A DNA stretch of 64,000 nt from Helicobacter cetorum (GTDB lineage Bacteria > Campylobacterota > Campylobacteria > Campylobacterales > UBA6016). The stretch lies in the NCBI GenBank assembly GCA_022729705.1, contig DZAX01000001.1, positions 1 through 64,000 of the forward strand, in the 5' to 3' direction. Of this stretch, positions 1 through 64,000 are shown one piece after another (position 1 is the stretch's first letter; the number at the start of each line of letters is the position of its first letter). The notes beneath the pieces were generated by a model that saw nothing but the letters and a program-made list of their open reading frames with translations, did not search any database and was not told the origin of the DNA. The position numbers were made by a program, and so were the translations under genes.

Positions 1-50
1 TGGCTAAAGAGAAAATTGACTTTTTTCTTTGGGTTGGGATTTGGGAGGGG

Positions 51-69
51 GTTTTAGAGGCGCCCCTTA
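51..69. repeat. Left copy of a 19-bp repeat bounding the RM cassette
   Basis: This 19-bp sequence differs from the one at 2932-2950 only by a T4/T5 run, one C/T change and a C4/C3 run, and it lies in the same orientation. The two therefore bracket the two-gene RM system as imperfect direct repeats. The right copy is also one arm of an inverted-repeat element at 2835-2950. This left copy could be the remaining end of a second such element, or a recombination footprint. Confidence 0.5.
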
Positions 70-150
70 ATTAACCGTAGTTTGTCAAGAGAGACAAAAA
101 ATTTTTGATTTTGAGGGTACAATAAATGAAAAATTTGAGAGCACAAGCGC

Positions 151-1653
151 ATGACAATCACCCCAAGCACATTGTCATTGTCAAACCTAAAGCCTTTCAT
201 CAAGTGGGCGGGCGGCAGACGGGCGTTGCTACCTGAGCTTTTGCGCCTCATGCCAAAAGATTTTAACAACTATTTTGAGCCTTTTATCGGCGGCGGGGCG
301 CTGTTTTTTGAGCTCACAAAAATCGGAGCGTTAAACGGCAAAAAAGCCTATCTCTTCGACGCAAACGCAGAACTAATCAATGTATACCAAATCGTCAAAA
401 AACACCCAAAAAAACTACTAAAAAACCTAAAAGAGTTTCAAGCAAAACACTCCGAAGAGTTTTACTACATCACGAGGGCGATGGATAGAGAGCCAAACTT
501 CAAGAGCCTACCCACAGAAGTACGGGCGGCTAGGTTTATTTATCTAAACAAAACATGCTTCAACGGGCTTTGGCGGGTAAATAGCAAAGGCTATCACAAT
601 GTACCGATAGGCAGATACAAAAACCCCACAATCTACGACGAAGAGCTAATCATGGCAGCAAGCATAGCGCTACAAAACGCCGAGATACGACACGCCGACT
701 TTGCAAAAGTGCTTGACTACGCCGACAAGGGCGACTTCGTATATTTCGATCCTCCGTATTATCCACTGAACGCCACTTCTAGCTTCACGGAGTACCATGA
801 AAATGCGTTTTTGGACGAGGAGCAAAAGAGGCTTTATAGCGTATTCAAAGAGCTTGCAGATAGAGGTATATCGGTCATGCACTCCAACTCCGATACGGAG
901 TTTATCAAAGAGCTTTACAAGGGCTATGATATAGAGTTTGTAGAGGTGAATAGGTTTATCAATAGTAAGAGTGGCGGGCGTGGGAAGATAAAAGAGATTG
1001 CTATAATTAACTGCAAAAAGGGAACACAAATGACAATAAACGACAAAATACAGCGACTAGCACTGGAATATTCCGTAAAACTAAAGACCAATATAGATGA
1101 ACGAGTTGCCGATATGCAATCAGACGACAAGGCTCATTATTTAATATATAAGGTCTTGGGTATCTCTGCTGAAGATGGCGAACTTATTGATTTATATCAA
1201 AACAAAGGGCGGTTTTTATACAAGTATGCCGGTTCATTTTTGGAAGAGGCAACAAAATTATGCTTTTTGGAAAAGTTTCCAAAATCAGGTAGCTCGAAAG
1301 TGCCGAATACCGAAGGGGTAAGACCTAAAACATTTGAAATTGATTGCCTAGTTAACAATGAGGCATTTGAAATAAAATGGCGAGATGCCACGACGGACGG
1401 CGATCACATAACAAAAGAACACACCAGAATTAAAGCTATCAAACAAGCGGGATACAAACCAATGCGAATTATGTTTTACTACCCAAATAGGGCGCAAGCC
1501 ATAAAAATACAAAAAACACTGGAAACTCTGTATGATGGCATAGGCGGAGAGTACTACTTCGGGGATGCCGCTTGGGAATATGTAAAAAATAAAACAGGAA
1601 TTAATCTAAAACTAATTTTGGAAGAAATAGCAAACAAGAACTTCAAGGCATAA
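151..1653 (+). CDS. Fusion of D12-class DNA adenine methylase and ApaLI-like restriction endonuclease
   Basis: This 500-residue protein joins two enzymes. Residues 1-290 are a Dam/D12-class N6-adenine methyltransferase. Visible motifs are the FIKWAGGRR segment (16-24), the SAM-binding PFIGGG loop (44-49) and the catalytic DPPY (200-203). Residues 294-500 resemble the ApaLI family of type II endonucleases (PF09499 from memory), with a PD-(D/E)XK-like core D398...E407-I-K409 followed by the family-typical WRDATTDGDHITKEH stretch. No stop codon separates the halves. However, Met294 (ATG at 1030) has a good ribosome-binding site, so the endonuclease may also be made alone. A beta-class methylase starts 5 bp downstream. 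The recognition site cannot be told from sequence; R.ApaLI itself cuts GTGCAC. The domain calls are secure; whether a true fusion protein exists is open. Confidence 0.85.
   Translation: MTITPSTLSLSNLKPFIKWAGGRRALLPELLRLMPKDFNNYFEPFIGGGALFFELTKIGALNGKKAYLFDANAELINVYQIVKKHPKKLLKNLKEFQAKHSEEFYYITRAMDREPNFKSLPTEVRAARFIYLNKTCFNGLWRVNSKGYHNVPIGRYKNPTIYDEELIMAASIALQNAEIRHADFAKVLDYADKGDFVYFDPPYYPLNATSSFTEYHENAFLDEEQKRLYSVFKELADRGISVMHSNSDTEFIKELYKGYDIEFVEVNRFINSKSGGRGKIKEIAIINCKKGTQMTINDKIQRLALEYSVKLKTNIDERVADMQSDDKAHYLIYKVLGISAEDGELIDLYQNKGRFLYKYAGSFLEEATKLCFLEKFPKSGSSKVPNTEGVRPKTFEIDCLVNNEAFEIKWRDATTDGDHITKEHTRIKAIKQAGYKPMRIMFYYPNRAQAIKIQKTLETLYDGIGGEYYFGDAAWEYVKNKTGINLKLILEEIANKNFKA
1017..1032 (+). 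promoter_or_regulatory. Internal ribosome-binding site and ATG for the endonuclease half
   Basis: An AAGGGA motif at 1017-1022 lies 7 nt before an in-frame ATG at 1030-1032. That ATG is exactly where homology to stand-alone ApaLI-like endonucleases begins. It would yield a free 207-residue endonuclease from inside the fused reading frame. Confidence 0.55.
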
Positions 1654-1658
1654 ATAAT

Positions 1659-2837
1659 ATGAAAGAGCAAGTACTAAAAGGGGATTGTCTTGATATTGTC
1701 CCACTGCTTAAGAAGCAGAGTGTAGATTTAATCTATTTAGATCCGCCTTTTTTTACAAACAAAATACAAAAACTAAAAACACGAGACGGTAAAAAAGAAT
1801 TTTCCTATGAAGATATTTGGGAAGATCAAAAAGAGTATGCAAAATTCATGTTTGATAGACTGTTTGCCTTAAAGGATGTTTTAAAAGATACAGGTTCGAT
1901 ATTTGTTCATTGCGACAGGAATGCAACACACATTATAAAAGCGGTCATGGATGATGTTTTTGGGTGTGATAATTTTCAATCGGAAATTATTTGGTATTAC
2001 AAGCGGTGGTCAAATGCAAAAAAAGGGCTTTTATCGTCACATCAAACAATATATTTTTATTCAAAGACAAAGAATTTTAAATTTAACACCATTTATACGG
2101 AGTACTCCGAAACTACAAACATAGACCAAATTCTTCAAAAACGCATTAAAGACAATAACGGCAAAACAATTTACGCAAAAGATAATAACGGTGAAGTTGT
2201 CGCATCGGATACAAAAAAAGGCGTACCGCTTTCCGATGTATGGGAAATCCCATATCTAAACCCAAAAGCAAAAGAGCGAACCGGATACCCAACCCAAAAA
2301 CCGATACTGCTATTGGAGAGAATTATAGATATTGCCTCTGATGAGGGGGATACGATTTTGGATCCATTTTGCGGTAGCGGCACTTCATTGGTTGCGGGCA
2401 AAATAAAAAATAGGAATGTAATAGGTATAGATATTTCCGATGATGCCGCCGAGTTGTCAAAACAGCGATTATCTACGCCATTCAAAAGTGATTCTTTGGT
2501 GTTAAAAAAGGGCAGAGGGGCATACTTGAATAATGATTTGGCAGAGCTGTTTCTGTACGGTATAGACTATATTCCAGTACAGAGAAATAACGGCATAGAT
2601 GCCGTGCTGAAAAAACAGTTCGATAGCAAACCAATTTTGGTAAAAATACAAAAAGACCATGAAAGTTTGGAAGAGGCTACAAATTTGCTTTACAAAGCCG
2701 CATTGTCTAAAAGCTCAAAAAAATCTTTTTTAATTCGTACAAACGATATAAAATCACTGTTTAACCATGAAAGTAAGCCAAGCATAATAGAAATTATTGA
2801 TGCGATTAATTTTAGAATCAACTATGCATTAATATAA
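1659..2837 (+). CDS. Beta-class DNA methyltransferase (N4-cytosine or N6-adenine) of the RM system
   Basis: The catalytic DPPF motif (28-31) comes near the N terminus and the SAM-binding DPFCGSGTS motif (235-243) towards the C terminus, which is the beta-class order. The enzyme methylates exocyclic amines of A or C; DPPF does not decide which. At 392 residues it carries about 130 residues after the SAM motif, beyond a minimal enzyme, perhaps for target recognition. It starts 5 bp after the methylase-endonuclease fusion and is surely co-transcribed. A second methylase in a type II system often protects the other strand of an asymmetric site, but this is inference. Its stop codon overlaps the first bases of the inverted-repeat element at 2835-2950. 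Confidence 0.85.
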   Translation: MKEQVLKGDCLDIVPLLKKQSVDLIYLDPPFFTNKIQKLKTRDGKKEFSYEDIWEDQKEYAKFMFDRLFALKDVLKDTGSIFVHCDRNATHIIKAVMDDVFGCDNFQSEIIWYYKRWSNAKKGLLSSHQTIYFYSKTKNFKFNTIYTEYSETTNIDQILQKRIKDNNGKTIYAKDNNGEVVASDTKKGVPLSDVWEIPYLNPKAKERTGYPTQKPILLLERIIDIASDEGDTILDPFCGSGTSLVAGKIKNRNVIGIDISDDAAELSKQRLSTPFKSDSLVLKKGRGAYLNNDLAELFLYGIDYIPVQRNNGIDAVLKKQFDSKPILVKIQKDHESLEEATNLLYKAALSKSSKKSFLIRTNDIKSLFNHESKPSIIEIIDAINFRINYALI

Positions 2838-2950
2838 GGGCACCTCTAAAAACTCTTATTTTTCACTTTTTTAAATTATACAAAGCCTATAATCATTGGC
2901 TTTGCTACTAAACGCATTATGAAAAAACATAGTTTTTAGAGGTGCCCTTA
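2835..2950. mobile_element. 116-bp MITE-like element with 20-bp terminal inverted repeats
   Basis: The first 20 bases (2835-2854) and last 20 bases (2931-2950) are perfect inverted repeats reading AAGGGCACCTCTAAAAACT outward-in, give or take the outermost base. The interior has no ORF. The trinucleotide ATA flanks both sides (2832-2834 and 2951-2953), a possible 3-bp target duplication. The left end forms the stop codon of the methylase, and the right end abuts a decapitated lipoprotein gene. The arrangement suggests a non-autonomous transposon, perhaps mobilised by an IS5-type transposase that is not in this window. It could also act as a hairpin terminator for the RM operon. Confidence 0.6.
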
Positions 2951-3114
2951 ATAAAGACGCAGGACAAGAGCTTGCAATTAGATATGACAACGGCGACGTT
3001 GTAACAACCGTTTATAGAGTTGATAAAAACGCTCCGTTTATGTTTAGAAGCGGCGATATAGTTATGGTTGATTCACTAAACTCACAGGTTACTTCAATTA
3101 GATTGGCAAATTAG
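2951..3114 (+). pseudogene. 3' fragment of a SlyB-like outer-membrane lipoprotein gene
   Basis: The open frame just right of the inverted-repeat element encodes about 54 residues beginning NKDAGQELAIRYDNGD and ending at TAG 3112-3114, with no start codon. The GQE...DNGDVVTTVYR pattern followed by an FRSGDIV stretch resembles the C-terminal domain of SlyB/Pcp-type 17-kDa lipoproteins. The signal peptide, lipobox and glycine zipper that should precede it are missing, so the gene was cut when the RM cassette or the repeat element arrived. The family assignment rests on pattern recall. Confidence 0.5.
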
Positions 3115-3118
3115 CCCT

Positions 3119-3893
3119 TTGAAAGCGCATTTTTCAAAAATTGGATTTGTGCTTGCAACCGCCGGTTCCGCTATAGGGCTTGGCAATATCTGGAAGTTTC
3201 CGTATATAGCCGGAGAGTATGGCGGTGGGGCTTTTGTGCTTGCCTATATCGTTGCGGTCATCCTCGTAGGCATTCCTCTGCTTGTGGGTGAGATGGCGAT
3301 AGGCGGTATTGGTTATGGAGATATTTGTGGCTATCTTTGTGAGCATTACGCTTTTTGCCTTTCTTCTGAACTTTGGATTTGAGACAAAGCAGGGGTCGGG
3401 GCTTGTGTTTGTGACGATGCCGGCTCTGTTTTATATTTTTGGTTTCTTTGGCAATATCCTTGCGTTGCTGTTTTTTATAGCCTTGGCTTTTGCTTCCATC
3501 ACCTCCGCCATATCAATCTTAGAGCCAACGGCGGCGTATCTAATAGCCAAGGGGTGGAGTCGCAAAAGAGCCGTAATCGTATTTGGGGCTATTGTCTGGG
3601 CGGTCGGTATAGCTCTTGCTCTTTCAAATACAACCGAATACTCAAAAGCCCTCTCTTTTGAGTCAAAATCTCTCTTTGACTGGTTTGACTTTGTCTCAAG
3701 CGCTGTTTTGATGATAGCGGGCGGTATTGTTACGGCTCTTTTTATAGGGTTTGGAATGGATAAGAATTTTTTGAAGACGCATATCACGCTATATATGCCT
3801 CCGCTTGTTTTTGAGTTTTGGTATATTGGGGTGAAGTATTTTATTCCGGCGCTACTTACGGGGTTGATGGTTTATATGGTTGGGGCTTCATAG
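3119..3893 (+). pseudogene. Sodium-dependent (NSS/SNF family) transporter, internally deleted and frameshifted
   Basis: A TTG start at 3119 opens a frame whose first 62 residues are the classic NSS N terminus ([20 protein letters not shown], then EYGGGAF). Around 3305 the sequence jumps to another frame, which encodes the last ~190 residues of the family (VTMPALFYIFG, FASITSAISILEP and the final membrane helices) and stops at 3893. Family members are about 440-450 residues with 11-12 helices, so about 200 residues are missing and the frame is broken. The intact protein would have imported an amino acid or similar solute with Na+. The gene is almost certainly non-functional. Confidence 0.85.
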
Positions 3894-3896
3894 CGT

Positions 3897-3937
3897 ATAG
3901 GCGGATGCGGTTTGTCCGCCTATGGTTATTTTTTTTA
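3897..3937 (+). terminator. Rho-independent terminator after the transporter remnant
   Basis: A perfect 9-bp stem (ATAGGCGGA at 3897-3905 with TCCGCCTAT at 3915-3923) encloses a 9-nt loop, and a T8 run follows at 3930-3937. It lies just after the NSS stop codon and before the convergent ATPase gene. Confidence 0.8.
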
Positions 3938-3950
3938 ACGGTATAAACCC

Positions 3951-5036
3951 TCAAAACCCAAGCGCCCAGCTCCAAAATGGCGTTGTATGTATGTATACCC
4001 CGTCTATCTCCGCCTCGCCCTCTTTGTTTATTGTGATTATTTCCACTTCTCTTACTCCAAGTTCCAAAGCTTTTTTTGACAGCTTGGAGATTAGTTTTTG
4101 TTCTTCCTGCGGCAAAAACGGCTTTGCAAGCGTTGTTTTTTCAAGCTCGGGTGCAAAGAGTCCTACTTCGTCTGCATAGTATAGTTCGTAGCCTCTGGAG
4201 TGTAGTTCCAAAAAAACCATATTTTCAAAAACTCCGGAAAAATCTTTTTTGAAATCAACGGCGGTTTTTAGAGCAAAATCATACGAGTATATTTTTTTTG
4301 GCGAATTTTTTTGATGTAGTTTTTCTATAAAGCATATTAACCCCATATCTTCAAGTTCTCCAGCGTAGGAGTAGAAAAAATCTTTTGATATTTTGATTTT
4401 TGTCTTCAAAGAGTCAAATATTTGTAAAAGCGAAAATTTCATAGCCGTTTTTCTAAGAAGTTCAACCAAAATAGCTTCTTCTGTTTTACTATTTGCTATA
4501 CTTTTTATTGTTTCATATCGATATTTTTGTTTTTCAAACTCCGAGAGTTCCAATATTTTTGGAGATGAACCATCCTTGAGAAAGTCTGCAAAAGTGTGCG
4601 CAACTGCGTCTTCTTCATATCGCGAATGACCCTTATCCTCATAAAAGCTTAGATACTCCTCAAAATCAAGAGCGCTGAGCATATGCGAGGCAAACCGCTC
4701 TTTTTTTAAAGCTACGGATGAAATCAGAATAGTCTGCAACCCTTCAATAGGAATAAATTCTTCGTCGCTATAGCCGTCTATTATAAGGGTGAATAGTTTT
4801 TTTGTTTTGACAAACTCTTGTAAAGCGGTGACGTCAAAACCGCTTAACCGCAAATCAAATAGGTTTATATATAGATACGGCTCTTTTTTTTTGAGTGCGT
4901 GAAGCAAGGCTAGACTTGTTTTGCCGCATTTTGGGGCTCCATAGAGGATAGTGTCTTCATTGTCCAAAGATAGCTTTCGCGGATGAAGTGAAAGTTTTTT
5001 TGGCGTCTCGGACAAAAGCTGTTCAAAAATCTCCAA
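3951..5036 (-). CDS. AAA-type ATPase, DUF4143-like
   Basis: This 361-residue protein has a P-loop GAPKCGKTS (33-41) and a Walker B-like LFTLIIDG (~83-90). A long helical region and a C-terminal part with the LYYADEVGLFAPELE stretch follow, as in the family of ATPases carrying a DUF4143-type C-terminal domain. Such proteins are widespread in Campylobacterota and archaea and their substrates are unknown. It is a single gene between convergent and divergent neighbours, with an AGGAG ribosome-binding site upstream. No membrane segment or nuclease motif is visible. The family is fairly sure; the function is unknown. Confidence 0.7.
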   Translation of the reverse strand: MEIFEQLLSETPKKLSLHPRKLSLDNEDTILYGAPKCGKTSLALLHALKKKEPYLYINLFDLRLSGFDVTALQEFVKTKKLFTLIIDGYSDEEFIPIEGLQTILISSVALKKERFASHMLSALDFEEYLSFYEDKGHSRYEEDAVAHTFADFLKDGSSPKILELSEFEKQKYRYETIKSIANSKTEEAILVELLRKTAMKFSLLQIFDSLKTKIKISKDFFYSYAGELEDMGLICFIEKLHQKNSPKKIYSYDFALKTAVDFKKDFSGVFENMVFLELHSRGYELYYADEVGLFAPELEKTTLAKPFLPQEEQKLISKLSKKALELGVREVEIITINKEGEAEIDGVYIHTTPFWSWALGF

Positions 5037-5131
5037 AAACTTGCTCCTAATGTTTATTGACTATTGTAGCAGTTGTACTTTTAAAAAGGATAAGATTTTG
5101 AGCATAAACACTAAAGAACCCCTATTTTTAC

Positions 5132-5160
5132 TTGACTATATGTTAAATTTACAGTAAAAT
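5132..5160 (+). promoter_or_regulatory. Sigma70-type promoter of the ribosomal protein operon
   Basis: TTGACT (5132-5137) and TAAAAT (5155-5160) are separated by 17 bp and lie about 60 bp upstream of rpsJ. No other convincing promoter is visible before the long run of plus-strand ribosomal genes. No extended leader or ribosomal-protein-binding structure was recognised in the short 5' region. Confidence 0.6.
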
Positions 5161-5221
5161 TCAGCTCTCAAATTTAAGTCCTAATACGACTTATAAGTTC
5201 TTTAAACAAGGGTATACCGCA

Positions 5222-5533
5222 ATGGAAAAACTGAGACTAAAGCTTAGAGCTTATGACAACAGAGTTCTTGACAAATCTGTATCGTCAATAATCGATGCAG
5301 TGAAGAGAACAGGTTCGGAACTGATCGGACCAATCCCGCTACCAACAAAAATCAGAAAATATACTGTTCTTAGATCTCCTCACGTCAATAAAGACTCGAG
5401 AGAGCAATTCGAAATCAGAATTCACGCAAGACTTATAGATATTATAGCCGCTTCACCGGATACGGTAGATGCGCTTATGAAACTTGACCTTGCTCCTGAA
5501 GTGGATGTCGAAGTAAGATCAATGGCTAACTAA
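5222..5533 (+). CDS. rpsJ: 30S ribosomal protein S10
   Basis: The 103-residue protein has normal family length and shows LRAYD near the N terminus, the GPIPLPT loop and the [14 protein letters not shown] loop that enters the 30S head; S10 also binds NusB in antitermination. It is the first gene of the S10-spc-alpha super-operon, about 60 bp after the predicted promoter. The ATG at 5222 follows an AAGG motif. Confidence 0.97.
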
Positions 5534-5545
5534 GGAAAAGTGAAG

Positions 5546-6124
5546 ATGGAATTTTTGGTTGAAAAAATCGGCATGAGCAGAACGCTCGGCGAAACGTCAA
5601 ATGCGGTAACGCTTTTAAAAGTGTTGCCTGTAAAAGTTGTAAAAGTAAATGAAAGCGGCAAATCTTTGGTTGCTTACTCAAGAGGTAAAAGCTTAAACAA
5701 AGCGATAGAGGGTCAGCAAAAAGCTTACGAACTATCAAAAGAGTTTAATAAATTTGCGTCTCTTGTTGTTGACAACAAAGAAGTAGGCGAGCAAGAAACT
5801 GCTTCACTAGAAGGCTCTAAAGAGCTTAAAGCTTCTTTCAAAACAAAAGGTAGAGGTTTTACCGGCGTAATGAAACGATGGAACTTTAGCGGCGGGCCAG
5901 GAGCTCACGGTCATAGATTCCATAGAACAGGCGGCTCAATCGGTAATAGAGAGTGGCCGGGTCGTGTTCAAAGAGGTAAAAAAATGTCGGGTCAATACGG
6001 AAACGAAACTGTAACCGTAAAATGCGACGTCATTAGCTTTGATAAAAGCGCGGGCATATTGGTAGTTAAAGGAAGTATTCCAGGCGCTAACGGTGGATTT
6101 GGGAAAGTGAAGGTCGTAAAATGA
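5546..6124 (+). CDS. rplC: 50S ribosomal protein L3
   Basis: The 192-residue protein shows the typical GMSR N terminus, the central [20 protein letters not shown] loop reaching the peptidyl-transferase region and the GQYGNETVT motif. An upstream in-frame GTG at 5540 is only 3 nt from the AAGGA motif at 5532-5536, whereas the ATG at 5546 is at a proper 9 nt, so 5546 is chosen. Its stop overlaps the rplD start in an ATGA quartet, indicating translational coupling. Confidence 0.95.
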
Positions 6125-6735
6125 GTTTTGCAATAACACTAGATAAAAATTGTAAAGAGAGTGGGAAAGTAGAGCTTCCTGCAAGTTATGAAGGTATCAA
6201 CCCGCATAATCTATATTTGTATGTAAAAGCGTACCTTTCTAATATTAGAACTGCAAACGCTCATACAAAAACTAGAAGTGCGGTATCAGGCGGCGGTAAA
6301 AAGCCATGGGCGCAAAAAGGCGGCGGTAGAGCTAGAGCAGGTTCTATCACATCTCCGGTATTTGTCGGCGGTGGTGTTGCTTGGGGTCCAAAAAACTATA
6401 CAAACTATTTTCAAAAAATTAACGTAAAACAAAAAAGACTTGCTCTTAAGTGCGCTTTGGCAGAGCAAGCTGAAGCTGGAAAACTCTTTGTTGTCGATAG
6501 TTTGGCGATTGAAAATGGAAAAACAAAAGAAGCGGCTACATTTTTAAAAGCTTTGGGTCAAAGAGACACACTTTTAGTGGCAAACAATTTTGACGAAAAA
6601 ACATATTTAGCATATAGAAATATTCAAAATTGCTACCTAATAGATTTTACAGAAGTTAATGCGTATTTCGTAAGTACATACAGATCAGTTGTAATCGAAA
6701 AAGACGCTTATGACAAAATCGTAAAAGAGGGCTAA
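6121..6735 (+). CDS. rplD: 50S ribosomal protein L4
   Basis: The protein has 204 residues. The extended loop that lines the exit tunnel is recognisable from [20 protein letters not shown], followed by the [12 protein letters not shown] stretch. In other bacteria L4 is also the autogenous repressor of the S10 operon; no L4-responsive leader was recognised here. It overlaps rplC by 4 bp and ends 1 bp before rplW. Confidence 0.96.
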
Positions 6736-6736
6736 G

Positions 6737-7018
6737 ATGGCTGATATTACAGATATAAAAACAATACTCTATACAGAGAAATCACTTGGTCTTCAAGAAG
6801 CCGGAGTTATCGTTGTCCAAACATCTCCAAAAATGACCAAAAACGGTCTTAGAAAAGTTTTTCAAGAGTACTTTGGGTTTGTACCTCTAAAGGTAAACTC
6901 CCTAAGAATGGAAGGTAAAACTAAAAGATTTAAAGGCGCTATAGGTCAAAGAGACTCTTTCAAGAAGTTTTATGTGAAGCTTCCTGAGGGCGCAAGAATC
7001 GAAAGCCTAGCGGTATAA
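6737..7018 (+). CDS. rplW: 50S ribosomal protein L23
   Basis: The 93-residue protein starts with the [17 protein letters not shown] segment and carries the basic KTKRFKG loop. L23 sits at the tunnel exit and docks trigger factor and the signal recognition particle. It is tightly packed between rplD (1-bp gap) and rplB (10-bp gap). Confidence 0.95.
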
Positions 7019-7028
7019 GGAAAAGAAA

Positions 7029-7868
7029 ATGGCAATAAAAACCTATAAACCATATACACCTAGCCGAAGAACTATGTCAAACCTAGACAGCGGCGATATA
7101 ACTGGCAAACCGAAAGTTAGAAGTCTTCTAGTAAGAGTAGCGGCGCAAGCGGGTAGAAACAACCAAGGTAGAATCACCTCTAGACACAAAGAGGCTGGAG
7201 CTAAAAAACTTTATAGAATTATAGATTTTAAAAGAAACAAATTTGACATCCAAGGCGTTGTAGCAGCTATAGAGTACGATCCATACAGAAATTGTAGAAT
7301 CGCACTAATTAACTACGTTGACGGTGAAAAAAGATATATTCTTCAACCAAGCGGAATGAAGGTAGGCGATAAAGTTATGTCTGCCGAAGCCGGTCTGGAC
7401 GTTGTATCTGGTAATGCTATGAAACTTAAAAGTATTCCCGTTGGTACCGTAATACACAATATTGAACTAAAGCCTGGCAAAGGTGGTCAAATGGCTAGAT
7501 CTGCCGGTAACTACGCTCAACTTATGGGTAGAGAAGGTAAATATACAATTCTTAGACTTCCAAGCACGGAAGTTAGATATGTATTGTCTGAGTGTATAGC
7601 TACTATCGGTACTGTTGGAAATGGAGATTTCTCAAATGTTAGTATCGGTAAAGCGGGTCGTGCAAGACACATGGGTATTAGACCACAAACCAGAGGTTCT
7701 GCGATGAACCCTATCGATCACCCGCATGGTGGTGGTGAAGGTAAATCAAACGGACACAGACACCCAGTATCCCCATGGGGTCAAAAGTGTAAGGGGCTAA
7801 AAACTAGAAAACCTAATAAGCAATCAAACAAATACATTATCTCAAAAAGAAAAAAAGGCGTGAGGTAG
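7029..7868 (+). CDS. rplB: 50S ribosomal protein L2
   Basis: At 279 residues it is close to the usual 274-277. The RNA-binding OB and SH3-like domains are recognisable, with the conserved [20 protein letters not shown] stretch near the C terminus that approaches the peptidyl-transferase centre and contains the functional His. The ribosome-binding site AAGG lies 8-12 nt before the ATG. Confidence 0.97.
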
Positions 7869-7872
7869 GATA

Positions 7873-8154
7873 ATGGCAAGATCAGTAAAAAAAGGGCCTT
7901 TTATCGATGACCATCTTCAAAAGAAGGTTACGAAAGCTAAGGCTGAAAATTCAAACAAACCAATCAAAACTTGGTCAAGAAGAAGTATGGTGTCTCCCGA
8001 AATGATAGGTCTTACTTTTAACGTTCATAATGGAAGACAATTTGTACCTGTGCATATCTCTGAAGCGCACGTTGGATACAAACTAGGCGAGTTCGCCCCT
8101 ACGAGAACCTTCAAAGGTCACAAGGGCTCCGTTCAAAAGAAAATAGGTAAGTAA
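7873..8154 (+). CDS. rpsS: 30S ribosomal protein S19
   Basis: The 93-residue protein matches S19 throughout: the [13 protein letters not shown] terminus, the [14 protein letters not shown] segment, then [12 protein letters not shown]. It binds 16S rRNA in the 30S head with S13. It starts 4 bp after rplB. Confidence 0.97.
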
Positions 8155-8165
8155 GGAGGATAATG

Positions 8166-8492
8166 ATGAGTAAAACAGCGCTTAAATTTATCAGACTATC
8201 CCCGACAAAAGCTAGACTTATCGCAAGAGAAGTTCAAGGCATGAATGCCGAGGCGGCTATTGCGGCTCTTGATTTTATGCCAAACAAAGGCGCCAAGTTT
8301 ATCTCTAAAGCTATTGCGACAGCAGTTGCAAATGGTAATTATGAGGCAGACGAGGTAGTGGTGCTATCTTGCAGAGTGGACGCAGGTCCCGTTCTAAAGA
8401 GATTTACTCCAAGAGCGAGAGGTAGAGCTACGCCGATCAGAAAACCGACGGCGCATATTTTTGTCGAAGTAACAGAAGCGAAGGGTAAGTAA
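8166..8492 (+). CDS. rplV: 50S ribosomal protein L22
   Basis: L22 is recognised from [20 protein letters not shown] and from the beta-hairpin [19 protein letters not shown] that reaches the nascent-chain tunnel constriction, where macrolide-resistance changes are known to occur. Two ATGs are available (8163 and 8166). The strong AGGAGG at 8154-8159 is 3 nt from the first and 6 nt from the second, so 8166 is preferred, giving 108 residues. Confidence 0.94.
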
Positions 8493-8493
8493 T

Positions 8494-9210
8494 ATGGGTC
8501 AAAAAGTAAATCCTATTGGGCTTAGACTTGGTATTAATACGGGCTGGAGATCAAGATGGTTTCCGTCTTTTAAAGATATGCCAGGCAATATAGCCGAAGA
8601 TTATAAAATAAGAAAATATCTAAAACAAAAGCTTTATTTCTCAGGCGTTTCAGATATTATTATCGAAAGAACGGCAAAAAAAGTTAAAGTTACTGTTGTC
8701 TCAGCTAGACCTGGAATTATCATAGGTAAAAAAGGCGCAGAGATTGAAAAGCTAAAAGTAGACGTCTCTAAGATGACTAGCAAAGAGGCTCTGATCAACA
8801 TCAAAGAAGAGAAAAAACCTCAAACTTCAGCTATCCTTTGCGCTGAAAACGTAGCTACTCAACTTGAAAAAAGAGTCGCTTTTAGAAGAGCAATGAAAAA
8901 AGTAATGCAAGCGGCTCTAAAATCAGGGGCTAAGGGAATCAAAGTAATGGTTGCCGGAAGACTTGGCGGAGCTGAAATGGCTAGAACCGAGTGGTATCTT
9001 GAGGGAAGAGTTCCTCTTCATACTATAAGAGCAAATATCGACTACGGCACGGCTGAAGCGCATACTACTTACGGCATCATCGGCGTAAAAGTATGGATAT
9101 TCAAAGGCGAAGTACTCAAAAAAGGCGCTAAAGGCGAGGGACAAGAAGAGTCTACTGAAGCCGCTGAAGATACAAAACCTAGAAGAAGACCAGCAAGAAG
9201 AGGGCAATAA
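8494..9210 (+). CDS. rpsC: 30S ribosomal protein S3
   Basis: The 238-residue protein begins with [13 protein letters not shown] and has the KH-domain loop [14 protein letters not shown]. The tail after residue ~215 is long, with acidic and then arginine-rich character ([12 protein letters not shown] then [10 protein letters not shown]), as is common in this phylum. S3 forms part of the mRNA entry helicase. It starts 1 bp after rplV. Confidence 0.97.
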
Positions 9211-9212
9211 TT

Positions 9213-9638
9213 ATGTTGATGCCAAAAAGAACTAAATACAGAAAACAGATGAAAGGCCGAAACAGAGGTAAAACTTATGTCGGTTGCAGCCTTTCTTTCG
9301 GAAGCATCGGACTAAAAGCCGTTGAAGCCGGTAGAATTAACTCTAGACAAATAGAAGCCGGAAGGATTGCTATTACTAGAAACGTTAAAAGAACGGGAAA
9401 ACTTTGGATAAGAGTATTCCCTGATAAACCGCTTACCGCTAAACCACTTGAAACAAGGATGGGTAAAGGTAAGGGTAGTGTGGAAGAGTGGGTTATGAAT
9501 ATTCACCCGGGAAGAATCATTTTTGAAATGACCGGTGTCGAGGAAGCTCTTGCAAAAGAGTCTTTGACAAGAGCTATGCACAAACTCCCTTTCAAAACGA
9601 AAATCGTTACTATAGAGAGTGAAAATGAAGTATACTGA
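9213..9638 (+). CDS. rplP: 50S ribosomal protein L16
   Basis: The 141-residue protein carries the signature [19 protein letters not shown], the RIFPD-type stretch ([11 protein letters not shown]) and the [11 protein letters not shown] segment near the A-site tRNA elbow. The first ATG (9213) gives the usual MLMPKRT start. The 3' end overlaps the rpmC start by 14 bp. Confidence 0.96.
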
Positions 9639-9816
9639 TATAAGCACAAAAACGTTTGATGAGCTAAAAGCGCTTTTGAAAGAGAAAAAAGTTTATCTAT
9701 TTGAGCTCAAAATGAAATTAAAAACTATGCAGCTTACGAATTCAAACGAGATTAGAGCGGCAAAAAGAGATCTCGCCAGAATCCAAACGGCGATTACCGC
9801 CCAAGCTTTGCAGTAA
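9625..9816 (+). CDS. rpmC: 50S ribosomal protein L29
   Basis: This 63-residue helical protein reads [20 protein letters not shown], followed by a KRDLARIQT-type second helix. The frame is open from a GTG at 9619, but the ATG at 9625 gives the canonical length and start and is chosen. It overlaps rplP, so translation is probably coupled. L29 sits beside L23 at the tunnel exit. Confidence 0.92.
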
Positions 9817-9826
9817 GGAGTAAGCA

Positions 9827-10084
9827 GTGAACAGCCATAAAAGAGAGATTCAAGGCGTTGTAATAAAAAAGTCTGGTGACAAAACATACTCTATTCTTGT
9901 AGAGAGAAAAATGATGCACCCTAGATACCACAAATTCGTGAAAAGACACAAAAAATATCTTATTCACGATGAGAGCAACGGACTAAATATAGGCGATTTT
10001 GTATCTGCGCTTGAGTGTAGACCGCTTTCTAAAACAAAATCGTTTAGATTAAATAGCGTCCTAAAAGCAGGAGCTGAGATATGA
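9827..10084 (+). CDS. rpsQ: 30S ribosomal protein S17 (GTG start)
   Basis: The 85-residue OB-fold protein contains the [19 protein letters not shown] start and the [19 protein letters not shown] loop that contacts 16S rRNA. The start is GTG at 9827, supported by AAGGAG at 9815-9820. Its stop overlaps the rplN start by 4 bp. Confidence 0.95.
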
Positions 10085-10449
10085 TCCAAAGTTTTACCAG
10101 AATGAACGTCGCCGACAACAGCGGCGCAAAAGAGCTTATGTGCATCAAAGTTTTGGGCGGCTCTAAAAGAAGATATGCGACTGTCGGCGACGTCATCGTA
10201 GCATCTGTCAAAAAAGCTATTCCAAACGGTAAAGTAAAAAAAGGTCAAGTTGTTAAATGTGTCGTTGTCAGAACTAGAAAAGAGCTTCAAAGAGATAACG
10301 GAAGTCTTATTAGATTTGACGATAATGCGGCCGTAATCTTAGACAATAAAAGAGAGCCTGTAGGAACAAGGATTTTTGGACCTGTAGGCAGAGAGATTAG
10401 ATATGCGAATTTTATGAAAATAGTTTCGCTTGCTCCGGAGGTTCTATAA
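10081..10449 (+). CDS. rplN: 50S ribosomal protein L14
   Basis: This is a 122-residue protein of exact family length, with [20 protein letters not shown] at the N terminus and the [15 protein letters not shown] and FGPVGRE segments further on. It contributes to intersubunit bridge B8. It overlaps both neighbours (4 bp with rpsQ, 1 bp with rplX). Confidence 0.97.
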
Positions 10450-10682
10450 TGACTAAGCTAAAAATCAAAAAAGGCGACATGGTAGAAATCATCGCCGGCG
10501 ATGATAAAGGTAAAAAAGCAAAAGTCCTAGCCGTATACCCTAAAACTTCTCAAGTAGTAGTTGAGGGTTGCAAGCTAGCTAAAAAAGCTGTTAAACCAAA
10601 CGAACAAAATCAAAACGGCGGTTTTGCTAATGTTGAGATGCCAATTCACATCTCAAACGTGCGAATAGCCGAGGGAGTGTAA
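10449..10682 (+). CDS. rplX: 50S ribosomal protein L24
   Basis: The 77-residue protein carries the KOW-type motif [20 protein letters not shown] and is short compared with the ~100 residues in gammaproteobacteria, which is normal in this phylum. L24 starts 50S assembly by binding domain I of 23S rRNA. Confidence 0.94.
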
Positions 10683-10683
10683 T

Positions 10684-11235
10684 ATGGCACTTAAAGAGTA
10701 TTATTTACAAAATGTAAAAGAGAAGCTTGTTGGCGAGTTTGACATCAAAAACGCCATGCTTACTCCAAAGCTAGAGAAGATTTCTATCTCTGTAGGTTGC
10801 GGAGAGGGTTCAAAAGATGCGAAACTTCTTCAAAATATCGCTGATACTATTTCAATGATTTCAGGTCAAAAAGCGGTTATTACTGTGGCTAAAAAATCGG
10901 TATCCGGCTTTAAACTAAGAGAAGGTATGAACGTAGGCATTAAAGTAACTCTTAGGGGAGCTAGTATGTATAACTTCCTTGAGAAGCTTGTATCTATGTC
11001 TTTGCCAAAAGTAAAAGACTTCAAAGGTCTCTCAAGAACAGGTTTTGACGGTAGAGGAAATTACAGCTTTGGTCTATCCGAGCAACTTATATTTCCTGAA
11101 GTCAAGTATGATAACATCGTAAAAATTCACGGAATGAACATCAGCATCTCTACATCTACCGATAACGATAAGATGGCTTTTAGGTTGCTAGAGCTTATGG
11201 GAATTCCATTCGCAAAAGGAAAAGCAAATGGCTAA
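10684..11235 (+). CDS. rplE: 50S ribosomal protein L5
   Basis: At 183 residues it has the usual length. It shows the [18 protein letters not shown] segment, the [15 protein letters not shown] stretch and the FPEVKYD region that binds 5S rRNA and touches the P-site tRNA. The last 8 bp overlap rpsN. Confidence 0.96.
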
Positions 11236-11413
11236 AAAGTCGATGATCGCAAAATGCGCTAGAGAGCCGAAGTTTAAAGTGAGAGCGTATACAAGATGCT
11301 CAATATGCGGAAGACCACACTCTGTTTATAGAGATTTTGGTATATGCAGAGTATGTTTAAGAAAAATGGGCAACGAGGGTTTAATCCCTGGTCTTAAAAA
11401 ATCAAGCTGGTAG
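11228..11413 (+). CDS. rpsN: 30S ribosomal protein S14, zinc-binding type
   Basis: This 61-residue form is the short, zinc-ribbon version of S14. Its four ligands are C24, C27, C40 and C43 (CSIC and CRVC), so it is the C+ type that depends on zinc. No zinc-free paralogue is seen in the window. It overlaps rplE by 8 bp. Confidence 0.96.
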
Positions 11414-11423
11414 GAGGTAAAAC

Positions 11424-11816
11424 ATGAATGATATTATAGCTGATACGCTGACTAGAATCAGAAATGCCTCTCTGAGAAGAATAGAAGTGACGCATGTTTT
11501 GTACTCTAAAATAGTAGAGTCGATTCTTAAAATTTTTCAAGAAAAAGGTTACATCGAAAGCTACAAGGTAGTTGAAGAGGGAACTAAGAAAAAAATTAAC
11601 GTTGTTTTAAAATATACTCAAAGCGGGCGACCGGTCATAAGCGAAATTACAAGAATTTCTAAACCGGGTAGAAGAATATATAAGCCTTGCGCTCAAATTA
11701 AAAAATTCAAAAACGGCTACGGAACAATCGTTGTATCAACATCAAAAGGTGTTCTTGATAACGACAGCGCACATAAAATGGGTGTTGGCGGCGAAGTTCT
11801 TTGCAGCATTTGGTGA
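11424..11816 (+). CDS. rpsH: 30S ribosomal protein S8
   Basis: The 130-residue protein begins with [14 protein letters not shown] and ends with the [11 protein letters not shown] signature. S8 binds helix 21 of 16S rRNA and, in E. coli, represses the spc operon; no S8-site mimic was recognised near rplE here. The ribosome-binding site GGAGG precedes the ATG. Confidence 0.96.
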
Positions 11817-11824
11817 GGTAGAAT

Positions 11825-12361
11825 ATGTCAAGAGTTGGAAAAGAACCAATCGTACTTCCAAAAGGTATCGAAGCTAGCGTTGCCGATGGCGTGCTAACAG
11901 TTAAAAGTTCTAAAGTTATAAAAACTTTAGATACTTTGAGCAGAGTAAATATAGAAGTAGCCGAAGGTAAAATAGTATTTGGACTTAAAGGCGAAACAAA
12001 GCAAGATAGAGCCTTTTGGGGAACCTATAGGGCTCTTGCAAATAATATAGTCGTAGGTCTTGATAAAGGTTTTGAAAAAAAGCTTGAAATCAACGGCGTT
12101 GGTTATAGAGCCGCCGTAAACGGTGGCAAGCTTGAAATGGCGCTTGGCTTTTCTCATCCTGTTATTTTTGAAATTCCAACCGGAATAGAAATGGCTGTAG
12201 AGAAAAATGTTATTAGTATTAAAGGCGCGGATAGACAACAAGTAGGTCAAGTCGCGGCCGTAATTAGAGAGTTTAGACCACCGGAGCCGTATAAAGGCAA
12301 AGGCGTGAAATATGTAGATGAGACTATCCGCAGAAAAGCGGGCAAGACTTCTAAGAAATAG
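11825..12361 (+). CDS. rplF: 50S ribosomal protein L6
   Basis: The protein has 178 residues and two similar halves. The second ends with the [15 protein letters not shown] and IRRKAGKT motifs that bind the sarcin-ricin region of 23S rRNA. A GAGGTAG stretch precedes the ATG. Confidence 0.96.
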
Positions 12362-12370
12362 GAATAGTCT

Positions 12371-12724
12371 ATGAGTAAAGCGCTAAAACTTAAAACAAGA
12401 AGAAGAGAGAAGGCTAAACTAAAAATTAGAGCTAGAATCTCTGGAACACAGCTGAGACCTAGAGTCACTGTTTTTAAATCAAACAAATATTTTTACGCAC
12501 AAGCGATAGACGACGTAAAGGGCGTTACTATCGCTTATGCGAACGGCTCAAAACTTGGCGTAAAGCCAAGCAGAGAAGGAGTTAAGGTTGTCGCTCAAAC
12601 GCTAGCCGACGCTCTAAAAGCCGCCAAGATAGAATCTGTTGTTTTTGATAGAAACGGCTATCTTTACCATGGCGTTATAGCGGCTTTTGCCGATGCGTTA
12701 AGAGAAAACGGAATAAGTTTTTAA
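12371..12724 (+). CDS. rplR: 50S ribosomal protein L18
   Basis: The 117-residue protein has the basic N terminus ([18 protein letters not shown]), the [15 protein letters not shown] strand pair and the terminal [21 protein letters not shown] segment. It carries 5S rRNA into the large subunit with L5. Confidence 0.96.
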
Positions 12725-12733
12725 GGGTCAATG

Positions 12734-13174
12734 ATGGAAATAAATAGAGAAGAGTTTGAAGAAGTCGTTGTAAATATCGGCAGGGTAACAAAAGTTGTAA
12801 AGGGCGGTAGAAGATTTAGATTTAACGCTCTAATGGTTGTAGGAAATAAAAAAGGGCAAGTAGGATACGGATTTGGCAAAGCCAAAGAGGTTCCAGACGC
12901 TATTAAAAAAGCGGTGGAAGACGCATTTAAAAACCTTGTTCAAATTGAACTAAAAGGTACAACAATCGCTCATGACATCGAAGTGAAATATAATGCGAGC
13001 AAAATAATACTTAGACCCGCAAACGAAGGTACAGGCGTTAAAGCCGGAGGAGCCGCTAGACCGGTTCTTGAGCTTGCGGGAATAAGAGATATATTGTCTA
13101 AGCAGCTAGGTTCCACTAACCCATCAAACGTGGTTAGAGCGACTATTAAAGCGCTTACGGCCATAAAGGAATAA
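12734..13174 (+). CDS. rpsE: 30S ribosomal protein S5
   Basis: S5 is seen from [20 protein letters not shown] and from the [15 protein letters not shown] double-stranded-RNA-binding segment, followed by the [13 protein letters not shown] stretch. Two ATGs are adjacent (12731, 12734). The AAGGG at 12723-12727 is better spaced for 12734, giving 146 residues. S5 lies at the mRNA entry site and affects decoding accuracy. Confidence 0.95.
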
Positions 13175-13178
13175 AAAA

Positions 13179-13586
13179 ATGGCTCTAGAAAATCTAACAC
13201 CTGCCGTAGGCAGTACTCATAGCAAGAAAAGAGTTGGTAGAGGTCAAGGAAGTGGTATGGGTAAAACCGCCACAAGAGGCGGCAAAGGTCAAACTGCAAG
13301 AAGTGGTTACACTGCAAAAAGAGGCTTTGAGGGCGGACAACAACCGCTTCAAAGAAGATTGCCAAAAATCGGCTTCAACAGCAATGTTACAAAGCCATAT
13401 GTAATTAACGCCGATAGAATTGAAGCTATTAGCACTCTTAGCGAAATAACACTAGAGAGTATTAAAAGCGTAATGAGTTTGCCAAACTACGTAGAAAAAG
13501 TTAAGCTGATTGGCCTTAAAGCCAAGGAACTTGCTTCTAAAATTAAAGACGAAGCAGTACTAACCAGCGGCAAAGTCAATGGATAA
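13179..13586 (+). CDS. rplO: 50S ribosomal protein L15
   Basis: The N terminus is rich in Gly, Arg and Lys ([19 protein letters not shown] and QTARSGY), and the [15 protein letters not shown] motif is present, as in all L15 proteins. The length, 135 residues, is normal. Its last 8 bp overlap the secY start, a conserved arrangement. Confidence 0.96.
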
Positions 13587-14841
13587 AAGTTTGGTAAACA
13601 AAATTTTTATTACGCTTGGGTTTTTATTAGCATATAGGATACTGGCATACGTGCCGGTTCCGGGTGTTAATATAGAAGTCGTCAAAGAGTTCTTTGACGC
13701 AAACTCGGCTAATGCTCTCGGTCTTTTTAATATGTTTAGCGGTAATGCGCTAGAACGGTTAAGCATCATCTCTCTAGGCATTATGCCATACATCACAGCG
13801 TCAATCATTATGGAACTTCTAGCGGCAACCTTTCCAGAACTCGGTAAGATGAAAAAAGAGCGCGACGGCATGGTCAAATATATGCAGATCATTAGATATG
13901 CAACCATAGCTATCACTCTTGTTCAAGCTATAGGTGTTTCATTTGGTCTTCAAAGTCTTACAGGTAGAGCCGGAGAGAGCGCTATATCCATAGATCCTAC
14001 GTTGTTTGCGGCGATTTCAGCTATATCTATGCTTGCCGGAACAATGCTTCTTATGTGGATAGGCGAGCAGATAACCCAAAGAGGAATCGGAAACGGTATA
14101 AGTCTTATTATCTTTGCAGGTATTGTTTCCGCAATTCCTAGCTCAATTGGTCATACGGTAACGCTTGTAAATACGGGTGAAATGCACTTTTTGACATTAG
14201 TCGCTATACTTGGACTTATTGTTGTTACAGTTGGCGCAGTCATCTATGTAGAGCTTGCGGAGAGAAGAATCCCGGTTTCCTATCAGAGAAAAACGTTGAT
14301 GGCGAATCAAAATAAGAGAATTATGAATTACATCCCGATAAAGTTGAATCTTAGCGGCGTAATTCCTCCAATATTTGCATCCGCAATTTTGATGTTTCCA
14401 TCAACTATTATGCAAGGTAGTACGGATCCTATAGTTATTGCTATAAGAGATTTTATCCATCCGCAAGGGTATGCGTTTAACTTTTTAACGTTTCTTTTTG
14501 TTCTGTTTTTTGCATATTTTTACGCATCAATTGCGTTTAACTCAAAAGATATTTCAGAAAATCTAAAAAGACAGGGCGGTTTTATTCCGGGGGTTAGACC
14601 CGGAGAGCATTCGGCTGAGTTTCTAAATGAAGTCGCAAGTAGGCTGACTCTATTTGGAGCTCTATATCTTGGTCTTATAACTACGCTTCCTTGGCTTTTG
14701 GTAAAAGCTATGGGTGTTCCGTTTTATTTTGGCGGAACAGCTGTTTTGATTGTCGTGCAGGTTGCTCTTGATACGATGAGAAAAATAGAAGCACAAGTGT
14801 ACACAGGTAAATATCAAACACTTAGCGCCGTAGGACTATAG
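13579..14841 (+). CDS. secY: Protein translocase subunit SecY
   Basis: SecY is the central pore of the Sec translocon in the inner membrane. The 420-residue protein has about ten hydrophobic segments and the family marks: a short plug region after helix 1, the [16 protein letters not shown] segment, the [12 protein letters not shown] loop, the cytoplasmic [12 protein letters not shown] loop that binds SecA or the ribosome, and the [13 protein letters not shown] segment. It lies in the spc part of the operon, overlapping rplO and followed 6 bp later by map. Confidence 0.97.
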
Positions 14842-14847
14842 GTTCTC

Positions 14848-15603
14848 ATGGCTATTCATTTAAGAAATAAGAAAGAAATCGAAGCGTTGCGAAAAGCAAA
14901 CAAAATAGCCGCCGAGGCTATTTTGTTTGCAAAAGAGCTTGTAAAACCAGGGATAACGACAAAGTTTATTTCAGATGAGACGGAGAGATTTATTCTTTCA
15001 TGCGGTGCTAAGCCTTCATTTAAGGGCTTGTACGGATTTCCTGGGGCTATATGTATCTCAATTAATGAAGTCATAATTCATGGTATTCCAGATAATACTT
15101 TATTACAAGAGGGCGATATTGTCGGAATTGATATTGGAACCGAACTTGACGGTTGGTATGGAGATACCGCTGTTACGCTACCAGTACTTGAAATATCAAA
15201 TAAAGATAGAGAGCTTATATCTTGCGCAAAGGATACTCTTGAGTTTGCCATCAGCTCTATTAGGGACGGGATGCGATTTAAAGAGCTTAGTCGATTAATC
15301 GAGGATTTTGTGCAAAACAGAGGCTATCAACCTCTTAGAAATTTTTGCGGTCACGGGATCGGTAGAAGTCCGCATGAAGAGCCTGCTATATTGAACTATT
15401 TAGAGGGTGTTTCTACACAGGGTCCAAAAATTAAAAATGGTATGGTTTTTTGTATCGAGCCGATGATTTGTCAGAATGACGGAATGTCGCAGGTGCTTGA
15501 AGATAAATGGAGCGTTACATCGGTTGACGGACTTAACGGTAGCCACTATGAGCACACAGTAGCGGTGATAAACGGCAGAGCCGAAGTATTGTCAAGAATT
15601 TAG
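14848..15603 (+). CDS. map: Methionine aminopeptidase, type I
   Basis: This 251-residue metalloprotease removes the initiator Met from nascent proteins. The two-metal site is visible: the Asp pair in [18 protein letters not shown], the His in [12 protein letters not shown], the Glu in FCIEPMIC and the Glu in HYEHTVAV. It belongs to the short type without an N-terminal extension. The position between secY and infA is the standard one. Confidence 0.96.
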
Positions 15604-15614
15604 GGAGAAAATAT

Positions 15615-15833
15615 ATGGCAAAAGACGATGTCATTGAGATTGACGGAGTAGTTGTTGAGGCGTTGCCAAATGCAACATTTAGGGTTGAGCTCGAAAACGG
15701 GCATATAATACTCGGTCATATAGCCGGCAAGATGAGAATGCACTATATCAAAATTTTGCCGGGCGACAAGGTTAAAGTGGAGCTTACTCCCTATAGTCTA
15801 GACAAGGGCAGAATTACCTTTAGGTACAAATAG
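15615..15833 (+). CDS. infA: Translation initiation factor IF-1
   Basis: The protein is a 72-residue S1/OB-fold factor. It reads [19 protein letters not shown] at the N terminus, with a [20 protein letters not shown] core and an RITFRYK end. It binds the ribosomal A site during initiation. A GGGAG motif precedes the ATG. The usual next gene, rpmJ, is displaced by a 519-bp insert of repeats and leader. Confidence 0.97.
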
Positions 15834-15891
15834 CCACTCTTGTACGCTTTGTTTGAATCCCCCCCTCTCTTCTCCTAACTCCCCCGCGCAA

Positions 15892-16144
15892 GCGGGAACT
15901 TCAGAGGGATGCAAGGGACATTTATGTCCCTGCCGCCAATACGGGCTTTGCTCGTATTGGCGTATACCATCGAATGGTAAGCGGGAACTTCAGGGGGTGC
16001 AGGGACATTTATGTCCTTGCCGCCAATACGGGCTTTGCTCGTATTGGTGTATACCATCGAATGGTAAGCGGGAACTTCAGGGGGTGCAGGGACATTTATG
16101 TCCTTGCCGCTAATACGGGCTTTGCCTGTATTAGCGTGTAACAT
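15892..16144. repeat. Tandem hairpin repeat array (3 units of 87-89 bp) between infA and rpmJ
   Basis: Units start at 15892, 15981 and 16068 (89 bp, 87 bp and a partial third unit), each opening with GCGGGAACTTCAG. Every full unit contains three hairpins: GGGACAT/ATGTCCC, then CCAATACG/CGTATTGG around a GGCTTTGCT loop, then TACCAT/ATGGTA. The third unit has compensating changes (TAATACGGG and CCTGTATTA) that keep the second stem. Related hairpins occur at 31401-31520 and 55824-55870, so this is a REP-like family with a local tandem expansion. The array is not CRISPR: the units are contiguous and no unique spacers separate them. Read-through ORFs over the array simply translate the repeat. Confidence 0.8.
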
Positions 16145-16352
16145 TGAGTCACATAAGCAACTATTTACCTAATAAGTAGTATTATTCGGTTCTTTTTTTC
16201 ATTTATAAGCTTTTGATAAGCTTTAGGTAAAAATAATAGACTTTATTTGGATTTTCTAAACAAATATGGTTTTATGCGACCGACCTTAACAGGACGGCGT
16301 AGCCAACGCTTTTTTAGCTGGTTGGTGTGTAAATAATAATAGGAGCATTTTT
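16145..16352 (+). other. Non-coding leader of the alpha operon, upstream of rpmJ
   Basis: No ORF is supportable in these 208 bp. Visible structure: a small hairpin AAGCTT/AAGCTT near 16208-16224, and a possible stem CCAAC/GTTGG with an internal GCT/AGC pairing around 16303-16325, ending about 15 bp before the AGGAG ribosome-binding site of rpmJ. Because the repeat array may interrupt transcription from the spc genes, this stretch probably carries its own promoter for rpmJ-rpsM-rpsK-rpsD-rpoA-rplQ, but I see no clear -35/-10 pair. A ribosomal-protein-binding leader is possible. Confidence 0.35.
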
Positions 16353-16466
16353 ATGAAAGTAGCGCCGTCGGTAAAAAAGATGTGTGATAAATGTAAAGTC
16401 ATTAAAAGAAAAAGCATTGTTCGCGTTATCTGCGAGAACCCAAAACACAAACAAAGACAAGGATAA
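16353..16466 (+). CDS. rpmJ: 50S ribosomal protein L36
   Basis: This 37-residue protein was read directly from the sequence. It carries the zinc-binding set C11, C14, C27 and H32 in the order CDKC...ICENPKH, so it is the zinc-dependent C+ form. The AGGAG at 16341-16345 supports the start. It ends 4 bp before rpsM and opens the alpha segment of the super-operon. Confidence 0.95.
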
Positions 16467-16470
16467 TTAA

Positions 16471-16839
16471 ATGGCAAGGATTGCAGGTGTTGACCTTCCT
16501 AAGAAAAAAAGACTTGAGTTTGCTTTAACTTATATCTATGGCATAGGGCACGCAAAATCTTTGGAGATTTTAGCGGCTACAGGTATATCTATAGATAGAA
16601 GAGTGCACGAGCTAACTGAAGACGAAGCGGCAGCTCTTAGAAGAGAAATTCAAGAGAAATATGTAGTCGAAGGCGACTTGAGAAAAAAAGTTTCTATGGA
16701 TATTAAAGGTCTTATGGATTTAGGTAGTTTTCGTGGCCTTAGACATAGAAAAGGTCTTCCGGTAAGAGGTCAAAGAACAAAAACAAACGCAAGAACTAGA
16801 AAAGGCAAAAGAAAAACTGTAGGGTCAAAATCTAAGTAA
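16471..16839 (+). CDS. rpsM: 30S ribosomal protein S13
   Basis: The 122-residue protein begins [20 protein letters not shown], carries the [12 protein letters not shown] helix-hairpin-helix and ends with the arginine-rich [20 protein letters not shown] tail that contacts P-site tRNA and intersubunit bridges. Confidence 0.97.
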
Positions 16840-16862
16840 GGCGTAATTAAAGGAAAGCAAAG

Positions 16863-17255
16863 ATGGCAGCAAAAAGAAAAGTTAAGAAAAAAGTAATCAG
16901 AAAAAACATTGCTAGAGGTATAATTCATATAGTAGCCTCTTTCAACAACACACTTGTAACAGTCAGCGATGAAATGGGTAATACTATTTGCTGGTCAAGT
17001 GCGGGAAGCCTGGGCTTTAAAGGTAGTAAAAAAGCTACCCCTTTCGCCGCTCAACAAGCAGTTGAGGACGCAATTACGAAAGCAAAAGAGCATGGATTAA
17101 AAGAGCTTGGTATAAAAATCCAAGGCCCTGGAAACGGTAGAGAGATGGCGGTAAAAGCAGTCGGCAATAGAACGGATATAAAAGTTGCTTACCTAAAAGA
17201 TGTTACCCCGCTTCCACACAATGGATGCCGACCTCCAAAAAGAAGAAGAGTGTAA
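16863..17255 (+). CDS. rpsK: 30S ribosomal protein S11
   Basis: At 130 residues this is a standard S11 of the platform. It shows [19 protein letters not shown], then [20 protein letters not shown], and ends with [16 protein letters not shown]. An AGGAAAGCAAAG stretch precedes the ATG. Confidence 0.97.
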
Positions 17256-17265
17256 GGAATAAATA

Positions 17266-17892
17266 ATGGCAAGATATACAGGACCAGTTGAAAAATTAGA
17301 AAGAAGACTAGGCGTTTGCCTCGACCTTAAGGGCGAGAGAAGGCTTGCGGGGAAATCCGCTCTTGACAAAAGACCTTACGCTCCGGGACAACATGGACAA
17401 AGAAAAACAAAAGTTAGCGAATTTGGCACTCAGCTTAGAGAAAAACAAAAAATAAAATTTATGTACGGTATGTCTGAAAAACAGACAAGAAGAATCTATG
17501 ACGAAGCTTCAAGAGCTCAAGGTAATGCGGGTGAAAACTTTATTAAACTTCTTGAAAGAAGACTTGATAATGTAGTATATAGAATGGGCTTTGCAACTAC
17601 AAGAAGATTTGCTAGACAACTAGTAAACCATGGACATCTACTAGTGGATGGTAAAAAAGTTGGAATCCCTTCTTATAGAGTTAAAGCTGGTCAAAAAATA
17701 GAGGTTTGTGAAAAATCAAGAACTAATCCTCAGATTTTAAGAGCCTTGGAACTTACAAACCAAACTGGTGTAGCCGCTTGGGTTGATGTAGATAAAGAGA
17801 AACTTTTTGGTATATACACTAGAGTTCCAGAGAGAAGCGAAGTAACCATTCCGGTAGACGAAAGACTTATCATAGAATTCTATTCAAAATAA
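17266..17892 (+). CDS. rpsD: 30S ribosomal protein S4
   Basis: The 208-residue protein has the YAPGQHGQ motif, an S4 RNA-binding domain ([20 protein letters not shown], then [12 protein letters not shown]) and a normal C terminus. It lacks the four-cysteine zinc knuckle seen in some lineages. S4 nucleates 30S assembly and in E. coli represses the alpha operon. Confidence 0.97.
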
Positions 17893-17908
17893 TAGGGTGG
17901 CTTAGAGC

Positions 17909-18913
17909 ATGAAAAAAATAAAAGTATCACCTTTGATACCGAGCAGTATAGAGGTTGAGAGCGAAAATAGAAACTCAGCTAAAATCTCTATATTTCCTTT
18001 TGAAACAGGGTACGCTATAACAATAGCGCACCCGCTCAAAAGACTTCTCTTGAGCGCAAGTGTAGGTTGCGCTCCGACAGCGGTCAAAATTGATGGTGTA
18101 ACTCACGAATTTGATTATGTGCGCGGGATGCTTGAGGATGTAACGGAGTTTATTCTAAATTTGAAAAATATTAGATTTCAGATTAAATCTGATGCAAAAA
18201 AAGTAGTAGCAAACTACTCTTTTTCCGGACATAGAGAAATAAAAGGTTTTGACCTCGATAATGATGAAGTTGAAATTGTAACTAAAGATTTACATCTTGC
18301 GACTATTAACGATGACGCAACTTTAAATTTTAGCATTATTATAGAGAGGGGTATGGGTTTTGTCGTAAGCGAAGAGTTAAGAGCCTTGACGGATACAAAC
18401 TATATCCCGCTTGATGCCTACTTTATGCCTGTAAGAAAAGCTGTTTACGACATAGAAAACATTCTTGTTGAAGATAATCCAAATTATGAAAAATTAGTTT
18501 TGAGTCTTGAAACTGATGGGCAAGTGGACGCTGAAACAGTGTTTAAAGAAGCGGTTAAAACTCTTTATGATCAACTTAGTATTTTTAATAAAGAGCTTTC
18601 TCTCTCAGGCACAACAACTGCTACTGTTAAAAATGAAAACGATGGTGAACTTAAAAAGCTCTTGATTAGTATTGATGATTTAAATTTATCGGCTAGAAGC
18701 CATAACTGCCTAACTAGAGGCTATGTAAAATACCTAGGCGACCTTGTTTTGATGAGTGAAAAAGAGCTCTCAGAGGTTAGAAATCTTGGAAAAAAATCAT
18801 TAGACGAGATAAAAGAGAAAATGGACGAGATGGGCTATCCGGTGGGAACCGAATTGCCTGAAGAGCTATTAAGCGCGCTAAAAGCAAAGCTAGCACAATT
18901 AAAGGATAGATAA
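17909..18913 (+). CDS. rpoA: RNA polymerase alpha subunit
   Basis: The 334-residue subunit has both domains. The N-terminal dimerisation/assembly domain includes [20 protein letters not shown] and the TVNFS-like stretch. The C-terminal domain (from ~245) contains [20 protein letters not shown] and [14 protein letters not shown], which bind UP-element DNA and activators. It overlaps rplQ by 1 bp. Confidence 0.97.
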
Positions 18914-19269
18914 TGAGACATAGAGTAGCACACAGAAAACTCGGTAGAACATCGTCTCACAGACTTGCTCTACTAAAAAACTTATCAATTTCGCTTATAC
19001 AATATGAGAAAATTGAAACAACAACGCCAAAAGCAAAAGAGTTAAAATCTTATTTTGATAAATTGGTAACAAAAGCAAAAAAAGGCGATTTTAATGCGCA
19101 TAGAGCTGTATTTGCCCTATTGCAGGATAAAGAAAGCACAAAAAAACTAATGAATGAACTTGTTCCAGCTTTATCAAGCAGAACAAGCGGTTATACAAGT
19201 ATAGTAAAAACGCGTCAAAGAAGAGGCGATGCGGCCGAAATGGCAACTCTTGAAATAATCAAAGACTAA
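18913..19269 (+). CDS. rplQ: 50S ribosomal protein L17
   Basis: The 118-residue protein starts [20 protein letters not shown] and contains the [14 protein letters not shown] segment, which is diagnostic. It is the last gene of the super-operon and is followed 12 bp later by a strong hairpin terminator. Confidence 0.97.
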
Positions 19270-19281
19270 AAAATGCTTAAA

Positions 19282-19303
19282 AGACCGCCCTCTTCGGCGG
19301 TCT
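19282..19303 (+). terminator. Hairpin terminator at the end of the ribosomal super-operon
   Basis: An 8-bp perfect GC-rich stem, AGACCGCC (19282-19289) with GGCGGTCT (19296-19303), encloses a CTCTTC loop 12 bp after the rplQ stop. No long T tract follows, only AGCTAAAAATA, so it may act as a weaker intrinsic terminator. Confidence 0.65.
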
Positions 19304-19347
19304 AGCTAAAAATACTCCTCTCACCACTGCAACAATTTGAACCATCC

Positions 19348-19450
19348 GATTAAATATAAAATTCCAAGAGCGGCAAGCCGTAAGAGTGCTCACAGCGCTA
19401 AGATCACATTTTGGGCTTTGCCTAAAATGTGATAATTAATCAGAGGGTTC
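19348..19450. repeat. Dispersed ~100-bp structured intergenic repeat, copy A
   Basis: This stretch shares an ordered set of blocks with 49894-49993: GATTAAATATAAAATT, AGAGCG, GCAAGAGT or a variant, a hairpin CATTTTGGG/CCTAAAATG with a CTTTG loop, and ATCAGAGGGTTC at the right edge. In copy A one stem pair is a G-T wobble where copy B has G-C, so the hairpin is conserved although the sequence changed. Spacing between blocks is also kept. It is a REP/MITE-like family in non-coding DNA. Confidence 0.65.
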
Positions 19451-19801
19451 TATTAAAATCAATTATCGACATAATTTGAAAGTATGCGGCTTAAGGCTCT
19501 GTTGGGGCGGCGGTGCAAAAGAAAAGCTTTAAAATGCTATGATTGAAAAGAGTATGTGTATATTTTGACTTTTTAAAACTATATGCGACTAAAATACTTG
19601 ATTTTAGTCGCTAGACATGCGATGGCGCTAAACAAAAAATAACTAACTAATCTTATGCGCAAACACGAGTAAAGCCACTGTTTGCGGCAGGGGCTAATCG
19701 CCCCTTGCACATCTCCTTATGCTACCCGCATTCGCGGAGAATAGAGGTTTTAAGCGTTTTGCGTGCGTAAGGGCGGTAATTAACTAATTTATGGAGAATT
19801 T
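19451..19801. other. Non-coding region with hairpins upstream of ppc
   Basis: No supportable ORF was found in these 351 bp. Two clean hairpins are visible: an 11-bp perfect stem GCGACTAAAAT/ATTTTAGTCGC at 19585-19611, and GCAGGGGC/GCCCCTTGC around 19687-19708, the latter similar to a hairpin at 31472-31490. A TTGACT at 19565-19570 could be a -35 element, but the next TAAAAT is 19 bp away. No tRNA, tmRNA or 6S-like RNA was recognised. Confidence 0.4.
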
Positions 19802-22480
19802 ATGGACTTTATTGAGCAAAATTCAAACCTAGTATTTTTGGAAATGGAGCTTGAGCTTAAAAAAGAGCTTGATTTTATATTGGAAGAGACTATAACGCTT
19901 ATAGATAAGTTTGCGCCCAATATCAAAGAGGAGTTTTTGAGGCTGAGGGGTATTTTTATCAACTCCAGAGGAAAAGAAGAGGTAAATTTTGAAAATATCC
20001 TTCGCACAAATGACGACATAAATAGCTTAATCAAACTTTTTTCTATATATTTTATGTTGTTAAATATCGCCGAAGAGAGAGACGAGATTAGACGCAAAAA
20101 AGTTGACTTGGCGGATACGGTTACCAAACTTATCGAAAACGGTTTTTGCGAAGAAGATATTATAGAGACTTTTAAAGAGATAAAGTTTTATCCGGTGTTT
20201 ACGGCGCACCCTACGGAGTCTCGCAGAAGAACGTTTCTTGAGGCGCACCATGAGCTTATACAAGATTTTCATAGGATATTCAAATACGGTGACGAGGACG
20301 CATTAGCGCATCTTCGGTATAAGCTCAATCTTTTGTGGCAGACAAATGTTATTAGAGATGAGAAGATAGAAGTATTGTTTGAGCTTGATAATCTGCTTTA
20401 TCTAATTGAGACTTCTGTATTGCCCGCTTTGGCAAAAGTGTATGAGGATATTGAAAAAATCACCGGAAAACTAGATAGCCATGTGGTTAAGCTGTGTAGC
20501 TGGATAGGCGGCGATAGAGATGGCAACCATTTTGTGACAAATCAGGTTATGACAAAAGTCATGAAGACGCAGATGGAAACTATCGTAAATATCTATATTA
20601 AAGATATAGGTACCCTGATAAGAGACCTCTCTATCAGTTCCAAGCAGGCGTTAATTAGTCAAAAACTTCTTGACAACTTAAAAGAGGAAACGCAATATCT
20701 AACCGGAGATATTAAAGAGCATAAAAATGAGCCGTTTAGAAACAAATTGACATTAATGCGTAAAAAGTTAAAAAATAAGCTAATTTCAATAAATGCGTTT
20801 GAAGAGCTTGAGTTTTTGTACAATGAACCAGAAGAGATGATTGCGGATATAGACCTGATGATAGAGAGTTTGGACGAACTATCAAGCAGGGAGCTTAAAA
20901 AGTTTAGAAGCAAAGTTCTTACGGCTGGATTTCATCTTCTAAAGCTTGATTTTAGAGACCATGCCGAGGTGGTAAATAGAGCGGCGGCGGAAATATTTTC
21001 ATATCTAGGGCTCTGCGATATGAATTTTCTTACGCTATCAAAAGAGGATCAGCTAAACACCCTAAACTGGGCGCTCTCTAAACCAAAAATAGACCTTAAT
21101 TCACTCTTTGGAAAAATCTCCGAGACAAGCGCAAAAACGGTTGAGGCGCTTTTGAAAATAGAGTGGGGTAAAAATGAAATCTCCGAACATATACTGGATA
21201 GTTTTATTCTTTCGATGACGCAGGAGCCAAAAGATTTGCTTGTTGCACTATGGTTTATGAAACAAGCAAATCTATGGATACCGAGTAAGCATACAAGAGT
21301 CTCGATAACGCCACTGTTTGAGACTATAGAAGACCTTGCAAACGCTCCTGAAATAATGGAAGAGTTATGGGAAAACGAACACTATCGCCAATATATAATA
21401 GATAGAAATAGGGCGCAAGAGATTATGATAGGCTACTCTGATTCAAGCAAAGACGGCGGAATCTTCACAAGTAACTTTGGACTAAATAGGGCTATTATAA
21501 ACCTTGTAGATTTGTCGCAAAAACTAGATATAAAGTTTCATCTGTTTCACGGCAGGGGCGGCAGTGTAAGTAGGGGCGGCGGACCTACGCATACGGCTGT
21601 GCTTGCGAGTCCGGCGAAAAGTCTTGACGGCTTTCTAAAAATGACCGAACAAGGCGAGGTGATAAGCTCCAAATATCTAAACAGAAAAGTGGGCGAAAAC
21701 AACTTTAAAGAGACGATAGCGGCGGCTCTTGAGAAGTCTTTGTTTGATAAAAAAAATATTCGTACTGACTGTGGTAAAAAAGATGAGTTTGTGGCTATGA
21801 TGCAGGTTGTCTCGGATGCGTCTATGAAAAAATATAGAGAGCTTGTCTATGAAACAGACGGCTTTATAGATTATTTCAAAGAGGCGACGCCTTACAACTT
21901 TATAGATATGCTAAATATCGGCTCTCGCCCGTCAAAACGAAAAGGGATTGACTCTATCGAAGATATGAGGGCTATTCCGTGGGTGTTTTCGTGGACTCAA
22001 AATCGCTCTATTCTTACGGCGTGGTATGGCGTTGGAACGGGGCTTGAAGCGGCGGCGAAAAAGTGCGGCATAGCGAGGTTGCAAAAAAGCTTTAAAGAGT
22101 GTCCGTTTTTTTATACGACTATCGATAATATCTCTATGAGTTTTATGAAAATAGATCTCTCTATTGCCAAGCTCTACAATCAATTTGTAAAAAATGAGGA
22201 GGTAGGAGATATTATTTGGAATAAAATAGTAGACGAGCACAAAAAGACGCTTTATTATCTGAAGCTTGTAAGACATGAAAATGAACTATTAGAAAACGAT
22301 AAACTATTGCGTCAAACTATACTCCTTAGAAAACCTTATTTAACTGGTCTGAGTATATTTCAAATAGAGCTTTTAAAAAAATATAACGATGAGATGGACG
22401 AAAATAAAAAAGGATTATTGAGCGAACAGATAGCCTCGACTATAGTCGGCGTAAGCCTTGGTATAAGAAACACAGGATGA
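19802..22480 (+). CDS. ppc: Phosphoenolpyruvate carboxylase
   Basis: This 892-residue enzyme adds bicarbonate to PEP to form oxaloacetate, refilling the (reductive) TCA cycle. Catalytic marks are FTAHPTESRRR with His136, the GGDRDGNHFVT segment, GYSDSSKDGG at 544-553 and the FHGRGGSVSRGGGPTH loop near 582-597, ending in the expected NTG tripeptide. Length and motif order fit a complete bacterial enzyme. The start follows a GGAGA motif. Its last 4 bp overlap the amidase gene, so ppc, amidase and rnr are probably one operon. Confidence 0.96.
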   Translation: MDFIEQNSNLVFLEMELELKKELDFILEETITLIDKFAPNIKEEFLRLRGIFINSRGKEEVNFENILRTNDDINSLIKLFSIYFMLLNIAEERDEIRRKKVDLADTVTKLIENGFCEEDIIETFKEIKFYPVFTAHPTESRRRTFLEAHHELIQDFHRIFKYGDEDALAHLRYKLNLLWQTNVIRDEKIEVLFELDNLLYLIETSVLPALAKVYEDIEKITGKLDSHVVKLCSWIGGDRDGNHFVTNQVMTKVMKTQMETIVNIYIKDIGTLIRDLSISSKQALISQKLLDNLKEETQYLTGDIKEHKNEPFRNKLTLMRKKLKNKLISINAFEELEFLYNEPEEMIADIDLMIESLDELSSRELKKFRSKVLTAGFHLLKLDFRDHAEVVNRAAAEIFSYLGLCDMNFLTLSKEDQLNTLNWALSKPKIDLNSLFGKISETSAKTVEALLKIEWGKNEISEHILDSFILSMTQEPKDLLVALWFMKQANLWIPSKHTRVSITPLFETIEDLANAPEIMEELWENEHYRQYIIDRNRAQEIMIGYSDSSKDGGIFTSNFGLNRAIINLVDLSQKLDIKFHLFHGRGGSVSRGGGPTHTAVLASPAKSLDGFLKMTEQGEVISSKYLNRKVGENNFKETIAAALEKSLFDKKNIRTDCGKKDEFVAMMQVVSDASMKKYRELVYETDGFIDYFKEATPYNFIDMLNIGSRPSKRKGIDSIEDMRAIPWVFSWTQNRSILTAWYGVGTGLEAAAKKCGIARLQKSFKECPFFYTTIDNISMSFMKIDLSIAKLYNQFVKNEEVGDIIWNKIVDEHKKTLYYLKLVRHENELLENDKLLRQTILLRKPYLTGLSIFQIELLKKYNDEMDENKKGLLSEQIASTIVGVSLGIRNTG

Positions 22481-23088
22481 AACCTTTTTTTTTAACCTTT
22501 TTTCTACTATTTTTTATCACCGGTTGCACCGTTATACAGGCGAAAGAACCAAAAGCGCAATCCCTTAGAGTCAAAGAGGACATTCTTAAGATAGTAGATA
22601 TGCTTTCTTCTTTTGGCGCCGAAGAGATTAAAGGTAAAAGAGTTGTAGATACGGTGGTAGTTCATACGGCTTACTCTATCGAGGGTAGCCAGTATGAGCC
22701 GCAAAATTTATACGCAGTTTTTGAAAAATATGGCGTTAGCCCGCACTATATGATAGCCAGAGACGGTGTAATATATAAAATGGTTGATGAAAACAGCGTA
22801 GCTCATCACGCTGGAAAAAGTAAGATGAAAGATGGTAGAGAGGGTGTAAACGCATTTTCGATAGGTATAGAACTCATAAACTCAACAATAGACACCCCAA
22901 CGCAGGATCAATATAATTCTTTGGCAAAATTAATCATAAATATAATGTCTAGGCACAAAATAAAGCATATAGTGGGGCATAGCGACATAGCTCCCGACCG
23001 CAAAACAGACCCTTGGAATTTTGATTTTACAACTTTAAACGCAATAATGGAGGCGCAAATTGCGAACGCTAAAAAGGCTAATCAATGA
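22477..23088 (+). CDS. N-acetylmuramoyl-L-alanine amidase, Amidase_2/AmpD type, lipoprotein signal
   Basis: Residues 1-17 form a hydrophobic signal ending in a lipobox-like ITGC, so the protein is probably anchored in a membrane facing the periplasm. The zinc site of Amidase_2 enzymes is visible: His in VVVHTAY, and GHSDIAPDRKTDPW with the second His and the Asp ligand. These enzymes cleave the bond between MurNAc and the stem peptide in wall recycling or remodelling. The 203-residue size is normal. It overlaps ppc (4 bp) and rnr (4 bp). Confidence 0.9.
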   Translation: MKPFFLTFFLLFFITGCTVIQAKEPKAQSLRVKEDILKIVDMLSSFGAEEIKGKRVVDTVVVHTAYSIEGSQYEPQNLYAVFEKYGVSPHYMIARDGVIYKMVDENSVAHHAGKSKMKDGREGVNAFSIGIELINSTIDTPTQDQYNSLAKLIINIMSRHKIKHIVGHSDIAPDRKTDPWNFDFTTLNAIMEAQIANAKKANQ

Positions 23089-25031
23089 GAGAACTGCTCG
23101 TAAAACTGACTTTTGGAATAGACAAAAAAGACTTGACTAGAAGCGAATTAGTTCAGGCAGATATGCTGATAAAAGAGAAGTTATTGCAAGACGCAAAACA
23201 TCTCAAGTTTATTCATGGGATTGTAGCCGGAGTTGTAGATATAACAAGAAGCGGTCTTGGTTTTTTGGAGGGCATAGCGGGGGCAAAAAAAGATTTGCCT
23301 ATCTCAAGGCGAGATATGAAAAATATCGAAGATGAAGATATTATTATCGCTCGTATAGAGCAAAAACGCGGCAAGACGTTTGCCGTTCCAATAAAAACAG
23401 TTCAAAAAGCGGTTCCCTATTCTGTATGTATCGTTCAAAAGGAGAGAGCAAAACTCTCCGTCTACAATATCAAAACCTCTCAACGTATATATTTGGATGT
23501 AAAAGACAAATCCCTAAAAACACTTCCGGACGGAGCCGTGCTAAAAGTAGAAAACACTTCCAAAAAACCTATGGAAGTCTTAGGGGTCATAGAAGATCCA
23601 TTTGTAGACGAGAAAATATCTCTTGCCTTGTATGATAAAAAAGATGAACATCCAAAAGCTTGTATTGTAGAGGCCGAAGCGTGGGGGAAGGTTGTAGATA
23701 AAAGTTTATATTCGGATAGAATAGATCTTACGAGTTTGCCGTTTATTACGATAGATCCGATAGACGCAAAAGATTTTGATGACGCAATATATTTTGATAC
23801 GGCGACAAATGAGCTTTATGTGTCGATAGCCGATGTAAGCAGTTATGTCACGCCGCTTTCGGCTTTGGATGCGGAGGCTAGAAAGCGCGGTTTTTCAATA
23901 TATTTGCCGCACCGCTCTGTTCCGATGTTGCCTCGCAATCTATCCGAAAATATCTGTTCTCTAAACGAACTTGTGGATAGGCTTACGTTTACTTTTAAAA
24001 TCAAGATAGACCCTGAGAGCTTGGAGGTTGTGGAGTATGAGCTGTTTGAGGCGATAATAAACTCTAAAAGACGTTATCACTACGATGAAATAGATATATT
24101 TTTGGATAAAGCGGAGGCTAGGGACGAAACTGATAGACAAACGCTTAATTGGTTAAGGCCGCTAGACGCACTAACTAGGCAAATAAGAGAAAAAAGACTT
24201 AAAAAAGGGTTTGAATTTTCAAGCGACGAGATACGAATGAGTCTTGATGAAAAGCAAAATATTATCGCCACAAGAGTAGAAGAGCAGACTCGTTCACACG
24301 CCCTTATCGAAGATTGTATGCTTTTAGCCAACAAATTGGCGGCGCAGTATTTTGATTACGGGATATTTCGTTGTCACGATAAGCCAAGCGTAAAAAAACT
24401 AAAAGATTTGATGGATAATCTTGATAGTTTAGGTTTGAATATCAAACATACGAATAATATTCACGCTCTAATTCAAAATATTCAAGAGACGGTTAAAGGG
24501 AACGGACTTGAAAAGTTTGTGGATAAGCTAATTATTAGGACGCAACAAAAAGCGGTATATCAAGCGACAAATATCGGGCATTTTGGCCTAGGTTTTGATA
24601 AATATACGCACTTTACTTCACCAATACGAAGATATTCAGATTTAATTCTTCATCGCCTTTTAAAAACGATTATCCACAAAGACGATAAAGCTAAAGCGCA
24701 TATTTTAAAAGATATAGAAGCGGTGGCGATGACGGTATCAAGACTTGAAAGGGAAGCTGCAAAAGTCGAGTGGGATTTTATCGACCGCAAATTTGTTAGG
24801 TGGGCGGAGCAAAATATCGGCAAATCTTTTAGGGCGATAGTAACCGACGTAGATGACGAGGGCTTTAAAGACACCATAGCAAAAATAGAAGACGATATTA
24901 AAGGCGCAAGAGTGTTTATGGATCCCGAAAGTGAGGCGTATCTATTTGAAGAGATAGACGCTGAAATTATCGATGTAAATATCGCCACGACGAAGATATA
25001 TGCTAAGGCAAAAGAGTGGTTCTTCATATAA
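23085..25031 (+). CDS. rnr: Ribonuclease R family 3'-5' exoribonuclease
   Basis: The 648-residue protein has the RNB catalytic core, with the acidic cluster ITIDPIDAKDFDDAIYFD, the GFSIYLPHRSVPMLP segment and YTHFTSPIRRYSDLILHR near residue 510. Cold-shock-like folds precede it and a short S1-like region follows. It degrades structured RNA. It is shorter than the ~800 residues of E. coli RNase R, which is usual in Campylobacterota. Confidence 0.93.
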   Translation: MRELLVKLTFGIDKKDLTRSELVQADMLIKEKLLQDAKHLKFIHGIVAGVVDITRSGLGFLEGIAGAKKDLPISRRDMKNIEDEDIIIARIEQKRGKTFAVPIKTVQKAVPYSVCIVQKERAKLSVYNIKTSQRIYLDVKDKSLKTLPDGAVLKVENTSKKPMEVLGVIEDPFVDEKISLALYDKKDEHPKACIVEAEAWGKVVDKSLYSDRIDLTSLPFITIDPIDAKDFDDAIYFDTATNELYVSIADVSSYVTPLSALDAEARKRGFSIYLPHRSVPMLPRNLSENICSLNELVDRLTFTFKIKIDPESLEVVEYELFEAIINSKRRYHYDEIDIFLDKAEARDETDRQTLNWLRPLDALTRQIREKRLKKGFEFSSDEIRMSLDEKQNIIATRVEEQTRSHALIEDCMLLANKLAAQYFDYGIFRCHDKPSVKKLKDLMDNLDSLGLNIKHTNNIHALIQNIQETVKGNGLEKFVDKLIIRTQQKAVYQATNIGHFGLGFDKYTHFTSPIRRYSDLILHRLLKTIIHKDDKAKAHILKDIEAVAMTVSRLEREAAKVEWDFIDRKFVRWAEQNIGKSFRAIVTDVDDEGFKDTIAKIEDDIKGARVFMDPESEAYLFEEIDAEIIDVNIATTKIYAKAKEWFFI

Positions 25032-25052
25032 ATAATAAAATAAGGAGTTAAA

Positions 25053-25919
25053 ATGTTAAAAAAACTATTTATCGGTCTTGCCATCGGCGTGTGTTCGTAT
25101 GCTCAAATTACAGTTACGACCACAATATATCCGCTGTACAGCGTGGTAAAAGAAGTTGGCGGTAAAACGGTTAAACTTAATAATTTAATACCGTTTGGCG
25201 TGGAGCCGCATGAATTTGAACCTACGGCAAAATCAATGAAGACGCTTGTAAAAAGCGATATATATATGACAAGCGGCGATATTATGGAGCCTTGGAGTTC
25301 AAAAATAGTAGCGTCTTTAAAAATTGAAGATAAAGTGTTTGATATGAGTAAGCACGTCAAACTCCGCACACACAAGGAGTATGAGGGCGGCAAAACGCCG
25401 GATCCTCATTATTGGCTTAGTTTTGATAACTATATTCTGATGATAAAAGAGACGACCTCTCTCTTATCCAAAAAAGACTCGGCAAACGCAAAAGCATACG
25501 AAGCCAACGCAGAAGTTTATATAAAGAGAGTAGCCGCTTTGCAAAACGAATATGAAACGCTCAAGATGTGTAAAAATAAAAAAGTAGTGGTAAACCACGA
25601 CGCCTTTGGTTATCTTGCAAATGATTATGGTATTACACAATACTCAATTTCAGGTATGACGCCGGAATCTAAGCCATCCGCAAAGCAGATAGCAAAACTT
25701 ATAGAAATTGTCAAAAAAGAGAAAATCGGCGTTGTATTTTTTGAAGAGTTCGCCAGCGATAAAACAGCCAAAACTATCGCTAAAGAGGCAAAAGTAAAAA
25801 TAGATGCGCTTAGACCTGTTGGGAATATCACAAATGATGAAAATAATAAAAATATAGGCTATATAGAGATAATGAGAGCAAATCTTGAAAAACTTAAAGG
25901 CGCTATGGATTGCAAATAA
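25053..25919 (+). CDS. Zinc/manganese ABC transporter, periplasmic binding protein (ZnuA-like)
   Basis: After a signal peptide (~1-17), the cluster A-I metal-binding fold shows three His ligands: H53 in GVEPHEFEP, H119 in PDPHYWL and H182 in VVNHDAFGY. FFEEFASD probably supplies the acidic fourth ligand. The His-rich loop of E. coli ZnuA is absent, so zinc versus manganese cannot be decided. It is the first gene of a three-gene operon; its 3' end overlaps the ATPase start by 10 bp. Confidence 0.88.
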   Translation: MLKKLFIGLAIGVCSYAQITVTTTIYPLYSVVKEVGGKTVKLNNLIPFGVEPHEFEPTAKSMKTLVKSDIYMTSGDIMEPWSSKIVASLKIEDKVFDMSKHVKLRTHKEYEGGKTPDPHYWLSFDNYILMIKETTSLLSKKDSANAKAYEANAEVYIKRVAALQNEYETLKMCKNKKVVVNHDAFGYLANDYGITQYSISGMTPESKPSAKQIAKLIEIVKKEKIGVVFFEEFASDKTAKTIAKEAKVKIDALRPVGNITNDENNKNIGYIEIMRANLEKLKGAMDCK

Positions 25920-26659
25920 AATTTACCGACGCAGTCATTAGCGTTAAGGGGCTTTTTTTTAAAAATATTTTGCAAAATATCAATTTTATCGTTAAAAGGG
26001 GTGATTACGTCGCAGTTATAGGACCAAACGGCGGCGGTAAAAGCACTCTTATGAGGTTATTGCTGGGGTTATTGAAGCCTACAAGCGGTGAAATAAGGCT
26101 GTTTAATAAGCCGCAAAAAAAACTTTGCGAGTATCGACAAATAGGGTATGTGCCGCAAAGAGCCGCTCAAATGGATTTGAATTTTCCGATAACAGTTGAA
26201 GAGGTCGTAAGACTTGGCGTCGCTCATAAAAGTTCTCTTTTTTACAAAGAGTCCGTAGAGGATAGAGAGCATATTGGGCGTATGATGGAGCAAATGGGTG
26301 TTATAGAGCTAAAAAAAAGAAGAATATCAGAGCTTTCAGGCGGGCAAAGACAGAGGGTGATGATAGCAAGAGCGCTGGTCGGTCGCCCAAAAGTGTTGAT
26401 TCTTGATGAGCCAAATACGGGGGTAGACGCTCATTCGCAACGTAAATTTTACGACCTGCTAAAAAAGTTAAATCAAGATGAAAAAATAACAATTCTTTTT
26501 GTGACGCATGATTTTGGCGTTATAGCGGAAGATGTAAATAGCGTGCTTTGCGTTAATCAGACCCTTTCGTCAAACTATAATCCGCATGAATTATTAAACC
26601 GTTTTGAGATTAGCAAGCTATACGGAGTTGATATGCGCATAGTTTGTCATCATCATTAA
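25910..26659 (+). CDS. Zinc/manganese ABC transporter, ATP-binding protein (TTG start)
   Basis: This is a standard 249-residue ABC ATPase. It has Walker A GPNGGGKST, the signature LSGGQRQRV, Walker B VLILDEPNTGVD and the H-loop FVTHDFG. It ends in CHHH, possibly metal-binding. The start is TTG at 25910 inside the binding-protein gene, with AAAGG 9-14 nt upstream; no better start exists. It energises the permease encoded next. Confidence 0.9.
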   Translation: MQIKFTDAVISVKGLFFKNILQNINFIVKRGDYVAVIGPNGGGKSTLMRLLLGLLKPTSGEIRLFNKPQKKLCEYRQIGYVPQRAAQMDLNFPITVEEVVRLGVAHKSSLFYKESVEDREHIGRMMEQMGVIELKKRRISELSGGQRQRVMIARALVGRPKVLILDEPNTGVDAHSQRKFYDLLKKLNQDEKITILFVTHDFGVIAEDVNSVLCVNQTLSSNYNPHELLNRFEISKLYGVDMRIVCHHH

Positions 26660-26667
26660 GGGGTAAA

Positions 26668-27480
26668 GTGGAAATTTTTGAATACTCTTTTATGATTAGA
26701 GCTTTTCTTGCAGGCTCTATTATCGCCGTATTGGCATCGTCTTTAGGGCTTTTTGTCGTAGTGAGGCGCTACTCTATGCTTTCCGATTCGCTTGCACACA
26801 TCTCTTTATTGGGAGTGGCTCTTGGGTTTTTGTTTTCAGTCTCTACGACATGGAGCGCTATCGCCATATCCGTATTCGCCTCTTGGATTATAGAGTATCT
26901 TAGACGTAATCATAATATCTATTCAGACTCCGTTTTGTCTATTTTTTTATCCGGTTCTCTTGCGATGGCAATTATTGTCGTTTCGCTATCCGATTCATTT
27001 AACAGTTCCTTATTTGATTATCTATTTGGTTCGATAGTGGCGGTAAGCGACGAAGATATATGGATAATTTTAGGCTTTGGAATGGTCAGTATACTGTTTA
27101 TTGCAAACTACTACAAAAAGCTTATTTTTATAGCCTTTGACGAAGAGGTGGCTGAGACGTCTGGAATCCACACAGGGCGCCTAAACTATGCGCTAGTTTC
27201 TCTTGTGGCTATTACGATAGGCTTATCAATAAAAATAGTCGGCGCTCTTCTTATTGGAGCCTTAATGATAATACCTGTTATTTCTGCAATGCAGTTTTAT
27301 AAAAGTTTTTTTATTACCGGAGTATTGGCTGTAACGCTCTCTTTGTTTTCAGTAGTTGTCGGGCTTGTATTTTCTTTTTACGCCTCATTGCCAAGCGGAG
27401 CCACTATCGTCGTTGCGGCGCTTTTGCTATTTGCGATAAGTCTCGCTTTGAAAGTATTATCGGCTAAAGGCGCCGACTAA
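26668..27480 (+). CDS. Zinc/manganese ABC transporter, permease (ZnuB-like)
   Basis: The protein has about seven to nine membrane segments and the ABC-3 family marks RRYSMLSDSLAHISLLGVAL and SIKIVGALLIGALMIIPVI. The frame is open from a TTG at 26644 inside the ATPase gene, but AAGGGG at 26658-26663 sits correctly before the GTG at 26668, giving 270 residues (MEIFEYSF), so that start is chosen. With the two preceding genes it forms a complete importer. Confidence 0.9.
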   Translation: MEIFEYSFMIRAFLAGSIIAVLASSLGLFVVVRRYSMLSDSLAHISLLGVALGFLFSVSTTWSAIAISVFASWIIEYLRRNHNIYSDSVLSIFLSGSLAMAIIVVSLSDSFNSSLFDYLFGSIVAVSDEDIWIILGFGMVSILFIANYYKKLIFIAFDEEVAETSGIHTGRLNYALVSLVAITIGLSIKIVGALLIGALMIIPVISAMQFYKSFFITGVLAVTLSLFSVVVGLVFSFYASLPSGATIVVAALLLFAISLALKVLSAKGAD

Positions 27481-27554
27481 CTCTTTTAAGGGCTTATCTT
27501 TTCTAACGCCGTTGATTGTAAGAAATAAACTCTATTTTGTATTAAAAGCAATAT

Positions 27555-27560
27555 TATAAT
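27555..27560 (+). promoter_or_regulatory. Probable -10 element of rpsA
   Basis: TATAAT lies about 75 bp before the rpsA start in an AT-rich gap. No good -35 is present, which is usual for this phylum, where sigma70 promoters rely on an extended -10 and periodic AT-rich upstream DNA. Confidence 0.4.
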
Positions 27561-27633
27561 AAAATAAACTAAACACCTTAAAAGCAATATTTAAGTAAAC
27601 TAACAGCAATTATAAACAAAAAAAGGAATATGT

Positions 27634-29304
27634 ATGATTCAAGGGCCGGCGGGTTTCGAGGAAATGGGCGAAGACGAAGATTTCGCAAAACTTCTAGAGG
27701 AGTCTTTTAGAAATGAAAAAAGCGAAAAAGTAATAGAAGGCTCGATTGTCGAGATAAAAGACGATTATATAGCCGTAGATATTGGTAAAAAAACAGACGG
27801 CAGATTGCCTATTTCAGAGATTACGGCTCCCGACGGTACTCTGAAGTTCAAAGTTGGCGATAAAATACCTGTTATACTCTCTGGGCATAAAGGCGAGAGA
27901 CCGATGATTTCTCACAAAAATGCAATCAAAAAAGGTTTGCACAACGCATTTATCGAGGCAAACAAAGACTACGAAGAGAGAGAAATAATCATTGAGGGCA
28001 AGATAACCAAGAAAAATAAGGGCGGTTTTATAGTAGAAAACGAAGAGGGTATGGAGTTTTTCATGCCAAACTCACTAGCGCTTATAAGACACGACGAAGC
28101 TGGCGTAATCGGTAAAAAAGTGTCAGCCGCTATCGTAAAAATAGATGAGGGCAACGGCTCAATCGTGCTATCCAGAAAAAAACTCCTAAACGACAAGCGC
28201 AAAGGTAAAAGAGAAGTTGTAAAAAAACTTGTTGACGAGGGTGAAAGAGTTGAGGGCGTAGTCAAAAAAATCGCAAGTTATGGAATGTTTGTGGAAGTAG
28301 ACGGCGTAGACGGGCTAGTACACTACAACGAAATAAGCTTTAAAGGTCCCGTTAATCCCGCTACTCTTTATAGCGTAGGCGACACCGTAATGGTAAAAGC
28401 GATTAGTTACGACAAAGACAAAAAACACCTATCTTTTTCAATAAAAGCCGCTACTCAAGACCCTTGGGAAGACATCAAAAACGAACTTGAAGTAGGCGAC
28501 GCTGTTAAAGCGGTTGTTTCAAATATAGAGACATATGGCGCATTTCTTGATATTGGCAACGATATAGAGGGCTTTTTACATATTTCCGAAATCTCATGGC
28601 AAAAAAACATCAAACACCCAAGCGAAGTGTTGGTTGTAGGTCAAGAGATAAACGCTGAAATTATAGAGCTTGACGTAGCGGCTAGAAGACTGAGACTCTC
28701 AGCCAAAAAACTTCTTCCAAAACCTTTTGACAAATTTGCGTCAACATTTGAAGTCGGTCAAATAGTAAGCGGCGTTGTCACATCTACGACAGATTTTGGC
28801 GCGTTTGTAAAAATCGGCGAAGTAGAAGGCTTATTGCACAATGAGGACGCTTCTTGGTTTAGAGACGAAAAATGTAAAGACGTTTTCAAAAATGGCGATG
28901 AAGTAGAGGTCAAAATAATCAAAATAGACCCTGAAAAAGAGAAAATATCTCTAAGCCTAAAAGAGCTAAAAGAGAGCCCGCTAAAAGCTTATACAAAAAT
29001 CCATAAGCTTGGCGACGTGGTAAGCGGCAAAATCAGAGATATTAAAGAGTTTGGCGTATTTGTAGAGTTGGCGCGCGGTGTTGACGGACTTATCAGAACA
29101 GAAGACCTTTATCCAAAAAAAGCGGCAGAACTAGCTATAGGCGATATGATAGAGGCGGCTCTTACTATGCTTGATGACGGTAAAATAAGACTGTCAGTAA
29201 AAAGAGCGCAAAAAGATAGAGATAAAGACGCTCTAAAAGAGGTTAATAAAAGTAGCGAAGAGGGCTCTTTTAACAACTCTTTAAGAGAACAACTTAAGCA
29301 ATAA
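27634..29304 (+). CDS. rpsA: 30S ribosomal protein S1
   Basis: The 556-residue protein is built from six S1 domains, almost exactly the length of E. coli S1. Repeated KVGDK...V and GxFVEVDGVDGLVHYNE-type motifs are visible, for example at ~205-275 and ~375-445. It binds mRNA on the small subunit and aids initiation on structured messages. AAAAGGA precedes the ATG. It is followed by a small membrane protein and serA, a gene order I recall from Campylobacter. Confidence 0.95.
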   Translation: MIQGPAGFEEMGEDEDFAKLLEESFRNEKSEKVIEGSIVEIKDDYIAVDIGKKTDGRLPISEITAPDGTLKFKVGDKIPVILSGHKGERPMISHKNAIKKGLHNAFIEANKDYEEREIIIEGKITKKNKGGFIVENEEGMEFFMPNSLALIRHDEAGVIGKKVSAAIVKIDEGNGSIVLSRKKLLNDKRKGKREVVKKLVDEGERVEGVVKKIASYGMFVEVDGVDGLVHYNEISFKGPVNPATLYSVGDTVMVKAISYDKDKKHLSFSIKAATQDPWEDIKNELEVGDAVKAVVSNIETYGAFLDIGNDIEGFLHISEISWQKNIKHPSEVLVVGQEINAEIIELDVAARRLRLSAKKLLPKPFDKFASTFEVGQIVSGVVTSTTDFGAFVKIGEVEGLLHNEDASWFRDEKCKDVFKNGDEVEVKIIKIDPEKEKISLSLKELKESPLKAYTKIHKLGDVVSGKIRDIKEFGVFVELARGVDGLIRTEDLYPKKAAELAIGDMIEAALTMLDDGKIRLSVKRAQKDRDKDALKEVNKSSEEGSFNNSLREQLKQ

Positions 29305-29321
29305 AAAGCTAAAACACTAAG

Positions 29322-29771
29322 ATGAAACAACAAAAAATATTTCTTTACGGTTGGGGCGTTTTACTTATAATAGGCGCCATCGGTGCTTATTTTTATGTCA
29401 AAATCTCTTCAACGCCTGTTTTCTCTGTTGTTTCGGCAAAACATACCGAAGACGGAAGCGTAAATGCGGCGTCGCAGAAAAGCTGGTTTGACTCTATCGT
29501 CGGCAGGGATGTTTTGGAGCTATATCCGGCTACGGAAGTAGCATTCTTGGTGGATATGGGCGAGATTCAAGAAGAGGGTAAAGAGCTCTACTATGTCCTC
29601 TCAATCTCAAAACTAGGCGAAGATAAATTTAGAATCGTCGAAAAAAAACTTAACGATTTAAGGGTTTTGTACAGCGTAAAAAGAGAGAATGATACTTTTA
29701 GCGTCAACATCTCTTTAAAAGACAAAGACTCCATGCAAAAACTTGCCAACGAAATAAAAAAATCATTTTAA
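29322..29771 (+). CDS. Membrane-anchored periplasmic protein of unknown function between rpsA and serA
   Basis: The 149-residue protein has one N-terminal membrane segment (residues ~7-26) and a soluble rest that should face the periplasm. No catalytic motif is visible. From memory, a similar protein occupies the same place between rpsA and serA in Campylobacter jejuni, which supports it as a real conserved gene. The role is unknown. Confidence 0.7.
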   Translation: MKQQKIFLYGWGVLLIIGAIGAYFYVKISSTPVFSVVSAKHTEDGSVNAASQKSWFDSIVGRDVLELYPATEVAFLVDMGEIQEEGKELYYVLSISKLGEDKFRIVEKKLNDLRVLYSVKRENDTFSVNISLKDKDSMQKLANEIKKSF

Positions 29772-29792
29772 AAAGCTACCAAGGATAAGAAG

Positions 29793-31376
29793 ATGACAAA
29801 AATCGTCGTATGCGACCACATACACCAAAAAGGGTTGGATATACTTGAAAACGCAAAGGATATAGAGTATATAAACCTTGCAAAAGAACCAAAATCAAAA
29901 CTACCGGAACTGATAGGCGATGCGGACGTAATAGTCACTAGAAGCCCGACTGATGTGGATGAGAAGTTTTTGGACGCCGCAAAGAACCTAAAAGCGCTAA
30001 TAAGAGCAGGTGTCGGCGTAGATAACGTAAATATTGAAGCTTGCAGTAAAAAAGGCGTAGTCGCTATGAATGTGCCTACGGCAAACACTATAGCCGCCGT
30101 AGAGCTTACAATGGCACACATGCTAAGCTGTATGAGAACATTCCCTTACGCTCATTCTGAACTCAAAGATAAGCGTGTTTGGAAAAGAGAAAATTGGTAT
30201 GGCAGAGAGCTAAACGGTAAAAAACTAGGCGTAATCGGCTTTGGAAATATCGGTAGCAGAGTCGGGATTAGAGCTTTGGCGTTTGGTATGGAAGTCGTCA
30301 CATACGACCCTTATATTAAGCCCTCAAAAGCTACAGACGTAGGCGCTTCGTATACGACAAGTTTTGATGAGATACTCTCTTGCGATATTATCACTATCCA
30401 TACGCCAAAAAACAAAGAGACTATCAATATGATAACCTCAAAAGAGATAGCTAAGATGAAAGAGGGCGTGATTTTGATTAATTGCGCTAGAGGCGGTCTT
30501 TATAATGAGCAAGATTTGTATGAGGGGCTAAAATCCAAAAAAATCTCTTTTGCCGGAATGGACGTATTCAATAAAGAACCGGCAACCGACAATCCACTTT
30601 TGGATTTGGACAATATCTGTGTGACGGCGCACCTTGGCGCAAATACACTGGAGTCACAAGAAAAAATCGCAATAGAAGCGACTACAAACGCCCTGCAAGC
30701 CGCTAGAGGTATAGCGTATCCAAACGCTCTTAACTTGCCTGTAAAAATTAGTGAAGTTCCATCTTTTGCTCTTGGATATTTGGAGCTTGCGCAAAAAATG
30801 TCATTTTTGGCGTCTCAAATCAACAAAGGTGCGCTAGAATCCATCAAGGTTACGGCCGAGGGCGAAATAGCCTCTTACCTTGAGCCGCTTCTTACTTTTG
30901 CGATAGTCGGCGGCGCAAAACAGTCTCTTGGCGAAAACGTAAACTATGTTAACGCGGCTTTTTTGATGAAAGAGATGGGCGTAGAGGCTCTTACAAAAGA
31001 GGATAAAAATACAAGCGGATACAAAAACAAAATATGCGTCAAACTTACAACTTCCAGCGGCGATACAACTACGATTTGCGGTACGATGTTTGATGAAAAT
31101 ACCGCAAGAGTGATGAACATCAACGGTTTTGAGGTGGATGTTGAGCCAAAAGGCAAGATGATATTTTTCAAAAACTCAGACGTACCGGGCGTAATAGGCG
31201 ATGTCGGCACAACGCTTTCAAAGCACAATATCAATATAGCGGATTTTAGGCTAGGCAGAAATCAACATAAAGAAGCTCTCGCCGTGATTATCGTAGATGA
31301 TGACATAACAAGCGAAGTGCTCTCAGAACTTTCAAAACTAAAAGCCGCCATCAGTGTCACTTACGCCGAGATTTAA
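29793..31376 (+). CDS. serA: D-3-phosphoglycerate dehydrogenase
   Basis: This first enzyme of serine synthesis oxidises 3-phosphoglycerate with NAD. The 527-residue long form has a nucleotide-binding site GVIGFGNIGSRVG, the INCARGGLYNEQDL segment with the catalytic Arg, the HLGANTLESQEK His and the intervening allosteric substrate-binding domain. A C-terminal ACT domain (~455-527, with PGVIGDVGTTLSKHNINIAD) suggests feedback by serine. The gene converges on tonB, with hairpin repeats between them. Confidence 0.96.
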   Translation: MTKIVVCDHIHQKGLDILENAKDIEYINLAKEPKSKLPELIGDADVIVTRSPTDVDEKFLDAAKNLKALIRAGVGVDNVNIEACSKKGVVAMNVPTANTIAAVELTMAHMLSCMRTFPYAHSELKDKRVWKRENWYGRELNGKKLGVIGFGNIGSRVGIRALAFGMEVVTYDPYIKPSKATDVGASYTTSFDEILSCDIITIHTPKNKETINMITSKEIAKMKEGVILINCARGGLYNEQDLYEGLKSKKISFAGMDVFNKEPATDNPLLDLDNICVTAHLGANTLESQEKIAIEATTNALQAARGIAYPNALNLPVKISEVPSFALGYLELAQKMSFLASQINKGALESIKVTAEGEIASYLEPLLTFAIVGGAKQSLGENVNYVNAAFLMKEMGVEALTKEDKNTSGYKNKICVKLTTSSGDTTTICGTMFDENTARVMNINGFEVDVEPKGKMIFFKNSDVPGVIGDVGTTLSKHNINIADFRLGRNQHKEALAVIIVDDDITSEVLSELSKLKAAISVTYAEI

Positions 31377-31400
31377 AAAACCAAGAAACTACTCCACTCT

Positions 31401-31520
31401 CCCGCATTTATGCGGGTAGCTAGAGCCACCCATCACCTATCGGCGATGGGACCCGACATGGAATATTTGCAAGGGGGCGAATAGCCCCCTGCCGCTAAGA
31501 CGGGCTTTGCTCGTATTAGC
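31401..31520. repeat. Cluster of four hairpins between convergent serA and tonB-like genes
   Basis: Four successive dyads: CCCGCAT/ATGCGGG at 31401-31416, CCCATC/GATGGG at 31429-31450, AGGGGGC/GCCCCCT at 31472-31490 and GCTAAGACG/CGTATTAGC at 31494-31520, the last around a GGCTTTGCT loop. The fourth matches the second hairpin of the array at 15892-16144, and the third resembles one near 19690. The cluster probably doubles as a bidirectional terminator for the two convergent genes. Confidence 0.65.
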
Positions 31521-31521
31521 G

Positions 31522-32208
31522 TTAATTTAAACGATATTCAATGGGAACCACCAGCGTAACGCTTTTTTGCGGTTTTGGCATATAAAGAGCCGCGTCTTCA
31601 ATTGTTTGAATCGAGCTTCTGTCAAGAGCGCTAAAGCTTGAAGATTTTACTACTTTTATATTATCCGCATCACCGTTTGGATTAAGTCTAAACGATATAT
31701 GGCAAACTCCTTCTATCCCCATTTTGACCGCCTGCGACGGGTATCTCTTGTGTTTTGCTATTAACTCTCTTATCTTGGAGCCGTTTAATCCAATATACTC
31801 TTTTGCTTCGTCTATTTTTGGCTCGGAAGTATCCGCTTTTTGCTCTTGTATATTTGTCGCCGCGCGGCTTTGATTCTCTTTGGGGGGTGTAGTATTTGCA
31901 TTGTGTTCATTTGCGAGAGTTGTCGCTTCTTCTTCGTTTTTATGGCTCCAAATATCTTTTTGTTGTTTCGTAAAATTTGAAGGTATTTTTGAGTTAATAT
32001 CTGATTTTTGAGTTCTCTTTTTTTGTATGACGGGTTCTTGTTTTGGTGCGTCTTTTTGCGGCGTTTTTATAAAAGAACTCATACTTACCAGAAGAGCCTC
32101 TTTTTTTGCAACTTCTTTATCGTCTGTATATAAAAAAAGCCAGCCAAACGCTATTGTTGCATGTATCGCAATGGAGAGCGCAAGGGATTTTACAGCGTTG
32201 TTACTCAT
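31522..32208 (-). CDS. tonB: TonB-like energy transducer
   Basis: The 228-residue protein has an N-terminal membrane anchor (SLALSIAIHATIAFGWLFLY), a charged Lys/Gln/Glu-rich spacer that is unusually poor in proline repeats, and the TonB C-terminal domain (RYPSQAVKMGIEGVCHISFR, then VVPIEYRLN at the end). It couples the proton motive force from ExbB/ExbD to outer-membrane receptors. Its first codons overlap exbD by 8 bp. No receptor gene is in the window. Confidence 0.88.
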   Translation of the reverse strand: MSNNAVKSLALSIAIHATIAFGWLFLYTDDKEVAKKEALLVSMSSFIKTPQKDAPKQEPVIQKKRTQKSDINSKIPSNFTKQQKDIWSHKNEEEATTLANEHNANTTPPKENQSRAATNIQEQKADTSEPKIDEAKEYIGLNGSKIRELIAKHKRYPSQAVKMGIEGVCHISFRLNPNGDADNIKVVKSSSFSALDRSSIQTIEDAALYMPKPQKSVTLVVPIEYRLN

Positions 32209-32584
32209 TTGCTTTTGTTGCTATCGATATTTTTTCAATATTTCTCTCTTTTAACGCATCGATAACGTCTACAAAAAGTTGAAAAGTAGAATTTTGATCG
32301 CTTTTTACTGTAATCTGGTCATTTTTGCTTACATTTTGTAGTTTAAGCTTTAGCCCGTCTTTTGTAACCGCTTCCGTCTGATAGTATATTTTGCCATCCG
32401 ATTTTATTACTATCTCAATCGGCTTTAATTTGCTAGCCTCTTTTGAGGCGGCTTTTGGAAGATCTACCGGTATCGTCCCCTGCGCCACAAAAGTCGCAAC
32501 CGTCAAGACGATAGTTAGGAGTACAAGCATAACGTCTATAAACGGTACGACATTTATAGAGTCAAACTTTTTTAGTTTAGCCAT
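32201..32584 (-). CDS. exbD: Biopolymer transport protein ExbD
   Basis: The protein is 127 residues with one membrane helix carrying the essential Asp17 in VVPFIDVMLVLL and a periplasmic domain typical of ExbD/TolR (GTIPVDLPKAAS, then VVIDALKERNIEKISIAT). It overlaps exbB by 8 bp and tonB by 8 bp, forming a compact exbB-exbD-tonB operon. Confidence 0.92.
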   Translation of the reverse strand: MAKLKKFDSINVVPFIDVMLVLLTIVLTVATFVAQGTIPVDLPKAASKEASKLKPIEIVIKSDGKIYYQTEAVTKDGLKLKLQNVSKNDQITVKSDQNSTFQLFVDVIDALKERNIEKISIATKANE

Positions 32585-33002
32585 GTAGCTTATCCCAAGC
32601 CGCAGTTATCGTCTCAACTTTTCTTGCAAGCATATTATAAATCACAATCGCCGGTATCGCCACCAAAAGCCCAGCGGCGGTTGCTATCAATGTATATGAG
32701 AGGCTTTGCATTATCGTCTTTGAATCTACTAAGCCGCTTTCGCCAAGAGATGAAAACGTAAGCATAATTCCAAGCACCGTGCCAAGAAGCCCTATGTATA
32801 CAGAGTTTGCAGCTATTGTTGATATGATTGTCAGATTTTTTGTTAGATCTATCTCCAAATCATATTTATTGTCAAAGCGATGCACATCTATCTCTTGGTA
32901 TCTCAAAAATCTCTCAATCCCAAGAGCTATCGTCACCACGCTAAGCACCGCCAAAATTCCTAAAATCCCATACTCTATAAAAAACTTTAAACCCTCTTGC
33001 AT
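32577..33002 (-). CDS. exbB: Biopolymer transport protein ExbB
   Basis: At 141 residues this is the short ExbB type of Campylobacterota, with three membrane helices (~7-30, ~52-80, ~108-128) and the YIGLLGTVLGIMLTF and YTLIATAAGLLVAIPAI segments of the MotA/TolQ/ExbB family. It forms the proton channel with ExbD. It is the first gene of the minus-strand operon. Confidence 0.92.
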   Translation of the reverse strand: MQEGLKFFIEYGILGILAVLSVVTIALGIERFLRYQEIDVHRFDNKYDLEIDLTKNLTIISTIAANSVYIGLLGTVLGIMLTFSSLGESGLVDSKTIMQSLSYTLIATAAGLLVAIPAIVIYNMLARKVETITAAWDKLHG

Positions 33003-33064
33003 TAGCGTCTCTTTTGTATTTTTTTTGAAGCCATATAATACTAAAAAGCGGCTAAATAGCGGCG

Positions 33065-33544
33065 CTACGCTATATAATACTCAAATGCGTTTAGATGGTT
33101 CTCGCTGCCGCTTAGCAACCTTTGGTATGCTTGCCCCAATAGAGCTATATCCGTCGTCGCTATAGCGTCGTTCAAATCTGCTATATCTACTTTTTCTATC
33201 AGTGCTCCTACTTCCAGTGCCGCTGTGTGTGAGGCTGAGCCTTGCTCTAAAAGCTCTGTATATAGGTTGGATATTTCGGCATTTTCAAAAACACCCACTT
33301 CATTTGAAACAAAGCTTGTGTCTACGCCAAGTTTTGCCGCCGTATTAAGCAGCGCATCAAAGTGTTTTTGTTCAGAATTTGATATATTGTCAAATACCGC
33401 AAGTCCGGTTTGCTCAAATAGTGCGTCATATACGTCTCTCGCCATCTTCTCCTCTTCAATCATAAAAAGCAAAGAAGCGCTCTCGTTTGCGTCCAAAACT
33501 GTGGTTGTGGCGTTTGTCCCGCCGTGTTTCATATTTGCTCTCAT
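33065..33544 (-). CDS. DUF2202 ferritin-like protein
   Basis: The 159-residue helical protein contains the LLFMIEEEKMARDVYDALFE helix and NSEQKHFDAL, then SGSENHLNAFEYYI. This is the E...EK/ExxH spacing of DUF2202 proteins, which are believed to adopt a ferritin-like fold and may bind iron or copper. No signal peptide is evident, so it is probably cytoplasmic. AAGGATATACA precedes the ATG. Its neighbours are a DUF1104 periplasmic protein and a two-component system. Confidence 0.75.
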   Translation of the reverse strand: MRANMKHGGTNATTTVLDANESASLLFMIEEEKMARDVYDALFEQTGLAVFDNISNSEQKHFDALLNTAAKLGVDTSFVSNEVGVFENAEISNLYTELLEQGSASHTAALEVGALIEKVDIADLNDAIATTDIALLGQAYQRLLSGSENHLNAFEYYIA

Positions 33545-33565
33545 TGTATATCCTTTATTTTGTTT

Positions 33566-33862
33566 TTATCTATTTCTTCCCATGCCCATACCGCCGCCTT
33601 GACCGCCACCCATGCCGGAACCTTTTTGCATACCGCTTGCGTTCATTGCGCCGCTTTGTGATTTTCGCATTGAAGCTCTCTCTTCTGGCGTCATTGTGGA
33701 TACTCTTTTTTGCATCTCGGTTTGAAACGCCGCTCTATCTTCAGGCGCAACTTTGCCTCTTAAGGTCTTTAGCTCCTCTGTGCTCATAGGGCTATAATCT
33801 ACCGCATAAATATTTGCAGACATGGCGACTATCGCCATAAAAGCCAAAATCTTTGTTTTCAT
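33566..33862 (-). CDS. Small periplasmic DUF1104-like protein with Gly/Met-rich tail
   Basis: This 98-residue protein has a signal peptide (~1-20, ending NIYA) and a core resembling the DUF1104 family seen in Campylobacterota (DYSPMSTEELKTLRGKVAP, then RVSTMTPEERA). The tail is glycine/methionine-rich (GSGMGGGQGGGMGMGRNR). The methionine-rich tail hints at copper or silver binding, which is inference. It lies back to back with the response regulator gene, with about 77 bp between them, a natural place for regulation by that system. Confidence 0.7.
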   Translation of the reverse strand: MKTKILAFMAIVAMSANIYAVDYSPMSTEELKTLRGKVAPEDRAAFQTEMQKRVSTMTPEERASMRKSQSGAMNASGMQKGSGMGGGQGGGMGMGRNR

Positions 33863-33939
33863 CTTCGACTCCTTTTTAATTTTGTATGAGTATGATATAG
33901 CTAATAAATGAAACGAAAATGAAATAAAAATGGCTGGCG

Positions 33940-34609
33940 ATGAAAATTTTGATTTTGGAAGACGAAACTGTTTTAAACGACGCTATAACCGATTTTTTAA
34001 TAGAGTCTGGGTATGCCGTAAAGCAGTGTTTTGACGGTGATGAAGCTTTTAACGCCGCTTATGAGGGTATATACGATTTGTGGCTTTTGGATGTAAGCGT
34101 GCCGGGAATGGACGGTTTTTCGCTACTAAAAGAGTTGAGAGCGAGCGGCAAAAATACGCCCGCGATATTTATCACCTCTCACCAAAAAAGCAAACGACGT
34201 AAAAATAGGTTTTGACGCAGGAGCGGACGATTATCTCAAAAAGCCTTTTGAGATGACGGAACTACTTGCTAGAATCGAAAATATACGTCGCCGCTCGTTT
34301 GCCCATCTACAACAAGAGCAAGTGATGGTATGCAAAAACGCCTTTTTTGATATAACCAAAGATAGGCTTAGCGTGGATAATGAAAATGTGGAGCTACGCA
34401 AAAAAGAGTTGCTACTTCTCAAACTTCTTTTAAAAAACAGAGGTAAAACGCTTTTATACGAGGAGATATTTGAGGGAGTATGGGAGTATGGCGAGGAGGC
34501 GGGGTTGGAGTCTCTTAGAACCCATATAAAAACGCTAAAGCATAAGCTAAAATGCGATGAGGCGATAGAGAGTGTAAGAGGCCTGGGGTATAGACTTGCG
34601 GGCGGATAA
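33940..34609 (+). pseudogene. OmpR-family response regulator interrupted by a +1 frameshift
   Basis: The first frame (33940-34215) encodes a receiver domain with acidic EDE at 7-9, the phospho-acceptor Asp in WLLDVSVPGMDGF and the Thr/Ser of FITS. It then runs out of frame. The second frame, readable from about 34190, continues ANDVKIGFDAGADDYLKKPF and the winged-helix DNA-binding domain to 34609. Removing one A from the A6 run at 34184-34189 restores the whole ~222-residue protein. The cause may be a sequencing error, a phase-variable tract or true decay. The 3' end overlaps the kinase start, so the pair was a functional two-component operon. Confidence 0.85.
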
Positions 34610-35735
34610 AAGAAGTGTTATTCGGTTTTTTGTCGTTTATTTTGGCTCTTTGGCGGTTTTGTTTGTTTTGATAGGCGGACTCTATTATCAAAACGAAAAA
34701 GAGAGACTAGAGCGTCAAAAACAAGATGAAATGACTGAGTTTGCAAAATCTGTAGAAAATCAATTAGGGGAGCTTCACTTCTCAAAACTACTTGGAAAAC
34801 CGATTAGTCGCAAAGGGTATGGACTGGGGCTGTACGATATAGACGGGGAGGTTGTCTCATCTAAGGATATAAGCGCAAAGCCGCCACTTAAAAAAGCTTT
34901 TTACAAAGAGGGTGACGACTATTATTATGTTTTGGCACTTGATAGATATTTTTTGGGAGTCGCTTTTGTTGCGCTAAAAAGCGCAGTGCCGTCGATGGAT
35001 GGAGTTTTTGCGGCTATTTTTGGCGTTGGATTTGGCGCGCTTACTTTTATGGGGTTCGTCGCCGTGTATTTGGCTAGGCTGATGATAAGACCGCTTGTGT
35101 CGGCTATTGAGAGTGTGGACGCTTTTGTTAAAGATTCTGCCCATGAACTGGCAACGCCTATTATGACGGTGTCAATGGCTTTGAGCGCATTGAGGGCAAA
35201 AGCCGACCCGTCGCTTGAAACGATAGTAAAAAGAATGGAAGTGGGCGTAAAAAATCTGCAAATTATATATGACGAGCTTGCAATGTCCGGCTTTTACGAG
35301 TTTTCCAAGCAGATGAGCGAGAGCGTCGATATGGCGGCTTTGGCGGCGGAGAGGGTAGAGTATTTTGGCGCACTTTTTGAGTACAAAAATATAACCATCC
35401 ATCAAAAACTAACAAGCGCTCCGCTAAAAATAGAGAGAGCCAAGGCGGCAAGGGTGATAGATAATATCCTCTCAAATGCGATCAAATACACAAAAAACGG
35501 CGGAAATGTTTATGTTGAGGCGACTAATGGATTTTTTGGCGTAAGGGACGACGGATACGGTATAGAGGAGTCAAAACTACCAATAATTTTTGATAGGTAC
35601 GCCAGAGCCTCAACAAAAGCGGGAGGTTTTGGAATAGGGCTTGCCACGGTCAAAAAAATCTGCGACGAGTACAGCGTAAAAATAGAGGTAAAGTCAGAAA
35701 AAAACAGAGGGAGCGAGTTTGTCTTTAAGTGGTAA
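34596..35735 (+). CDS. Sensor histidine kinase
   Basis: The 379-residue kinase has membrane helices at ~9-29 and ~137-160 with a short periplasmic sensor between them. A HisKA domain follows (phospho-His in KDSAHELATPIMTVSMAL), then a HATPase domain with an N box (RVIDNILSNAIKYT) and G boxes (VRDDGYGI, GGFGIGLATVKK). The first possible start is a TTG at 34596 inside the regulator gene; a GTG at 34614 is an alternative. It should phosphorylate the frameshifted regulator upstream. Nearby targets may be the DUF1104 protein and the cytochrome. Confidence 0.9.
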   Translation: MRADKRSVIRFFVVYFGSLAVLFVLIGGLYYQNEKERLERQKQDEMTEFAKSVENQLGELHFSKLLGKPISRKGYGLGLYDIDGEVVSSKDISAKPPLKKAFYKEGDDYYYVLALDRYFLGVAFVALKSAVPSMDGVFAAIFGVGFGALTFMGFVAVYLARLMIRPLVSAIESVDAFVKDSAHELATPIMTVSMALSALRAKADPSLETIVKRMEVGVKNLQIIYDELAMSGFYEFSKQMSESVDMAALAAERVEYFGALFEYKNITIHQKLTSAPLKIERAKAARVIDNILSNAIKYTKNGGNVYVEATNGFFGVRDDGYGIEESKLPIIFDRYARASTKAGGFGIGLATVKKICDEYSVKIEVKSEKNRGSEFVFKW

Positions 35736-35739
35736 AAAA

Positions 35740-36072
35740 ATGTTATTCTTGATGCTCTCAACCCTCTCTTTGGCGCAAGGCGGCTCTTTTAAGACGGTGT
35801 GCGTCTCTTGTCATACCAATACAGACGCACCGGATCTTGAGAGTTTTTATTTTCGTTATCTGCTCAAATACGGCTCGCAAAAAAGAGCTTTGGAGGCTAT
35901 GCAAAGCTATCTATCGGTGCCGACTTTTGAAAAATCCCTTCTACCGCCGATGGGGCAAAAACGTTTTGGACTACATCCGGCGAAGCAAATATCAGACATT
36001 GAGCTTAGGGCGGCTTTGGGGGAGTATTTTCGGCGTTATGATGTTAAGGGGAGAGTGGTGATAGCGGACTAA
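35740..36072 (+). CDS. Small monohaem cytochrome c-like protein
   Basis: Starting at the ATG at 35740 the protein has 110 residues: a signal peptide (~1-13) and a single haem-binding CVSCH (C21, C24, H25). The sequence GQKRFGLHPAKQISDIELRAAL may contain the distal ligand region, although the expected Met is not obvious (PPMGQK is a candidate). It starts 4 bp after the kinase gene, so it belongs to the same operon. A role in periplasmic electron transfer or redox sensing is inference. Confidence 0.75.
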   Translation: MLFLMLSTLSLAQGGSFKTVCVSCHTNTDAPDLESFYFRYLLKYGSQKRALEAMQSYLSVPTFEKSLLPPMGQKRFGLHPAKQISDIELRAALGEYFRRYDVKGRVVIAD

Positions 36073-36105
36073 AATGGGATCATTTTATGCTTTGGCAACT
36101 CTTTA

Positions 36106-36134
36106 GACAAAAAGGTACCGGGTACCTTTTTGTC
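36106..36134. terminator. Perfect 14-bp inverted repeat, probable bidirectional terminator
   Basis: GACAAAAAGGTACC (36106-36119) and GGTACCTTTTTGTC (36121-36134) are exact reverse complements separated by one G. The T5/A5 tracts give a terminator shape on both strands after the cytochrome gene. It also marks the left edge of the IS-rich island, so it may be derived from a transposon end. Confidence 0.55.
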
Positions 36135-36658
36135 AGGACAGTATGGCAAAAAGATTAGCTTTACCTATTTCTCTGCAATAGTTGAACATAAAAATGCTGG
36201 CAAGCTAAAGATTGTTTTTATCAAAACAACAGACAATCTAATCCCTATTGTCTCTACTGATTTAACGCTTAACGATGAAGAGATTATTGAGATTTATAAA
36301 CGAAGGTGGGACAAAAGAACAAGGGTATAAAGAGCTAAGAGAACACTTTGGATTTGGGCAAGAAGAGAATAGAATCTATGAAGCTTTGATTGCAAGAATA
36401 ACACTCTCGTTCTTTGCTTACAATATTACAAGTTACATCAATAGAATGAGCCATGAACCAAAAACCATTGGAGGTTTGTTTAAAGATTTAGAGTGTGAAC
36501 TCTACACTCTTTCTATTGCCATGCAAGCTTTCATAGAGATTATGGACAAAATATCTAAAATTGAGACGATAGTCAATAGGAATAAGGATTTTACGAATAT
36601 CATTGCCTCACTACGGAGCGCGACGGAGGAATTGCTTGGATTTAGGTGCGAAAGATGA
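36135..36658 (+). pseudogene. C-terminal remnant of an IS4-like DDE transposase, frameshifted
   Basis: The first frame encodes GKKISFTYFSAIVEHKN and ends with IVSTDLTLNDEEIIEIYKRR. This is the region with the catalytic Glu and the YKRRW-type signature of DDE transposases of the IS4 kind. Around 36305 the frame shifts, and homology continues as GYKELREHFGFGQEENRIYE to a natural end at 36658 (LLGFRCER). The N-terminal half with the first two catalytic Asp residues is gone. A second remnant of the same or a related element lies at 43563-43792. Confidence 0.8.
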
Positions 36659-36873
36659 GATTATTATATTTACCGCCATACTCTCCAGAGCTCAATATTA
36701 TTGAGATGCTATGGAGGTTCATCAAGTATCATTGGATGGAAATGTCAGCATTTGAAAGTTACGCAAATATGAAGGAATACGTACAGAGAATGCTAAGCGA
36801 ATATGGAGTCAAAAGAGTTATAGATTTTTCGCTATTTGAAAAGAAATTCTACCCTTTAGTGGTTCAAGATTAA
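36655..36873 (+). pseudogene. C-terminal remnant of an IS630-family transposase
   Basis: The fragment LLYLPPYSPELNIIEMLWRF is the diagnostic end of the IS630/Tc1 DDE domain (including the last catalytic acid in NxxE form), followed by about 50 residues of tail. It abuts the IS4-like remnant directly, so one element was cut at the border of the other. No start codon, no N-terminal part and no inverted repeats were recognised. Confidence 0.85.
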
Positions 36874-36898
36874 ATTGGGGTTTGTTTTGGATAGGGAC

Positions 36899-37306
36899 TT
36901 ACTCATAAAGTCTTTTACGCTTTTCAGGGGTTAGCGACTTTCTCTCTCTTTTTGGAATCTTAATGCGTACATCTTCAAGCGCCATACGAAAATCGAATTT
37001 AGCCCCGCTTTTTTTTGAGACGTAACGCAAAAAAACGCTTATACGAACTAGATACGCTTTTTTTGTAGGTTGGGACTGTTTGCCGTTTTTTTGCGCTACC
37101 CAATCCAAAAAATCATATATGAAGTTTTCATCAATATGTGAAGATATGAGCTTGCCACGCTTTTTTTTGTTGAGCAAATCCACATACTCAAAAAAGTATC
37201 TAAACCCAGTTTCGTAGTGTCTTATCGTATGAACGGAGAGATTTTCGTTTTGTTTGGCGCGAATAAACTGCAATCTGTACTTTTTTAACTCGTCTACAAA
37301 GCCCAT
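36899..37306 (-). pseudogene. Truncated tyrosine recombinase: N-terminal SAM-like domain only
   Basis: From the ATG at 37306 (MGFVDELKKYRLQF) about 135 residues resemble the N-terminal DNA-binding domain of phage-type/Xer-like integrases: the ENLSVHTIRHYETGFRYFFE helix, then YLVRISVFLRYVSKK. The frame stops at 36899, just after the SLTPEKRKRLYE linker. The catalytic domain with the Arg-His-Arg-Tyr residues is therefore absent, replaced by the IS630 remnant. The longer open frame up to 37438 includes a 9-bp tandem repeat and is not used. It may be the old integrase of the island. Confidence 0.75.
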
Positions 37307-37412
37307 TTTATCGACCTTAGTAAGTGTTTGAAAGATTATTACTCTATAATCTTTCAAAAAAAAGTATGCAAATTTTAGTTTTAAATTTACGCAACATATT
37401 TTTCTAAATCTT

Positions 37413-37438
37413 AATTCCAATAATTCCAATAATTCCAA
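37413..37438. repeat. 9-bp tandem repeat (about 2.9 copies)
   Basis: The unit AATTCCAAT occurs three times in a row, the last one imperfect, between the integrase remnant and the IS3 remnant. It may be a replication-slippage product or a trace of an insertion junction. Confidence 0.6.
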
Positions 37439-37474
37439 AATGGATAAGATGAAGAAAATAATTAAGGGGTTAAA

Positions 37475-38085
37475 ATGAGTAAAACAAGAACTACGTTTAG
37501 TACAGAATTTAAAACTAAAATTGTGATTGAAGTTTTAAAGGGTGATAAAACATTAGTGAAATAGCAAATGTAAACAATATAACACCAAAGAATATTCAAA
37601 ACCGAAATAGCAATAAAAAACCATATCCATATATTGGACTTCTCGCAAAACCCTCTTCGCTAAGGCTTCACTATGGGTCCCCAAAATCAATAGATTTTGA
37701 CCCTATAGCTCTTTGAAGTGCTCATTTCATAGAGAGTTTTGCAAGAAGTCTATTAAAAGCAAAGGTGGATTTGTATATCTTGCGGCTATTATTGACCGGT
37801 ACTCTAAAGCAAAATGGTATCACTCTCTCTATGGATGGGAAAGGTAGGGCTACTGATAATATTTGTATTGAGAGATTTTGGAGAAGCGCAAAGGTTGAAA
37901 AGATATATCTTAATGAGTACGATATGGTATCAGATTTAAAAGATGATGTAAAAGAGTATATTAACTTTTATAATCATAGAAGATTTCATGAGAGCTTAGA
38001 GTACAAAAAGCCTATGAGCATTTATTGTGATAGTTTAAAAATAAATGATGAAAATTACATGAATATTGGAGAAAATGTAGCATAA
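37475..38085 (+). pseudogene. IS3-family element remnant (orfA and orfB fragments)
   Basis: From the ATG at 37475 the frame reads MSKTRTTFSTEFKTKIVIEV, an IS3 OrfA helix-turn-helix start. One missing base near 37555 breaks it, after which SEIANVNNITPKNIQN continues in another frame. OrfB is represented by KGGFVYLAAIIDRYSKA (integrase core, second Asp), then, after an internal deletion at a TCTAAAGCA-like junction near 37805, by ITLSMDGKGRATDNICIERF (third acid) to the end at 38085. A ~114-bp inverted-repeat element is inserted at 37637-37750. The element is dead. Confidence 0.85.
37637..37750. mobile_element. 114-bp MITE-like element nested in the IS3 remnant
   Basis: The ends GACTTCTCGCAAAAC (37637-37651) and GTTTTGCAAGAAGTC (37736-37750) are inverted repeats with one mismatch in 15. 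The element separates two pieces of the IS3 orfB reading frame (KPYPYI and IKSKGGF), so it inserted after the IS3 did. The interior is non-coding. Confidence 0.6.
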
Positions 38086-38335
38086 AGCAATAGGTGCTTT
38101 AGGGAATAAGATTTTTTAGAGAGTTGTCTTGAGGGTTTGGGGTGCTATATCAACAATAGCTTTTTCATTTTAAACCACCTTTTAATTTTTCTATATACAA
38201 AATAGCCTCATCGGCGACGCTTCGTACGATTTGAGTCCTGTTTGAATCATCCACTAGATTCGTATAGTGTTAGCCCCGCAGAGAGGAGTTCTGCGGTGGT
38301 TAGGTTTTAGGTAAAAATATTTTTGGGACAAATTG
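38086..38335. repeat. Left spacer of cassette copy 1 with truncated start of a periplasmic gene
   Basis: Bases 38151-38323 match 44363-44535 with about ten differences, including hairpin-preserving ones. On the minus strand 38151-38168 is the first six codons (MKKLLL) of the gene that is intact at 43994-44380, here cut by IS3 debris. The block contains a stem CCGCAGA/TCTGCGG at 38282-38302 or thereabouts. In copy 2 one stem base differs but still forms a G-U pair in RNA. The stop codon of the nuclease module lies at its edge in both copies. Confidence 0.75.
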
Positions 38336-38986
38336 TCAAATTTTAGAGCAAAGGGATTTTATTTCTTCGGCTAGAGCCACAACATCGTTGTGATTTTTTA
38401 ACTCTAGTAGCGGTTTGAATTTTATTTTGGCTTTTGAATAATACTCTTTCCAATCAATAAAATTCTCGCTACCTTCTGTGTCTGTCCAGTCCTCGTTTTC
38501 GACTATTATTTCAGTGTCAAAACCTATTTTGCTTTTATCAAAATTTGTATACGTGAATTTTTCATCATCTTCAAGCACGCCTTGACACTCGCCAAAAAAA
38601 TTATCACAATCCACTTTTTTTAAATTCATATCAACAAGTTTGAAACAGCCGTAAGTTATAAGCAAGGGAATTTTTTTATCAATCCCTAGCTGCTCCGTTG
38701 TGGCAATATATTTATCATATTTTAGCAACTCATCGGAAAATACTATATCTATGTTAAAACCAATCAAGTACCCATTTTCGGAGGCTTGCAAATGCTGGTA
38801 GAAAAAGCCATTGCTTTTATCCTCAAATACCGACTTTCCAACAGTCATATCTTTTGAAACTAGATTTTTGCCGCCAAGCTCATTAACCAAGTCATCGTAT
38901 ATGTTTTGGACATCAGCATAAAAATTGATACTCTCCCTTGTCATCGCAACTACATTTTCCATTTTAGTTTTAAGCCCTTGTTCCAT
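38336..38986 (-). CDS. Unknown protein paired with a PD-(D/E)XK nuclease (cassette 1 cargo)
   Basis: I do not recognise this 216-residue protein. It is acidic, with no membrane segment or obvious catalytic motif, and has an N-terminal helix (NVVAMTRESINFYADVQNIY) followed by a mixed alpha/beta region (GYLIGFNIDIVF, KIPLLITYGCFKLVDM). It overlaps the nuclease gene by 17 bp with its own AGGAGG ribosome-binding site, so the two are translated together. It could be a specificity, immunity or partner subunit. It is absent from cassette copy 2. Confidence 0.6.
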   Translation of the reverse strand: MEQGLKTKMENVVAMTRESINFYADVQNIYDDLVNELGGKNLVSKDMTVGKSVFEDKSNGFFYQHLQASENGYLIGFNIDIVFSDELLKYDKYIATTEQLGIDKKIPLLITYGCFKLVDMNLKKVDCDNFFGECQGVLEDDEKFTYTNFDKSKIGFDTEIIVENEDWTDTEGSENFIDWKEYYSKAKIKFKPLLELKNHNDVVALAEEIKSLCSKI

Positions 38987-39671
38987 TGTAAAATCCTCCT
39001 AAGTTATTGAATTGTTGATTTCCTGTATAGTTAAAAAAACCATTGTCATAAAATGAACCGCTTGAAGCCACTGCCGTAAAGTCGCCACTCCATCCATCCC
39101 AAATAGAGCCTATCTTGTAGCTAAGATATTTTTCTATGTGTCTGAGTAGGGCTGATGAGACCAAAGAGTCTGCTTTGTCTATTTCATCCCTTAGAGCATG
39201 ATAAAAATCTCTCCAGCTTAATAAATATACTTTCTCATGCTCTACATACTTCTCTTTTGCCTCTCTTTGATGATCATTAAAAAAAGTCAAATAGACAAGA
39301 TGAGTGCAATGTTCTGCATAATTTGCTAATTGACTTTCATTGCTTTCGCCACTACGATATTTGACTTCCACAATAATTTTCATTTTGTTCTCAAGCTCAA
39401 AATAGACATCAGGCTCGTCTCTCAACCCTTCGTTTTGTTTTGCTTTTTTAAAACTTTCCCATAGCTTAAAACTATCTGGAATAACCCAAGAGCTCGCAAT
39501 AACACCGCCTAGCCTATGGTCATCTTTGATATGTTTTGCTTTCGCCAAAATGTTAATCAAATGTTTTGGAACAATTTGCATCAATCCAAATACATTTGAA
39601 GTCAGCACATCTTCTTGTCTACTTACTGCGACATCTGGTCGAATCTTTCCTCTCATCTCAGCATCAATCAT
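38970..39671 (-). CDS. PD-(D/E)XK nuclease-like protein (cassette 1 cargo)
   Basis: From the ATG at 39671 the protein has 233 residues. AGGAGG sits 5 nt upstream, which rules out the earlier GTG at 39677 that overlaps it. The core EPDVYFELE...KIIVEVKYRSG shows the PD-(D/E)XK pattern with P87, D88, E102 and K104. The C-terminal 45 residues are rich in Gly, Asn, Phe and Tyr. Such nucleases are common in restriction and abortive-infection modules. It starts 52 bp after the gamma-glutamylcyclotransferase-like gene of the same operon. Confidence 0.7.
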   Translation of the reverse strand: MIDAEMRGKIRPDVAVSRQEDVLTSNVFGLMQIVPKHLINILAKAKHIKDDHRLGGVIASSWVIPDSFKLWESFKKAKQNEGLRDEPDVYFELENKMKIIVEVKYRSGESNESQLANYAEHCTHLVYLTFFNDHQREAKEKYVEHEKVYLLSWRDFYHALRDEIDKADSLVSSALLRHIEKYLSYKIGSIWDGWSGDFTAVASSGSFYDNGFFNYTGNQQFNNLGGFYNGTRA

Positions 39672-39723
39672 TATCACCTCCTAAAAAATTTTACACAAAT
39701 CAGCTTCTTAAATCATACCCATC

Positions 39724-40128
39724 TTAAAATAAAAGCTCTTCCAATCCAAAATCCCCATCCATCTCAAACTTATCCAAAAACTGATACTTGTCATATTGTA
39801 TCTTCTCAGCCAAAAAATACGCTGTCGCTTTGACAATAGTTTTGTCTCCCAAGACCACCTCTATCTCTCGCCTTGTGTAGTGGTCTGGATACCCCTCTAG
39901 TTCGTCTAGTCTTTGTATCGTCTGATGTGCTACCTCGTACACTTCGCCATAGACACACAACCCTTCACCCTCTGCGTCTATGAGATACGGGAAAGAGGGG
40001 TATTTACATATCATCGGATACGGGTGCAGTGTTTTGGCGTTTGAGATGAACTTTGAGTTTGCAAGTAATAGATGATTATCAAAGCCCTTTTTGAGCGTAC
40101 CATACACAAAGACTCTAACAGGCGTCAT
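39724..40128 (-). CDS. Gamma-glutamylcyclotransferase (AIG2)-like protein, copy 1
   Basis: From the ATG at 40128 it has 134 residues and opens with the family signature VFVYGTLKKG, the substrate loop, and later shows GEVYEV, LDELEGYPDHYTRRE. These are the marks of GGCT/AIG2 folds, which cyclise gamma-glutamyl amines or peptides. The first Met of the longer frame (16 residues upstream) is rejected because the ATG at 40128 overlaps the preceding gene by an ATGA quartet. Its biological substrate is unknown. An apparently identical copy lies at 45794-46198. Confidence 0.85.
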   Translation of the reverse strand: MTPVRVFVYGTLKKGFDNHLLLANSKFISNAKTLHPYPMICKYPSFPYLIDAEGEGLCVYGEVYEVAHQTIQRLDELEGYPDHYTRREIEVVLGDKTIVKATAYFLAEKIQYDKYQFLDKFEMDGDFGLEELLF

Positions 40129-40541
40129 GGCTGCAAATCTACAATCAAAAAAGTCTGCAACACGCTTTTGCATTTTTCGTCAATATTTGTTAGCTTCAAT
40201 GGATGCCTGTCAGATATTAGTAAAAGCTTTTTGTCTCTTGAGTTTATGTATATACCGAGTAGTTCAAGCAATTTTGCAGAGTCCACAACGGAGTCTTGTA
40301 TCTCATTTATAATCAAAATATCGATTTTCTCCTCGATAAGCGACTCTATTTCTGCCAACGTTCCAGATCCTGCTAATGCTATATCTTTGTCTTCATTTTG
40401 TATGCTTAACTCATCGTAAATTATGTTTAAAGACTGCCTTCTTACCATCTCGTCTTTGCCATAAATAATCATAAGATTATGCGGGCTCGCAAATTTTGCA
40501 AATAACTGAGCAGCTTTGAAAGTAAAACTCTCTTTGTCCAT
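40125..40541 (-). CDS. DnaA/Hda-like degenerate AAA protein, copy 1
   Basis: The 138-residue protein lines up with the AAA+ core of DnaA: NLMIIYGKDEMVRRQSLNII stands where the Walker A helix should be, IDILIINEIQ replaces the Walker B IDDIQF, and LLISDRHPLKLTNIDEKCKS to LIVDLQP matches the sensor-1 to box VII stretch. The P-loop GxxGxGKT is destroyed (GKDEMVRR) and the DD of Walker B is NE, so it probably does not hydrolyse ATP. The C-terminal lid and DNA-binding domains are missing. It may bind DnaA or another AAA+ partner. AAGGAG precedes the ATG. The assignment is by eye. Confidence 0.6.
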   Translation of the reverse strand: MDKESFTFKAAQLFAKFASPHNLMIIYGKDEMVRRQSLNIIYDELSIQNEDKDIALAGSGTLAEIESLIEEKIDILIINEIQDSVVDSAKLLELLGIYINSRDKKLLLISDRHPLKLTNIDEKCKSVLQTFLIVDLQP

Positions 40542-40588
40542 TTATCGCTCCTTGTTGTGCTAGTATTATGGGGAGGCATTCTAAATGA

Positions 40589-40615
40589 CTACCGATTGTA
40601 GCGGTCGATTGGCAT
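40589..40615 (-). CDS. Putative 8-codon leader ORF before the DnaA-like gene, copy 1
   Basis: In the 128-bp gap after the WYL gene, a strong GGAGGAG (rc of 40621-40627) is followed 5 nt later by ATG and eight codons reading MPIDRYNR before a TAG. The peptide is too short to be a classical gene, but the ribosome-binding site is better than those of its neighbours. It could be a regulatory leader peptide or the start of a deleted gene. The same ORF occurs at 46659-46685. Confidence 0.35.
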   Translation of the reverse strand: MPIDRYNR

Positions 40616-40650
40616 ACAAACTCCTCCGTGTGAGTCTGTATTTTAGCGGA

Positions 40651-40674
40651 CTAAGTGGACACTATTTGTCTAGT
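40651..40674. promoter_or_regulatory. Candidate WYL operator, site 1 (GACA-N5-TGTC)
   Basis: This 24-bp sequence overlaps the WYL stop codon and lies 110 bp before the DnaA-like gene. It contains GACA-N5-TGTC and is the near reverse complement (about three mismatches) of 41685-41708, on the other side of the WYL gene. A copy is at 46721-46744. Confidence 0.45.
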
Positions 40675-41587
40675 TTGATATTTCTTCTAAGTAGTCTTGT
40701 ATGGTCGTCTTAAACTCATCCGCCAACCACTGAGGCTCGACGATTTTTACTAGCGGCAAATACCACTGCACAATCGGGAGTATCTCCATCTCGTCTGTGG
40801 CTTCGACGGTTATCTCTGCGCTGCCATTATCGTATCTTGCGCTAAAGCTTTGAGATTTCATCGGCTTTCTCTCGAAATACACTACTGCATCTTTTTCGAT
40901 AAATAGCCTAACTGTAAACGGTTGTTTATGCGGTTGAAACCAAATGGAGTTTGCCTTTGCAAGCCCATTTTCAAGTGACGAGGGTATCTCAAACTTTATA
41001 TCCAAAAGCTCAATATTTTTGAGAGTTTTTAGGTGAAACTTTTTGAAAGTATCTTTTGCCTTTATATCAAACGCCAGCAGATACCAAAAACCATCAAAAA
41101 AAGCCAGCTTTAGCGGTTTTAACTCAAAACTGCCTTTTCGGTAATCACATTTGATGGCTGTTTTGTTTTTTATGGCGTTCTCTAGCGCCGTAAAGCTCTC
41201 TAAATGCTCCGAATTTAGGGCTTCACTATCAATTTTTGCATATATCTGGTGGTTGAGATTTGAGGATATTTGCTCTATCAGATTGTGAGCTTTTAGATAA
41301 AACTGCCTCCCAGCCCCCTTTGCCAGCTCGTCTAGTATTCCTAGCACAATCCCTTCGTCACCTTTGAGCCCCTCACCGGCTTTTGTCTTATCAATTTGCC
41401 AGAGCCTACCCTCGCACACAGCTCCGGCATCTTTTAAGACTTCATGTAAATCTCTTTGAATAGTTTTTGTGCTGACACCCAGCTCTTTTGATAGCTCGGT
41501 GATTGTCGCAGATGTTTTGGAGAGTCTGTCATAGAGATATGAAATTCGCTCAAATTTTGGATTTGAGATTAGTTCTTTTTTTGGCAT
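40670..41587 (-). CDS. WYL-domain transcriptional regulator, copy 1
   Basis: The 305-residue protein has an N-terminal winged helix (ITELSKELGVSTKTIQRDLH at ~33-52) and a WYL domain (KLAFFDGFWYLLAFDIKAKD, with KKFHLKTLKNIELL next) followed by the WCX extension (WYLPLVKIVEPQWL). Regulators of this type sense ligands, often nucleic acid or nucleotides, and frequently govern phage-defence operons. It heads the minus-strand cassette, with a 128-bp gap before the DnaA-like gene. Paired GACA-N5-TGTC dyads lie on either side of the gene. An apparently identical copy is at 46740-47657. Confidence 0.88.
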   Translation of the reverse strand: MPKKELISNPKFERISYLYDRLSKTSATITELSKELGVSTKTIQRDLHEVLKDAGAVCEGRLWQIDKTKAGEGLKGDEGIVLGILDELAKGAGRQFYLKAHNLIEQISSNLNHQIYAKIDSEALNSEHLESFTALENAIKNKTAIKCDYRKGSFELKPLKLAFFDGFWYLLAFDIKAKDTFKKFHLKTLKNIELLDIKFEIPSSLENGLAKANSIWFQPHKQPFTVRLFIEKDAVVYFERKPMKSQSFSARYDNGSAEITVEATDEMEILPIVQWYLPLVKIVEPQWLADEFKTTIQDYLEEISN

Positions 41588-41684
41588 TTTAATTCTTCAA
41601 ACAATGAGATGACTGCACTAGTGCAATAATATGGGTATTTAACTATAAATCATCTTTTGTTTAACTGCTCTATATGCAAAACCA

Positions 41685-41708
41685 ACTAGACAAAAAATGT
41701 CCACTTAG
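41685..41708. promoter_or_regulatory. Candidate WYL operator, site 2 (GACA-N5-TGTC)
   Basis: This site contains GACA-AAAAA-TGTC and matches the reverse complement of 40651-40674 with about three mismatches. It sits in the 233-bp divergent region between the WYL gene and the unknown gene at 41821, so it could regulate both. The region right of copy 2 lacks this site. Confidence 0.45.
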
Positions 41709-41820
41709 ACCTGTAAAATACCTCCAAACTTTTGGGAGCCGGAATCAATACATAAAGCGCCTTATACGCATAAAGAGAGCTTTTGATAGCATAAAATAAA
41801 ATCAAAAAAGGAGAACATAA

Positions 41821-42411
41821 ATGAGTAGCGCACCGACAAGTTTTGCCAAAAATATAAAAGAGGCGGTTGTTGTGTTTTTGGATGATATATCTTTTAGGTC
41901 GCATAGAGAGGTGAGTATTTTGACTCAAATAAGCGAAATTTCGGATGAACAGAGTTTTGTTCTGGTAGTCGGTAAAAAACTTATTTCTTTGGATGCCGTA
42001 CCCCAAGGAAAGCGGTATATGTTTGTTGGAATCACAAAACTCATATATGAAGCCGGACACTACCCGTTTGCGACCTCATTGGCTGTAGCGGATGCCGAAA
42101 CTGCAAAAATAGTTGTAGATGATATTTTGGTCTGCGCCGAAGATGGGGATGCCATCATAATGTCGCCTGATATTTTCGCCGACATAGTAGATGGAAAAAT
42201 GCTCAGAGCCATACCCTTTGACGATAAAAAAAGCCTACAAAACGCAAAAGCTATCTGGTATTGTCCGACGGCTGACAAGGAGCTACCGGAGGTAAATAAA
42301 GCTTTTGGCGAGATATGCGAGCTGGCAAACGAAGAGTGCGACGCTTTTTTTATGGCTTCGAGTTTGAACGGAAGGGAAAAAGACTATTTGATAGCGATAG
42401 ATGAGATATAA
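41821..42411 (+). CDS. Unknown protein, partner of an AAA+ ATPase
   Basis: I do not recognise this 196-residue protein. It seems cytoplasmic, with two halves of alpha/beta character (EQSFVLVVGKKLISL, and DGDAIIMSPDIFADIVDGK) and an acidic C terminus. A good AAGGAG precedes the ATG. It lies 21 bp upstream of an AAA+ ATPase gene and is transcribed divergently from the WYL regulator across a shared intergenic region with a candidate operator, suggesting common control. No close functional analogue comes to mind. Confidence 0.6.
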   Translation: MSSAPTSFAKNIKEAVVVFLDDISFRSHREVSILTQISEISDEQSFVLVVGKKLISLDAVPQGKRYMFVGITKLIYEAGHYPFATSLAVADAETAKIVVDDILVCAEDGDAIIMSPDIFADIVDGKMLRAIPFDDKKSLQNAKAIWYCPTADKELPEVNKAFGEICELANEECDAFFMASSLNGREKDYLIAIDEI

Positions 42412-42432
42412 AAAATCGAGGAGATAAAGCAG

Positions 42433-43530
42433 ATGAACATTCAATTTATATCAGACAATGACAACCAAAATAAGCTTGAAGAGATTTTTGCTAAAAGCCG
42501 TCTGAACGCTTATGCAAAGTTTTGCGAAAAATTTCCCATGAGAGTGCGAAGAGTTGAAATTGTAAATGTCTATAACTGCACGATGCCAAAACTTGTCAAA
42601 CTACTGGAGGAGAGCTATAAAGAGCTATATAGCCCAGAGGCAGATACTTTCTCCATCTTGACGGACGATGGCGTTATGATGATGATATGGTGCGGCGATA
42701 GAGTCTCTTATATTGAGCTAAATTGCTATGTTTACTCGGGCAGCATAGAGCAGTGTCAAAGCGGTATAAGAAATATAAGGGCTCTGCTTGACGAGTATAT
42801 AGTAGCTAGAAGCCAATACGCAAAATCAACTATGAAGTGGTATCAACACAAAAATGGCTTAATAGAATACCGAGCAATCACTCAGGAGATAGCTATTGAC
42901 TATGATTTGGCGCTCAAATATCCATATTTAGAGGAAATTGATAAGCGAATAGAAGATTTTTTGGCCTCTGATAGCTCGGTTTTGCTACTCAAAGGGGAGC
43001 CGGGAACCGGCAAGACATCGCTTATTAGGCAAATAATCGCCAAAAAGTGGCAGATGTCTAGTAAGCTGGATAAAGACTACTATGTAGAAATAGGGTATGC
43101 GACCGATGAAAATGTATTTTTGAGCGACACTTTGTTTGTCGATTATGTCAAGGGGGCTTTTCAGATATTGGCGCTTGAGGACGCCGATTCTTTGCTTCTA
43201 AAAAGGAGCGAAGGAAACAACCATGTCACAAGACTACTAAACTCAACGGACGGGCTTATCAAGGCAAGCGGCAACAAAGTAATCATCTCCACAAATCTAA
43301 AAACATTTGCAGACATCGATACCGCTCTTTTGAGAGAGGGGAGATGCTATGACATCATCGAAACAAAACCTCTCAATTTGGAGCAGACAAAAGCTTTGGC
43401 CAAAAAACTAAAGATACCGACCGATGGTTTTCAAAATTCAAGCTACACGCTAGCGCAGATTTATAAACACAAAGGCGACCGATTTATTAGCTCCATTGAG
43501 AGGAAGCCTGCGGTGGCTGGGTTTAGGTAG
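42433..43530 (+). CDS. AAA+ ATPase with unique N-terminal domain
   Basis: The 365-residue protein has ~170 N-terminal residues of unknown fold, then a classical AAA module: Walker A GEPGTGKT (188-195), Walker B ILALED (245-250), sensor 1 Asn288 in VIISTNLK, and arginine-finger candidates R301/R304 in LLREGRC. The module is closest in feel to BCS1/26S-type AAA ATPases. A 10-bp stem (43525-43534 with 43546-43555) overlaps its stop codon. An IS remnant follows within 35 bp, so slight C-terminal truncation cannot be excluded. It is the partner of the gene at 41821. Confidence 0.75.
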   Translation: MNIQFISDNDNQNKLEEIFAKSRLNAYAKFCEKFPMRVRRVEIVNVYNCTMPKLVKLLEESYKELYSPEADTFSILTDDGVMMMIWCGDRVSYIELNCYVYSGSIEQCQSGIRNIRALLDEYIVARSQYAKSTMKWYQHKNGLIEYRAITQEIAIDYDLALKYPYLEEIDKRIEDFLASDSSVLLLKGEPGTGKTSLIRQIIAKKWQMSSKLDKDYYVEIGYATDENVFLSDTLFVDYVKGAFQILALEDADSLLLKRSEGNNHVTRLLNSTDGLIKASGNKVIISTNLKTFADIDTALLREGRCYDIIETKPLNLEQTKALAKKLKIPTDGFQNSSYTLAQIYKHKGDRFISSIERKPAVAGFR

Positions 43531-43555
43531 AGGGACTTTTAAAGCCCCTCTACCT
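43525..43555. terminator. Hairpin at the end of the AAA+ ATPase gene
   Basis: AGGTAGAGGG (43525-43534) pairs perfectly with CCCTCTACCT (43546-43555) around an 11-nt AT-rich loop, and the stop codon TAG lies in the first arm. It could be a terminator or the terminal repeat of the IS remnant that begins right after it. Confidence 0.5.
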
Positions 43556-43562
43556 CTGTGTC

Positions 43563-43792
43563 CAAGCTACATTAACCGCATAAGCCATGAGCCAAAAACA
43601 TTGGGAGAGTTATTTAGAGATTTAGAGTGTGAACTACAAGCGCTGGTTATTTCAATGGAGAGGTTTCTGCGGATACTGACCGCTATTGCAGAAATTGGCG
43701 AAGTTGTCAAGGAGAATAAAGATTTGTTGAAGATCGTAGCGCTCTTAAGGGCTCATACGCAAAAAGAGTTGGGGGTTGTGTGCGAAAGTTGA
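43563..43792 (+). pseudogene. C-terminal remnant of a second IS4-like transposase
   Basis: About 76 residues (SYINRISHEPKTLGELFRDL, ending in LGVVCES) align with the last part of the transposase remnant at 36135-36658 (YINRMSHEPKTIGGLFKDL, ending in LGFRCER). The two differ at many positions, so they come from different members of one family. There is no start codon and everything upstream is lost. Confidence 0.8.
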
Positions 43793-43993
43793 GTTAGCTA
43801 CTTGATGGGGTTTGAATTTGCAAGTGGCTCTTAAGCTTTTTATTCGTCCACATCGAGCCCCACCGAAGCGCTAATTTAAAAAAAATCAAGTATAGCTTAA
43901 CAAAACTCTCAGCTCCAGACCAAGAGCCAACAAACAACAAAGGTTTTAGTCTCTTTGTTTTGCCTCTCTATAGCTTTTTACTGAAATCTTCTG

Positions 43994-44380
43994 CTATTGA
44001 GAACTCGCTTTTTTCGGCGACCTTAATTTATATTTTCCAGAGACACTTACACCTGATCCGCAGTAGCCCTTTGATTCTATATTGCCGGATATTTCTACAA
44101 AACCGTTGCCAAATTTTATAATCATAATACCGCCCATATCCTCATCTCTATCTCTAAATTCGGCGGTATTTCCGTTTATTGCAGCCTCGCCGTCAAATTG
44201 ACACAAATGTGCGTTCTTGGAATTCATGTTATCCACGGAGAAAGTCAGCTTATCTGCCGATAGTTGTTTTATCTCGATACTACCTACAGTCAAGCCGCCT
44301 TTCATACGATAATCCCCGCTAAAATCTTTTGCCATCAATGCCGCGCAAAATCCCATACTTACCAACAATAGCTTTTTCAT
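43994..44380 (-). CDS. Small periplasmic protein of unknown function
   Basis: From the ATG at 44380 the protein has 128 residues with a signal peptide (MKKLLLVSMGFCAALMA). The mature part looks like an all-beta domain (DYRMKGGLTVGSIEIKQL, HLCQFDGEAAINGNTAEF), with two cysteines that could form a disulfide. A further 29 codons open upstream but belong to the spacer repeat; AAAGGTGG 6-10 nt before 44380 supports the shorter form. Its first 18 bp and upstream spacer are duplicated at 38151-38323. The 43793-43993 stretch downstream shows no gene. Confidence 0.65.
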   Translation of the reverse strand: MKKLLLVSMGFCAALMAKDFSGDYRMKGGLTVGSIEIKQLSADKLTFSVDNMNSKNAHLCQFDGEAAINGNTAEFRDRDEDMGGIMIIKFGNGFVEISGNIESKGYCGSGVSVSGKYKLRSPKKASSQ

Positions 44381-44535
44381 TTCAATCCACCTTTTAATTT
44401 TTTTTATACACAAAATAGCCTCATCGGCGACGCTTCGTACGATTTGAACCCTGCTTGAATCATCCACTAGATTCGTATAGTGTTAGCCCCGCAGAGAGGA
44501 GTTCTGCAGTGGTTAGGTTTTAGGCAAAAAGGTTT
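44381..44535. repeat. Left spacer of cassette copy 2
   Basis: This block matches 38169-38323 with about ten substitutions and one single-base indel. It holds a 7-bp stem near the nuclease stop codon and the ribosome-binding region of the periplasmic gene. It is the common left boundary of the exchangeable nuclease module. Confidence 0.75.
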
Positions 44536-45761
44536 TTTGGGATTTGTCCCAAATAGCCAGTTATCTCATCCGACACAGCTTGAACATTTTTTGCTAATTC
44601 CGTATCATCAAAAAGCCAATAACTTAGATCTTTTGCACTTGTGCAATAAAATTTTACATTCACTTTTGAATCTCCGTATCTGTTATCTTCATCTTTTGAT
44701 TTTAGCCCCATAATATTTGCAATTTTTTCAAAATCAGCTTTTGTTTTATTTGGATATAAATAATAGCTTAGGTTTCCGAGATTAAATTGGTAGATGCAAA
44801 TTACAATATCTTGTCTAGTGATATTTATTCCGGTTATTTCCACGCTTTTATATTTTGATCTTTTGGTATCGATTTCTTTTGCAAGCTCTTCAATTTTTAG
44901 CAAGTCGCCATTTTCATTACGCAGAATTTCGCCATGGTTAATCACCCAGTCTTTAAGTACTTTTTTTTGTTGCGACTCCAGTGTTTCATATAGTGCAGTC
45001 CAAAATTTAGCCTCTCTAAGCGCCCATACATACCCGAGATTTTGAGCCATTTCAGTGGCGGCTTTGGCTCTTTGTGGATTGTTTATCATCTCTACTGTCT
45101 GCATAGTTATCTCCTTTGATGTTTGTCCTGTTATTTTTCGTATCAAGCTGGCATACTGAAGCAAAGTCTCTCTGATTGTAGGTAGAGTTGCGCTTTTTTC
45201 AATGCAAGCTTCAACCCATTCTAAAATATCTGCCAAGAAAGAGAGCTTTTTGTATTCGGTTTGATCGTCGCTTTTTTCATCTCTTGTGCTATCGTCGCTT
45301 GCGTCCCGTCCATCTAGCGTTAGATAGAAAAGTTCTACCGATTTTCTTTTGGTATCGGCATGCTTTTTATAATCAATCAGTTGTTGCGGCTGATCTGAAG
45401 CATCTATCTTCATTTCGATTGCAATAAAATATTTATCATTTTCTATTGTAAAGTCAATACGCCGACCATCATCCGTTGGATCTTCCCGCTTAACTTTTAC
45501 GCCTGTTAAATCAAAATCATTCAAACCTAGAGTGTTACGAATAAATAACCCTAAATACATCGCCCCCTGACAATGAGAGCCGTTTGGGCTAATCATCTCA
45601 AAAATAAATGCGGAGTGTGTCTTAACCTCAAATCTTTCCATCTGCAAAACAGAAAAAATATTAAAGGTTTCCCCTTTTTGTTTTTGAATACTCTCTATAG
45701 TCTCTATTTTCTCTTGAAGCACGATGAGTGCCTTTTGCAGCTCTATCCAGTAGTTGTCCAT
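44520..45761 (-). CDS. PD-(D/E)XK nuclease, PDDEXK_4-like (cassette 2 cargo)
   Basis: The 413-residue protein carries a PD-(D/E)XK core R101-I-D103...E116-M-K118 in the stretches GRRIDFTIE and YFIAIEMKID, preceded by the KTHSAFIFEMISPNGSHCQG region typical of the PDDEXK_4 family (PF14281, from memory). The C-terminal half (~230-413) is a separate domain including NLSYYLYPNKTKADFEK. AGGAGG is 4 nt before the ATG. The family occurs in defence islands, often singly. It replaces the two-gene module of copy 1 behind the same three upstream genes. Its stop codon lies in the shared spacer. Confidence 0.8.
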   Translation of the reverse strand: MDNYWIELQKALIVLQEKIETIESIQKQKGETFNIFSVLQMERFEVKTHSAFIFEMISPNGSHCQGAMYLGLFIRNTLGLNDFDLTGVKVKREDPTDDGRRIDFTIENDKYFIAIEMKIDASDQPQQLIDYKKHADTKRKSVELFYLTLDGRDASDDSTRDEKSDDQTEYKKLSFLADILEWVEACIEKSATLPTIRETLLQYASLIRKITGQTSKEITMQTVEMINNPQRAKAATEMAQNLGYVWALREAKFWTALYETLESQQKKVLKDWVINHGEILRNENGDLLKIEELAKEIDTKRSKYKSVEITGINITRQDIVICIYQFNLGNLSYYLYPNKTKADFEKIANIMGLKSKDEDNRYGDSKVNVKFYCTSAKDLSYWLFDDTELAKNVQAVSDEITGYLGQIPKNLFA

Positions 45762-45793
45762 AAGTCCTCCTAGTTTTTTAAATCATACCCCTC

Positions 45794-46198
45794 TTAAAAT
45801 AAAAGCTCTTCTAATCCAAAATCCCCATCCATCTCAAACTTATCCAAAAACTGATACTTGTCATATTGTATCTTCTCAGCCAAAAAATACGCTGTCGCTT
45901 TGACAATAGTTTTGTCTCCCAAGACCACCTCTATCTCTCGCCTTGTGTAGTGGTCTGGATACCCCTCTAGTTCGTCTAGTCTTTGTATCGTCTGATGTGC
46001 TACCTCGTACACTTCGCCATAGACACACAACCCTTCACCCTCTGCGTCTATGAGATACGGGAAAGAGGGGTATTTACATATCATCGGATACGGGTGCAGT
46101 GTTTTGGCGTTTGAGATGAACTTTGAGTTTGCAAGTAATAGATGATTATCAAAGCCCTTTTTGAGCGTACCATACACAAAGACTCTAACAGGCGTCAT
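45794..46198 (-). CDS. Gamma-glutamylcyclotransferase (AIG2)-like protein, copy 2
   Basis: The protein appears identical to the product of 39724-40128 (134 residues, VFVYGTLKKG signature), with one synonymous base difference near the 3' end. Here it is followed 32 bp later by the PDDEXK_4-like nuclease rather than the two-gene module. The ATGA overlap with the DnaA-like gene is retained. Confidence 0.85.
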   Translation of the reverse strand: MTPVRVFVYGTLKKGFDNHLLLANSKFISNAKTLHPYPMICKYPSFPYLIDAEGEGLCVYGEVYEVAHQTIQRLDELEGYPDHYTRREIEVVLGDKTIVKATAYFLAEKIQYDKYQFLDKFEMDGDFGLEELLF

Positions 46199-46611
46199 GG
46201 CTGCAAATCTACAATCAAAAAAGTCTGCAACACGCTTTTGCATTTTTCGTCAATATTTGTTAGCTTCAATGGATGCCTGTCAGATATTAGTAAAAGCTTT
46301 TTGTCTCTTGAGTTTATGTATATACCGAGTAGTTCAAGCAATTTTGCAGAGTCCACAACGGAGTCTTGTATCTCATTTATAATCAAAATATCGATTTTCT
46401 CCTCGATAAGCGACTCTATTTCTGCCAACGTTCCAGATCCTGCTAATGCTATATCTTTGTCTTCATTTTGTATGCTTAACTCATCGTAAATTATGTTTAA
46501 AGACTGCCTTCTTACCATCTCGTCTTTGCCATAAATAATCATAAGATTATGCGGGCTCGCAAATTTTGCAAATAACTGAGCAGCTTTGAAAGTAAAACTC
46601 TCTTTGTCCAT
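46195..46611 (-). CDS. DnaA/Hda-like degenerate AAA protein, copy 2
   Basis: The protein appears identical to the product of 40125-40541. It has a degenerate Walker A (GKDEMVRR) and Walker B (IINEIQ), and ends at the DnaA-like LIVDLQP. Perfect identity at both loci means either very recent duplication or gene conversion. Confidence 0.6.
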   Translation of the reverse strand: MDKESFTFKAAQLFAKFASPHNLMIIYGKDEMVRRQSLNIIYDELSIQNEDKDIALAGSGTLAEIESLIEEKIDILIINEIQDSVVDSAKLLELLGIYINSRDKKLLLISDRHPLKLTNIDEKCKSVLQTFLIVDLQP

Positions 46612-46658
46612 TTATCGCTCCTTGTTGTGCTAGTATTATGGGGAGGCATTCTAAATGA

Positions 46659-46685
46659 CTACCGATTGTAGCGGTCGATTGGCAT
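46659..46685 (-). CDS. Putative 8-codon leader ORF, copy 2
   Basis: This is the same MPIDRYNR ORF with a GGAGGAG ribosome-binding site as at 40589-40615, in the gap between the WYL gene and the DnaA-like gene. Confidence 0.35.
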   Translation of the reverse strand: MPIDRYNR

Positions 46686-46720
46686 ACAAACTCCTCCGTG
46701 TGAGTCTGTATTTTAGCGGA

Positions 46721-46744
46721 CTAAGTGGACACTATTTGTCTAGT
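46721..46744. promoter_or_regulatory. Candidate WYL operator, copy 2
   Basis: GACA-N5-TGTC dyad overlapping the WYL stop codon, apparently identical to 40651-40674. It is the only such dyad I saw at this copy. Confidence 0.45.
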
Positions 46745-47657
46745 TTGATATTTCTTCTAAGTAGTCTTGTATGGTCGTCTTAAACTCATCCGCCAACCAC
46801 TGAGGCTCGACGATTTTTACTAGCGGCAAATACCACTGCACAATCGGGAGTATCTCCATCTCGTCTGTGGCTTCGACGGTTATCTCTGCGCTGCCATTAT
46901 CGTATCTTGCGCTAAAGCTTTGAGATTTCATCGGCTTTCTCTCGAAATACACTACTGCATCTTTTTCGATAAATAGCCTAACTGTAAACGGTTGTTTATG
47001 CGGTTGAAACCAAATGGAGTTTGCCTTTGCAAGCCCATTTTCAAGTGACGAGGGTATCTCAAACTTTATATCCAAAAGCTCAATATTTTTGAGAGTTTTT
47101 AGGTGAAACTTTTTGAAAGTATCTTTTGCCTTTATATCAAACGCCAGCAGATACCAAAAACCATCAAAAAAAGCCAGCTTTAGCGGTTTTAACTCAAAAC
47201 TGCCTTTTCGGTAATCACATTTGATGGCTGTTTTGTTTTTTATGGCGTTCTCTAGCGCCGTAAAGCTCTCTAAATGCTCCGAATTTAGGGCTTCACTATC
47301 AATTTTTGCATATATCTGGTGGTTGAGATTTGAGGATATTTGCTCTATCAGATTGTGAGCTTTTAGATAAAACTGCCTCCCAGCCCCCTTTGCCAGCTCG
47401 TCTAGTATTCCTAGCACAATCCCTTCGTCACCTTTGAGCCCCTCACCGGCTTTTGTCTTATCAATTTGCCAGAGCCTACCCTCGCACACAGCTCCGGCAT
47501 CTTTTAAGACTTCATGTAAATCTCTTTGAATAGTTTTTGTGCTGACACCCAGCTCTTTTGATAGCTCGGTGATTGTCGCAGATGTTTTGGAGAGTCTGTC
47601 ATAGAGATATGAAATTCGCTCAAATTTTGGATTTGAGATTAGTTCTTTTTTTGGCAT
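46740..47657 (-). CDS. WYL-domain transcriptional regulator, copy 2
   Basis: The 305-residue protein appears identical to the product of 40670-41587, with winged helix plus WYL and WCX regions. Its upstream DNA beyond 47693 is unrelated to that of copy 1, so the two regulators may be expressed at different levels although they should bind the same sites. Confidence 0.88.
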   Translation of the reverse strand: MPKKELISNPKFERISYLYDRLSKTSATITELSKELGVSTKTIQRDLHEVLKDAGAVCEGRLWQIDKTKAGEGLKGDEGIVLGILDELAKGAGRQFYLKAHNLIEQISSNLNHQIYAKIDSEALNSEHLESFTALENAIKNKTAIKCDYRKGSFELKPLKLAFFDGFWYLLAFDIKAKDTFKKFHLKTLKNIELLDIKFEIPSSLENGLAKANSIWFQPHKQPFTVRLFIEKDAVVYFERKPMKSQSFSARYDNGSAEITVEATDEMEILPIVQWYLPLVKIVEPQWLADEFKTTIQDYLEEISN

Positions 47658-47780
47658 TTTAATTCTTCAAACAATGAGATGACTGCACTAGTGTTTATGT
47701 ATGCAGTAATTGGCTAATACATAGTGAATCTAATCTTTTGGTTAGTATAACGTAAATATGCGGTGGAGTGAGTGTGGTTG

Positions 47781-47800
47781 GGCGCCATATTTATGGCGCC
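47781..47800. terminator. Hairpin after fba
   Basis: An 8-bp perfect stem GGCGCCAT/ATGGCGCC with a 4-nt ATTT loop lies 15 bp beyond the fba stop codon on the minus strand. No clear T tract follows in that direction. Together with 47694-47780, which holds no gene, it separates the core genome from the island. Confidence 0.55.
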
Positions 47801-47815
47801 TGAGTGAAGTTTTTG

Positions 47816-48892
47816 TTAGTTGCGACCTATGCAGTTAAGATCTGAAAACGCCTGTTTTAATCTTTCTATCATGCTTTTTTGACCCTCTCGCACTACTACG
47901 CGTGGGTCATAATATTTTTTATTTGGTTTTTCGGCGCCTTCGGGATTGCCTATTTGACCTTGCAAATACGCTCTGTTTTTGGCTTCATATGCTCTTATAC
48001 CATCCCAAAATGCCCATTGTGTGTCGGTGTCGATATTCATTTTGACGACACCGTAGCTAATCGCGTTTCTGATGTCTGCAAGCTCTGAGCCGCTACCGCC
48101 GTGAAATACAAAGTTTACCAGTTTTGTGCCAAGTTCTCTTTTTTGCTCGATATATTTTTGCGAGTTGTCTAGTATTTCAGGGCTTAGTTTTACGTTGCCC
48201 GGAGAGTATACGCCATGCACATTGCCAAAAGAGGCGGCTATTGTGAAATTTGGGCTAATGGCGGATAGTTTTTCGTATGCATAGTCTACGTCTTGCGGTT
48301 GCGTGTATAGTTTTGAGTTATCCATACTTGTATTGTCTACGCCGTCCTCTTCACCGCCCGTGCAACCCAATTCGATTTCTAGCGTCATACCCATCTTGCT
48401 CATTCTAGTTAGGTATTTTTCGCATATTTCGATATTTTCGTGTAGAGGCTCTTCGGATAGGTCTAGCATGTGTGATGAAAAAAGCGGTTTGCCGTGCTCT
48501 GCAAAGTACTTTTCGCTAGCGTCAAGAAGCCCGTCTATCCATGGAAGAAGCTTTTTTGCGGCATGGTCTGTGTGTATAATAACAGGAACGCCGTAAGCCT
48601 CGGCTACATTGTGAATATGAAGAGCGCCTGATATTGCGCCCAAAATCGCCGCTTTTTCATTCTCGTTTTTTACGCCTTTGCCAGCTATGAAAGAAGCCCC
48701 GCCGTTGCTAAATTGTACTACAACCGGAGAGCCGACGCTTGCCGCCGCCTCTAAGACTGCATTTATGCCATCAGTCCCAACACAGTTTACCGCCGGCAAC
48801 GCAAACCCCTCCGCTTTTGCAAGCGCAAATAATTTTGCTACATCATCGCCTGTTACAACACCCGCTTTTACAACATCTAACACTTTTTGCAT
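47816..48892 (-). CDS. fba: Fructose-bisphosphate aldolase, class II
   Basis: The 358-residue zinc enzyme interconverts fructose 1,6-bisphosphate with glyceraldehyde 3-phosphate and dihydroxyacetone phosphate. Visible marks are VIIHTDHAAKK with the catalytic Asp and a zinc His, EIELGCTGGEEDGVDN, the NVHGVYSPGNVKL His and VFHGGSGS followed by NIDTDTQWAF. Length matches the E. coli-like class IIA group. It sits 13 bp downstream of a Peb4-like chaperone gene, an arrangement I recall from Campylobacter. Confidence 0.96.
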   Translation of the reverse strand: MQKVLDVVKAGVVTGDDVAKLFALAKAEGFALPAVNCVGTDGINAVLEAAASVGSPVVVQFSNGGASFIAGKGVKNENEKAAILGAISGALHIHNVAEAYGVPVIIHTDHAAKKLLPWIDGLLDASEKYFAEHGKPLFSSHMLDLSEEPLHENIEICEKYLTRMSKMGMTLEIELGCTGGEEDGVDNTSMDNSKLYTQPQDVDYAYEKLSAISPNFTIAASFGNVHGVYSPGNVKLSPEILDNSQKYIEQKRELGTKLVNFVFHGGSGSELADIRNAISYGVVKMNIDTDTQWAFWDGIRAYEAKNRAYLQGQIGNPEGAEKPNKKYYDPRVVVREGQKSMIERLKQAFSDLNCIGRN

Positions 48893-48905
48893 GACTATAT
48901 CCTCC

Positions 48906-49730
48906 TTATTTTTTGATTTCTACTTTTGCCTTTTCTCTAAGCGCTTTGCCTCTTGCAGATACTGAGTCTTTGAATTTATCCATTTTTACGACTTGCTTGA
49001 TTTGCTCTTTTGCGTTGTCAAACGTTACTTTTCCAGCCGGCTTTTGGTCGATTAGGTATATGAGGTGGTAACCAAATTGCGTTTTAACCGGAGTTTTGCT
49101 CATTTCGCCTTTTTTCATAGCTTTTGTTGCGACGTAAAACTCTTTTACCATTCTACCCTCGGCGAACCAGCCTAGCTTTCCGCCGCTCTCTTTTGTGCCG
49201 TCCATAGTATATTTTTTGGCCGCTTCGGCAAAAGCGTCTTCTAATTTATCTTTTGAAGCTGATTTTAAATCAGTAATTATTTTTTTAGCTTCCGCTTCTG
49301 TTTTTACAATAATATGTCTTGCGTTAAAAAGTTCCGGTTGTTTGAATTTGTCGCCGTTTGCGTCATAAAACTTTCTAGCCTCTTCGTCGCTTATGCTTAT
49401 TTTTTCAAATTGCTTTTTCATCCATATCTCAAACGCTAACTCTTTTGAGACTTTCTCAAGCTCTTTTTTGTATTCGTCGCTGCTTTGAATACCCTCTTTT
49501 GTCGCTTCGTCTAGCAGAAGCTGTTTTTCAATAATTTGGTTTAGGACTTTTTCTTTTACATCTTTTGCTAAAGAGTCGTAATTGACGTTTGCATCCGGAA
49601 TAGTCCTTAAAAATGCGTTAACGTCATCCATAGTGACGCTTTTATTATTAACTACAGCCACAACGTCGGAGCCAATAGCTCCCACGCTTAAAACGGCGGC
49701 GGCGCAAGCGGAAAAAAGAAACTTTTTCAT
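48906..49730 (-). CDS. Periplasmic peptidyl-prolyl isomerase/chaperone, Peb4/SurA-like
   Basis: From the ATG at 49730 the protein has 274 residues: a signal peptide (MKKFLFSACAAAVLSVGAIG), an N-terminal SurA-like chaperone region and a parvulin domain at ~125-235 with NARHIIVKTEAEAKK, GKLGWFAEGRMVKEF and KTQFGYHLIYL. An open extension of 29 codons upstream is not used because the signal peptide and an AAGGA motif fix the start. It folds outer-membrane proteins. It corresponds to C. jejuni Peb4/Cbf2, which also neighbours fba. Confidence 0.9.
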   Translation of the reverse strand: MKKFLFSACAAAVLSVGAIGSDVVAVVNNKSVTMDDVNAFLRTIPDANVNYDSLAKDVKEKVLNQIIEKQLLLDEATKEGIQSSDEYKKELEKVSKELAFEIWMKKQFEKISISDEEARKFYDANGDKFKQPELFNARHIIVKTEAEAKKIITDLKSASKDKLEDAFAEAAKKYTMDGTKESGGKLGWFAEGRMVKEFYVATKAMKKGEMSKTPVKTQFGYHLIYLIDQKPAGKVTFDNAKEQIKQVVKMDKFKDSVSARGKALREKAKVEIKK

Positions 49731-49826
49731 AAATGGAAATCCTTTTGTTTTTTGTTTGAAGTATATAAACATAAAAAGACAGATTTGTTGCACTCTTTTT
49801 GCACATATATACTGCAATTGTCAAAA

Positions 49827-49832
49827 ATTATA
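49827..49832 (-). promoter_or_regulatory. Possible -10 element of the peb4-like/fba operon
   Basis: On the minus strand TATAAT lies about 95 bp upstream of the start codon in an AT-rich region without a clear -35. The next 60 bp (49833-49893) show no gene. Confidence 0.35.
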
Positions 49833-49893
49833 CAGCATAGTTGTTTAGGCGACTATAATACTCTCGCCGCCATTGACTTTAATACCCTCAAAT

Positions 49894-49993
49894 GATTAAA
49901 TATAAAATTTTTAGAGCGACTAGTCGCAAGAGTCGTCTACTGAAGACCTCATTTTGGGCTTTGCCCAAAATGTGAGAATTTATCAGAGGGTTC
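49894..49993. repeat. Dispersed ~100-bp structured intergenic repeat, copy B
   Basis: This is the partner of 19348-19450. The blocks GATTAAATATAAAATT, AGAGCG, GCAAGAGT, the hairpin CATTTTGGG/CCCAAAATG with a CTTTG loop, and ATCAGAGGGTTC occur in the same order and spacing. Here the stem is perfect (9 bp). It ends 3 bp before the stop codon of the next minus-strand gene and may act as its terminator. Confidence 0.65.
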
Positions 49994-49995
49994 AT

Positions 49996-50592
49996 TTATT
50001 TTACAAATCCATTTTTTAAAGACGGCTCACCAGCTTTCTTTGGCGGTGCCGATACTGAGGATACCGGCTCTGTGGCTTCCCCGACTTTTTTTAGCTCCAC
50101 AGTCTTTAGGTTGGTAATTTCATCTGTATAGTCGGTCATACTTTTACCATCTTTTGATATTCTTAGTTTTCTAAAGTTGCCGCCAAATATCACTTTTCCA
50201 TATCTGCTAGCGTCCCCGATACTTACTCCAAGCGTGTTGTCTTTTGCGTCGATAAACTGTATCGTATAAGAGTCGGTTTTACTATTTCCGTCTATTGCGT
50301 ATTTAACCGAACCGCTATTTCTAAACTCATACGCAACGCTTCCATCGACGCTTTTCCAAGTTCCGACAAGCATTCTAGCCAAAGGCTCGCTTACGCTGAC
50401 GGCTTTTGGGCTTTGCGCCAAATCTTTTGACGCCATCACCGCTACTTGCGCATCCGCTGATTTTACAAGCTGTATCTCTTCCCATGTTCCGTTGTCGTGA
50501 AGAATAATTGTTTTACCATCTTTTAGCGTGGCGTATTGACCCGCAAAAAGAGAAGAAGCCATAATGGCGACGAGCAAGGCTTTTTTATACAT
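49996..50592 (-). CDS. Periplasmic protein of unknown function with N-terminal DG-TWE motif
   Basis: From the ATG at 50592 the protein has 198 residues with a signal peptide (MYKKALLVAIMASSLFAG). The segment LKDGKTIILHDNGTWEEI is a motif common to many small secreted proteins, and a second beta-rich domain (LVGTWKSVDGSVAYEFRNSG) is reminiscent of lipocalin-like domains. The tail is Pro/Lys-rich. The ten-residue upstream extension (MCETIPLGAS) is rejected because GGAGC lies just before the inner ATG. The function is unknown. Confidence 0.65.
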   Translation of the reverse strand: MYKKALLVAIMASSLFAGQYATLKDGKTIILHDNGTWEEIQLVKSADAQVAVMASKDLAQSPKAVSVSEPLARMLVGTWKSVDGSVAYEFRNSGSVKYAIDGNSKTDSYTIQFIDAKDNTLGVSIGDASRYGKVIFGGNFRKLRISKDGKSMTDYTDEITNLKTVELKKVGEATEPVSSVSAPPKKAGEPSLKNGFVK

Positions 50593-50676
50593 AGACGCTC
50601 CTAAAGGGATGGTTTCACACATTAAAGTGTATTAAAGAGAGATACTAACTAAAAAGCTTTTAATGATCGGAGTCTA

Positions 50677-51753
50677 TTAATTGGCGTATTGTTGCGCCAC
50701 CTTTTCAAACTCCTCTTCAAGGGCGCTAAAAGCGTCTGTTATGTCCGGGTCAAAATGGGAGCTTCTCTCTCTTTTGATCATCTCTACAGCGTCTTTGTGC
50801 GGTATACTTTTTTTGTATACCCTTGTCGATATTAGAGCGTCGTAGACGTCGGCTAGAGCCATAATGCGAGCGGACAAAGGTATTTCATCGCCTTTTAGGG
50901 CGTGCGGATAGCCTGTGCCGTTGTATTTTTCATGATGATGAAGCGTGATTTGTTTTGCAAAAGATAAAAAAGAGGAGCCGACTTTTCCTATATTTTTTTC
51001 CGCTGATAAAATAGCTTTATAGCCTATCTCAACATGCGTTTTCATAATCTTAAACTCTTCGTCGCTTAATTTGCCTTTTTTTAGGAGTATATGGTCGGGG
51101 ATTCCTATTTTTCCAACATCATGAAGCGGCGCTGATTTTGTAATTAGCTCTATGGAGCTCTCCGTAAGTTGCGCAGAAAATTTTGGATTTTTGCTTAGAT
51201 GTTTTGCTAAGATATGGACATAATGGCTAGTTCTTACAATATGATTACCGGTGTCGTTGTCTCTTGTCTCCGCAAGCGACGTCATTATACTGATAGCGGC
51301 GTTTTGTATCGCTACTATCTCCTCGGTGCGCTTTTTTATTTCATTTTCTAAATACTCATTTTTATCTTTTAAATAATCTTTTGCTTCTTTTAGGAGAAGG
51401 TGATTTTTGATGCGTTCTTTTACGATAGGGGGGCTAAACGGTTTTGTAATATAGTCTACCGCTCCAAGCTCCAAACCAGCCATTTCATCCTCTACGCCTA
51501 TCTTTGCAGTTAGAAAAATAATAGGAATATCTTTTGTTTTTTGATATGTTTTGAGTATTCTGCACACCTCGTAGCCATCCATTTCAGGCATCATAATATC
51601 AAGCAGTATAATATCAACGCTTTCGTTTAGGGCTATATCTATCGCTCTTTTTCCATTGAGTGCGACGACTACGTCATACTCGCTAAGCAAATCCACCAAA
51701 ATATCTACATTCGCCTCTGTATCGTCAACTACAAGTATCGTCTTGTCCGTCAT
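50677..51753 (-). CDS. Response regulator with HD-GYP phosphodiesterase domain
   Basis: The 358-residue protein joins a receiver (acidic D10-D11, phospho-acceptor D52, TKPF near 103-106) through a coiled coil to an HD-GYP domain (HDVGK at 211-215, [13 protein letters not shown] at 271-283). HD-GYP enzymes hydrolyse cyclic di-GMP, so phosphorylation should change c-di-GMP level. Its start overlaps the hybrid kinase stop by 4 bp, making that kinase the likely input. Confidence 0.93.
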
Positions 51754-54539
51754 CTCATTTCCTTGAGTATATTTAACGCTTCGTCAAACTTATATTTTTT
51801 TATTAACGCCGACATTTTATCTATAGGCTCCTTTTTGTTGTCGCCTAGCTCTAAGGCGCTTAGCTCATTTAAAAGGGGTTCGCATAGTTTTGGACGATTT
51901 TTTTGAATAACTATCTCTAATTCGCTTAGTATGGACGCTATTTTTTGTTCGCGCGTTGCGTCGTCATCTTGCGACGTTTGTATTGTGGTCGTGTCTTTGT
52001 CGTCCTCAATAATAAGTGTTTTTTCTTCTATCTCCTCTATCGTATGCGCAAGCTCCTCGCAAAACCAAGCAAGCAGTTTCTCATTAAACTCATTTTCCAA
52101 TAGCTTTGCCGCCTCTTCAAGCCTTAGCGCTCCAATTGTGCCGCTAAGACCTTTTATGGTGTGAACGGTGCGCTTTGCAAGCTCATAATCGTTTGTTATC
52201 GTCTCTTTTATGCTTAACGGCAACTCTTTGTAGTTTTTTACAAAGTCAGCCAAAACTTTTTCATAAAGACGTTGATTTCCGCCAACTCTGCGTATTCCCT
52301 CATTTTTGTCTACAAATACAAAAGCGTCTTCGTAGACGGGTGTTTTTTTATTAAAACTCTCTTTTTGTTTTGGTTTTTCAACTATTTGGTTTGTTTTTTT
52401 TGGTATATAAAAAAGAAGGGCTTCGTAGAGTCTTTCGACCTCGATTGGTTTATTTAGATGCATATTCATACCGATAAGTTTTGTCTTTTTGATATCGGAC
52501 GCCATTATGTTTGCCGTTAATGCAATAATCGGTATTTTTTTGTTTGTCATTCTAATGAGTCTCGTCGCTTCATAGCCGTCCATCACGGGCATTTGCAAAT
52601 CCATCAAAATAAGCTCATACGACTCCTCATTCGCAAAAAATAGCTCTAAAGCTTCCTTGCCGTCTCTTGCGTCGTCTACAATGATTCCGCTACCCTCTAG
52701 TACTGCGTGAATAATTTCTCGATTCATTTCGTTGTCTTCCGTAAGTAGGATTTTGGAGCCGCTAAGAGAGGAGATTTTGTTCCTAAAAGAGTCTGCTCGT
52801 TCGCCGTCTTTTATTTCGTGCGTCGCCTCTTCTCCAAAAATATTTGCCACAACATCATACAAAGTGGACGGGTTGATCGGTTTTTGCAAAAAAATATTTA
52901 TCCCCTCTCTCTCTGCGCTTTTTACGATTGAATCCTGACGATAAGAGCTTACCATGATAATCACTTGCGGATGCGTTTCGTTTTCGCTTGCGTAGTATTC
53001 ATTTATTTTTTTCGCGGTTTCTATTCCGTCGATTGACGGCATCTTCCAATCCATTAGAATAAGGTCGTATCTCTCTTTGCGCTCTTGTATCATCTCAATC
53101 GCCTGATATCCGGAAGAAGCGACGTCGACGCTAACTCCAAACTCGTCAAGCATACTTTTTAAAATCTCTTGCCACGAGAGCGTATCGTCTACGACGAGCG
53201 CTTTTTTGTTTAAAATCTTTCTCTCTTTTTGTTCATTTGCGTCTTGCTCTCGCAATACAACCTCAAAGATAAAACTGCTCCCTTTTCCAAATTCGCTCTC
53301 CACCCATATCCTGCCGCCCATAAGCTCTACGAGTTGTTTTGAGATAGCTAGTCCAAGTCCTGTGCCGCCATATTTTCTAGTCGTGCTTCCATCGGCTTGT
53401 GAGAAAGATTTAAAGAGTCTTGATTGTTGCTCTTTTGTTAGTCCTATGCCGGTGTCGGCGACTGTAAAGCGGTATTTGTTTGCGTCTGATTTTGTTATGC
53501 GTATCCCAACTTCGCCCTCGTGGGTGAACTTTATCGCATTGTTTGTCAAATTTGTCAGCACCTGCCCGAGCCTTAGCGGGTCTCCAAAAAGCTCTCGCTT
53601 TACCCCCGCGCCATATGATACGACAAACTCCAAATTTTTTTCTTGCGCCTTTAGCTCAACAAGGTTTGAGACGTCGTCTATTGTGCGATGAAGGTCAAAA
53701 TCTATCTTTTCTATCTCCATTTTTCCCGCTTCAATCTTTGAAAAATCTAAAATATCGTTGATAATTCCAAGAAGCGAGTTTGAGGCGCTCTCTATTTTTT
53801 TTAGATAATTTCTTTGTTTATCGTCAAGGTTTGTTTGAAGAGCCAAATACGTCATGCCTATGATGCCATTCATCGGCGTTCGTATCTCATGACTCATATT
53901 CGCCAAAAATTCACTTTTAGATTTTGCCGCCTCTCTAGCCTCTTCCATAAGGGTTTGAAGTTCTAGCGTTCTCTCCGTAATCTTTTTCTCCAAAGCGTTT
54001 TTCTCTTCGACAAAAGCTTTGTAAAAAATAACGTTATTAACGGCGTTTGATAGTTTTGATATGGTCTCTTTGAGGTTTGTTGTGGCTAGTTTGTCGCTGC
54101 CTATTCTTGTATTTGACAAGAATTTATCAGGAGAGTTTCCGACGATGATAAGCCCGTAGGGTATATTTACGTCTCCGCCAAATAGCGCAATGTAGCACTC
54201 TCCCAAAAAAAGCGTTTCTGCCAACTCTTTTGCAACGGGATTTGGCTCTAATTTTTTGTGGATTATCTCATTTTTTTCACGCCTTAAATATCCAACAAGC
54301 TCGCCTGAGAGTAGAATATTTACTATTTTTGCAACTCTTAACTCGTTTTCATCTTTATAACCGATGTGCGTGCGAAGCTTAAAAAGTCCGCTCTTTTCGT
54401 CATACTCAAATATTAGGCACTTTTCAAAATCCAGTTCATATGTTATAAATCTCTTGGCTATATCGTATAGCTCGCCTATGTCGCTATTTTCGTTTACGTG
54501 TTTCCATTGGTGATGGAGTCTATAATTAACTAAGTGCAT
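51750..54539 (-). CDS. Hybrid sensor histidine kinase (GAF-HisKA-HATPase-REC-REC-Hpt)
   Basis: The 929-residue cytoplasmic kinase reads in order: GAF-like domain (~1-165), coiled coil, HisKA (phospho-His217 in [12 protein letters not shown]), HATPase ([22 protein letters not shown]), receiver 1 (LVVDDTLSW...[11 protein letters not shown], ~442-560), receiver 2 ([10 protein letters not shown]...[14 protein letters not shown], ~590-710) and an Hpt domain ([17 protein letters not shown], ~800). No membrane segment is seen, so it senses a cytoplasmic cue. It is a complete phosphorelay and probably feeds the HD-GYP regulator encoded next. It lies 26 bp after the V4R-like gene. Confidence 0.92.
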
Positions 54540-54565
54540 TGTGTGCGAGAGAGTGATGATTTTTG

Positions 54566-55810
54566 TTAGACATTATGCACCGCTACTTCAAGATATTTAT
54601 CTCCAAAAAGGACGCTTTTTGTGAGTGTGGCTTGATAACCGTCTTTTGCCCTTTTCATGTGTCTAAAACCGTCCTCTATGTCAAATTTATTGCCTATTGT
54701 TATATCTGTATTGTAGATAAGATGACAAAGTGTGGCAAGAGAGCCTTGCGTCATCCAAGGGGCTAAGCTTTTGAGCTCTTCGTTTTTTATTTTTAAATAT
54801 CCTGACTCTTCGGGGTTGTTGTAGTTTCTAAAAATTGATTTTTCTTGCGAAACTTCCGCCGCACCCAAATAACCCCAGCCCATTGTATTTAAAACAGCAA
54901 AGAGGGCGTATATCCAATCCTCTTTTTTTCTTAGGTATTGTCTTACGACGGTGCTCCACTCTTCAGAGGTCATAATAGAGGCAAACATAAAAAAACCGCC
55001 CGCCGATCCAGCCTCCAACACAAGCTCTTTACCTAGTTGCGTACCGTAAACCCCAATAGCTTTGAGCAAAGCTGATATAAATTCCGCCTGAACCATAACG
55101 ATATAATCGGCGTAGCACCTAACTAGTCGCATTCCAAAGGCAAAAATAAAACCGTCAGCGCCGCTGTTTAGCATTCCTGAGGCGCTAAGAAAAGTTTTTG
55201 TTATATCTTCTCTAAAAGTCCAAGGTGCCTCAAAAACATCTAACTCCTCATAGGCGGTGCTTGTTTCTTTGGTGTATAGTGAAAAATTTGTTACTCCTAA
55301 ACCCACAAAATAAGTGTTTTGCTCATCTTTTTGCGCCGCACAATGTAGTTGTGCCGATATAACGTTTTGTAAGTCATAATCAAACGTATTGGCAAATACG
55401 GCCGCTAAAAATCCAGTTGTAAAATAATCAACGGGGTGCTTGGCCTCTCCAAAAATTTCAAGCCAACTTTGTGAATATAGCGAACTTTTTGCGTTTATTT
55501 CGCCGCCGTGTTTTTGTAAATTTGAGAGTTCGATAACGCCATAGCCGCAAGCTTTGTATATCTCTTCCGCCGCTATTTTTTTTGACGATTCGTCAAATCC
55601 GGCTGTGACGCTTTGAAGTTGACGATAGACGACGTCCGCAGCGGCTCCGACCAAAAAAGGACGGCTGTCTATATAGTCGGCGTTTAGTATTGAGTGTTGC
55701 AAATAGATTAAGTATCGCACCGATTGAAACATCATGGCTTCACCGCCTATCTCAAAGATGGAGTGTTTGGCGTCAAAATGATAATTCTCAAAAGAAAACA
55801 TTATTTTCAT
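54566..55810 (-). CDS. V4R-domain-like protein, probable sensor of the adjacent kinase
   Basis: The 414-residue protein has no membrane segment. The stretch [18 protein letters not shown] with [16 protein letters not shown] (~125-175) resembles the end of V4R (4-vinyl-reductase) domains, where Cys or hydrophobic pockets bind small hydrophobic ligands. A second, similar-looking half ends in [18 protein letters not shown], suggesting an internal duplication. It is the first gene of a three-gene signalling operon with the hybrid kinase and the HD-GYP regulator, so it may supply the signal. The family call is tentative. Confidence 0.5.
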
Positions 55811-55823
55811 CCTTTGCTATTTT

Positions 55824-55870
55824 GATGTTATGCGCCAATATCGGCTTTGCCTGTGTTAGCGTATAACATC
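55824..55870. repeat. Long hairpin, single copy of the REP-like family
   Basis: GATGTTAT (55824-55831) pairs with ATAACATC (55863-55870), and an inner pairing surrounds a CGGCTTTGCCTG core, as in the third unit of the array at 15892-16144. It overlaps the last codons of the K+ channel gene on the minus strand and could terminate it. Confidence 0.6.
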
Positions 55871-57556
55871 AATATGTGAACTCTTTTTAAAAAACTTTAC
55901 CGCTTTATCTATGAGCCAACTTGGTATCTCTTGTTTGTTGAGTACAAAGTAGAGTTTATTTATGTTGTTTAGTATGCGCTCAAATTCATCTATCGCTTCA
56001 TCTGTTCCAGCGATAAGAAGCTTGTCGCCATACTCAAAATTTGACTCAAAAGATGGAGCCATGATAAATTCGCCATTTGATTTTAAAACTGCAAATACGA
56101 TAAGTTCTAACCCCCTACCTTCTCCGTTTACATTGGCTATCAAATCCCTATAGCTTACGCTTCTCTCTTTTAAGATAGGCGTTAGAGCGTACGCTTCATT
56201 TTCGTCTATGACTATCTCTTGAAGTTGCGGCTTTTTATTTACAATATTTGTGAGCCTCTCCACTATGTGTTTTCCCCACTCGTCATTTTTGTTTATAAGT
56301 TCATCTGCAAAGCGTACAACAAGGGGTCTTGCAATGATATTGTACGCCCTGACTGCGACAATCTTGTCCATAATAAAAACGCTATTAGCTCTAAGAGCCG
56401 CAAAAACGGAATTTTCCTCCATTTTATTTTCTCTAACCATCAAAAAAATATTTGGGTTTAGTTTTCTAGCCGTAATAATTGCCGATAGGTTTACCGCATC
56501 ATCGGGTGTTCCAGCTATAAGGCACTCCGCCGTTTCTATGCCAGCGTTAAGCAAAAGTTCTCTATCTCCGCCGGTTTTTGCTTTTGTCTCTTTGAATGTG
56601 TCTACTATTTCGTGTTCTATATTGTTTCTTTCAAGAACCTCTTTTATCGCTTTGCCAAGCCTGCCTCTACTGCAGATAATATACTTTCCCCTGCCAAGCT
56701 TTGCTTTTCTGGATAGATTGAGATTTCCGCCTCCAAGCCAGTTTAAAAGGGCGTAGAGATACGGCGTATTTAGCATATACTCAACCCTGATAGCTACATA
56801 GCGATAAGGGTCTATCACATAATCCACGCCAACATCCGTAAGATTTTGTAGTCCCGCAAAAAATGATGATTCGGATATGATTGATATGTTGGGATTGATT
56901 ATTTTTGCTTTTACGGCGACTTTTATATTTAAGTCATCATCCTCAAAAAGCACAAATAAAGCTTTACAGTGAGGCGAACCTATTCCGGAGTCTTCCAACA
57001 CGTCTACCATTGTAGCATCGGCGGCAAGCGCTGGTATCTCGGGATAGTATCCTTTGAGAGTCAACTCGTCAATTTTGTCTGCTAATTTGTCTAAGACAAC
57101 AAGCCTATATTTGCCGTATTTTTGGAACTTGTCGATCATAATACGGCTAATGGAGTTATACCCGCATATTATGACAAAATCCTCGTTGAAACGCTCTATT
57201 TGATTTTTGAAAATCATTCTTTTGAGCTCTCTTTTGAACGCCTTGTCCTGAAAGAGACCAACTATCATACCAATGGCGTAAAACCAAGCCGGAACAGTCA
57301 AATAGATAGTTATAGTCATCATCATGCGTTGCGGATAAGTAAGCGCATATGGTATTTCGCCAAAACCTATTGTGTTTGCCGTGTAAGAGACGATATAAAA
57401 AGCGTCAAAAAATGTTAGTCGATACGGATTTCCATTTGCGTCTTTACCCTCTACGGAGGTTAGCAGTATGATAGAGATAGTGTAGCTGACTATTAGTGCC
57501 AAAATAGGCGGACGAAGTCTTCTAATAACTATCCAAAAAGCTTCTCTTTGTCTCAT
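55856..57556 (-). CDS. Potassium channel with two TrkA-N/RCK domains
   Basis: The 566-residue protein starts with two membrane helices (~15-32, ~80-103) around a pore loop with the selectivity filter SYTANTIGFGEIPYA. Two TrkA-N (RCK) nucleotide-binding domains follow (VIICGYNSISRIMID at ~127, KYIICSRGRLGKAI at ~290) and then TrkA-C regions (ELIVFAVLKSNGEFI). The filter TIGFGE deviates from TVGYGD, as in other channels of this phylum. Part of the last residues is encoded in a REP-like hairpin. It lies 6 bp after a small membrane protein gene in the same operon. Confidence 0.88.
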   Translation of the reverse strand: MRQREAFWIVIRRLRPPILALIVSYTISIILLTSVEGKDANGNPYRLTFFDAFYIVSYTANTIGFGEIPYALTYPQRMMMTITIYLTVPAWFYAIGMIVGLFQDKAFKRELKRMIFKNQIERFNEDFVIICGYNSISRIMIDKFQKYGKYRLVVLDKLADKIDELTLKGYYPEIPALAADATMVDVLEDSGIGSPHCKALFVLFEDDDLNIKVAVKAKIINPNISIISESSFFAGLQNLTDVGVDYVIDPYRYVAIRVEYMLNTPYLYALLNWLGGGNLNLSRKAKLGRGKYIICSRGRLGKAIKEVLERNNIEHEIVDTFKETKAKTGGDRELLLNAGIETAECLIAGTPDDAVNLSAIITARKLNPNIFLMVRENKMEENSVFAALRANSVFIMDKIVAVRAYNIIARPLVVRFADELINKNDEWGKHIVERLTNIVNKKPQLQEIVIDENEAYALTPILKERSVSYRDLIANVNGEGRGLELIVFAVLKSNGEFIMAPSFESNFEYGDKLLIAGTDEAIDEFERILNNINKLYFVLNKQEIPSWLIDKAVKFFKKSSHIDVIR

Positions 57557-57562
57557 GAGGGC

Positions 57563-57943
57563 TTATCTCTTTGAATGGACTGTGTCTGAAATATACAATA
57601 TCACAGACACAACATTTGAGACCATGGCGCCTGTGGCTAATGAAACTATAGTGGTTGTATGTTGCGGCGAGACGGTTCCGATGACGTTTGTCGCATATCC
57701 CCATGTGGCTGCTGAGGCAAATAGCTGAATATCGGCAACAAGACTGGTAGCCAAAAGCACGGAGCCGACTTGTGTTTTATCTCCAAGCTTCATTGTTGTG
57801 GCTATTAGGTTAACGGCCAGAGCCGCAATAAGTTCATATACGCTGTGGTGCGATATGTTGTCAATCTCTCCGTATACAAAACCAGCGTTTAATGTTAGAG
57901 ATAAAACTATAAAAAATCCCGCTACAACTTTTTCAGAATACAC
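57563..57943 (-). CDS. Four-helix membrane protein, DUF6394-like
   Basis: The ~126-residue protein has four hydrophobic helices and conserved segments VVAGFFIVLSLTLNAGFVYG, YELIAALAVNLIATTMKLGD and QVGSVLLATSLVADIQL. It resembles a family (DUF6394, from memory) found beside TrkA-type channels in Campylobacterota. The start is taken as GTG at 57943 because GGGAGG lies 8 nt before it; a TTG one codon earlier is possible. It may be an accessory subunit of the channel encoded 6 bp downstream, which is inference. Confidence 0.7.
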   Translation of the reverse strand: MYSEKVVAGFFIVLSLTLNAGFVYGEIDNISHHSVYELIAALAVNLIATTMKLGDKTQVGSVLLATSLVADIQLFASAATWGYATNVIGTVSPQHTTTIVSLATGAMVSNVVSVILYISDTVHSKR

Positions 57944-58163
57944 CAAAACATCCTCCCGTTATTTAAAAATAATGTGGTGATTGTATCGTAAATTTTGGGT
58001 TATGAAACAGTAAAAATATTTTCTCCATCCCTGTGGAGGTAGAGTAGCCTAAATTCCTGTATCTCTAGCACTTTACCCCATGCCGCTTTCATTTCTTATC
58101 GGCGGTCATAATTAGCTCTATAATGGTAGTCATGGAAGAAAAAATTTCAAGAAGTCTTGTTTT
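57944..58163. other. Intergenic region without recognised gene
   Basis: These 220 bp lie between the channel operon and the decayed two-component system. No ORF with homology or ribosome-binding site is visible. A short TTTCAAGAAGTCTTG palindrome at about 58147-58161 could be a leftover regulatory site. Confidence 0.4.
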
Positions 58164-58361
58164 TTAACGTTCATCATTTAGCATATGCGCCACTATTACA
58201 CCTTTTGCAATAGGGTTTTTAACTCGTGTGCCGCATTTTTGAGAAATATCTCTCTTGCGTCCAAAAGGGCTGATATTTTGGCTGAAGTTTACTAGACTCA
58301 TAAGAATTATAAAAAGTGCAAAAAATATAGAGATTTTGCTTATTATAGAGCTATTATTCAT
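58164..58361 (-). pseudogene. Remnant of an ArsS-like sensor histidine kinase
   Basis: The 65-codon frame begins with a kinase-like membrane anchor (IISKISIFFALFIILMSLV). It jumps within ~25 residues to CGTRVKNPIAKGVIVAHMLN, which resembles the phospho-acceptor region HELKNPIAKGRIV of ArsS-type kinases but lacks the His (THEL to GTRV). The periplasmic sensor, second helix and HAMP are deleted, and the ATPase domain is missing after the stop. Its ATG overlaps the stop of the response regulator remnant, the normal arrangement for such pairs. Confidence 0.65.
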
Positions 58362-58510
58362 GGGATAAACTTATACCAAAAGCCTTTTACAGCTCTGATG
58401 TGTTGCGGGTTTTTTGTGTCGTCGTCTATTTTGTACCTTATTCTGCGTCTACTATCTGGTCTTGCGTCAATTTTGACATGAATGATTTTACGCTAAAGTG
58501 GAAAAAGCTA
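58358..58510 (-). pseudogene. C-terminal remnant of an OmpR-family response regulator
   Basis: Reading the minus strand, about 35 residues (RIRYKIDDDTKNPQHIRAVK, then GFWYKFIP and a stop at 58358-58360) correspond to the recognition helix end and wing of an OmpR/PhoB winged helix; family members read close to KIExDPKNPxxIKTVxGxGYKF. Everything upstream, including the receiver domain, has been replaced by the type III RM locus, whose res gene ends at 58514. Confidence 0.6.
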
Positions 58511-58513
58511 AAT

Positions 58514-61411
58514 CTACAATCCCCTCAAAGCCTCTTTCAAAATATCCGCCATCTTATCATCTTCAAATTGCGTCCTAAAAACCACCTCAATATCGCCCGC
58601 AAGAGCGCTAAACAATATCTCAGCGTGCTTTATCTTCTGCGCCTCATCTTTTAAAAGAGTTCTTTCTTCTTTATTTTTCGTCTCTACGATTAGATTTAGC
58701 GTTTTTTCTCCGCCCACTTTTTTGACTATATACGCAAAATCAGGCGAGTATGTTCCGCCTCCGGCTACAGGTATGCGGATTGACTTTTTTGGTATTTTTG
58801 TAAATACGATAACCTCTGAAACAGTGTTTTTGATATTTTCTTTTTCTAGCTCTGAGTCATAAAACAACTCTTCAAATAAATAACTACTTGCCGTCCGCTC
58901 ATCACAAAATTGTACGCCCAAATCAGAAGCGTTTACTTTGTTTAGCGCTTTTGCGTTTTCATCCGTAAATTTTGTCGGGTGTAGTGTGTTTGAGATTTTT
59001 GTATACCCGATAGAAAATTTATCTATAGAATTATCGAGCAAAAACTTATTAAACCCACCTTTGACGGCTCTGATGGTTTGAATATTTCTATATTGGTTTA
59101 TGTCTATCTCTTTTTTAATGCTCATAAAAACTTTGTGAAGCGTGTTGATATTTATACTTATCTCTACCGCAAGCTCCATCAAAAACTCTTTATAATCCAT
59201 CGTAATTATAGGCAGTATCTCATCATCCAGGCTCTGCTCCTGCGCATAAAACGCCATGCCGTCTTTTATCTCAAGCGTATTTTTGTAAGTAGCTATTCCT
59301 TGCCCTTTAAACTTCGACTTGTTTTGTAAAAAGTAGTCGCAAAGAAGCTCAAAAAACTTATCCTCGTTTTCTATTTTGTACTCCAAAACCACTTTTTGAT
59401 TGATGGTTTCCCATAGATGTTTTAGTTCGTCGTATTTGCCTACTCTCATAGTCGCCTTGGGCTTTGCACTGCCCCCATTTCTGACCTTTTCGCCTTTTAG
59501 ACCGTCACCCACCGCTTTTGGATACATTGCTTTTAGCTTTTCGTATCCACCCTCTTTAAAGTCGTTATTTCGTTTTATTGCATCCGCTTCGTCTAGCGCC
59601 TCCAGTAGCTCATCTTCACTCATGCGATACTCGTCAAGTATTCTTTTTATCATCTGCTCGGTTAGTCTAGTCGGCGCATCGACAAATACCGTACCGGAGT
59701 TTTTATTTATCTCGTCTATGAGGCTTTGGGCAAAATCTTTTTCCGTAAAATCAACATAGTAGTGCAACTCAAACTTTTCGTCTTTTACCCTGCTCATATA
59801 CTCGTTCACGGGTAGTCTCAAGCCCCTGCCCACCTCTTGAAGCTTCGAGGTCATGCTTCCGCTTGAGCGGAGTTTGCATATCTGAAAGACATTTGGGTTG
59901 TCCCACCCCTCTCTTAGCGTCCACTTGGAAAATATAAACCGTCTAGGATTGTCAAGACTTAGTAGCGTCTCTTTATCGTGCAAAATCTCTTCAATCTCTT
60001 TTTCTATTTTTTCATCGCTTTCAAGATTGTCTTTTGAGAAGTAGCCGCCGTGCGTTAGCGACAAATCTTTGAGTGTTTTTTCGAGGTAGCCTTTATAAAA
60101 CTCGTTTGTCTCTTTTTTTAGAGCCTCTTTTGCGTAGTCTCTTACCAAAGCCTCAAACTTTGTTTTGAGAGAGCCCGCTATATTGTGCCCATCCCTATAC
60201 CCTTCTATGTCATTGATAAAAAACAGCGTAAGCGGTTTGATTTTGACCTCTCTAGTCAAATACTCTTTTTCAAGCTCAAAATGCCTTTTTACCGCCTCTC
60301 TCATCATCTTGTCTTGCAAGCTTTCAGAGTACGAATAGGGATTTAGCCTATCGTTTTTTTTCATCTCCAGCCCGTTTGACAATACTACGACGGTTTTGTT
60401 CATTTTTTCTATTACGATACCGCTCATCTCTTGATGGACTTTGCCCATACTCTCTTTTGCGCTTAGTTTGCAAATGTGCTTTTTGCCATCGTCTAGCTCA
60501 AAGACGGCTTCGTTGTCTTTTATCTCTTTTAGCGTAATGAGGGCGCTTTGCTCGTTGTCAAACTTTTCTATATAAGTCGCCACCCCTTTTACGAGGTCTT
60601 TGTTGAATGCGTCCACAGCGCTTAGGCGATATACAAGATTTTCGTATTTATCGTCAAAAGTTGCGCCAAACCTCACTATGTATTGAGCTCCAAATTTTTT
60701 GATATTTTCCCATGTTTTATTCTCTTTGCCAAACTTATGAGGCTCGTCTATGATGGCAAAAGGCTTGACGGAAGCGACTGCGGCAAACGGTACATTGTAT
60801 CTATCAAAAAGGTTTACATCAAAAGCTTTGTTCATTGTGTCCGAATTTATCATACCTGCATTGATGACTAGCGCATGAATAGTTTTGCCGCCAAAGCTAT
60901 TTGCCTCTACAAACTCTTTTACCGCTTGTGGCATATAGCTTTTTTTGTTTTTTTTGGCGCCCTTGACGCTCTCGACCACATGGATTTTTATCTCTCGTTT
61001 GTACTCTTGCCTAAAATGCTCTTTTGCGGCGTAAGAGCTTAGGAAATTTACCGTTCCCGCTTTGATGGAGAGCGTGGGGACTATGACGACAAACTTTATC
61101 ATCCCCAAATGTTTGTTTAGTTCAAACATCATCTTCGTGTATGCGTATGTCTTGCCCGTTCCCGTCTCCATCGATATGTCTATGACATTTGAGCGAATAT
61201 TTGAGAGTTTTTTGTCTATGCCGTTTTTGAATTGAACTTTTTCTATGTTGTAGCTGTAGCGGGATTTGTTTATCTTGATGACGGGATTTGAGATGTTTGC
61301 CATCGTCTTGTTATCATCTGGCTTTGCGCCGACAGAGGCAAAGACTCCGAGTATCGACTCTACGGCGATAGTCTGATGTTCAAGGTTTTTTTCAAAATTA
61401 AAGCCTGCCAT
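58514..61411 (-). CDS. res: Type III restriction enzyme, Res subunit
   Basis: The 965-residue translocase/endonuclease has a superfamily 2 helicase core: Walker A METGTGKTY (81-89), DEPH box (222-225) and later motifs such as SKWTLREGWDNPNVF and SSGSMTSKLQEVGRGLRLP. The C-terminal nuclease domain has P890-D891 and E910-T-K912. With Mod it cleaves DNA 25-27 bp from head-to-head sites in the usual type III manner. It starts 3 bp after mod. Both motif sets are intact, so activity is likely. Confidence 0.95.
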   Translation of the reverse strand: MAGFNFEKNLEHQTIAVESILGVFASVGAKPDDNKTMANISNPVIKINKSRYSYNIEKVQFKNGIDKKLSNIRSNVIDISMETGTGKTYAYTKMMFELNKHLGMIKFVVIVPTLSIKAGTVNFLSSYAAKEHFRQEYKREIKIHVVESVKGAKKNKKSYMPQAVKEFVEANSFGGKTIHALVINAGMINSDTMNKAFDVNLFDRYNVPFAAVASVKPFAIIDEPHKFGKENKTWENIKKFGAQYIVRFGATFDDKYENLVYRLSAVDAFNKDLVKGVATYIEKFDNEQSALITLKEIKDNEAVFELDDGKKHICKLSAKESMGKVHQEMSGIVIEKMNKTVVVLSNGLEMKKNDRLNPYSYSESLQDKMMREAVKRHFELEKEYLTREVKIKPLTLFFINDIEGYRDGHNIAGSLKTKFEALVRDYAKEALKKETNEFYKGYLEKTLKDLSLTHGGYFSKDNLESDEKIEKEIEEILHDKETLLSLDNPRRFIFSKWTLREGWDNPNVFQICKLRSSGSMTSKLQEVGRGLRLPVNEYMSRVKDEKFELHYYVDFTEKDFAQSLIDEINKNSGTVFVDAPTRLTEQMIKRILDEYRMSEDELLEALDEADAIKRNNDFKEGGYEKLKAMYPKAVGDGLKGEKVRNGGSAKPKATMRVGKYDELKHLWETINQKVVLEYKIENEDKFFELLCDYFLQNKSKFKGQGIATYKNTLEIKDGMAFYAQEQSLDDEILPIITMDYKEFLMELAVEISININTLHKVFMSIKKEIDINQYRNIQTIRAVKGGFNKFLLDNSIDKFSIGYTKISNTLHPTKFTDENAKALNKVNASDLGVQFCDERTASSYLFEELFYDSELEKENIKNTVSEVIVFTKIPKKSIRIPVAGGGTYSPDFAYIVKKVGGEKTLNLIVETKNKEERTLLKDEAQKIKHAEILFSALAGDIEVVFRTQFEDDKMADILKEALRGL

Positions 61412-61414
61412 ATC

Positions 61415-63289
61415 CTAGTATCTCACTGTTATGTCAAGCTCTATCGCTTTTTTGTTTTTGTAGTTTGTTAGCGCCTCTTTTAGCTCCCTTTGGCTTTTGC
61501 TATCAAAGTTGTAGCCAAACACTACGAGTTTTGAAGGACCAAAAGAGCCATCATCGTCTAGTTTTGCCGCAAAAGCTTTGAGAGCTTCGGTGTTAAAGCC
61601 TTTGTTTACAAAATACAAAATCTTGTCGTGATAATACGCCTCGTACTCTCCTAGCTTGACAGCTGAAAGTTCTACTGTTAGCTCTATCCCGTCGTACACT
61701 TTCCATGTGGTGAGTAGATGTTCTAAGTCTGTGGTATCTAGCAGACTTCCGTCAAAAATCTCCTGCCCCTCTCTTAGCTCTTCGATGTTGTCCAGATATC
61801 CCTCAAACATATGTACACTCTCAAAAATCTTAAAGCCCAAATCTCCCGTAAACTCCGGCTTCTCTTTTTTTATCTTTGTCGCCGCTTTTTCTATGCGGGC
61901 TTTTGTGATGTCGAAGATGGTTTTGTATCCCGCCTTATGCGCCTCGCTCTTTGCGTCCGTCTCTTCTGGTATCTGCACGGCGATAAATTTACGGTTTCCG
62001 TCGTCGCTTGCGTTTAGCTCCATGACGGCGTGAGCCGTTGTGCCGCTTCCGGCGAAGAAGTCGAGGATTATATCTTGCTTATTTGTGACCAATCTCAACA
62101 TTTTTTCTAGCAAGAGCAGAGGCTTTGGGGTGTCAAAGACATTTGCCTTAAGTAGGTTTTTTATATTTTCTTTTGCAAGTTGGGTTGATCCAACTACTTC
62201 ATTTAACCAAACAGTATTTGACAGAACTCCATCCTTAACCTCCGAGAGATATTTCTTTAATCTAGGTACATTTTTGCCATTTTTCCCGAACCACAATCTC
62301 CCATCATGATAAGCATCCATTAGGCTAGATTCTGATAGCCGTGGAAAGGTGCCATCAACAGGCTTCCAAAATACCCCATTTGGAAAAGTTACCTCATATG
62401 TGCTACTCCCACTTTTCGCTTGCAGTGCAACACTTGTCCAGTTGCCTTTTGGGTCATTATCTGGATTTTCATATCTCTCCTCTTGCGCTTTTGTCCGTGG
62501 CAATAAATTAAATTCCAATATTTGAGAGTTTTTTGCGTAACATATTAAATACTCATGGTCTGTTGACATAAATTTTGCATCATTCTGAACAACATTTTTC
62601 TTTTTCCAAATCAATTGTGCTACAAAATTCTCCTCCCCAAACACCTCATCGCAAAGCATTTTGAGTTGTGCCGCTTCATTATCGTCGATACTGATAAATA
62701 TCACGCCGTCCTCTTTTAGTAGCCCTCTAGCCACATAAAGCCTAGGATACATAAATGTCAGCCATGCGCTATGGCTGTTTGCCTTACTCTTTGTAAAGTC
62801 AAGTATTCTTTTGGCCTCTTCTAGTCCTATACCCGCTAGTTTTGATAGCTCCTCTATCGTAAATTTCCTATCGTCTTCATAGACAAAGCCGTCGCTTCCC
62901 GTGTTGTACGGCGGATCTATGTAAACAAGCTTGATTTTTTCGGCGTAGGCGTTTTTGAGGTGTTTTAGGACTTCTAGGTTGTCGCCTTTTATGAGGATAT
63001 TTTGGCTATTTTTGTTTTCTTCTTTGCCGTTATGCTCTTTGTCCTCGGCTAGCAGGGTTAGTGGATTTTCGTTAGCTAGCAGTCTTGCATAGCTTTTGCC
63101 TAGCCAGTTTAGCGAGTAGCTCTCCTTTGATAATTCAAGCTCGCTTTTGCCGACCATCTCCGCCATTTTGTGCGGCACAAAATCGCCGTTTTTGTCAAAA
63201 CAGCTCGGAAAATGTTTTTTTAGTACCTCTATTTGTTTGCTATTTGCCGTAATATCCGTATTGTCGTATATTATCTCCATTTTTACCAT
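61415..63289 (-). CDS. mod: Type III restriction-modification methyltransferase, Mod subunit
   Basis: The 624-residue N6-adenine methyltransferase has the beta-class order: DPPYNTGSD (125-133) then LDFFAGSGTTAHAV (~420). The target-recognition region lies between them (~200-400). Mod sets the specificity of the complex and methylates one strand of an asymmetric site. No simple-sequence repeat was noticed inside the gene, so it does not look phase-variable like many epsilonproteobacterial mod genes. A second in-frame ATG three codons later (63280) is a possible start. Confidence 0.95.
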   Translation of the reverse strand: MVKMEIIYDNTDITANSKQIEVLKKHFPSCFDKNGDFVPHKMAEMVGKSELELSKESYSLNWLGKSYARLLANENPLTLLAEDKEHNGKEENKNSQNILIKGDNLEVLKHLKNAYAEKIKLVYIDPPYNTGSDGFVYEDDRKFTIEELSKLAGIGLEEAKRILDFTKSKANSHSAWLTFMYPRLYVARGLLKEDGVIFISIDDNEAAQLKMLCDEVFGEENFVAQLIWKKKNVVQNDAKFMSTDHEYLICYAKNSQILEFNLLPRTKAQEERYENPDNDPKGNWTSVALQAKSGSSTYEVTFPNGVFWKPVDGTFPRLSESSLMDAYHDGRLWFGKNGKNVPRLKKYLSEVKDGVLSNTVWLNEVVGSTQLAKENIKNLLKANVFDTPKPLLLLEKMLRLVTNKQDIILDFFAGSGTTAHAVMELNASDDGNRKFIAVQIPEETDAKSEAHKAGYKTIFDITKARIEKAATKIKKEKPEFTGDLGFKIFESVHMFEGYLDNIEELREGQEIFDGSLLDTTDLEHLLTTWKVYDGIELTVELSAVKLGEYEAYYHDKILYFVNKGFNTEALKAFAAKLDDDGSFGPSKLVVFGYNFDSKSQRELKEALTNYKNKKAIELDITVRY

Positions 63290-63368
63290 TTCCAGCCTTG
63301 TTTATTCAAGCGCCCATATCAGAGCATATTTTGAATTTTAGCTCATATCGTATTAGTCAAAAATTCCG

Positions 63369-64000
63369 CTAAAGCTTAATACGCTCCAGCATCTCTTTAA
63401 ATCTTCCTAACATCTCTTTTGTAACCGCTATATCCTCAAGTGATGAAATTGTCAAATCTTCGCTTCTGTCTATGTACTCTTCTAATTCTTTTTTTGTTTT
63501 TTCATCAATTTCTTTGGCTCTAAAAGTTTTTTCTATGGTTTTAGCGCTTACTTCTAATTCAACTATGGCATTTTGTGATTCATCAATCGCTATTTGGGCT
63601 TTTGAAACCACTTTTTCCACTTTTGTCATAAAACTTCTCAACTCTTTTTTTGCCCTATCAAGCTCTCCCGCTCCCGATTCTATATCGGTATGTGTATCGC
63701 TGTCATCACATTTTAGGGTCGCCATCTCATTTGTCTCTTCCAAAAATCTATCAAACTTTGTCTCAATTTTTCTAATTAGATACATACTCATGAGCAAGGT
63801 CGCAACAATCAGAAGTCCGCCGCCGTATTGCAACGCCGCAAGTTTCTCTTTTTTGCCCTCAAATTCATGGGCGTATTCACCCACGCACACGTCTATCATC
63901 GACAAAAGCTCATTATTCAAAACATACGTCTCTTTTTCTAAATCAACGCCTTCGCTCCTATTTTTAAGGCGTTCGCTAAGAGCCAAAAATTCGTCGCTTT
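63369..64000 (-). CDS. Membrane-anchored coiled-coil protein, partial at window edge
   Basis: The frame is open to the end of the window, so the N terminus is missing. The visible ~210 residues comprise a helical region (RLKNRSEGVDLEKETYVLNN and further), one membrane helix (GGGLLIVATLLMSMYLI at ~75-92 of the visible part) and a long coiled coil rich in Glu and Lys. Two cysteines (CVGEY and LKCDD) are present. The layout suggests a periplasmic sensor joined to a cytoplasmic coiled coil, as in chemoreceptor-like or envelope-structure proteins, but no signalling motif is seen. The function is unknown. Confidence 0.55.
   Translation of the reverse strand, partial: SDEFLALSERLKNRSEGVDLEKETYVLNNELLSMIDVCVGEYAHEFEGKKEKLAALQYGGGLLIVATLLMSMYLIRKIETKFDRFLEETNEMATLKCDDSDTHTDIESGAGELDRAKKELRSFMTKVEKVVSKAQIAIDESQNAIVELEVSAKTIEKTFRAKEIDEKTKKELEEYIDRSEDLTISSLEDIAVTKEMLGRFKEMLERIKL

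What the first reader, a model, noticed from the sequence alone, without database searches (positions are those of the whole stretch)
38150..47693. Duplicated WYL - DnaA-like - GGCT cassette with exchanged PD-(D/E)XK nuclease modules
Seen: two cassettes 6070 bp apart share an apparently identical 1.9-kb head (WYL regulator, degenerate DnaA-like AAA protein, GGCT-like protein) and a diverged ~170-bp tail spacer, while the genes between them are unrelated. Copy 1 carries a 233-aa PD-(D/E)XK protein plus a 216-aa unknown partner; copy 2 carries one 413-aa PDDEXK_4-like protein. Inference: a constant regulatory or sensing head drives interchangeable nuclease effectors, a design expected of an anti-phage or anti-plasmid system. 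The near-perfect head against the ~6% diverged spacer suggests gene conversion or recent recombination at the head.
Basis: partly seen in the sequence, partly recalled or inferred. Interest (0 to 1): 0.82.

Follow-up and report, generated by a model that had tools for sequence, protein, structure and literature searches.

The report
Twin WYL cassettes with swapped nucleases
A Campylobacterota genome carries two neighbouring copies of one small gene cassette whose regulator half is letter-for-letter identical while the nuclease half has been swapped cleanly for a different nuclease; this looks like ordinary defence-island turnover caught in the act rather than a new kind of system.

Summary
A 1,922-bp head (WYL regulator, DnaA-like protein, GGCT protein) occurs twice, 6,070 bp apart, with 1,881 bp exactly identical. 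A 181-bp tail is 92% identical. Between these arms lie two different payloads with clean gene boundaries: a 233-aa PD-(D/E)XK nuclease plus a 216-aa partner, or one 413-aa PDDEXK_4 nuclease. Both nucleases match phage-defence candidate families.

In 36 related genomes that carry the WYL gene, 17 of 24 PDDEXK_4 loci lie within 8 kb of it (0.22 expected), so the WYL-nuclease link is genuine. Payload 1 also occurs elsewhere without the head, beside the defence system IetAS.

The trio as a conserved sensing head is not supported. The DnaA-like gene was found in no other genome searched. GGCT adjoins WYL in only two others. In most genomes WYL and the nuclease are convergent. No operator could be shown.

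Best reading: an IS-riddled, recently acquired defence island in which a WYL-linked cassette exists as two alleles; homologous arms allowed payload exchange, then the heads were made identical by gene conversion or fresh duplication. The genome is probably a short-read MAG, so a population mixture is possible. New variant of a known kind.

The parts
39702..41623 (-). Head, copy 1 (WYL - DnaA-like - GGCT); exact repeat 39743-41623
45772..47693 (-). Head, copy 2; 99.8% to copy 1
40670..41587 (-). WYL regulator copy 1, 305 aa, HTH-WYL-WCX
   Evidence: Pfam; PADLOC WYL 2e-22; orthologs 45-54%
46740..47657 (-). WYL regulator copy 2, identical protein
40125..40541 (-). Degenerate DnaA/Hda-like AAA domain, 138 aa, no Walker A; copy 1
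   Evidence: Bac_DnaA 7e-6; DnaA domain III 1.4e-4; low-confidence model resembles DnaA/DnaC/Hda
46195..46611 (-). DnaA-like, copy 2, identical
39724..40173 (-). GGCT/AIG2-like protein copy 1; likely start 40128 (ATGA overlap with DnaA-like gene)
   Evidence: PF06094 5e-27
45794..46243 (-). GGCT/AIG2-like protein copy 2
38328..39701 (-). Payload 1 (non-homologous segment), GC 0.351
38970..39671 (-). PD-(D/E)XK nuclease, 233 aa; D88, E102-x-K104, Q114 conserved with a homolog in another genus
   Evidence: PDC-M15A 6e-12; alignment
38336..38986 (-). 216-aa partner of unknown fold, found with the 233-aa nuclease both times so far (n=2)
44541..45771 (-). Payload 2 (non-homologous segment), GC 0.365
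44520..45761 (-). PDDEXK_4 nuclease, 413 aa, catalytic D103, E116-x-K118 intact
   Evidence: PF14281 1.4e-33; PDC-S26 6.5e-72; alignment
38148..38327 (.). Tail arm, copy 1; cut short by IS debris inside the start of a signal-peptide gene
44360..44540 (.). Tail arm, copy 2, 92% identical
43994..44467 (-). Small exported-looking protein downstream of copy 2 (likely ATG 44380); only its first codons survive in copy 1
41821..43530 (+). Two genes between the cassettes: 196-aa unknown and AAA ATPase (phage-type, phrog_14322 3e-46)
36130..38085 (.). Decayed transposases (DDE_Tnp_2, DDE_3, rve) and a truncated tyrosine recombinase bordering the island
40638..40661 (-). IS-end-like 24-nt motif in the 128-bp gap between WYL and DnaA-like; repeated at 46708-46731 (-) and 41698-41721 (+)
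41614..41625 (.). 12-bp palindrome TGCACTAGTGCA upstream of WYL copy 1 (half kept in copy 2), candidate operator only
   Evidence: not above chance

Best explanation
An IS-riddled accessory island, absent at this site in the two known congeners, carries two alleles of one WYL-headed defence cassette side by side. Shown: two homologous arms (head and tail) flank two different, cleanly bounded PD-(D/E)XK payloads, and the heads are identical although the tails and head edges differ by about 8%. Inferred: the two alleles diverged (in different strains or after an old duplication); recombination through the flanking arms exchanged the payload; later gene conversion or a fresh crossover in the head erased its differences. 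Inferred function: the WYL protein is a nucleic-acid- or nucleotide-responsive transcription factor that controls the cassette. On phage or plasmid entry or DNA damage it changes expression of the downstream nuclease, which cuts foreign or stressed-cell DNA. The DnaA-like and GGCT proteins are most likely co-transcribed accessory cargo, not a required sensor.
For: Repeat anatomy. Co-directional genes with good ribosome sites and 32-47-bp gaps to the nuclease. WYL orthologs in 84 of 394 genomes, best 45-54%. 17 of 24 PDDEXK_4 loci within 8 kb of a WYL ortholog, 0.22 expected, in six genera. Aliarcobacter/Arcobacter plasmids with WYL near PD-(D/E)XK and DUF2779 genes. The nearest relatives of the 413-aa nuclease that were examined for context sit by WYL genes. 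Payload-1 pair found alone beside IetAS. Defence-candidate matches. Payload GC 0.35-0.37 against 0.40 for the head. Island absent beside fba in both congeners. WYL profile reaches PafBC 6.6e-9 and DriD 8e-6, whose WYL domains sense ssDNA (PMC11804915, PMC12340889).
Against: No operator or promoter stands out. In most other genomes WYL and the nuclease are not in one operon. The WYL-DnaA-like gap holds an IS-end-like sequence, so the trio may not be an evolved unit. No read data. No functional test. WYL linkage is phylogenetically clustered (13 of 17 linked loci are in two genera).
Confidence: 0.55

Rival explanations
1. Plain defence-island turnover: the head genes and nucleases are neighbours by accumulation, the head is duplicated by chance recombination, and WYL does not regulate either nuclease.
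For: Trio not conserved anywhere; WYL-nuclease mostly convergent elsewhere; IS debris throughout and inside the head; GGCT and the intervening AAA gene match phage protein families; payload-1 pair lives without the head.
Against: Clean payload boundaries between two homologous arms; nuclease replaced by nuclease; WYL-PDDEXK_4 linkage far above chance.
Confidence: 0.25
2. Assembly or population effect: a single chromosomal cassette plus a second molecule (a 6,070-bp circle or another strain's allele) was laid out as a tandem. With a shared head, the graph for 'left-head-mid-head-right' is the same as for a chromosome with one head plus a circle of head+mid.
For: 75 contigs, 2.56% contamination and no 16S found, typical of a short-read MAG; a 1,881-bp exact repeat cannot be bridged by ordinary short inserts.
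Against: Every junction must be present in reads for the contig to exist, and the only linear path through such a loop is the reported tandem. Tails and head edges differ, so the two cassettes are truly distinct sequences. No phage or plasmid copy was found.
Confidence: 0.15
3. The head is a gating or antidote module: the DnaA-like and GGCT proteins restrain or target the nuclease (for example towards replicating DNA), and the cassette acts as an abortive or toxin-antitoxin-like system.
For: Head conserved to the base while payload changes; DnaA-like and GGCT overlap by ATGA (translational coupling); DnaA fold resemblance.
Against: Identity reflects recency, not selection; DnaA-like lacks Walker A and has no orthologs; homologous nucleases elsewhere lack both genes.
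Confidence: 0.05

Closest known systems
BrxR/CapW WYL regulators of phage-defence islands (PMC9122601, PMC9122588)
   Same: wHTH-WYL-WCX architecture; WYL gene at the head of a defence-type gene set; one regulator type linked to many unrelated defence systems.
   Different: Only distant sequence similarity (BrxR 0.024, CapW 0.14 by profile); no ~20-bp operator above chance; mostly not the first gene of the nuclease operon in relatives.
DriD/PafBC WYL activators (PMC12340889, PMC6789036, PMC11804915)
   Same: Best solved-structure matches of the WYL profile; suggests a nucleic-acid ligand.
   Different: Those are chromosomal DNA-damage activators, not linked to swapped nucleases; ligand and direction of control untested here.
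PADLOC PDC-S26 (PDDEXK_4)
   Same: 413-aa protein matches almost end to end (10-404 of 413, E 6.5e-72) with intact catalytic residues.
   Different: Found here as payload of a WYL-headed cassette.
PADLOC PDC-M15A
   Same: 233-aa nuclease matches over its first 131 residues (6e-12), as does its homolog in another genus (1.4e-12).
   Different: The 216-aa partner matches no PADLOC model, so membership in a full M15 system is not shown.
Small DnaA/Hda-like proteins (e.g. PDB 2kjq, NMB1076)
   Same: About 140-aa AAA-like core; best fold match of a low-confidence model.
   Different: No Walker A motif; function unknown.

Membership tests
BrxR/CapW-type WYL regulator | N-terminal wHTH, WYL and WCX domains | tested here: met
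   WYL and WCX above cut-off, HTH_11 24.8 against cut-off 25
BrxR/CapW-type WYL regulator | Sequence homology to BrxR at E<1e-5 (criterion of PMC9122601) | tested here: not met
   Single sequence finds no BrxR or CapW in the PDB at E<1; profile: BrxR 0.024, CapW 0.14
BrxR/CapW-type WYL regulator | Inverted-repeat operator of about 20 bp upstream | tested here: inconclusive
   Near-palindromes present but as frequent in shuffles; TGCACTAGTGCA at 41614
BrxR/CapW-type WYL regulator | Represses the downstream defence operon and is relieved by a ligand | not testable with these tools
   needs expression assays
PDDEXK_4 / PDC-S26 nuclease | Family profile and D...ExK residues | tested here: met
   PF14281 116.8 bits against 22.3; D103, E116, K118 invariant in 10 homologs
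PDC-M15 candidate system | Component A nuclease | tested here: met
   6e-12, partial; D88, E102, K104, Q114 conserved
PDC-M15 candidate system | Partner component(s) matching the system's models | tested here: not met
   216-aa partner and its homolog match no PADLOC model
DnaA/Hda AAA+ ATPase | AAA+ core with Walker A and B | tested here: not met
   Walker B/sensor-1 region matched (72-134); P-loop replaced by YGKDEMVRRQS; 138 aa, no DNA-binding domain
GGCT (AIG2-like) | PF06094 profile | tested here: met
   95.2 bits against cut-off 22.8; enzyme activity not tested

The most novel reading that the evidence does not exclude
A two-slot modular anti-phage or anti-plasmid system: a fixed WYL/DnaA-like/GGCT head that senses stalled or foreign replication and into whose downstream slot different PD-(D/E)XK nucleases are exchanged by recombination between constant arms, with two armed copies kept in tandem and their heads held identical by gene conversion.
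Probability: 0.1. Interest if true: 0.7.

Novelty: new variant of a known kind. Interest (0 to 1): 0.42.

Why it matters
It is a clean snapshot of how a defence cassette changes weapon: identical controller, homologous tail, nuclease replaced by nuclease with gene-exact borders. The wider result, that PDDEXK_4 nucleases in Campylobacterota cluster tightly around one WYL lineage, makes a specific regulator-effector pairing testable in culturable species (Arcobacter-type plasmids carry it).

Tried and rejected
Conserved trio: searched the DnaA-like protein in 397 genomes, 72,556 plasmids, the viral contigs and the genome-contig collection. Only true DnaA genes were found.

Mobile-element origin of the head: no terminal repeats or multi-copy behaviour, two copies only. 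The 38-bp inverted pair around WYL copy 1 (40638-40675 / 41684-41721) looks like IS-end debris and is missing from copy 2.

Tail arm as a genome-wide repeat: no, two copies only.

BrxR-like operators: not above shuffles.

WYL-GGCT as an ancestral pair: the window WYL groups with family f8 (99/96), not with the GGCT-linked f4 WYLs.

Structure of the 216-aa partner: pLDDT 40, unusable.

PDB hit of the partner to an S-layer lipoprotein (6e-4 over 59 residues): too short and acidic to use.

Relation of the two nucleases: hhalign matches only the ExK core (35 columns, probability 18.5%). They share the superfamily, not a closer family.

Phage or plasmid copies of payload 1 or of the partner: none.
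Full report
OBSERVATION. The window lies on contig C16 (158,941 bp) of a 2.19-Mb, 75-contig genome. A blastn self-comparison confirms two direct repeats. The head, 39702-41623, matches 45772-47693 with 4 mismatches in 1,922 bp. All four sit in the first 41 bp (39704, 39707, 39721, 39742), so 39743-41623 is an exact 1,881-bp repeat. The tail, 38148-38327, matches 44360-44540 at 92%. Neither repeat occurs elsewhere in the genome, apart from a 38-bp piece of the head.

GENES. On the minus strand each head encodes a 305-aa HTH-WYL-WCX regulator, a 138-aa protein with the Walker B/sensor-1 part of DnaA but no Walker A, and a GGCT/AIG2 protein overlapping it by ATGA. A low-confidence model (pLDDT 55) of the DnaA-like protein resembles DnaA, DnaC and Hda, in line with the sequence match to DnaA domain III (1.4e-4). 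Payload 1 (38328-39701) is a 233-aa PD-(D/E)XK protein (PDC-M15A, 6e-12) and a 216-aa protein with no family. Payload 2 (44541-45771) is a 413-aa PDDEXK_4 protein (PF14281 1.4e-33; PDC-S26 6.5e-72). Catalytic residues are intact in both. Both nuclease genes have an AGGAGG-type ribosome site and start 32-47 bp after GGCT.

HISTORY READ FROM THE SEQUENCE. Because homologous arms lie on both sides of non-homologous payloads with gene-exact borders, a payload was exchanged within a shared framework. Differences are 13/181 in the tail and 4/41 at the head edge, but 0/1,881 in the head. At the arm rate about 144 would be expected, so the heads became identical after the arms had diverged (gene conversion or a recent crossover or duplication; inference). 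Copy 1 is cut by IS debris inside the start of a small signal-peptide gene that is intact next to copy 2. The region 36.1-38.1 kb and 43.5-43.8 kb holds decayed transposases and a truncated tyrosine recombinase (43.5-43.8 kb by its 75-81% DNA match to the fragment at 36.4 kb). In both congeners the gene fba is followed by hisD instead of the cassette, and they have no close WYL ortholog: 37% and a 93-residue fragment at best. The island is therefore an acquisition or a local rearrangement of this lineage. Payload GC is 0.35-0.37 against 0.40 in the head.

ASSEMBLY. No 16S gene was found and contamination is 2.56%, which suggests a short-read MAG. The path left-head-mid-head-right is the only linear walk through the corresponding graph, but one chromosomal head plus a 6,070-bp circle would give the same graph. 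I could not examine reads.

DISTRIBUTION OF THE PARTS. WYL: 84 of 394 Campylobacterota genomes have a match at E<=1e-20, the best at 45-54% identity; also on Arcobacter/Aliarcobacter plasmids. The window WYL groups with three genomes of family f8 (99/96). DnaA-like: no ortholog; only full-length DnaA genes at 2e-5 or worse. The single hit in the genome-contig collection is itself a DnaA gene beside dnaN, recF and gyrB. GGCT: 19 matches in 40 genomes; outside the window it lies near WYL only in G315 and G253, one genus. Payload 1: one homologous pair (57-60% and 39% identity, same order and overlap) in G250, next to IetAS and a Fic protein, with no head. PDDEXK_4: in 36 genomes with WYL, 17 of 24 loci are within 8 kb of a WYL ortholog against 0.22 expected, in six genera. 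Eight are in one genus and five in another, so the nominal Poisson value of 1.6e-26 overstates independence. Orientation: 12 convergent, 2 divergent, 2 same-strand upstream, 1 (G336) same-strand downstream as in the window.

MECHANISM. Established elsewhere: WYL regulators of this architecture control defence operons as repressors relieved on infection (CapW, PMC9122588; BrxR, PMC9122601) or act as ssDNA-triggered activators (DriD, PMC12340889; PafBC, PMC11804915). The window family is closer in sequence to PafBC and DriD than to BrxR or CapW, though distant from all. I therefore propose, as inference, that the WYL protein senses a nucleic-acid or nucleotide signal and raises expression of the downstream nuclease, which attacks DNA. 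The direction of control is unknown. No operator could be shown: near-palindromes are as common in shuffles, and TGCACTAGTGCA at 41614 is only a candidate. The DnaA-like and GGCT genes are best treated as cargo. They are not shared with other WYL-nuclease loci, the gap before them carries an IS-end-like sequence, and GGCT also occurs as a phage moron family.

COMPARISON AND VERDICT. What it works like: BrxR/CapW-headed defence islands with changing content. Whether it is a member: the domain architecture is met, the published BrxR homology threshold is not met, and the operator test is inconclusive. The nucleases belong to PDDEXK_4/PDC-S26 (met) and PDC-M15A (component A only). The finding is real and instructive but a variant of a known pattern. 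Its most useful outcome is the statistical WYL-PDDEXK_4 link and a clean example of payload exchange.

Noticed in passing
L058-L103 (WYL loci of other Campylobacterota): WYL orthologs recur with a shifting set: two-AAA 701-aa protein (PADLOC IetA-like 3e-40), SIR2, histone-deacetylase-like, PAD_porph/agmatine-deiminase-like, DUF2779 (Cas4-like), metallophosphatase, DUF262-like and two unnamed families found in 13-15 loci each. A possible undescribed WYL-centred accessory locus.
   Followed up: partly
L084:4251-10065: Homologs of payload 1 sit beside a tyrosine recombinase and IetAS in G250, a defence island without WYL.
   Followed up: yes
window 41821-43530: Divergent 196-aa protein and AAA ATPase between the cassettes; the ATPase matches phage family phrog_14322 at 3e-46; its last residues run into repeat-like DNA shared with the tail arms (GAGAGGA..CTGCGGTGG).
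   Followed up: partly
L109:7965-16288: Aliarcobacter cibarius plasmid pACIB carries three WYL genes in 8 kb, two of them about 52% identical to the window WYL, a precedent for several WYL copies together.
   Followed up: no
L125:671-5656 (G000 contig C2): Another WCX/WYL-type regulator beside an unannotated 401-aa protein (CARF-like by eye) and a RAMP protein, probably a type III CRISPR locus in the same genome.
   Followed up: no
window 33940-36072 and L066:9882-12038: The response regulator, kinase and small cytochrome-like gene left of the island are also next to a WYL-GGCT locus in G315, a shared insertion neighbourhood in another family.
   Followed up: partly
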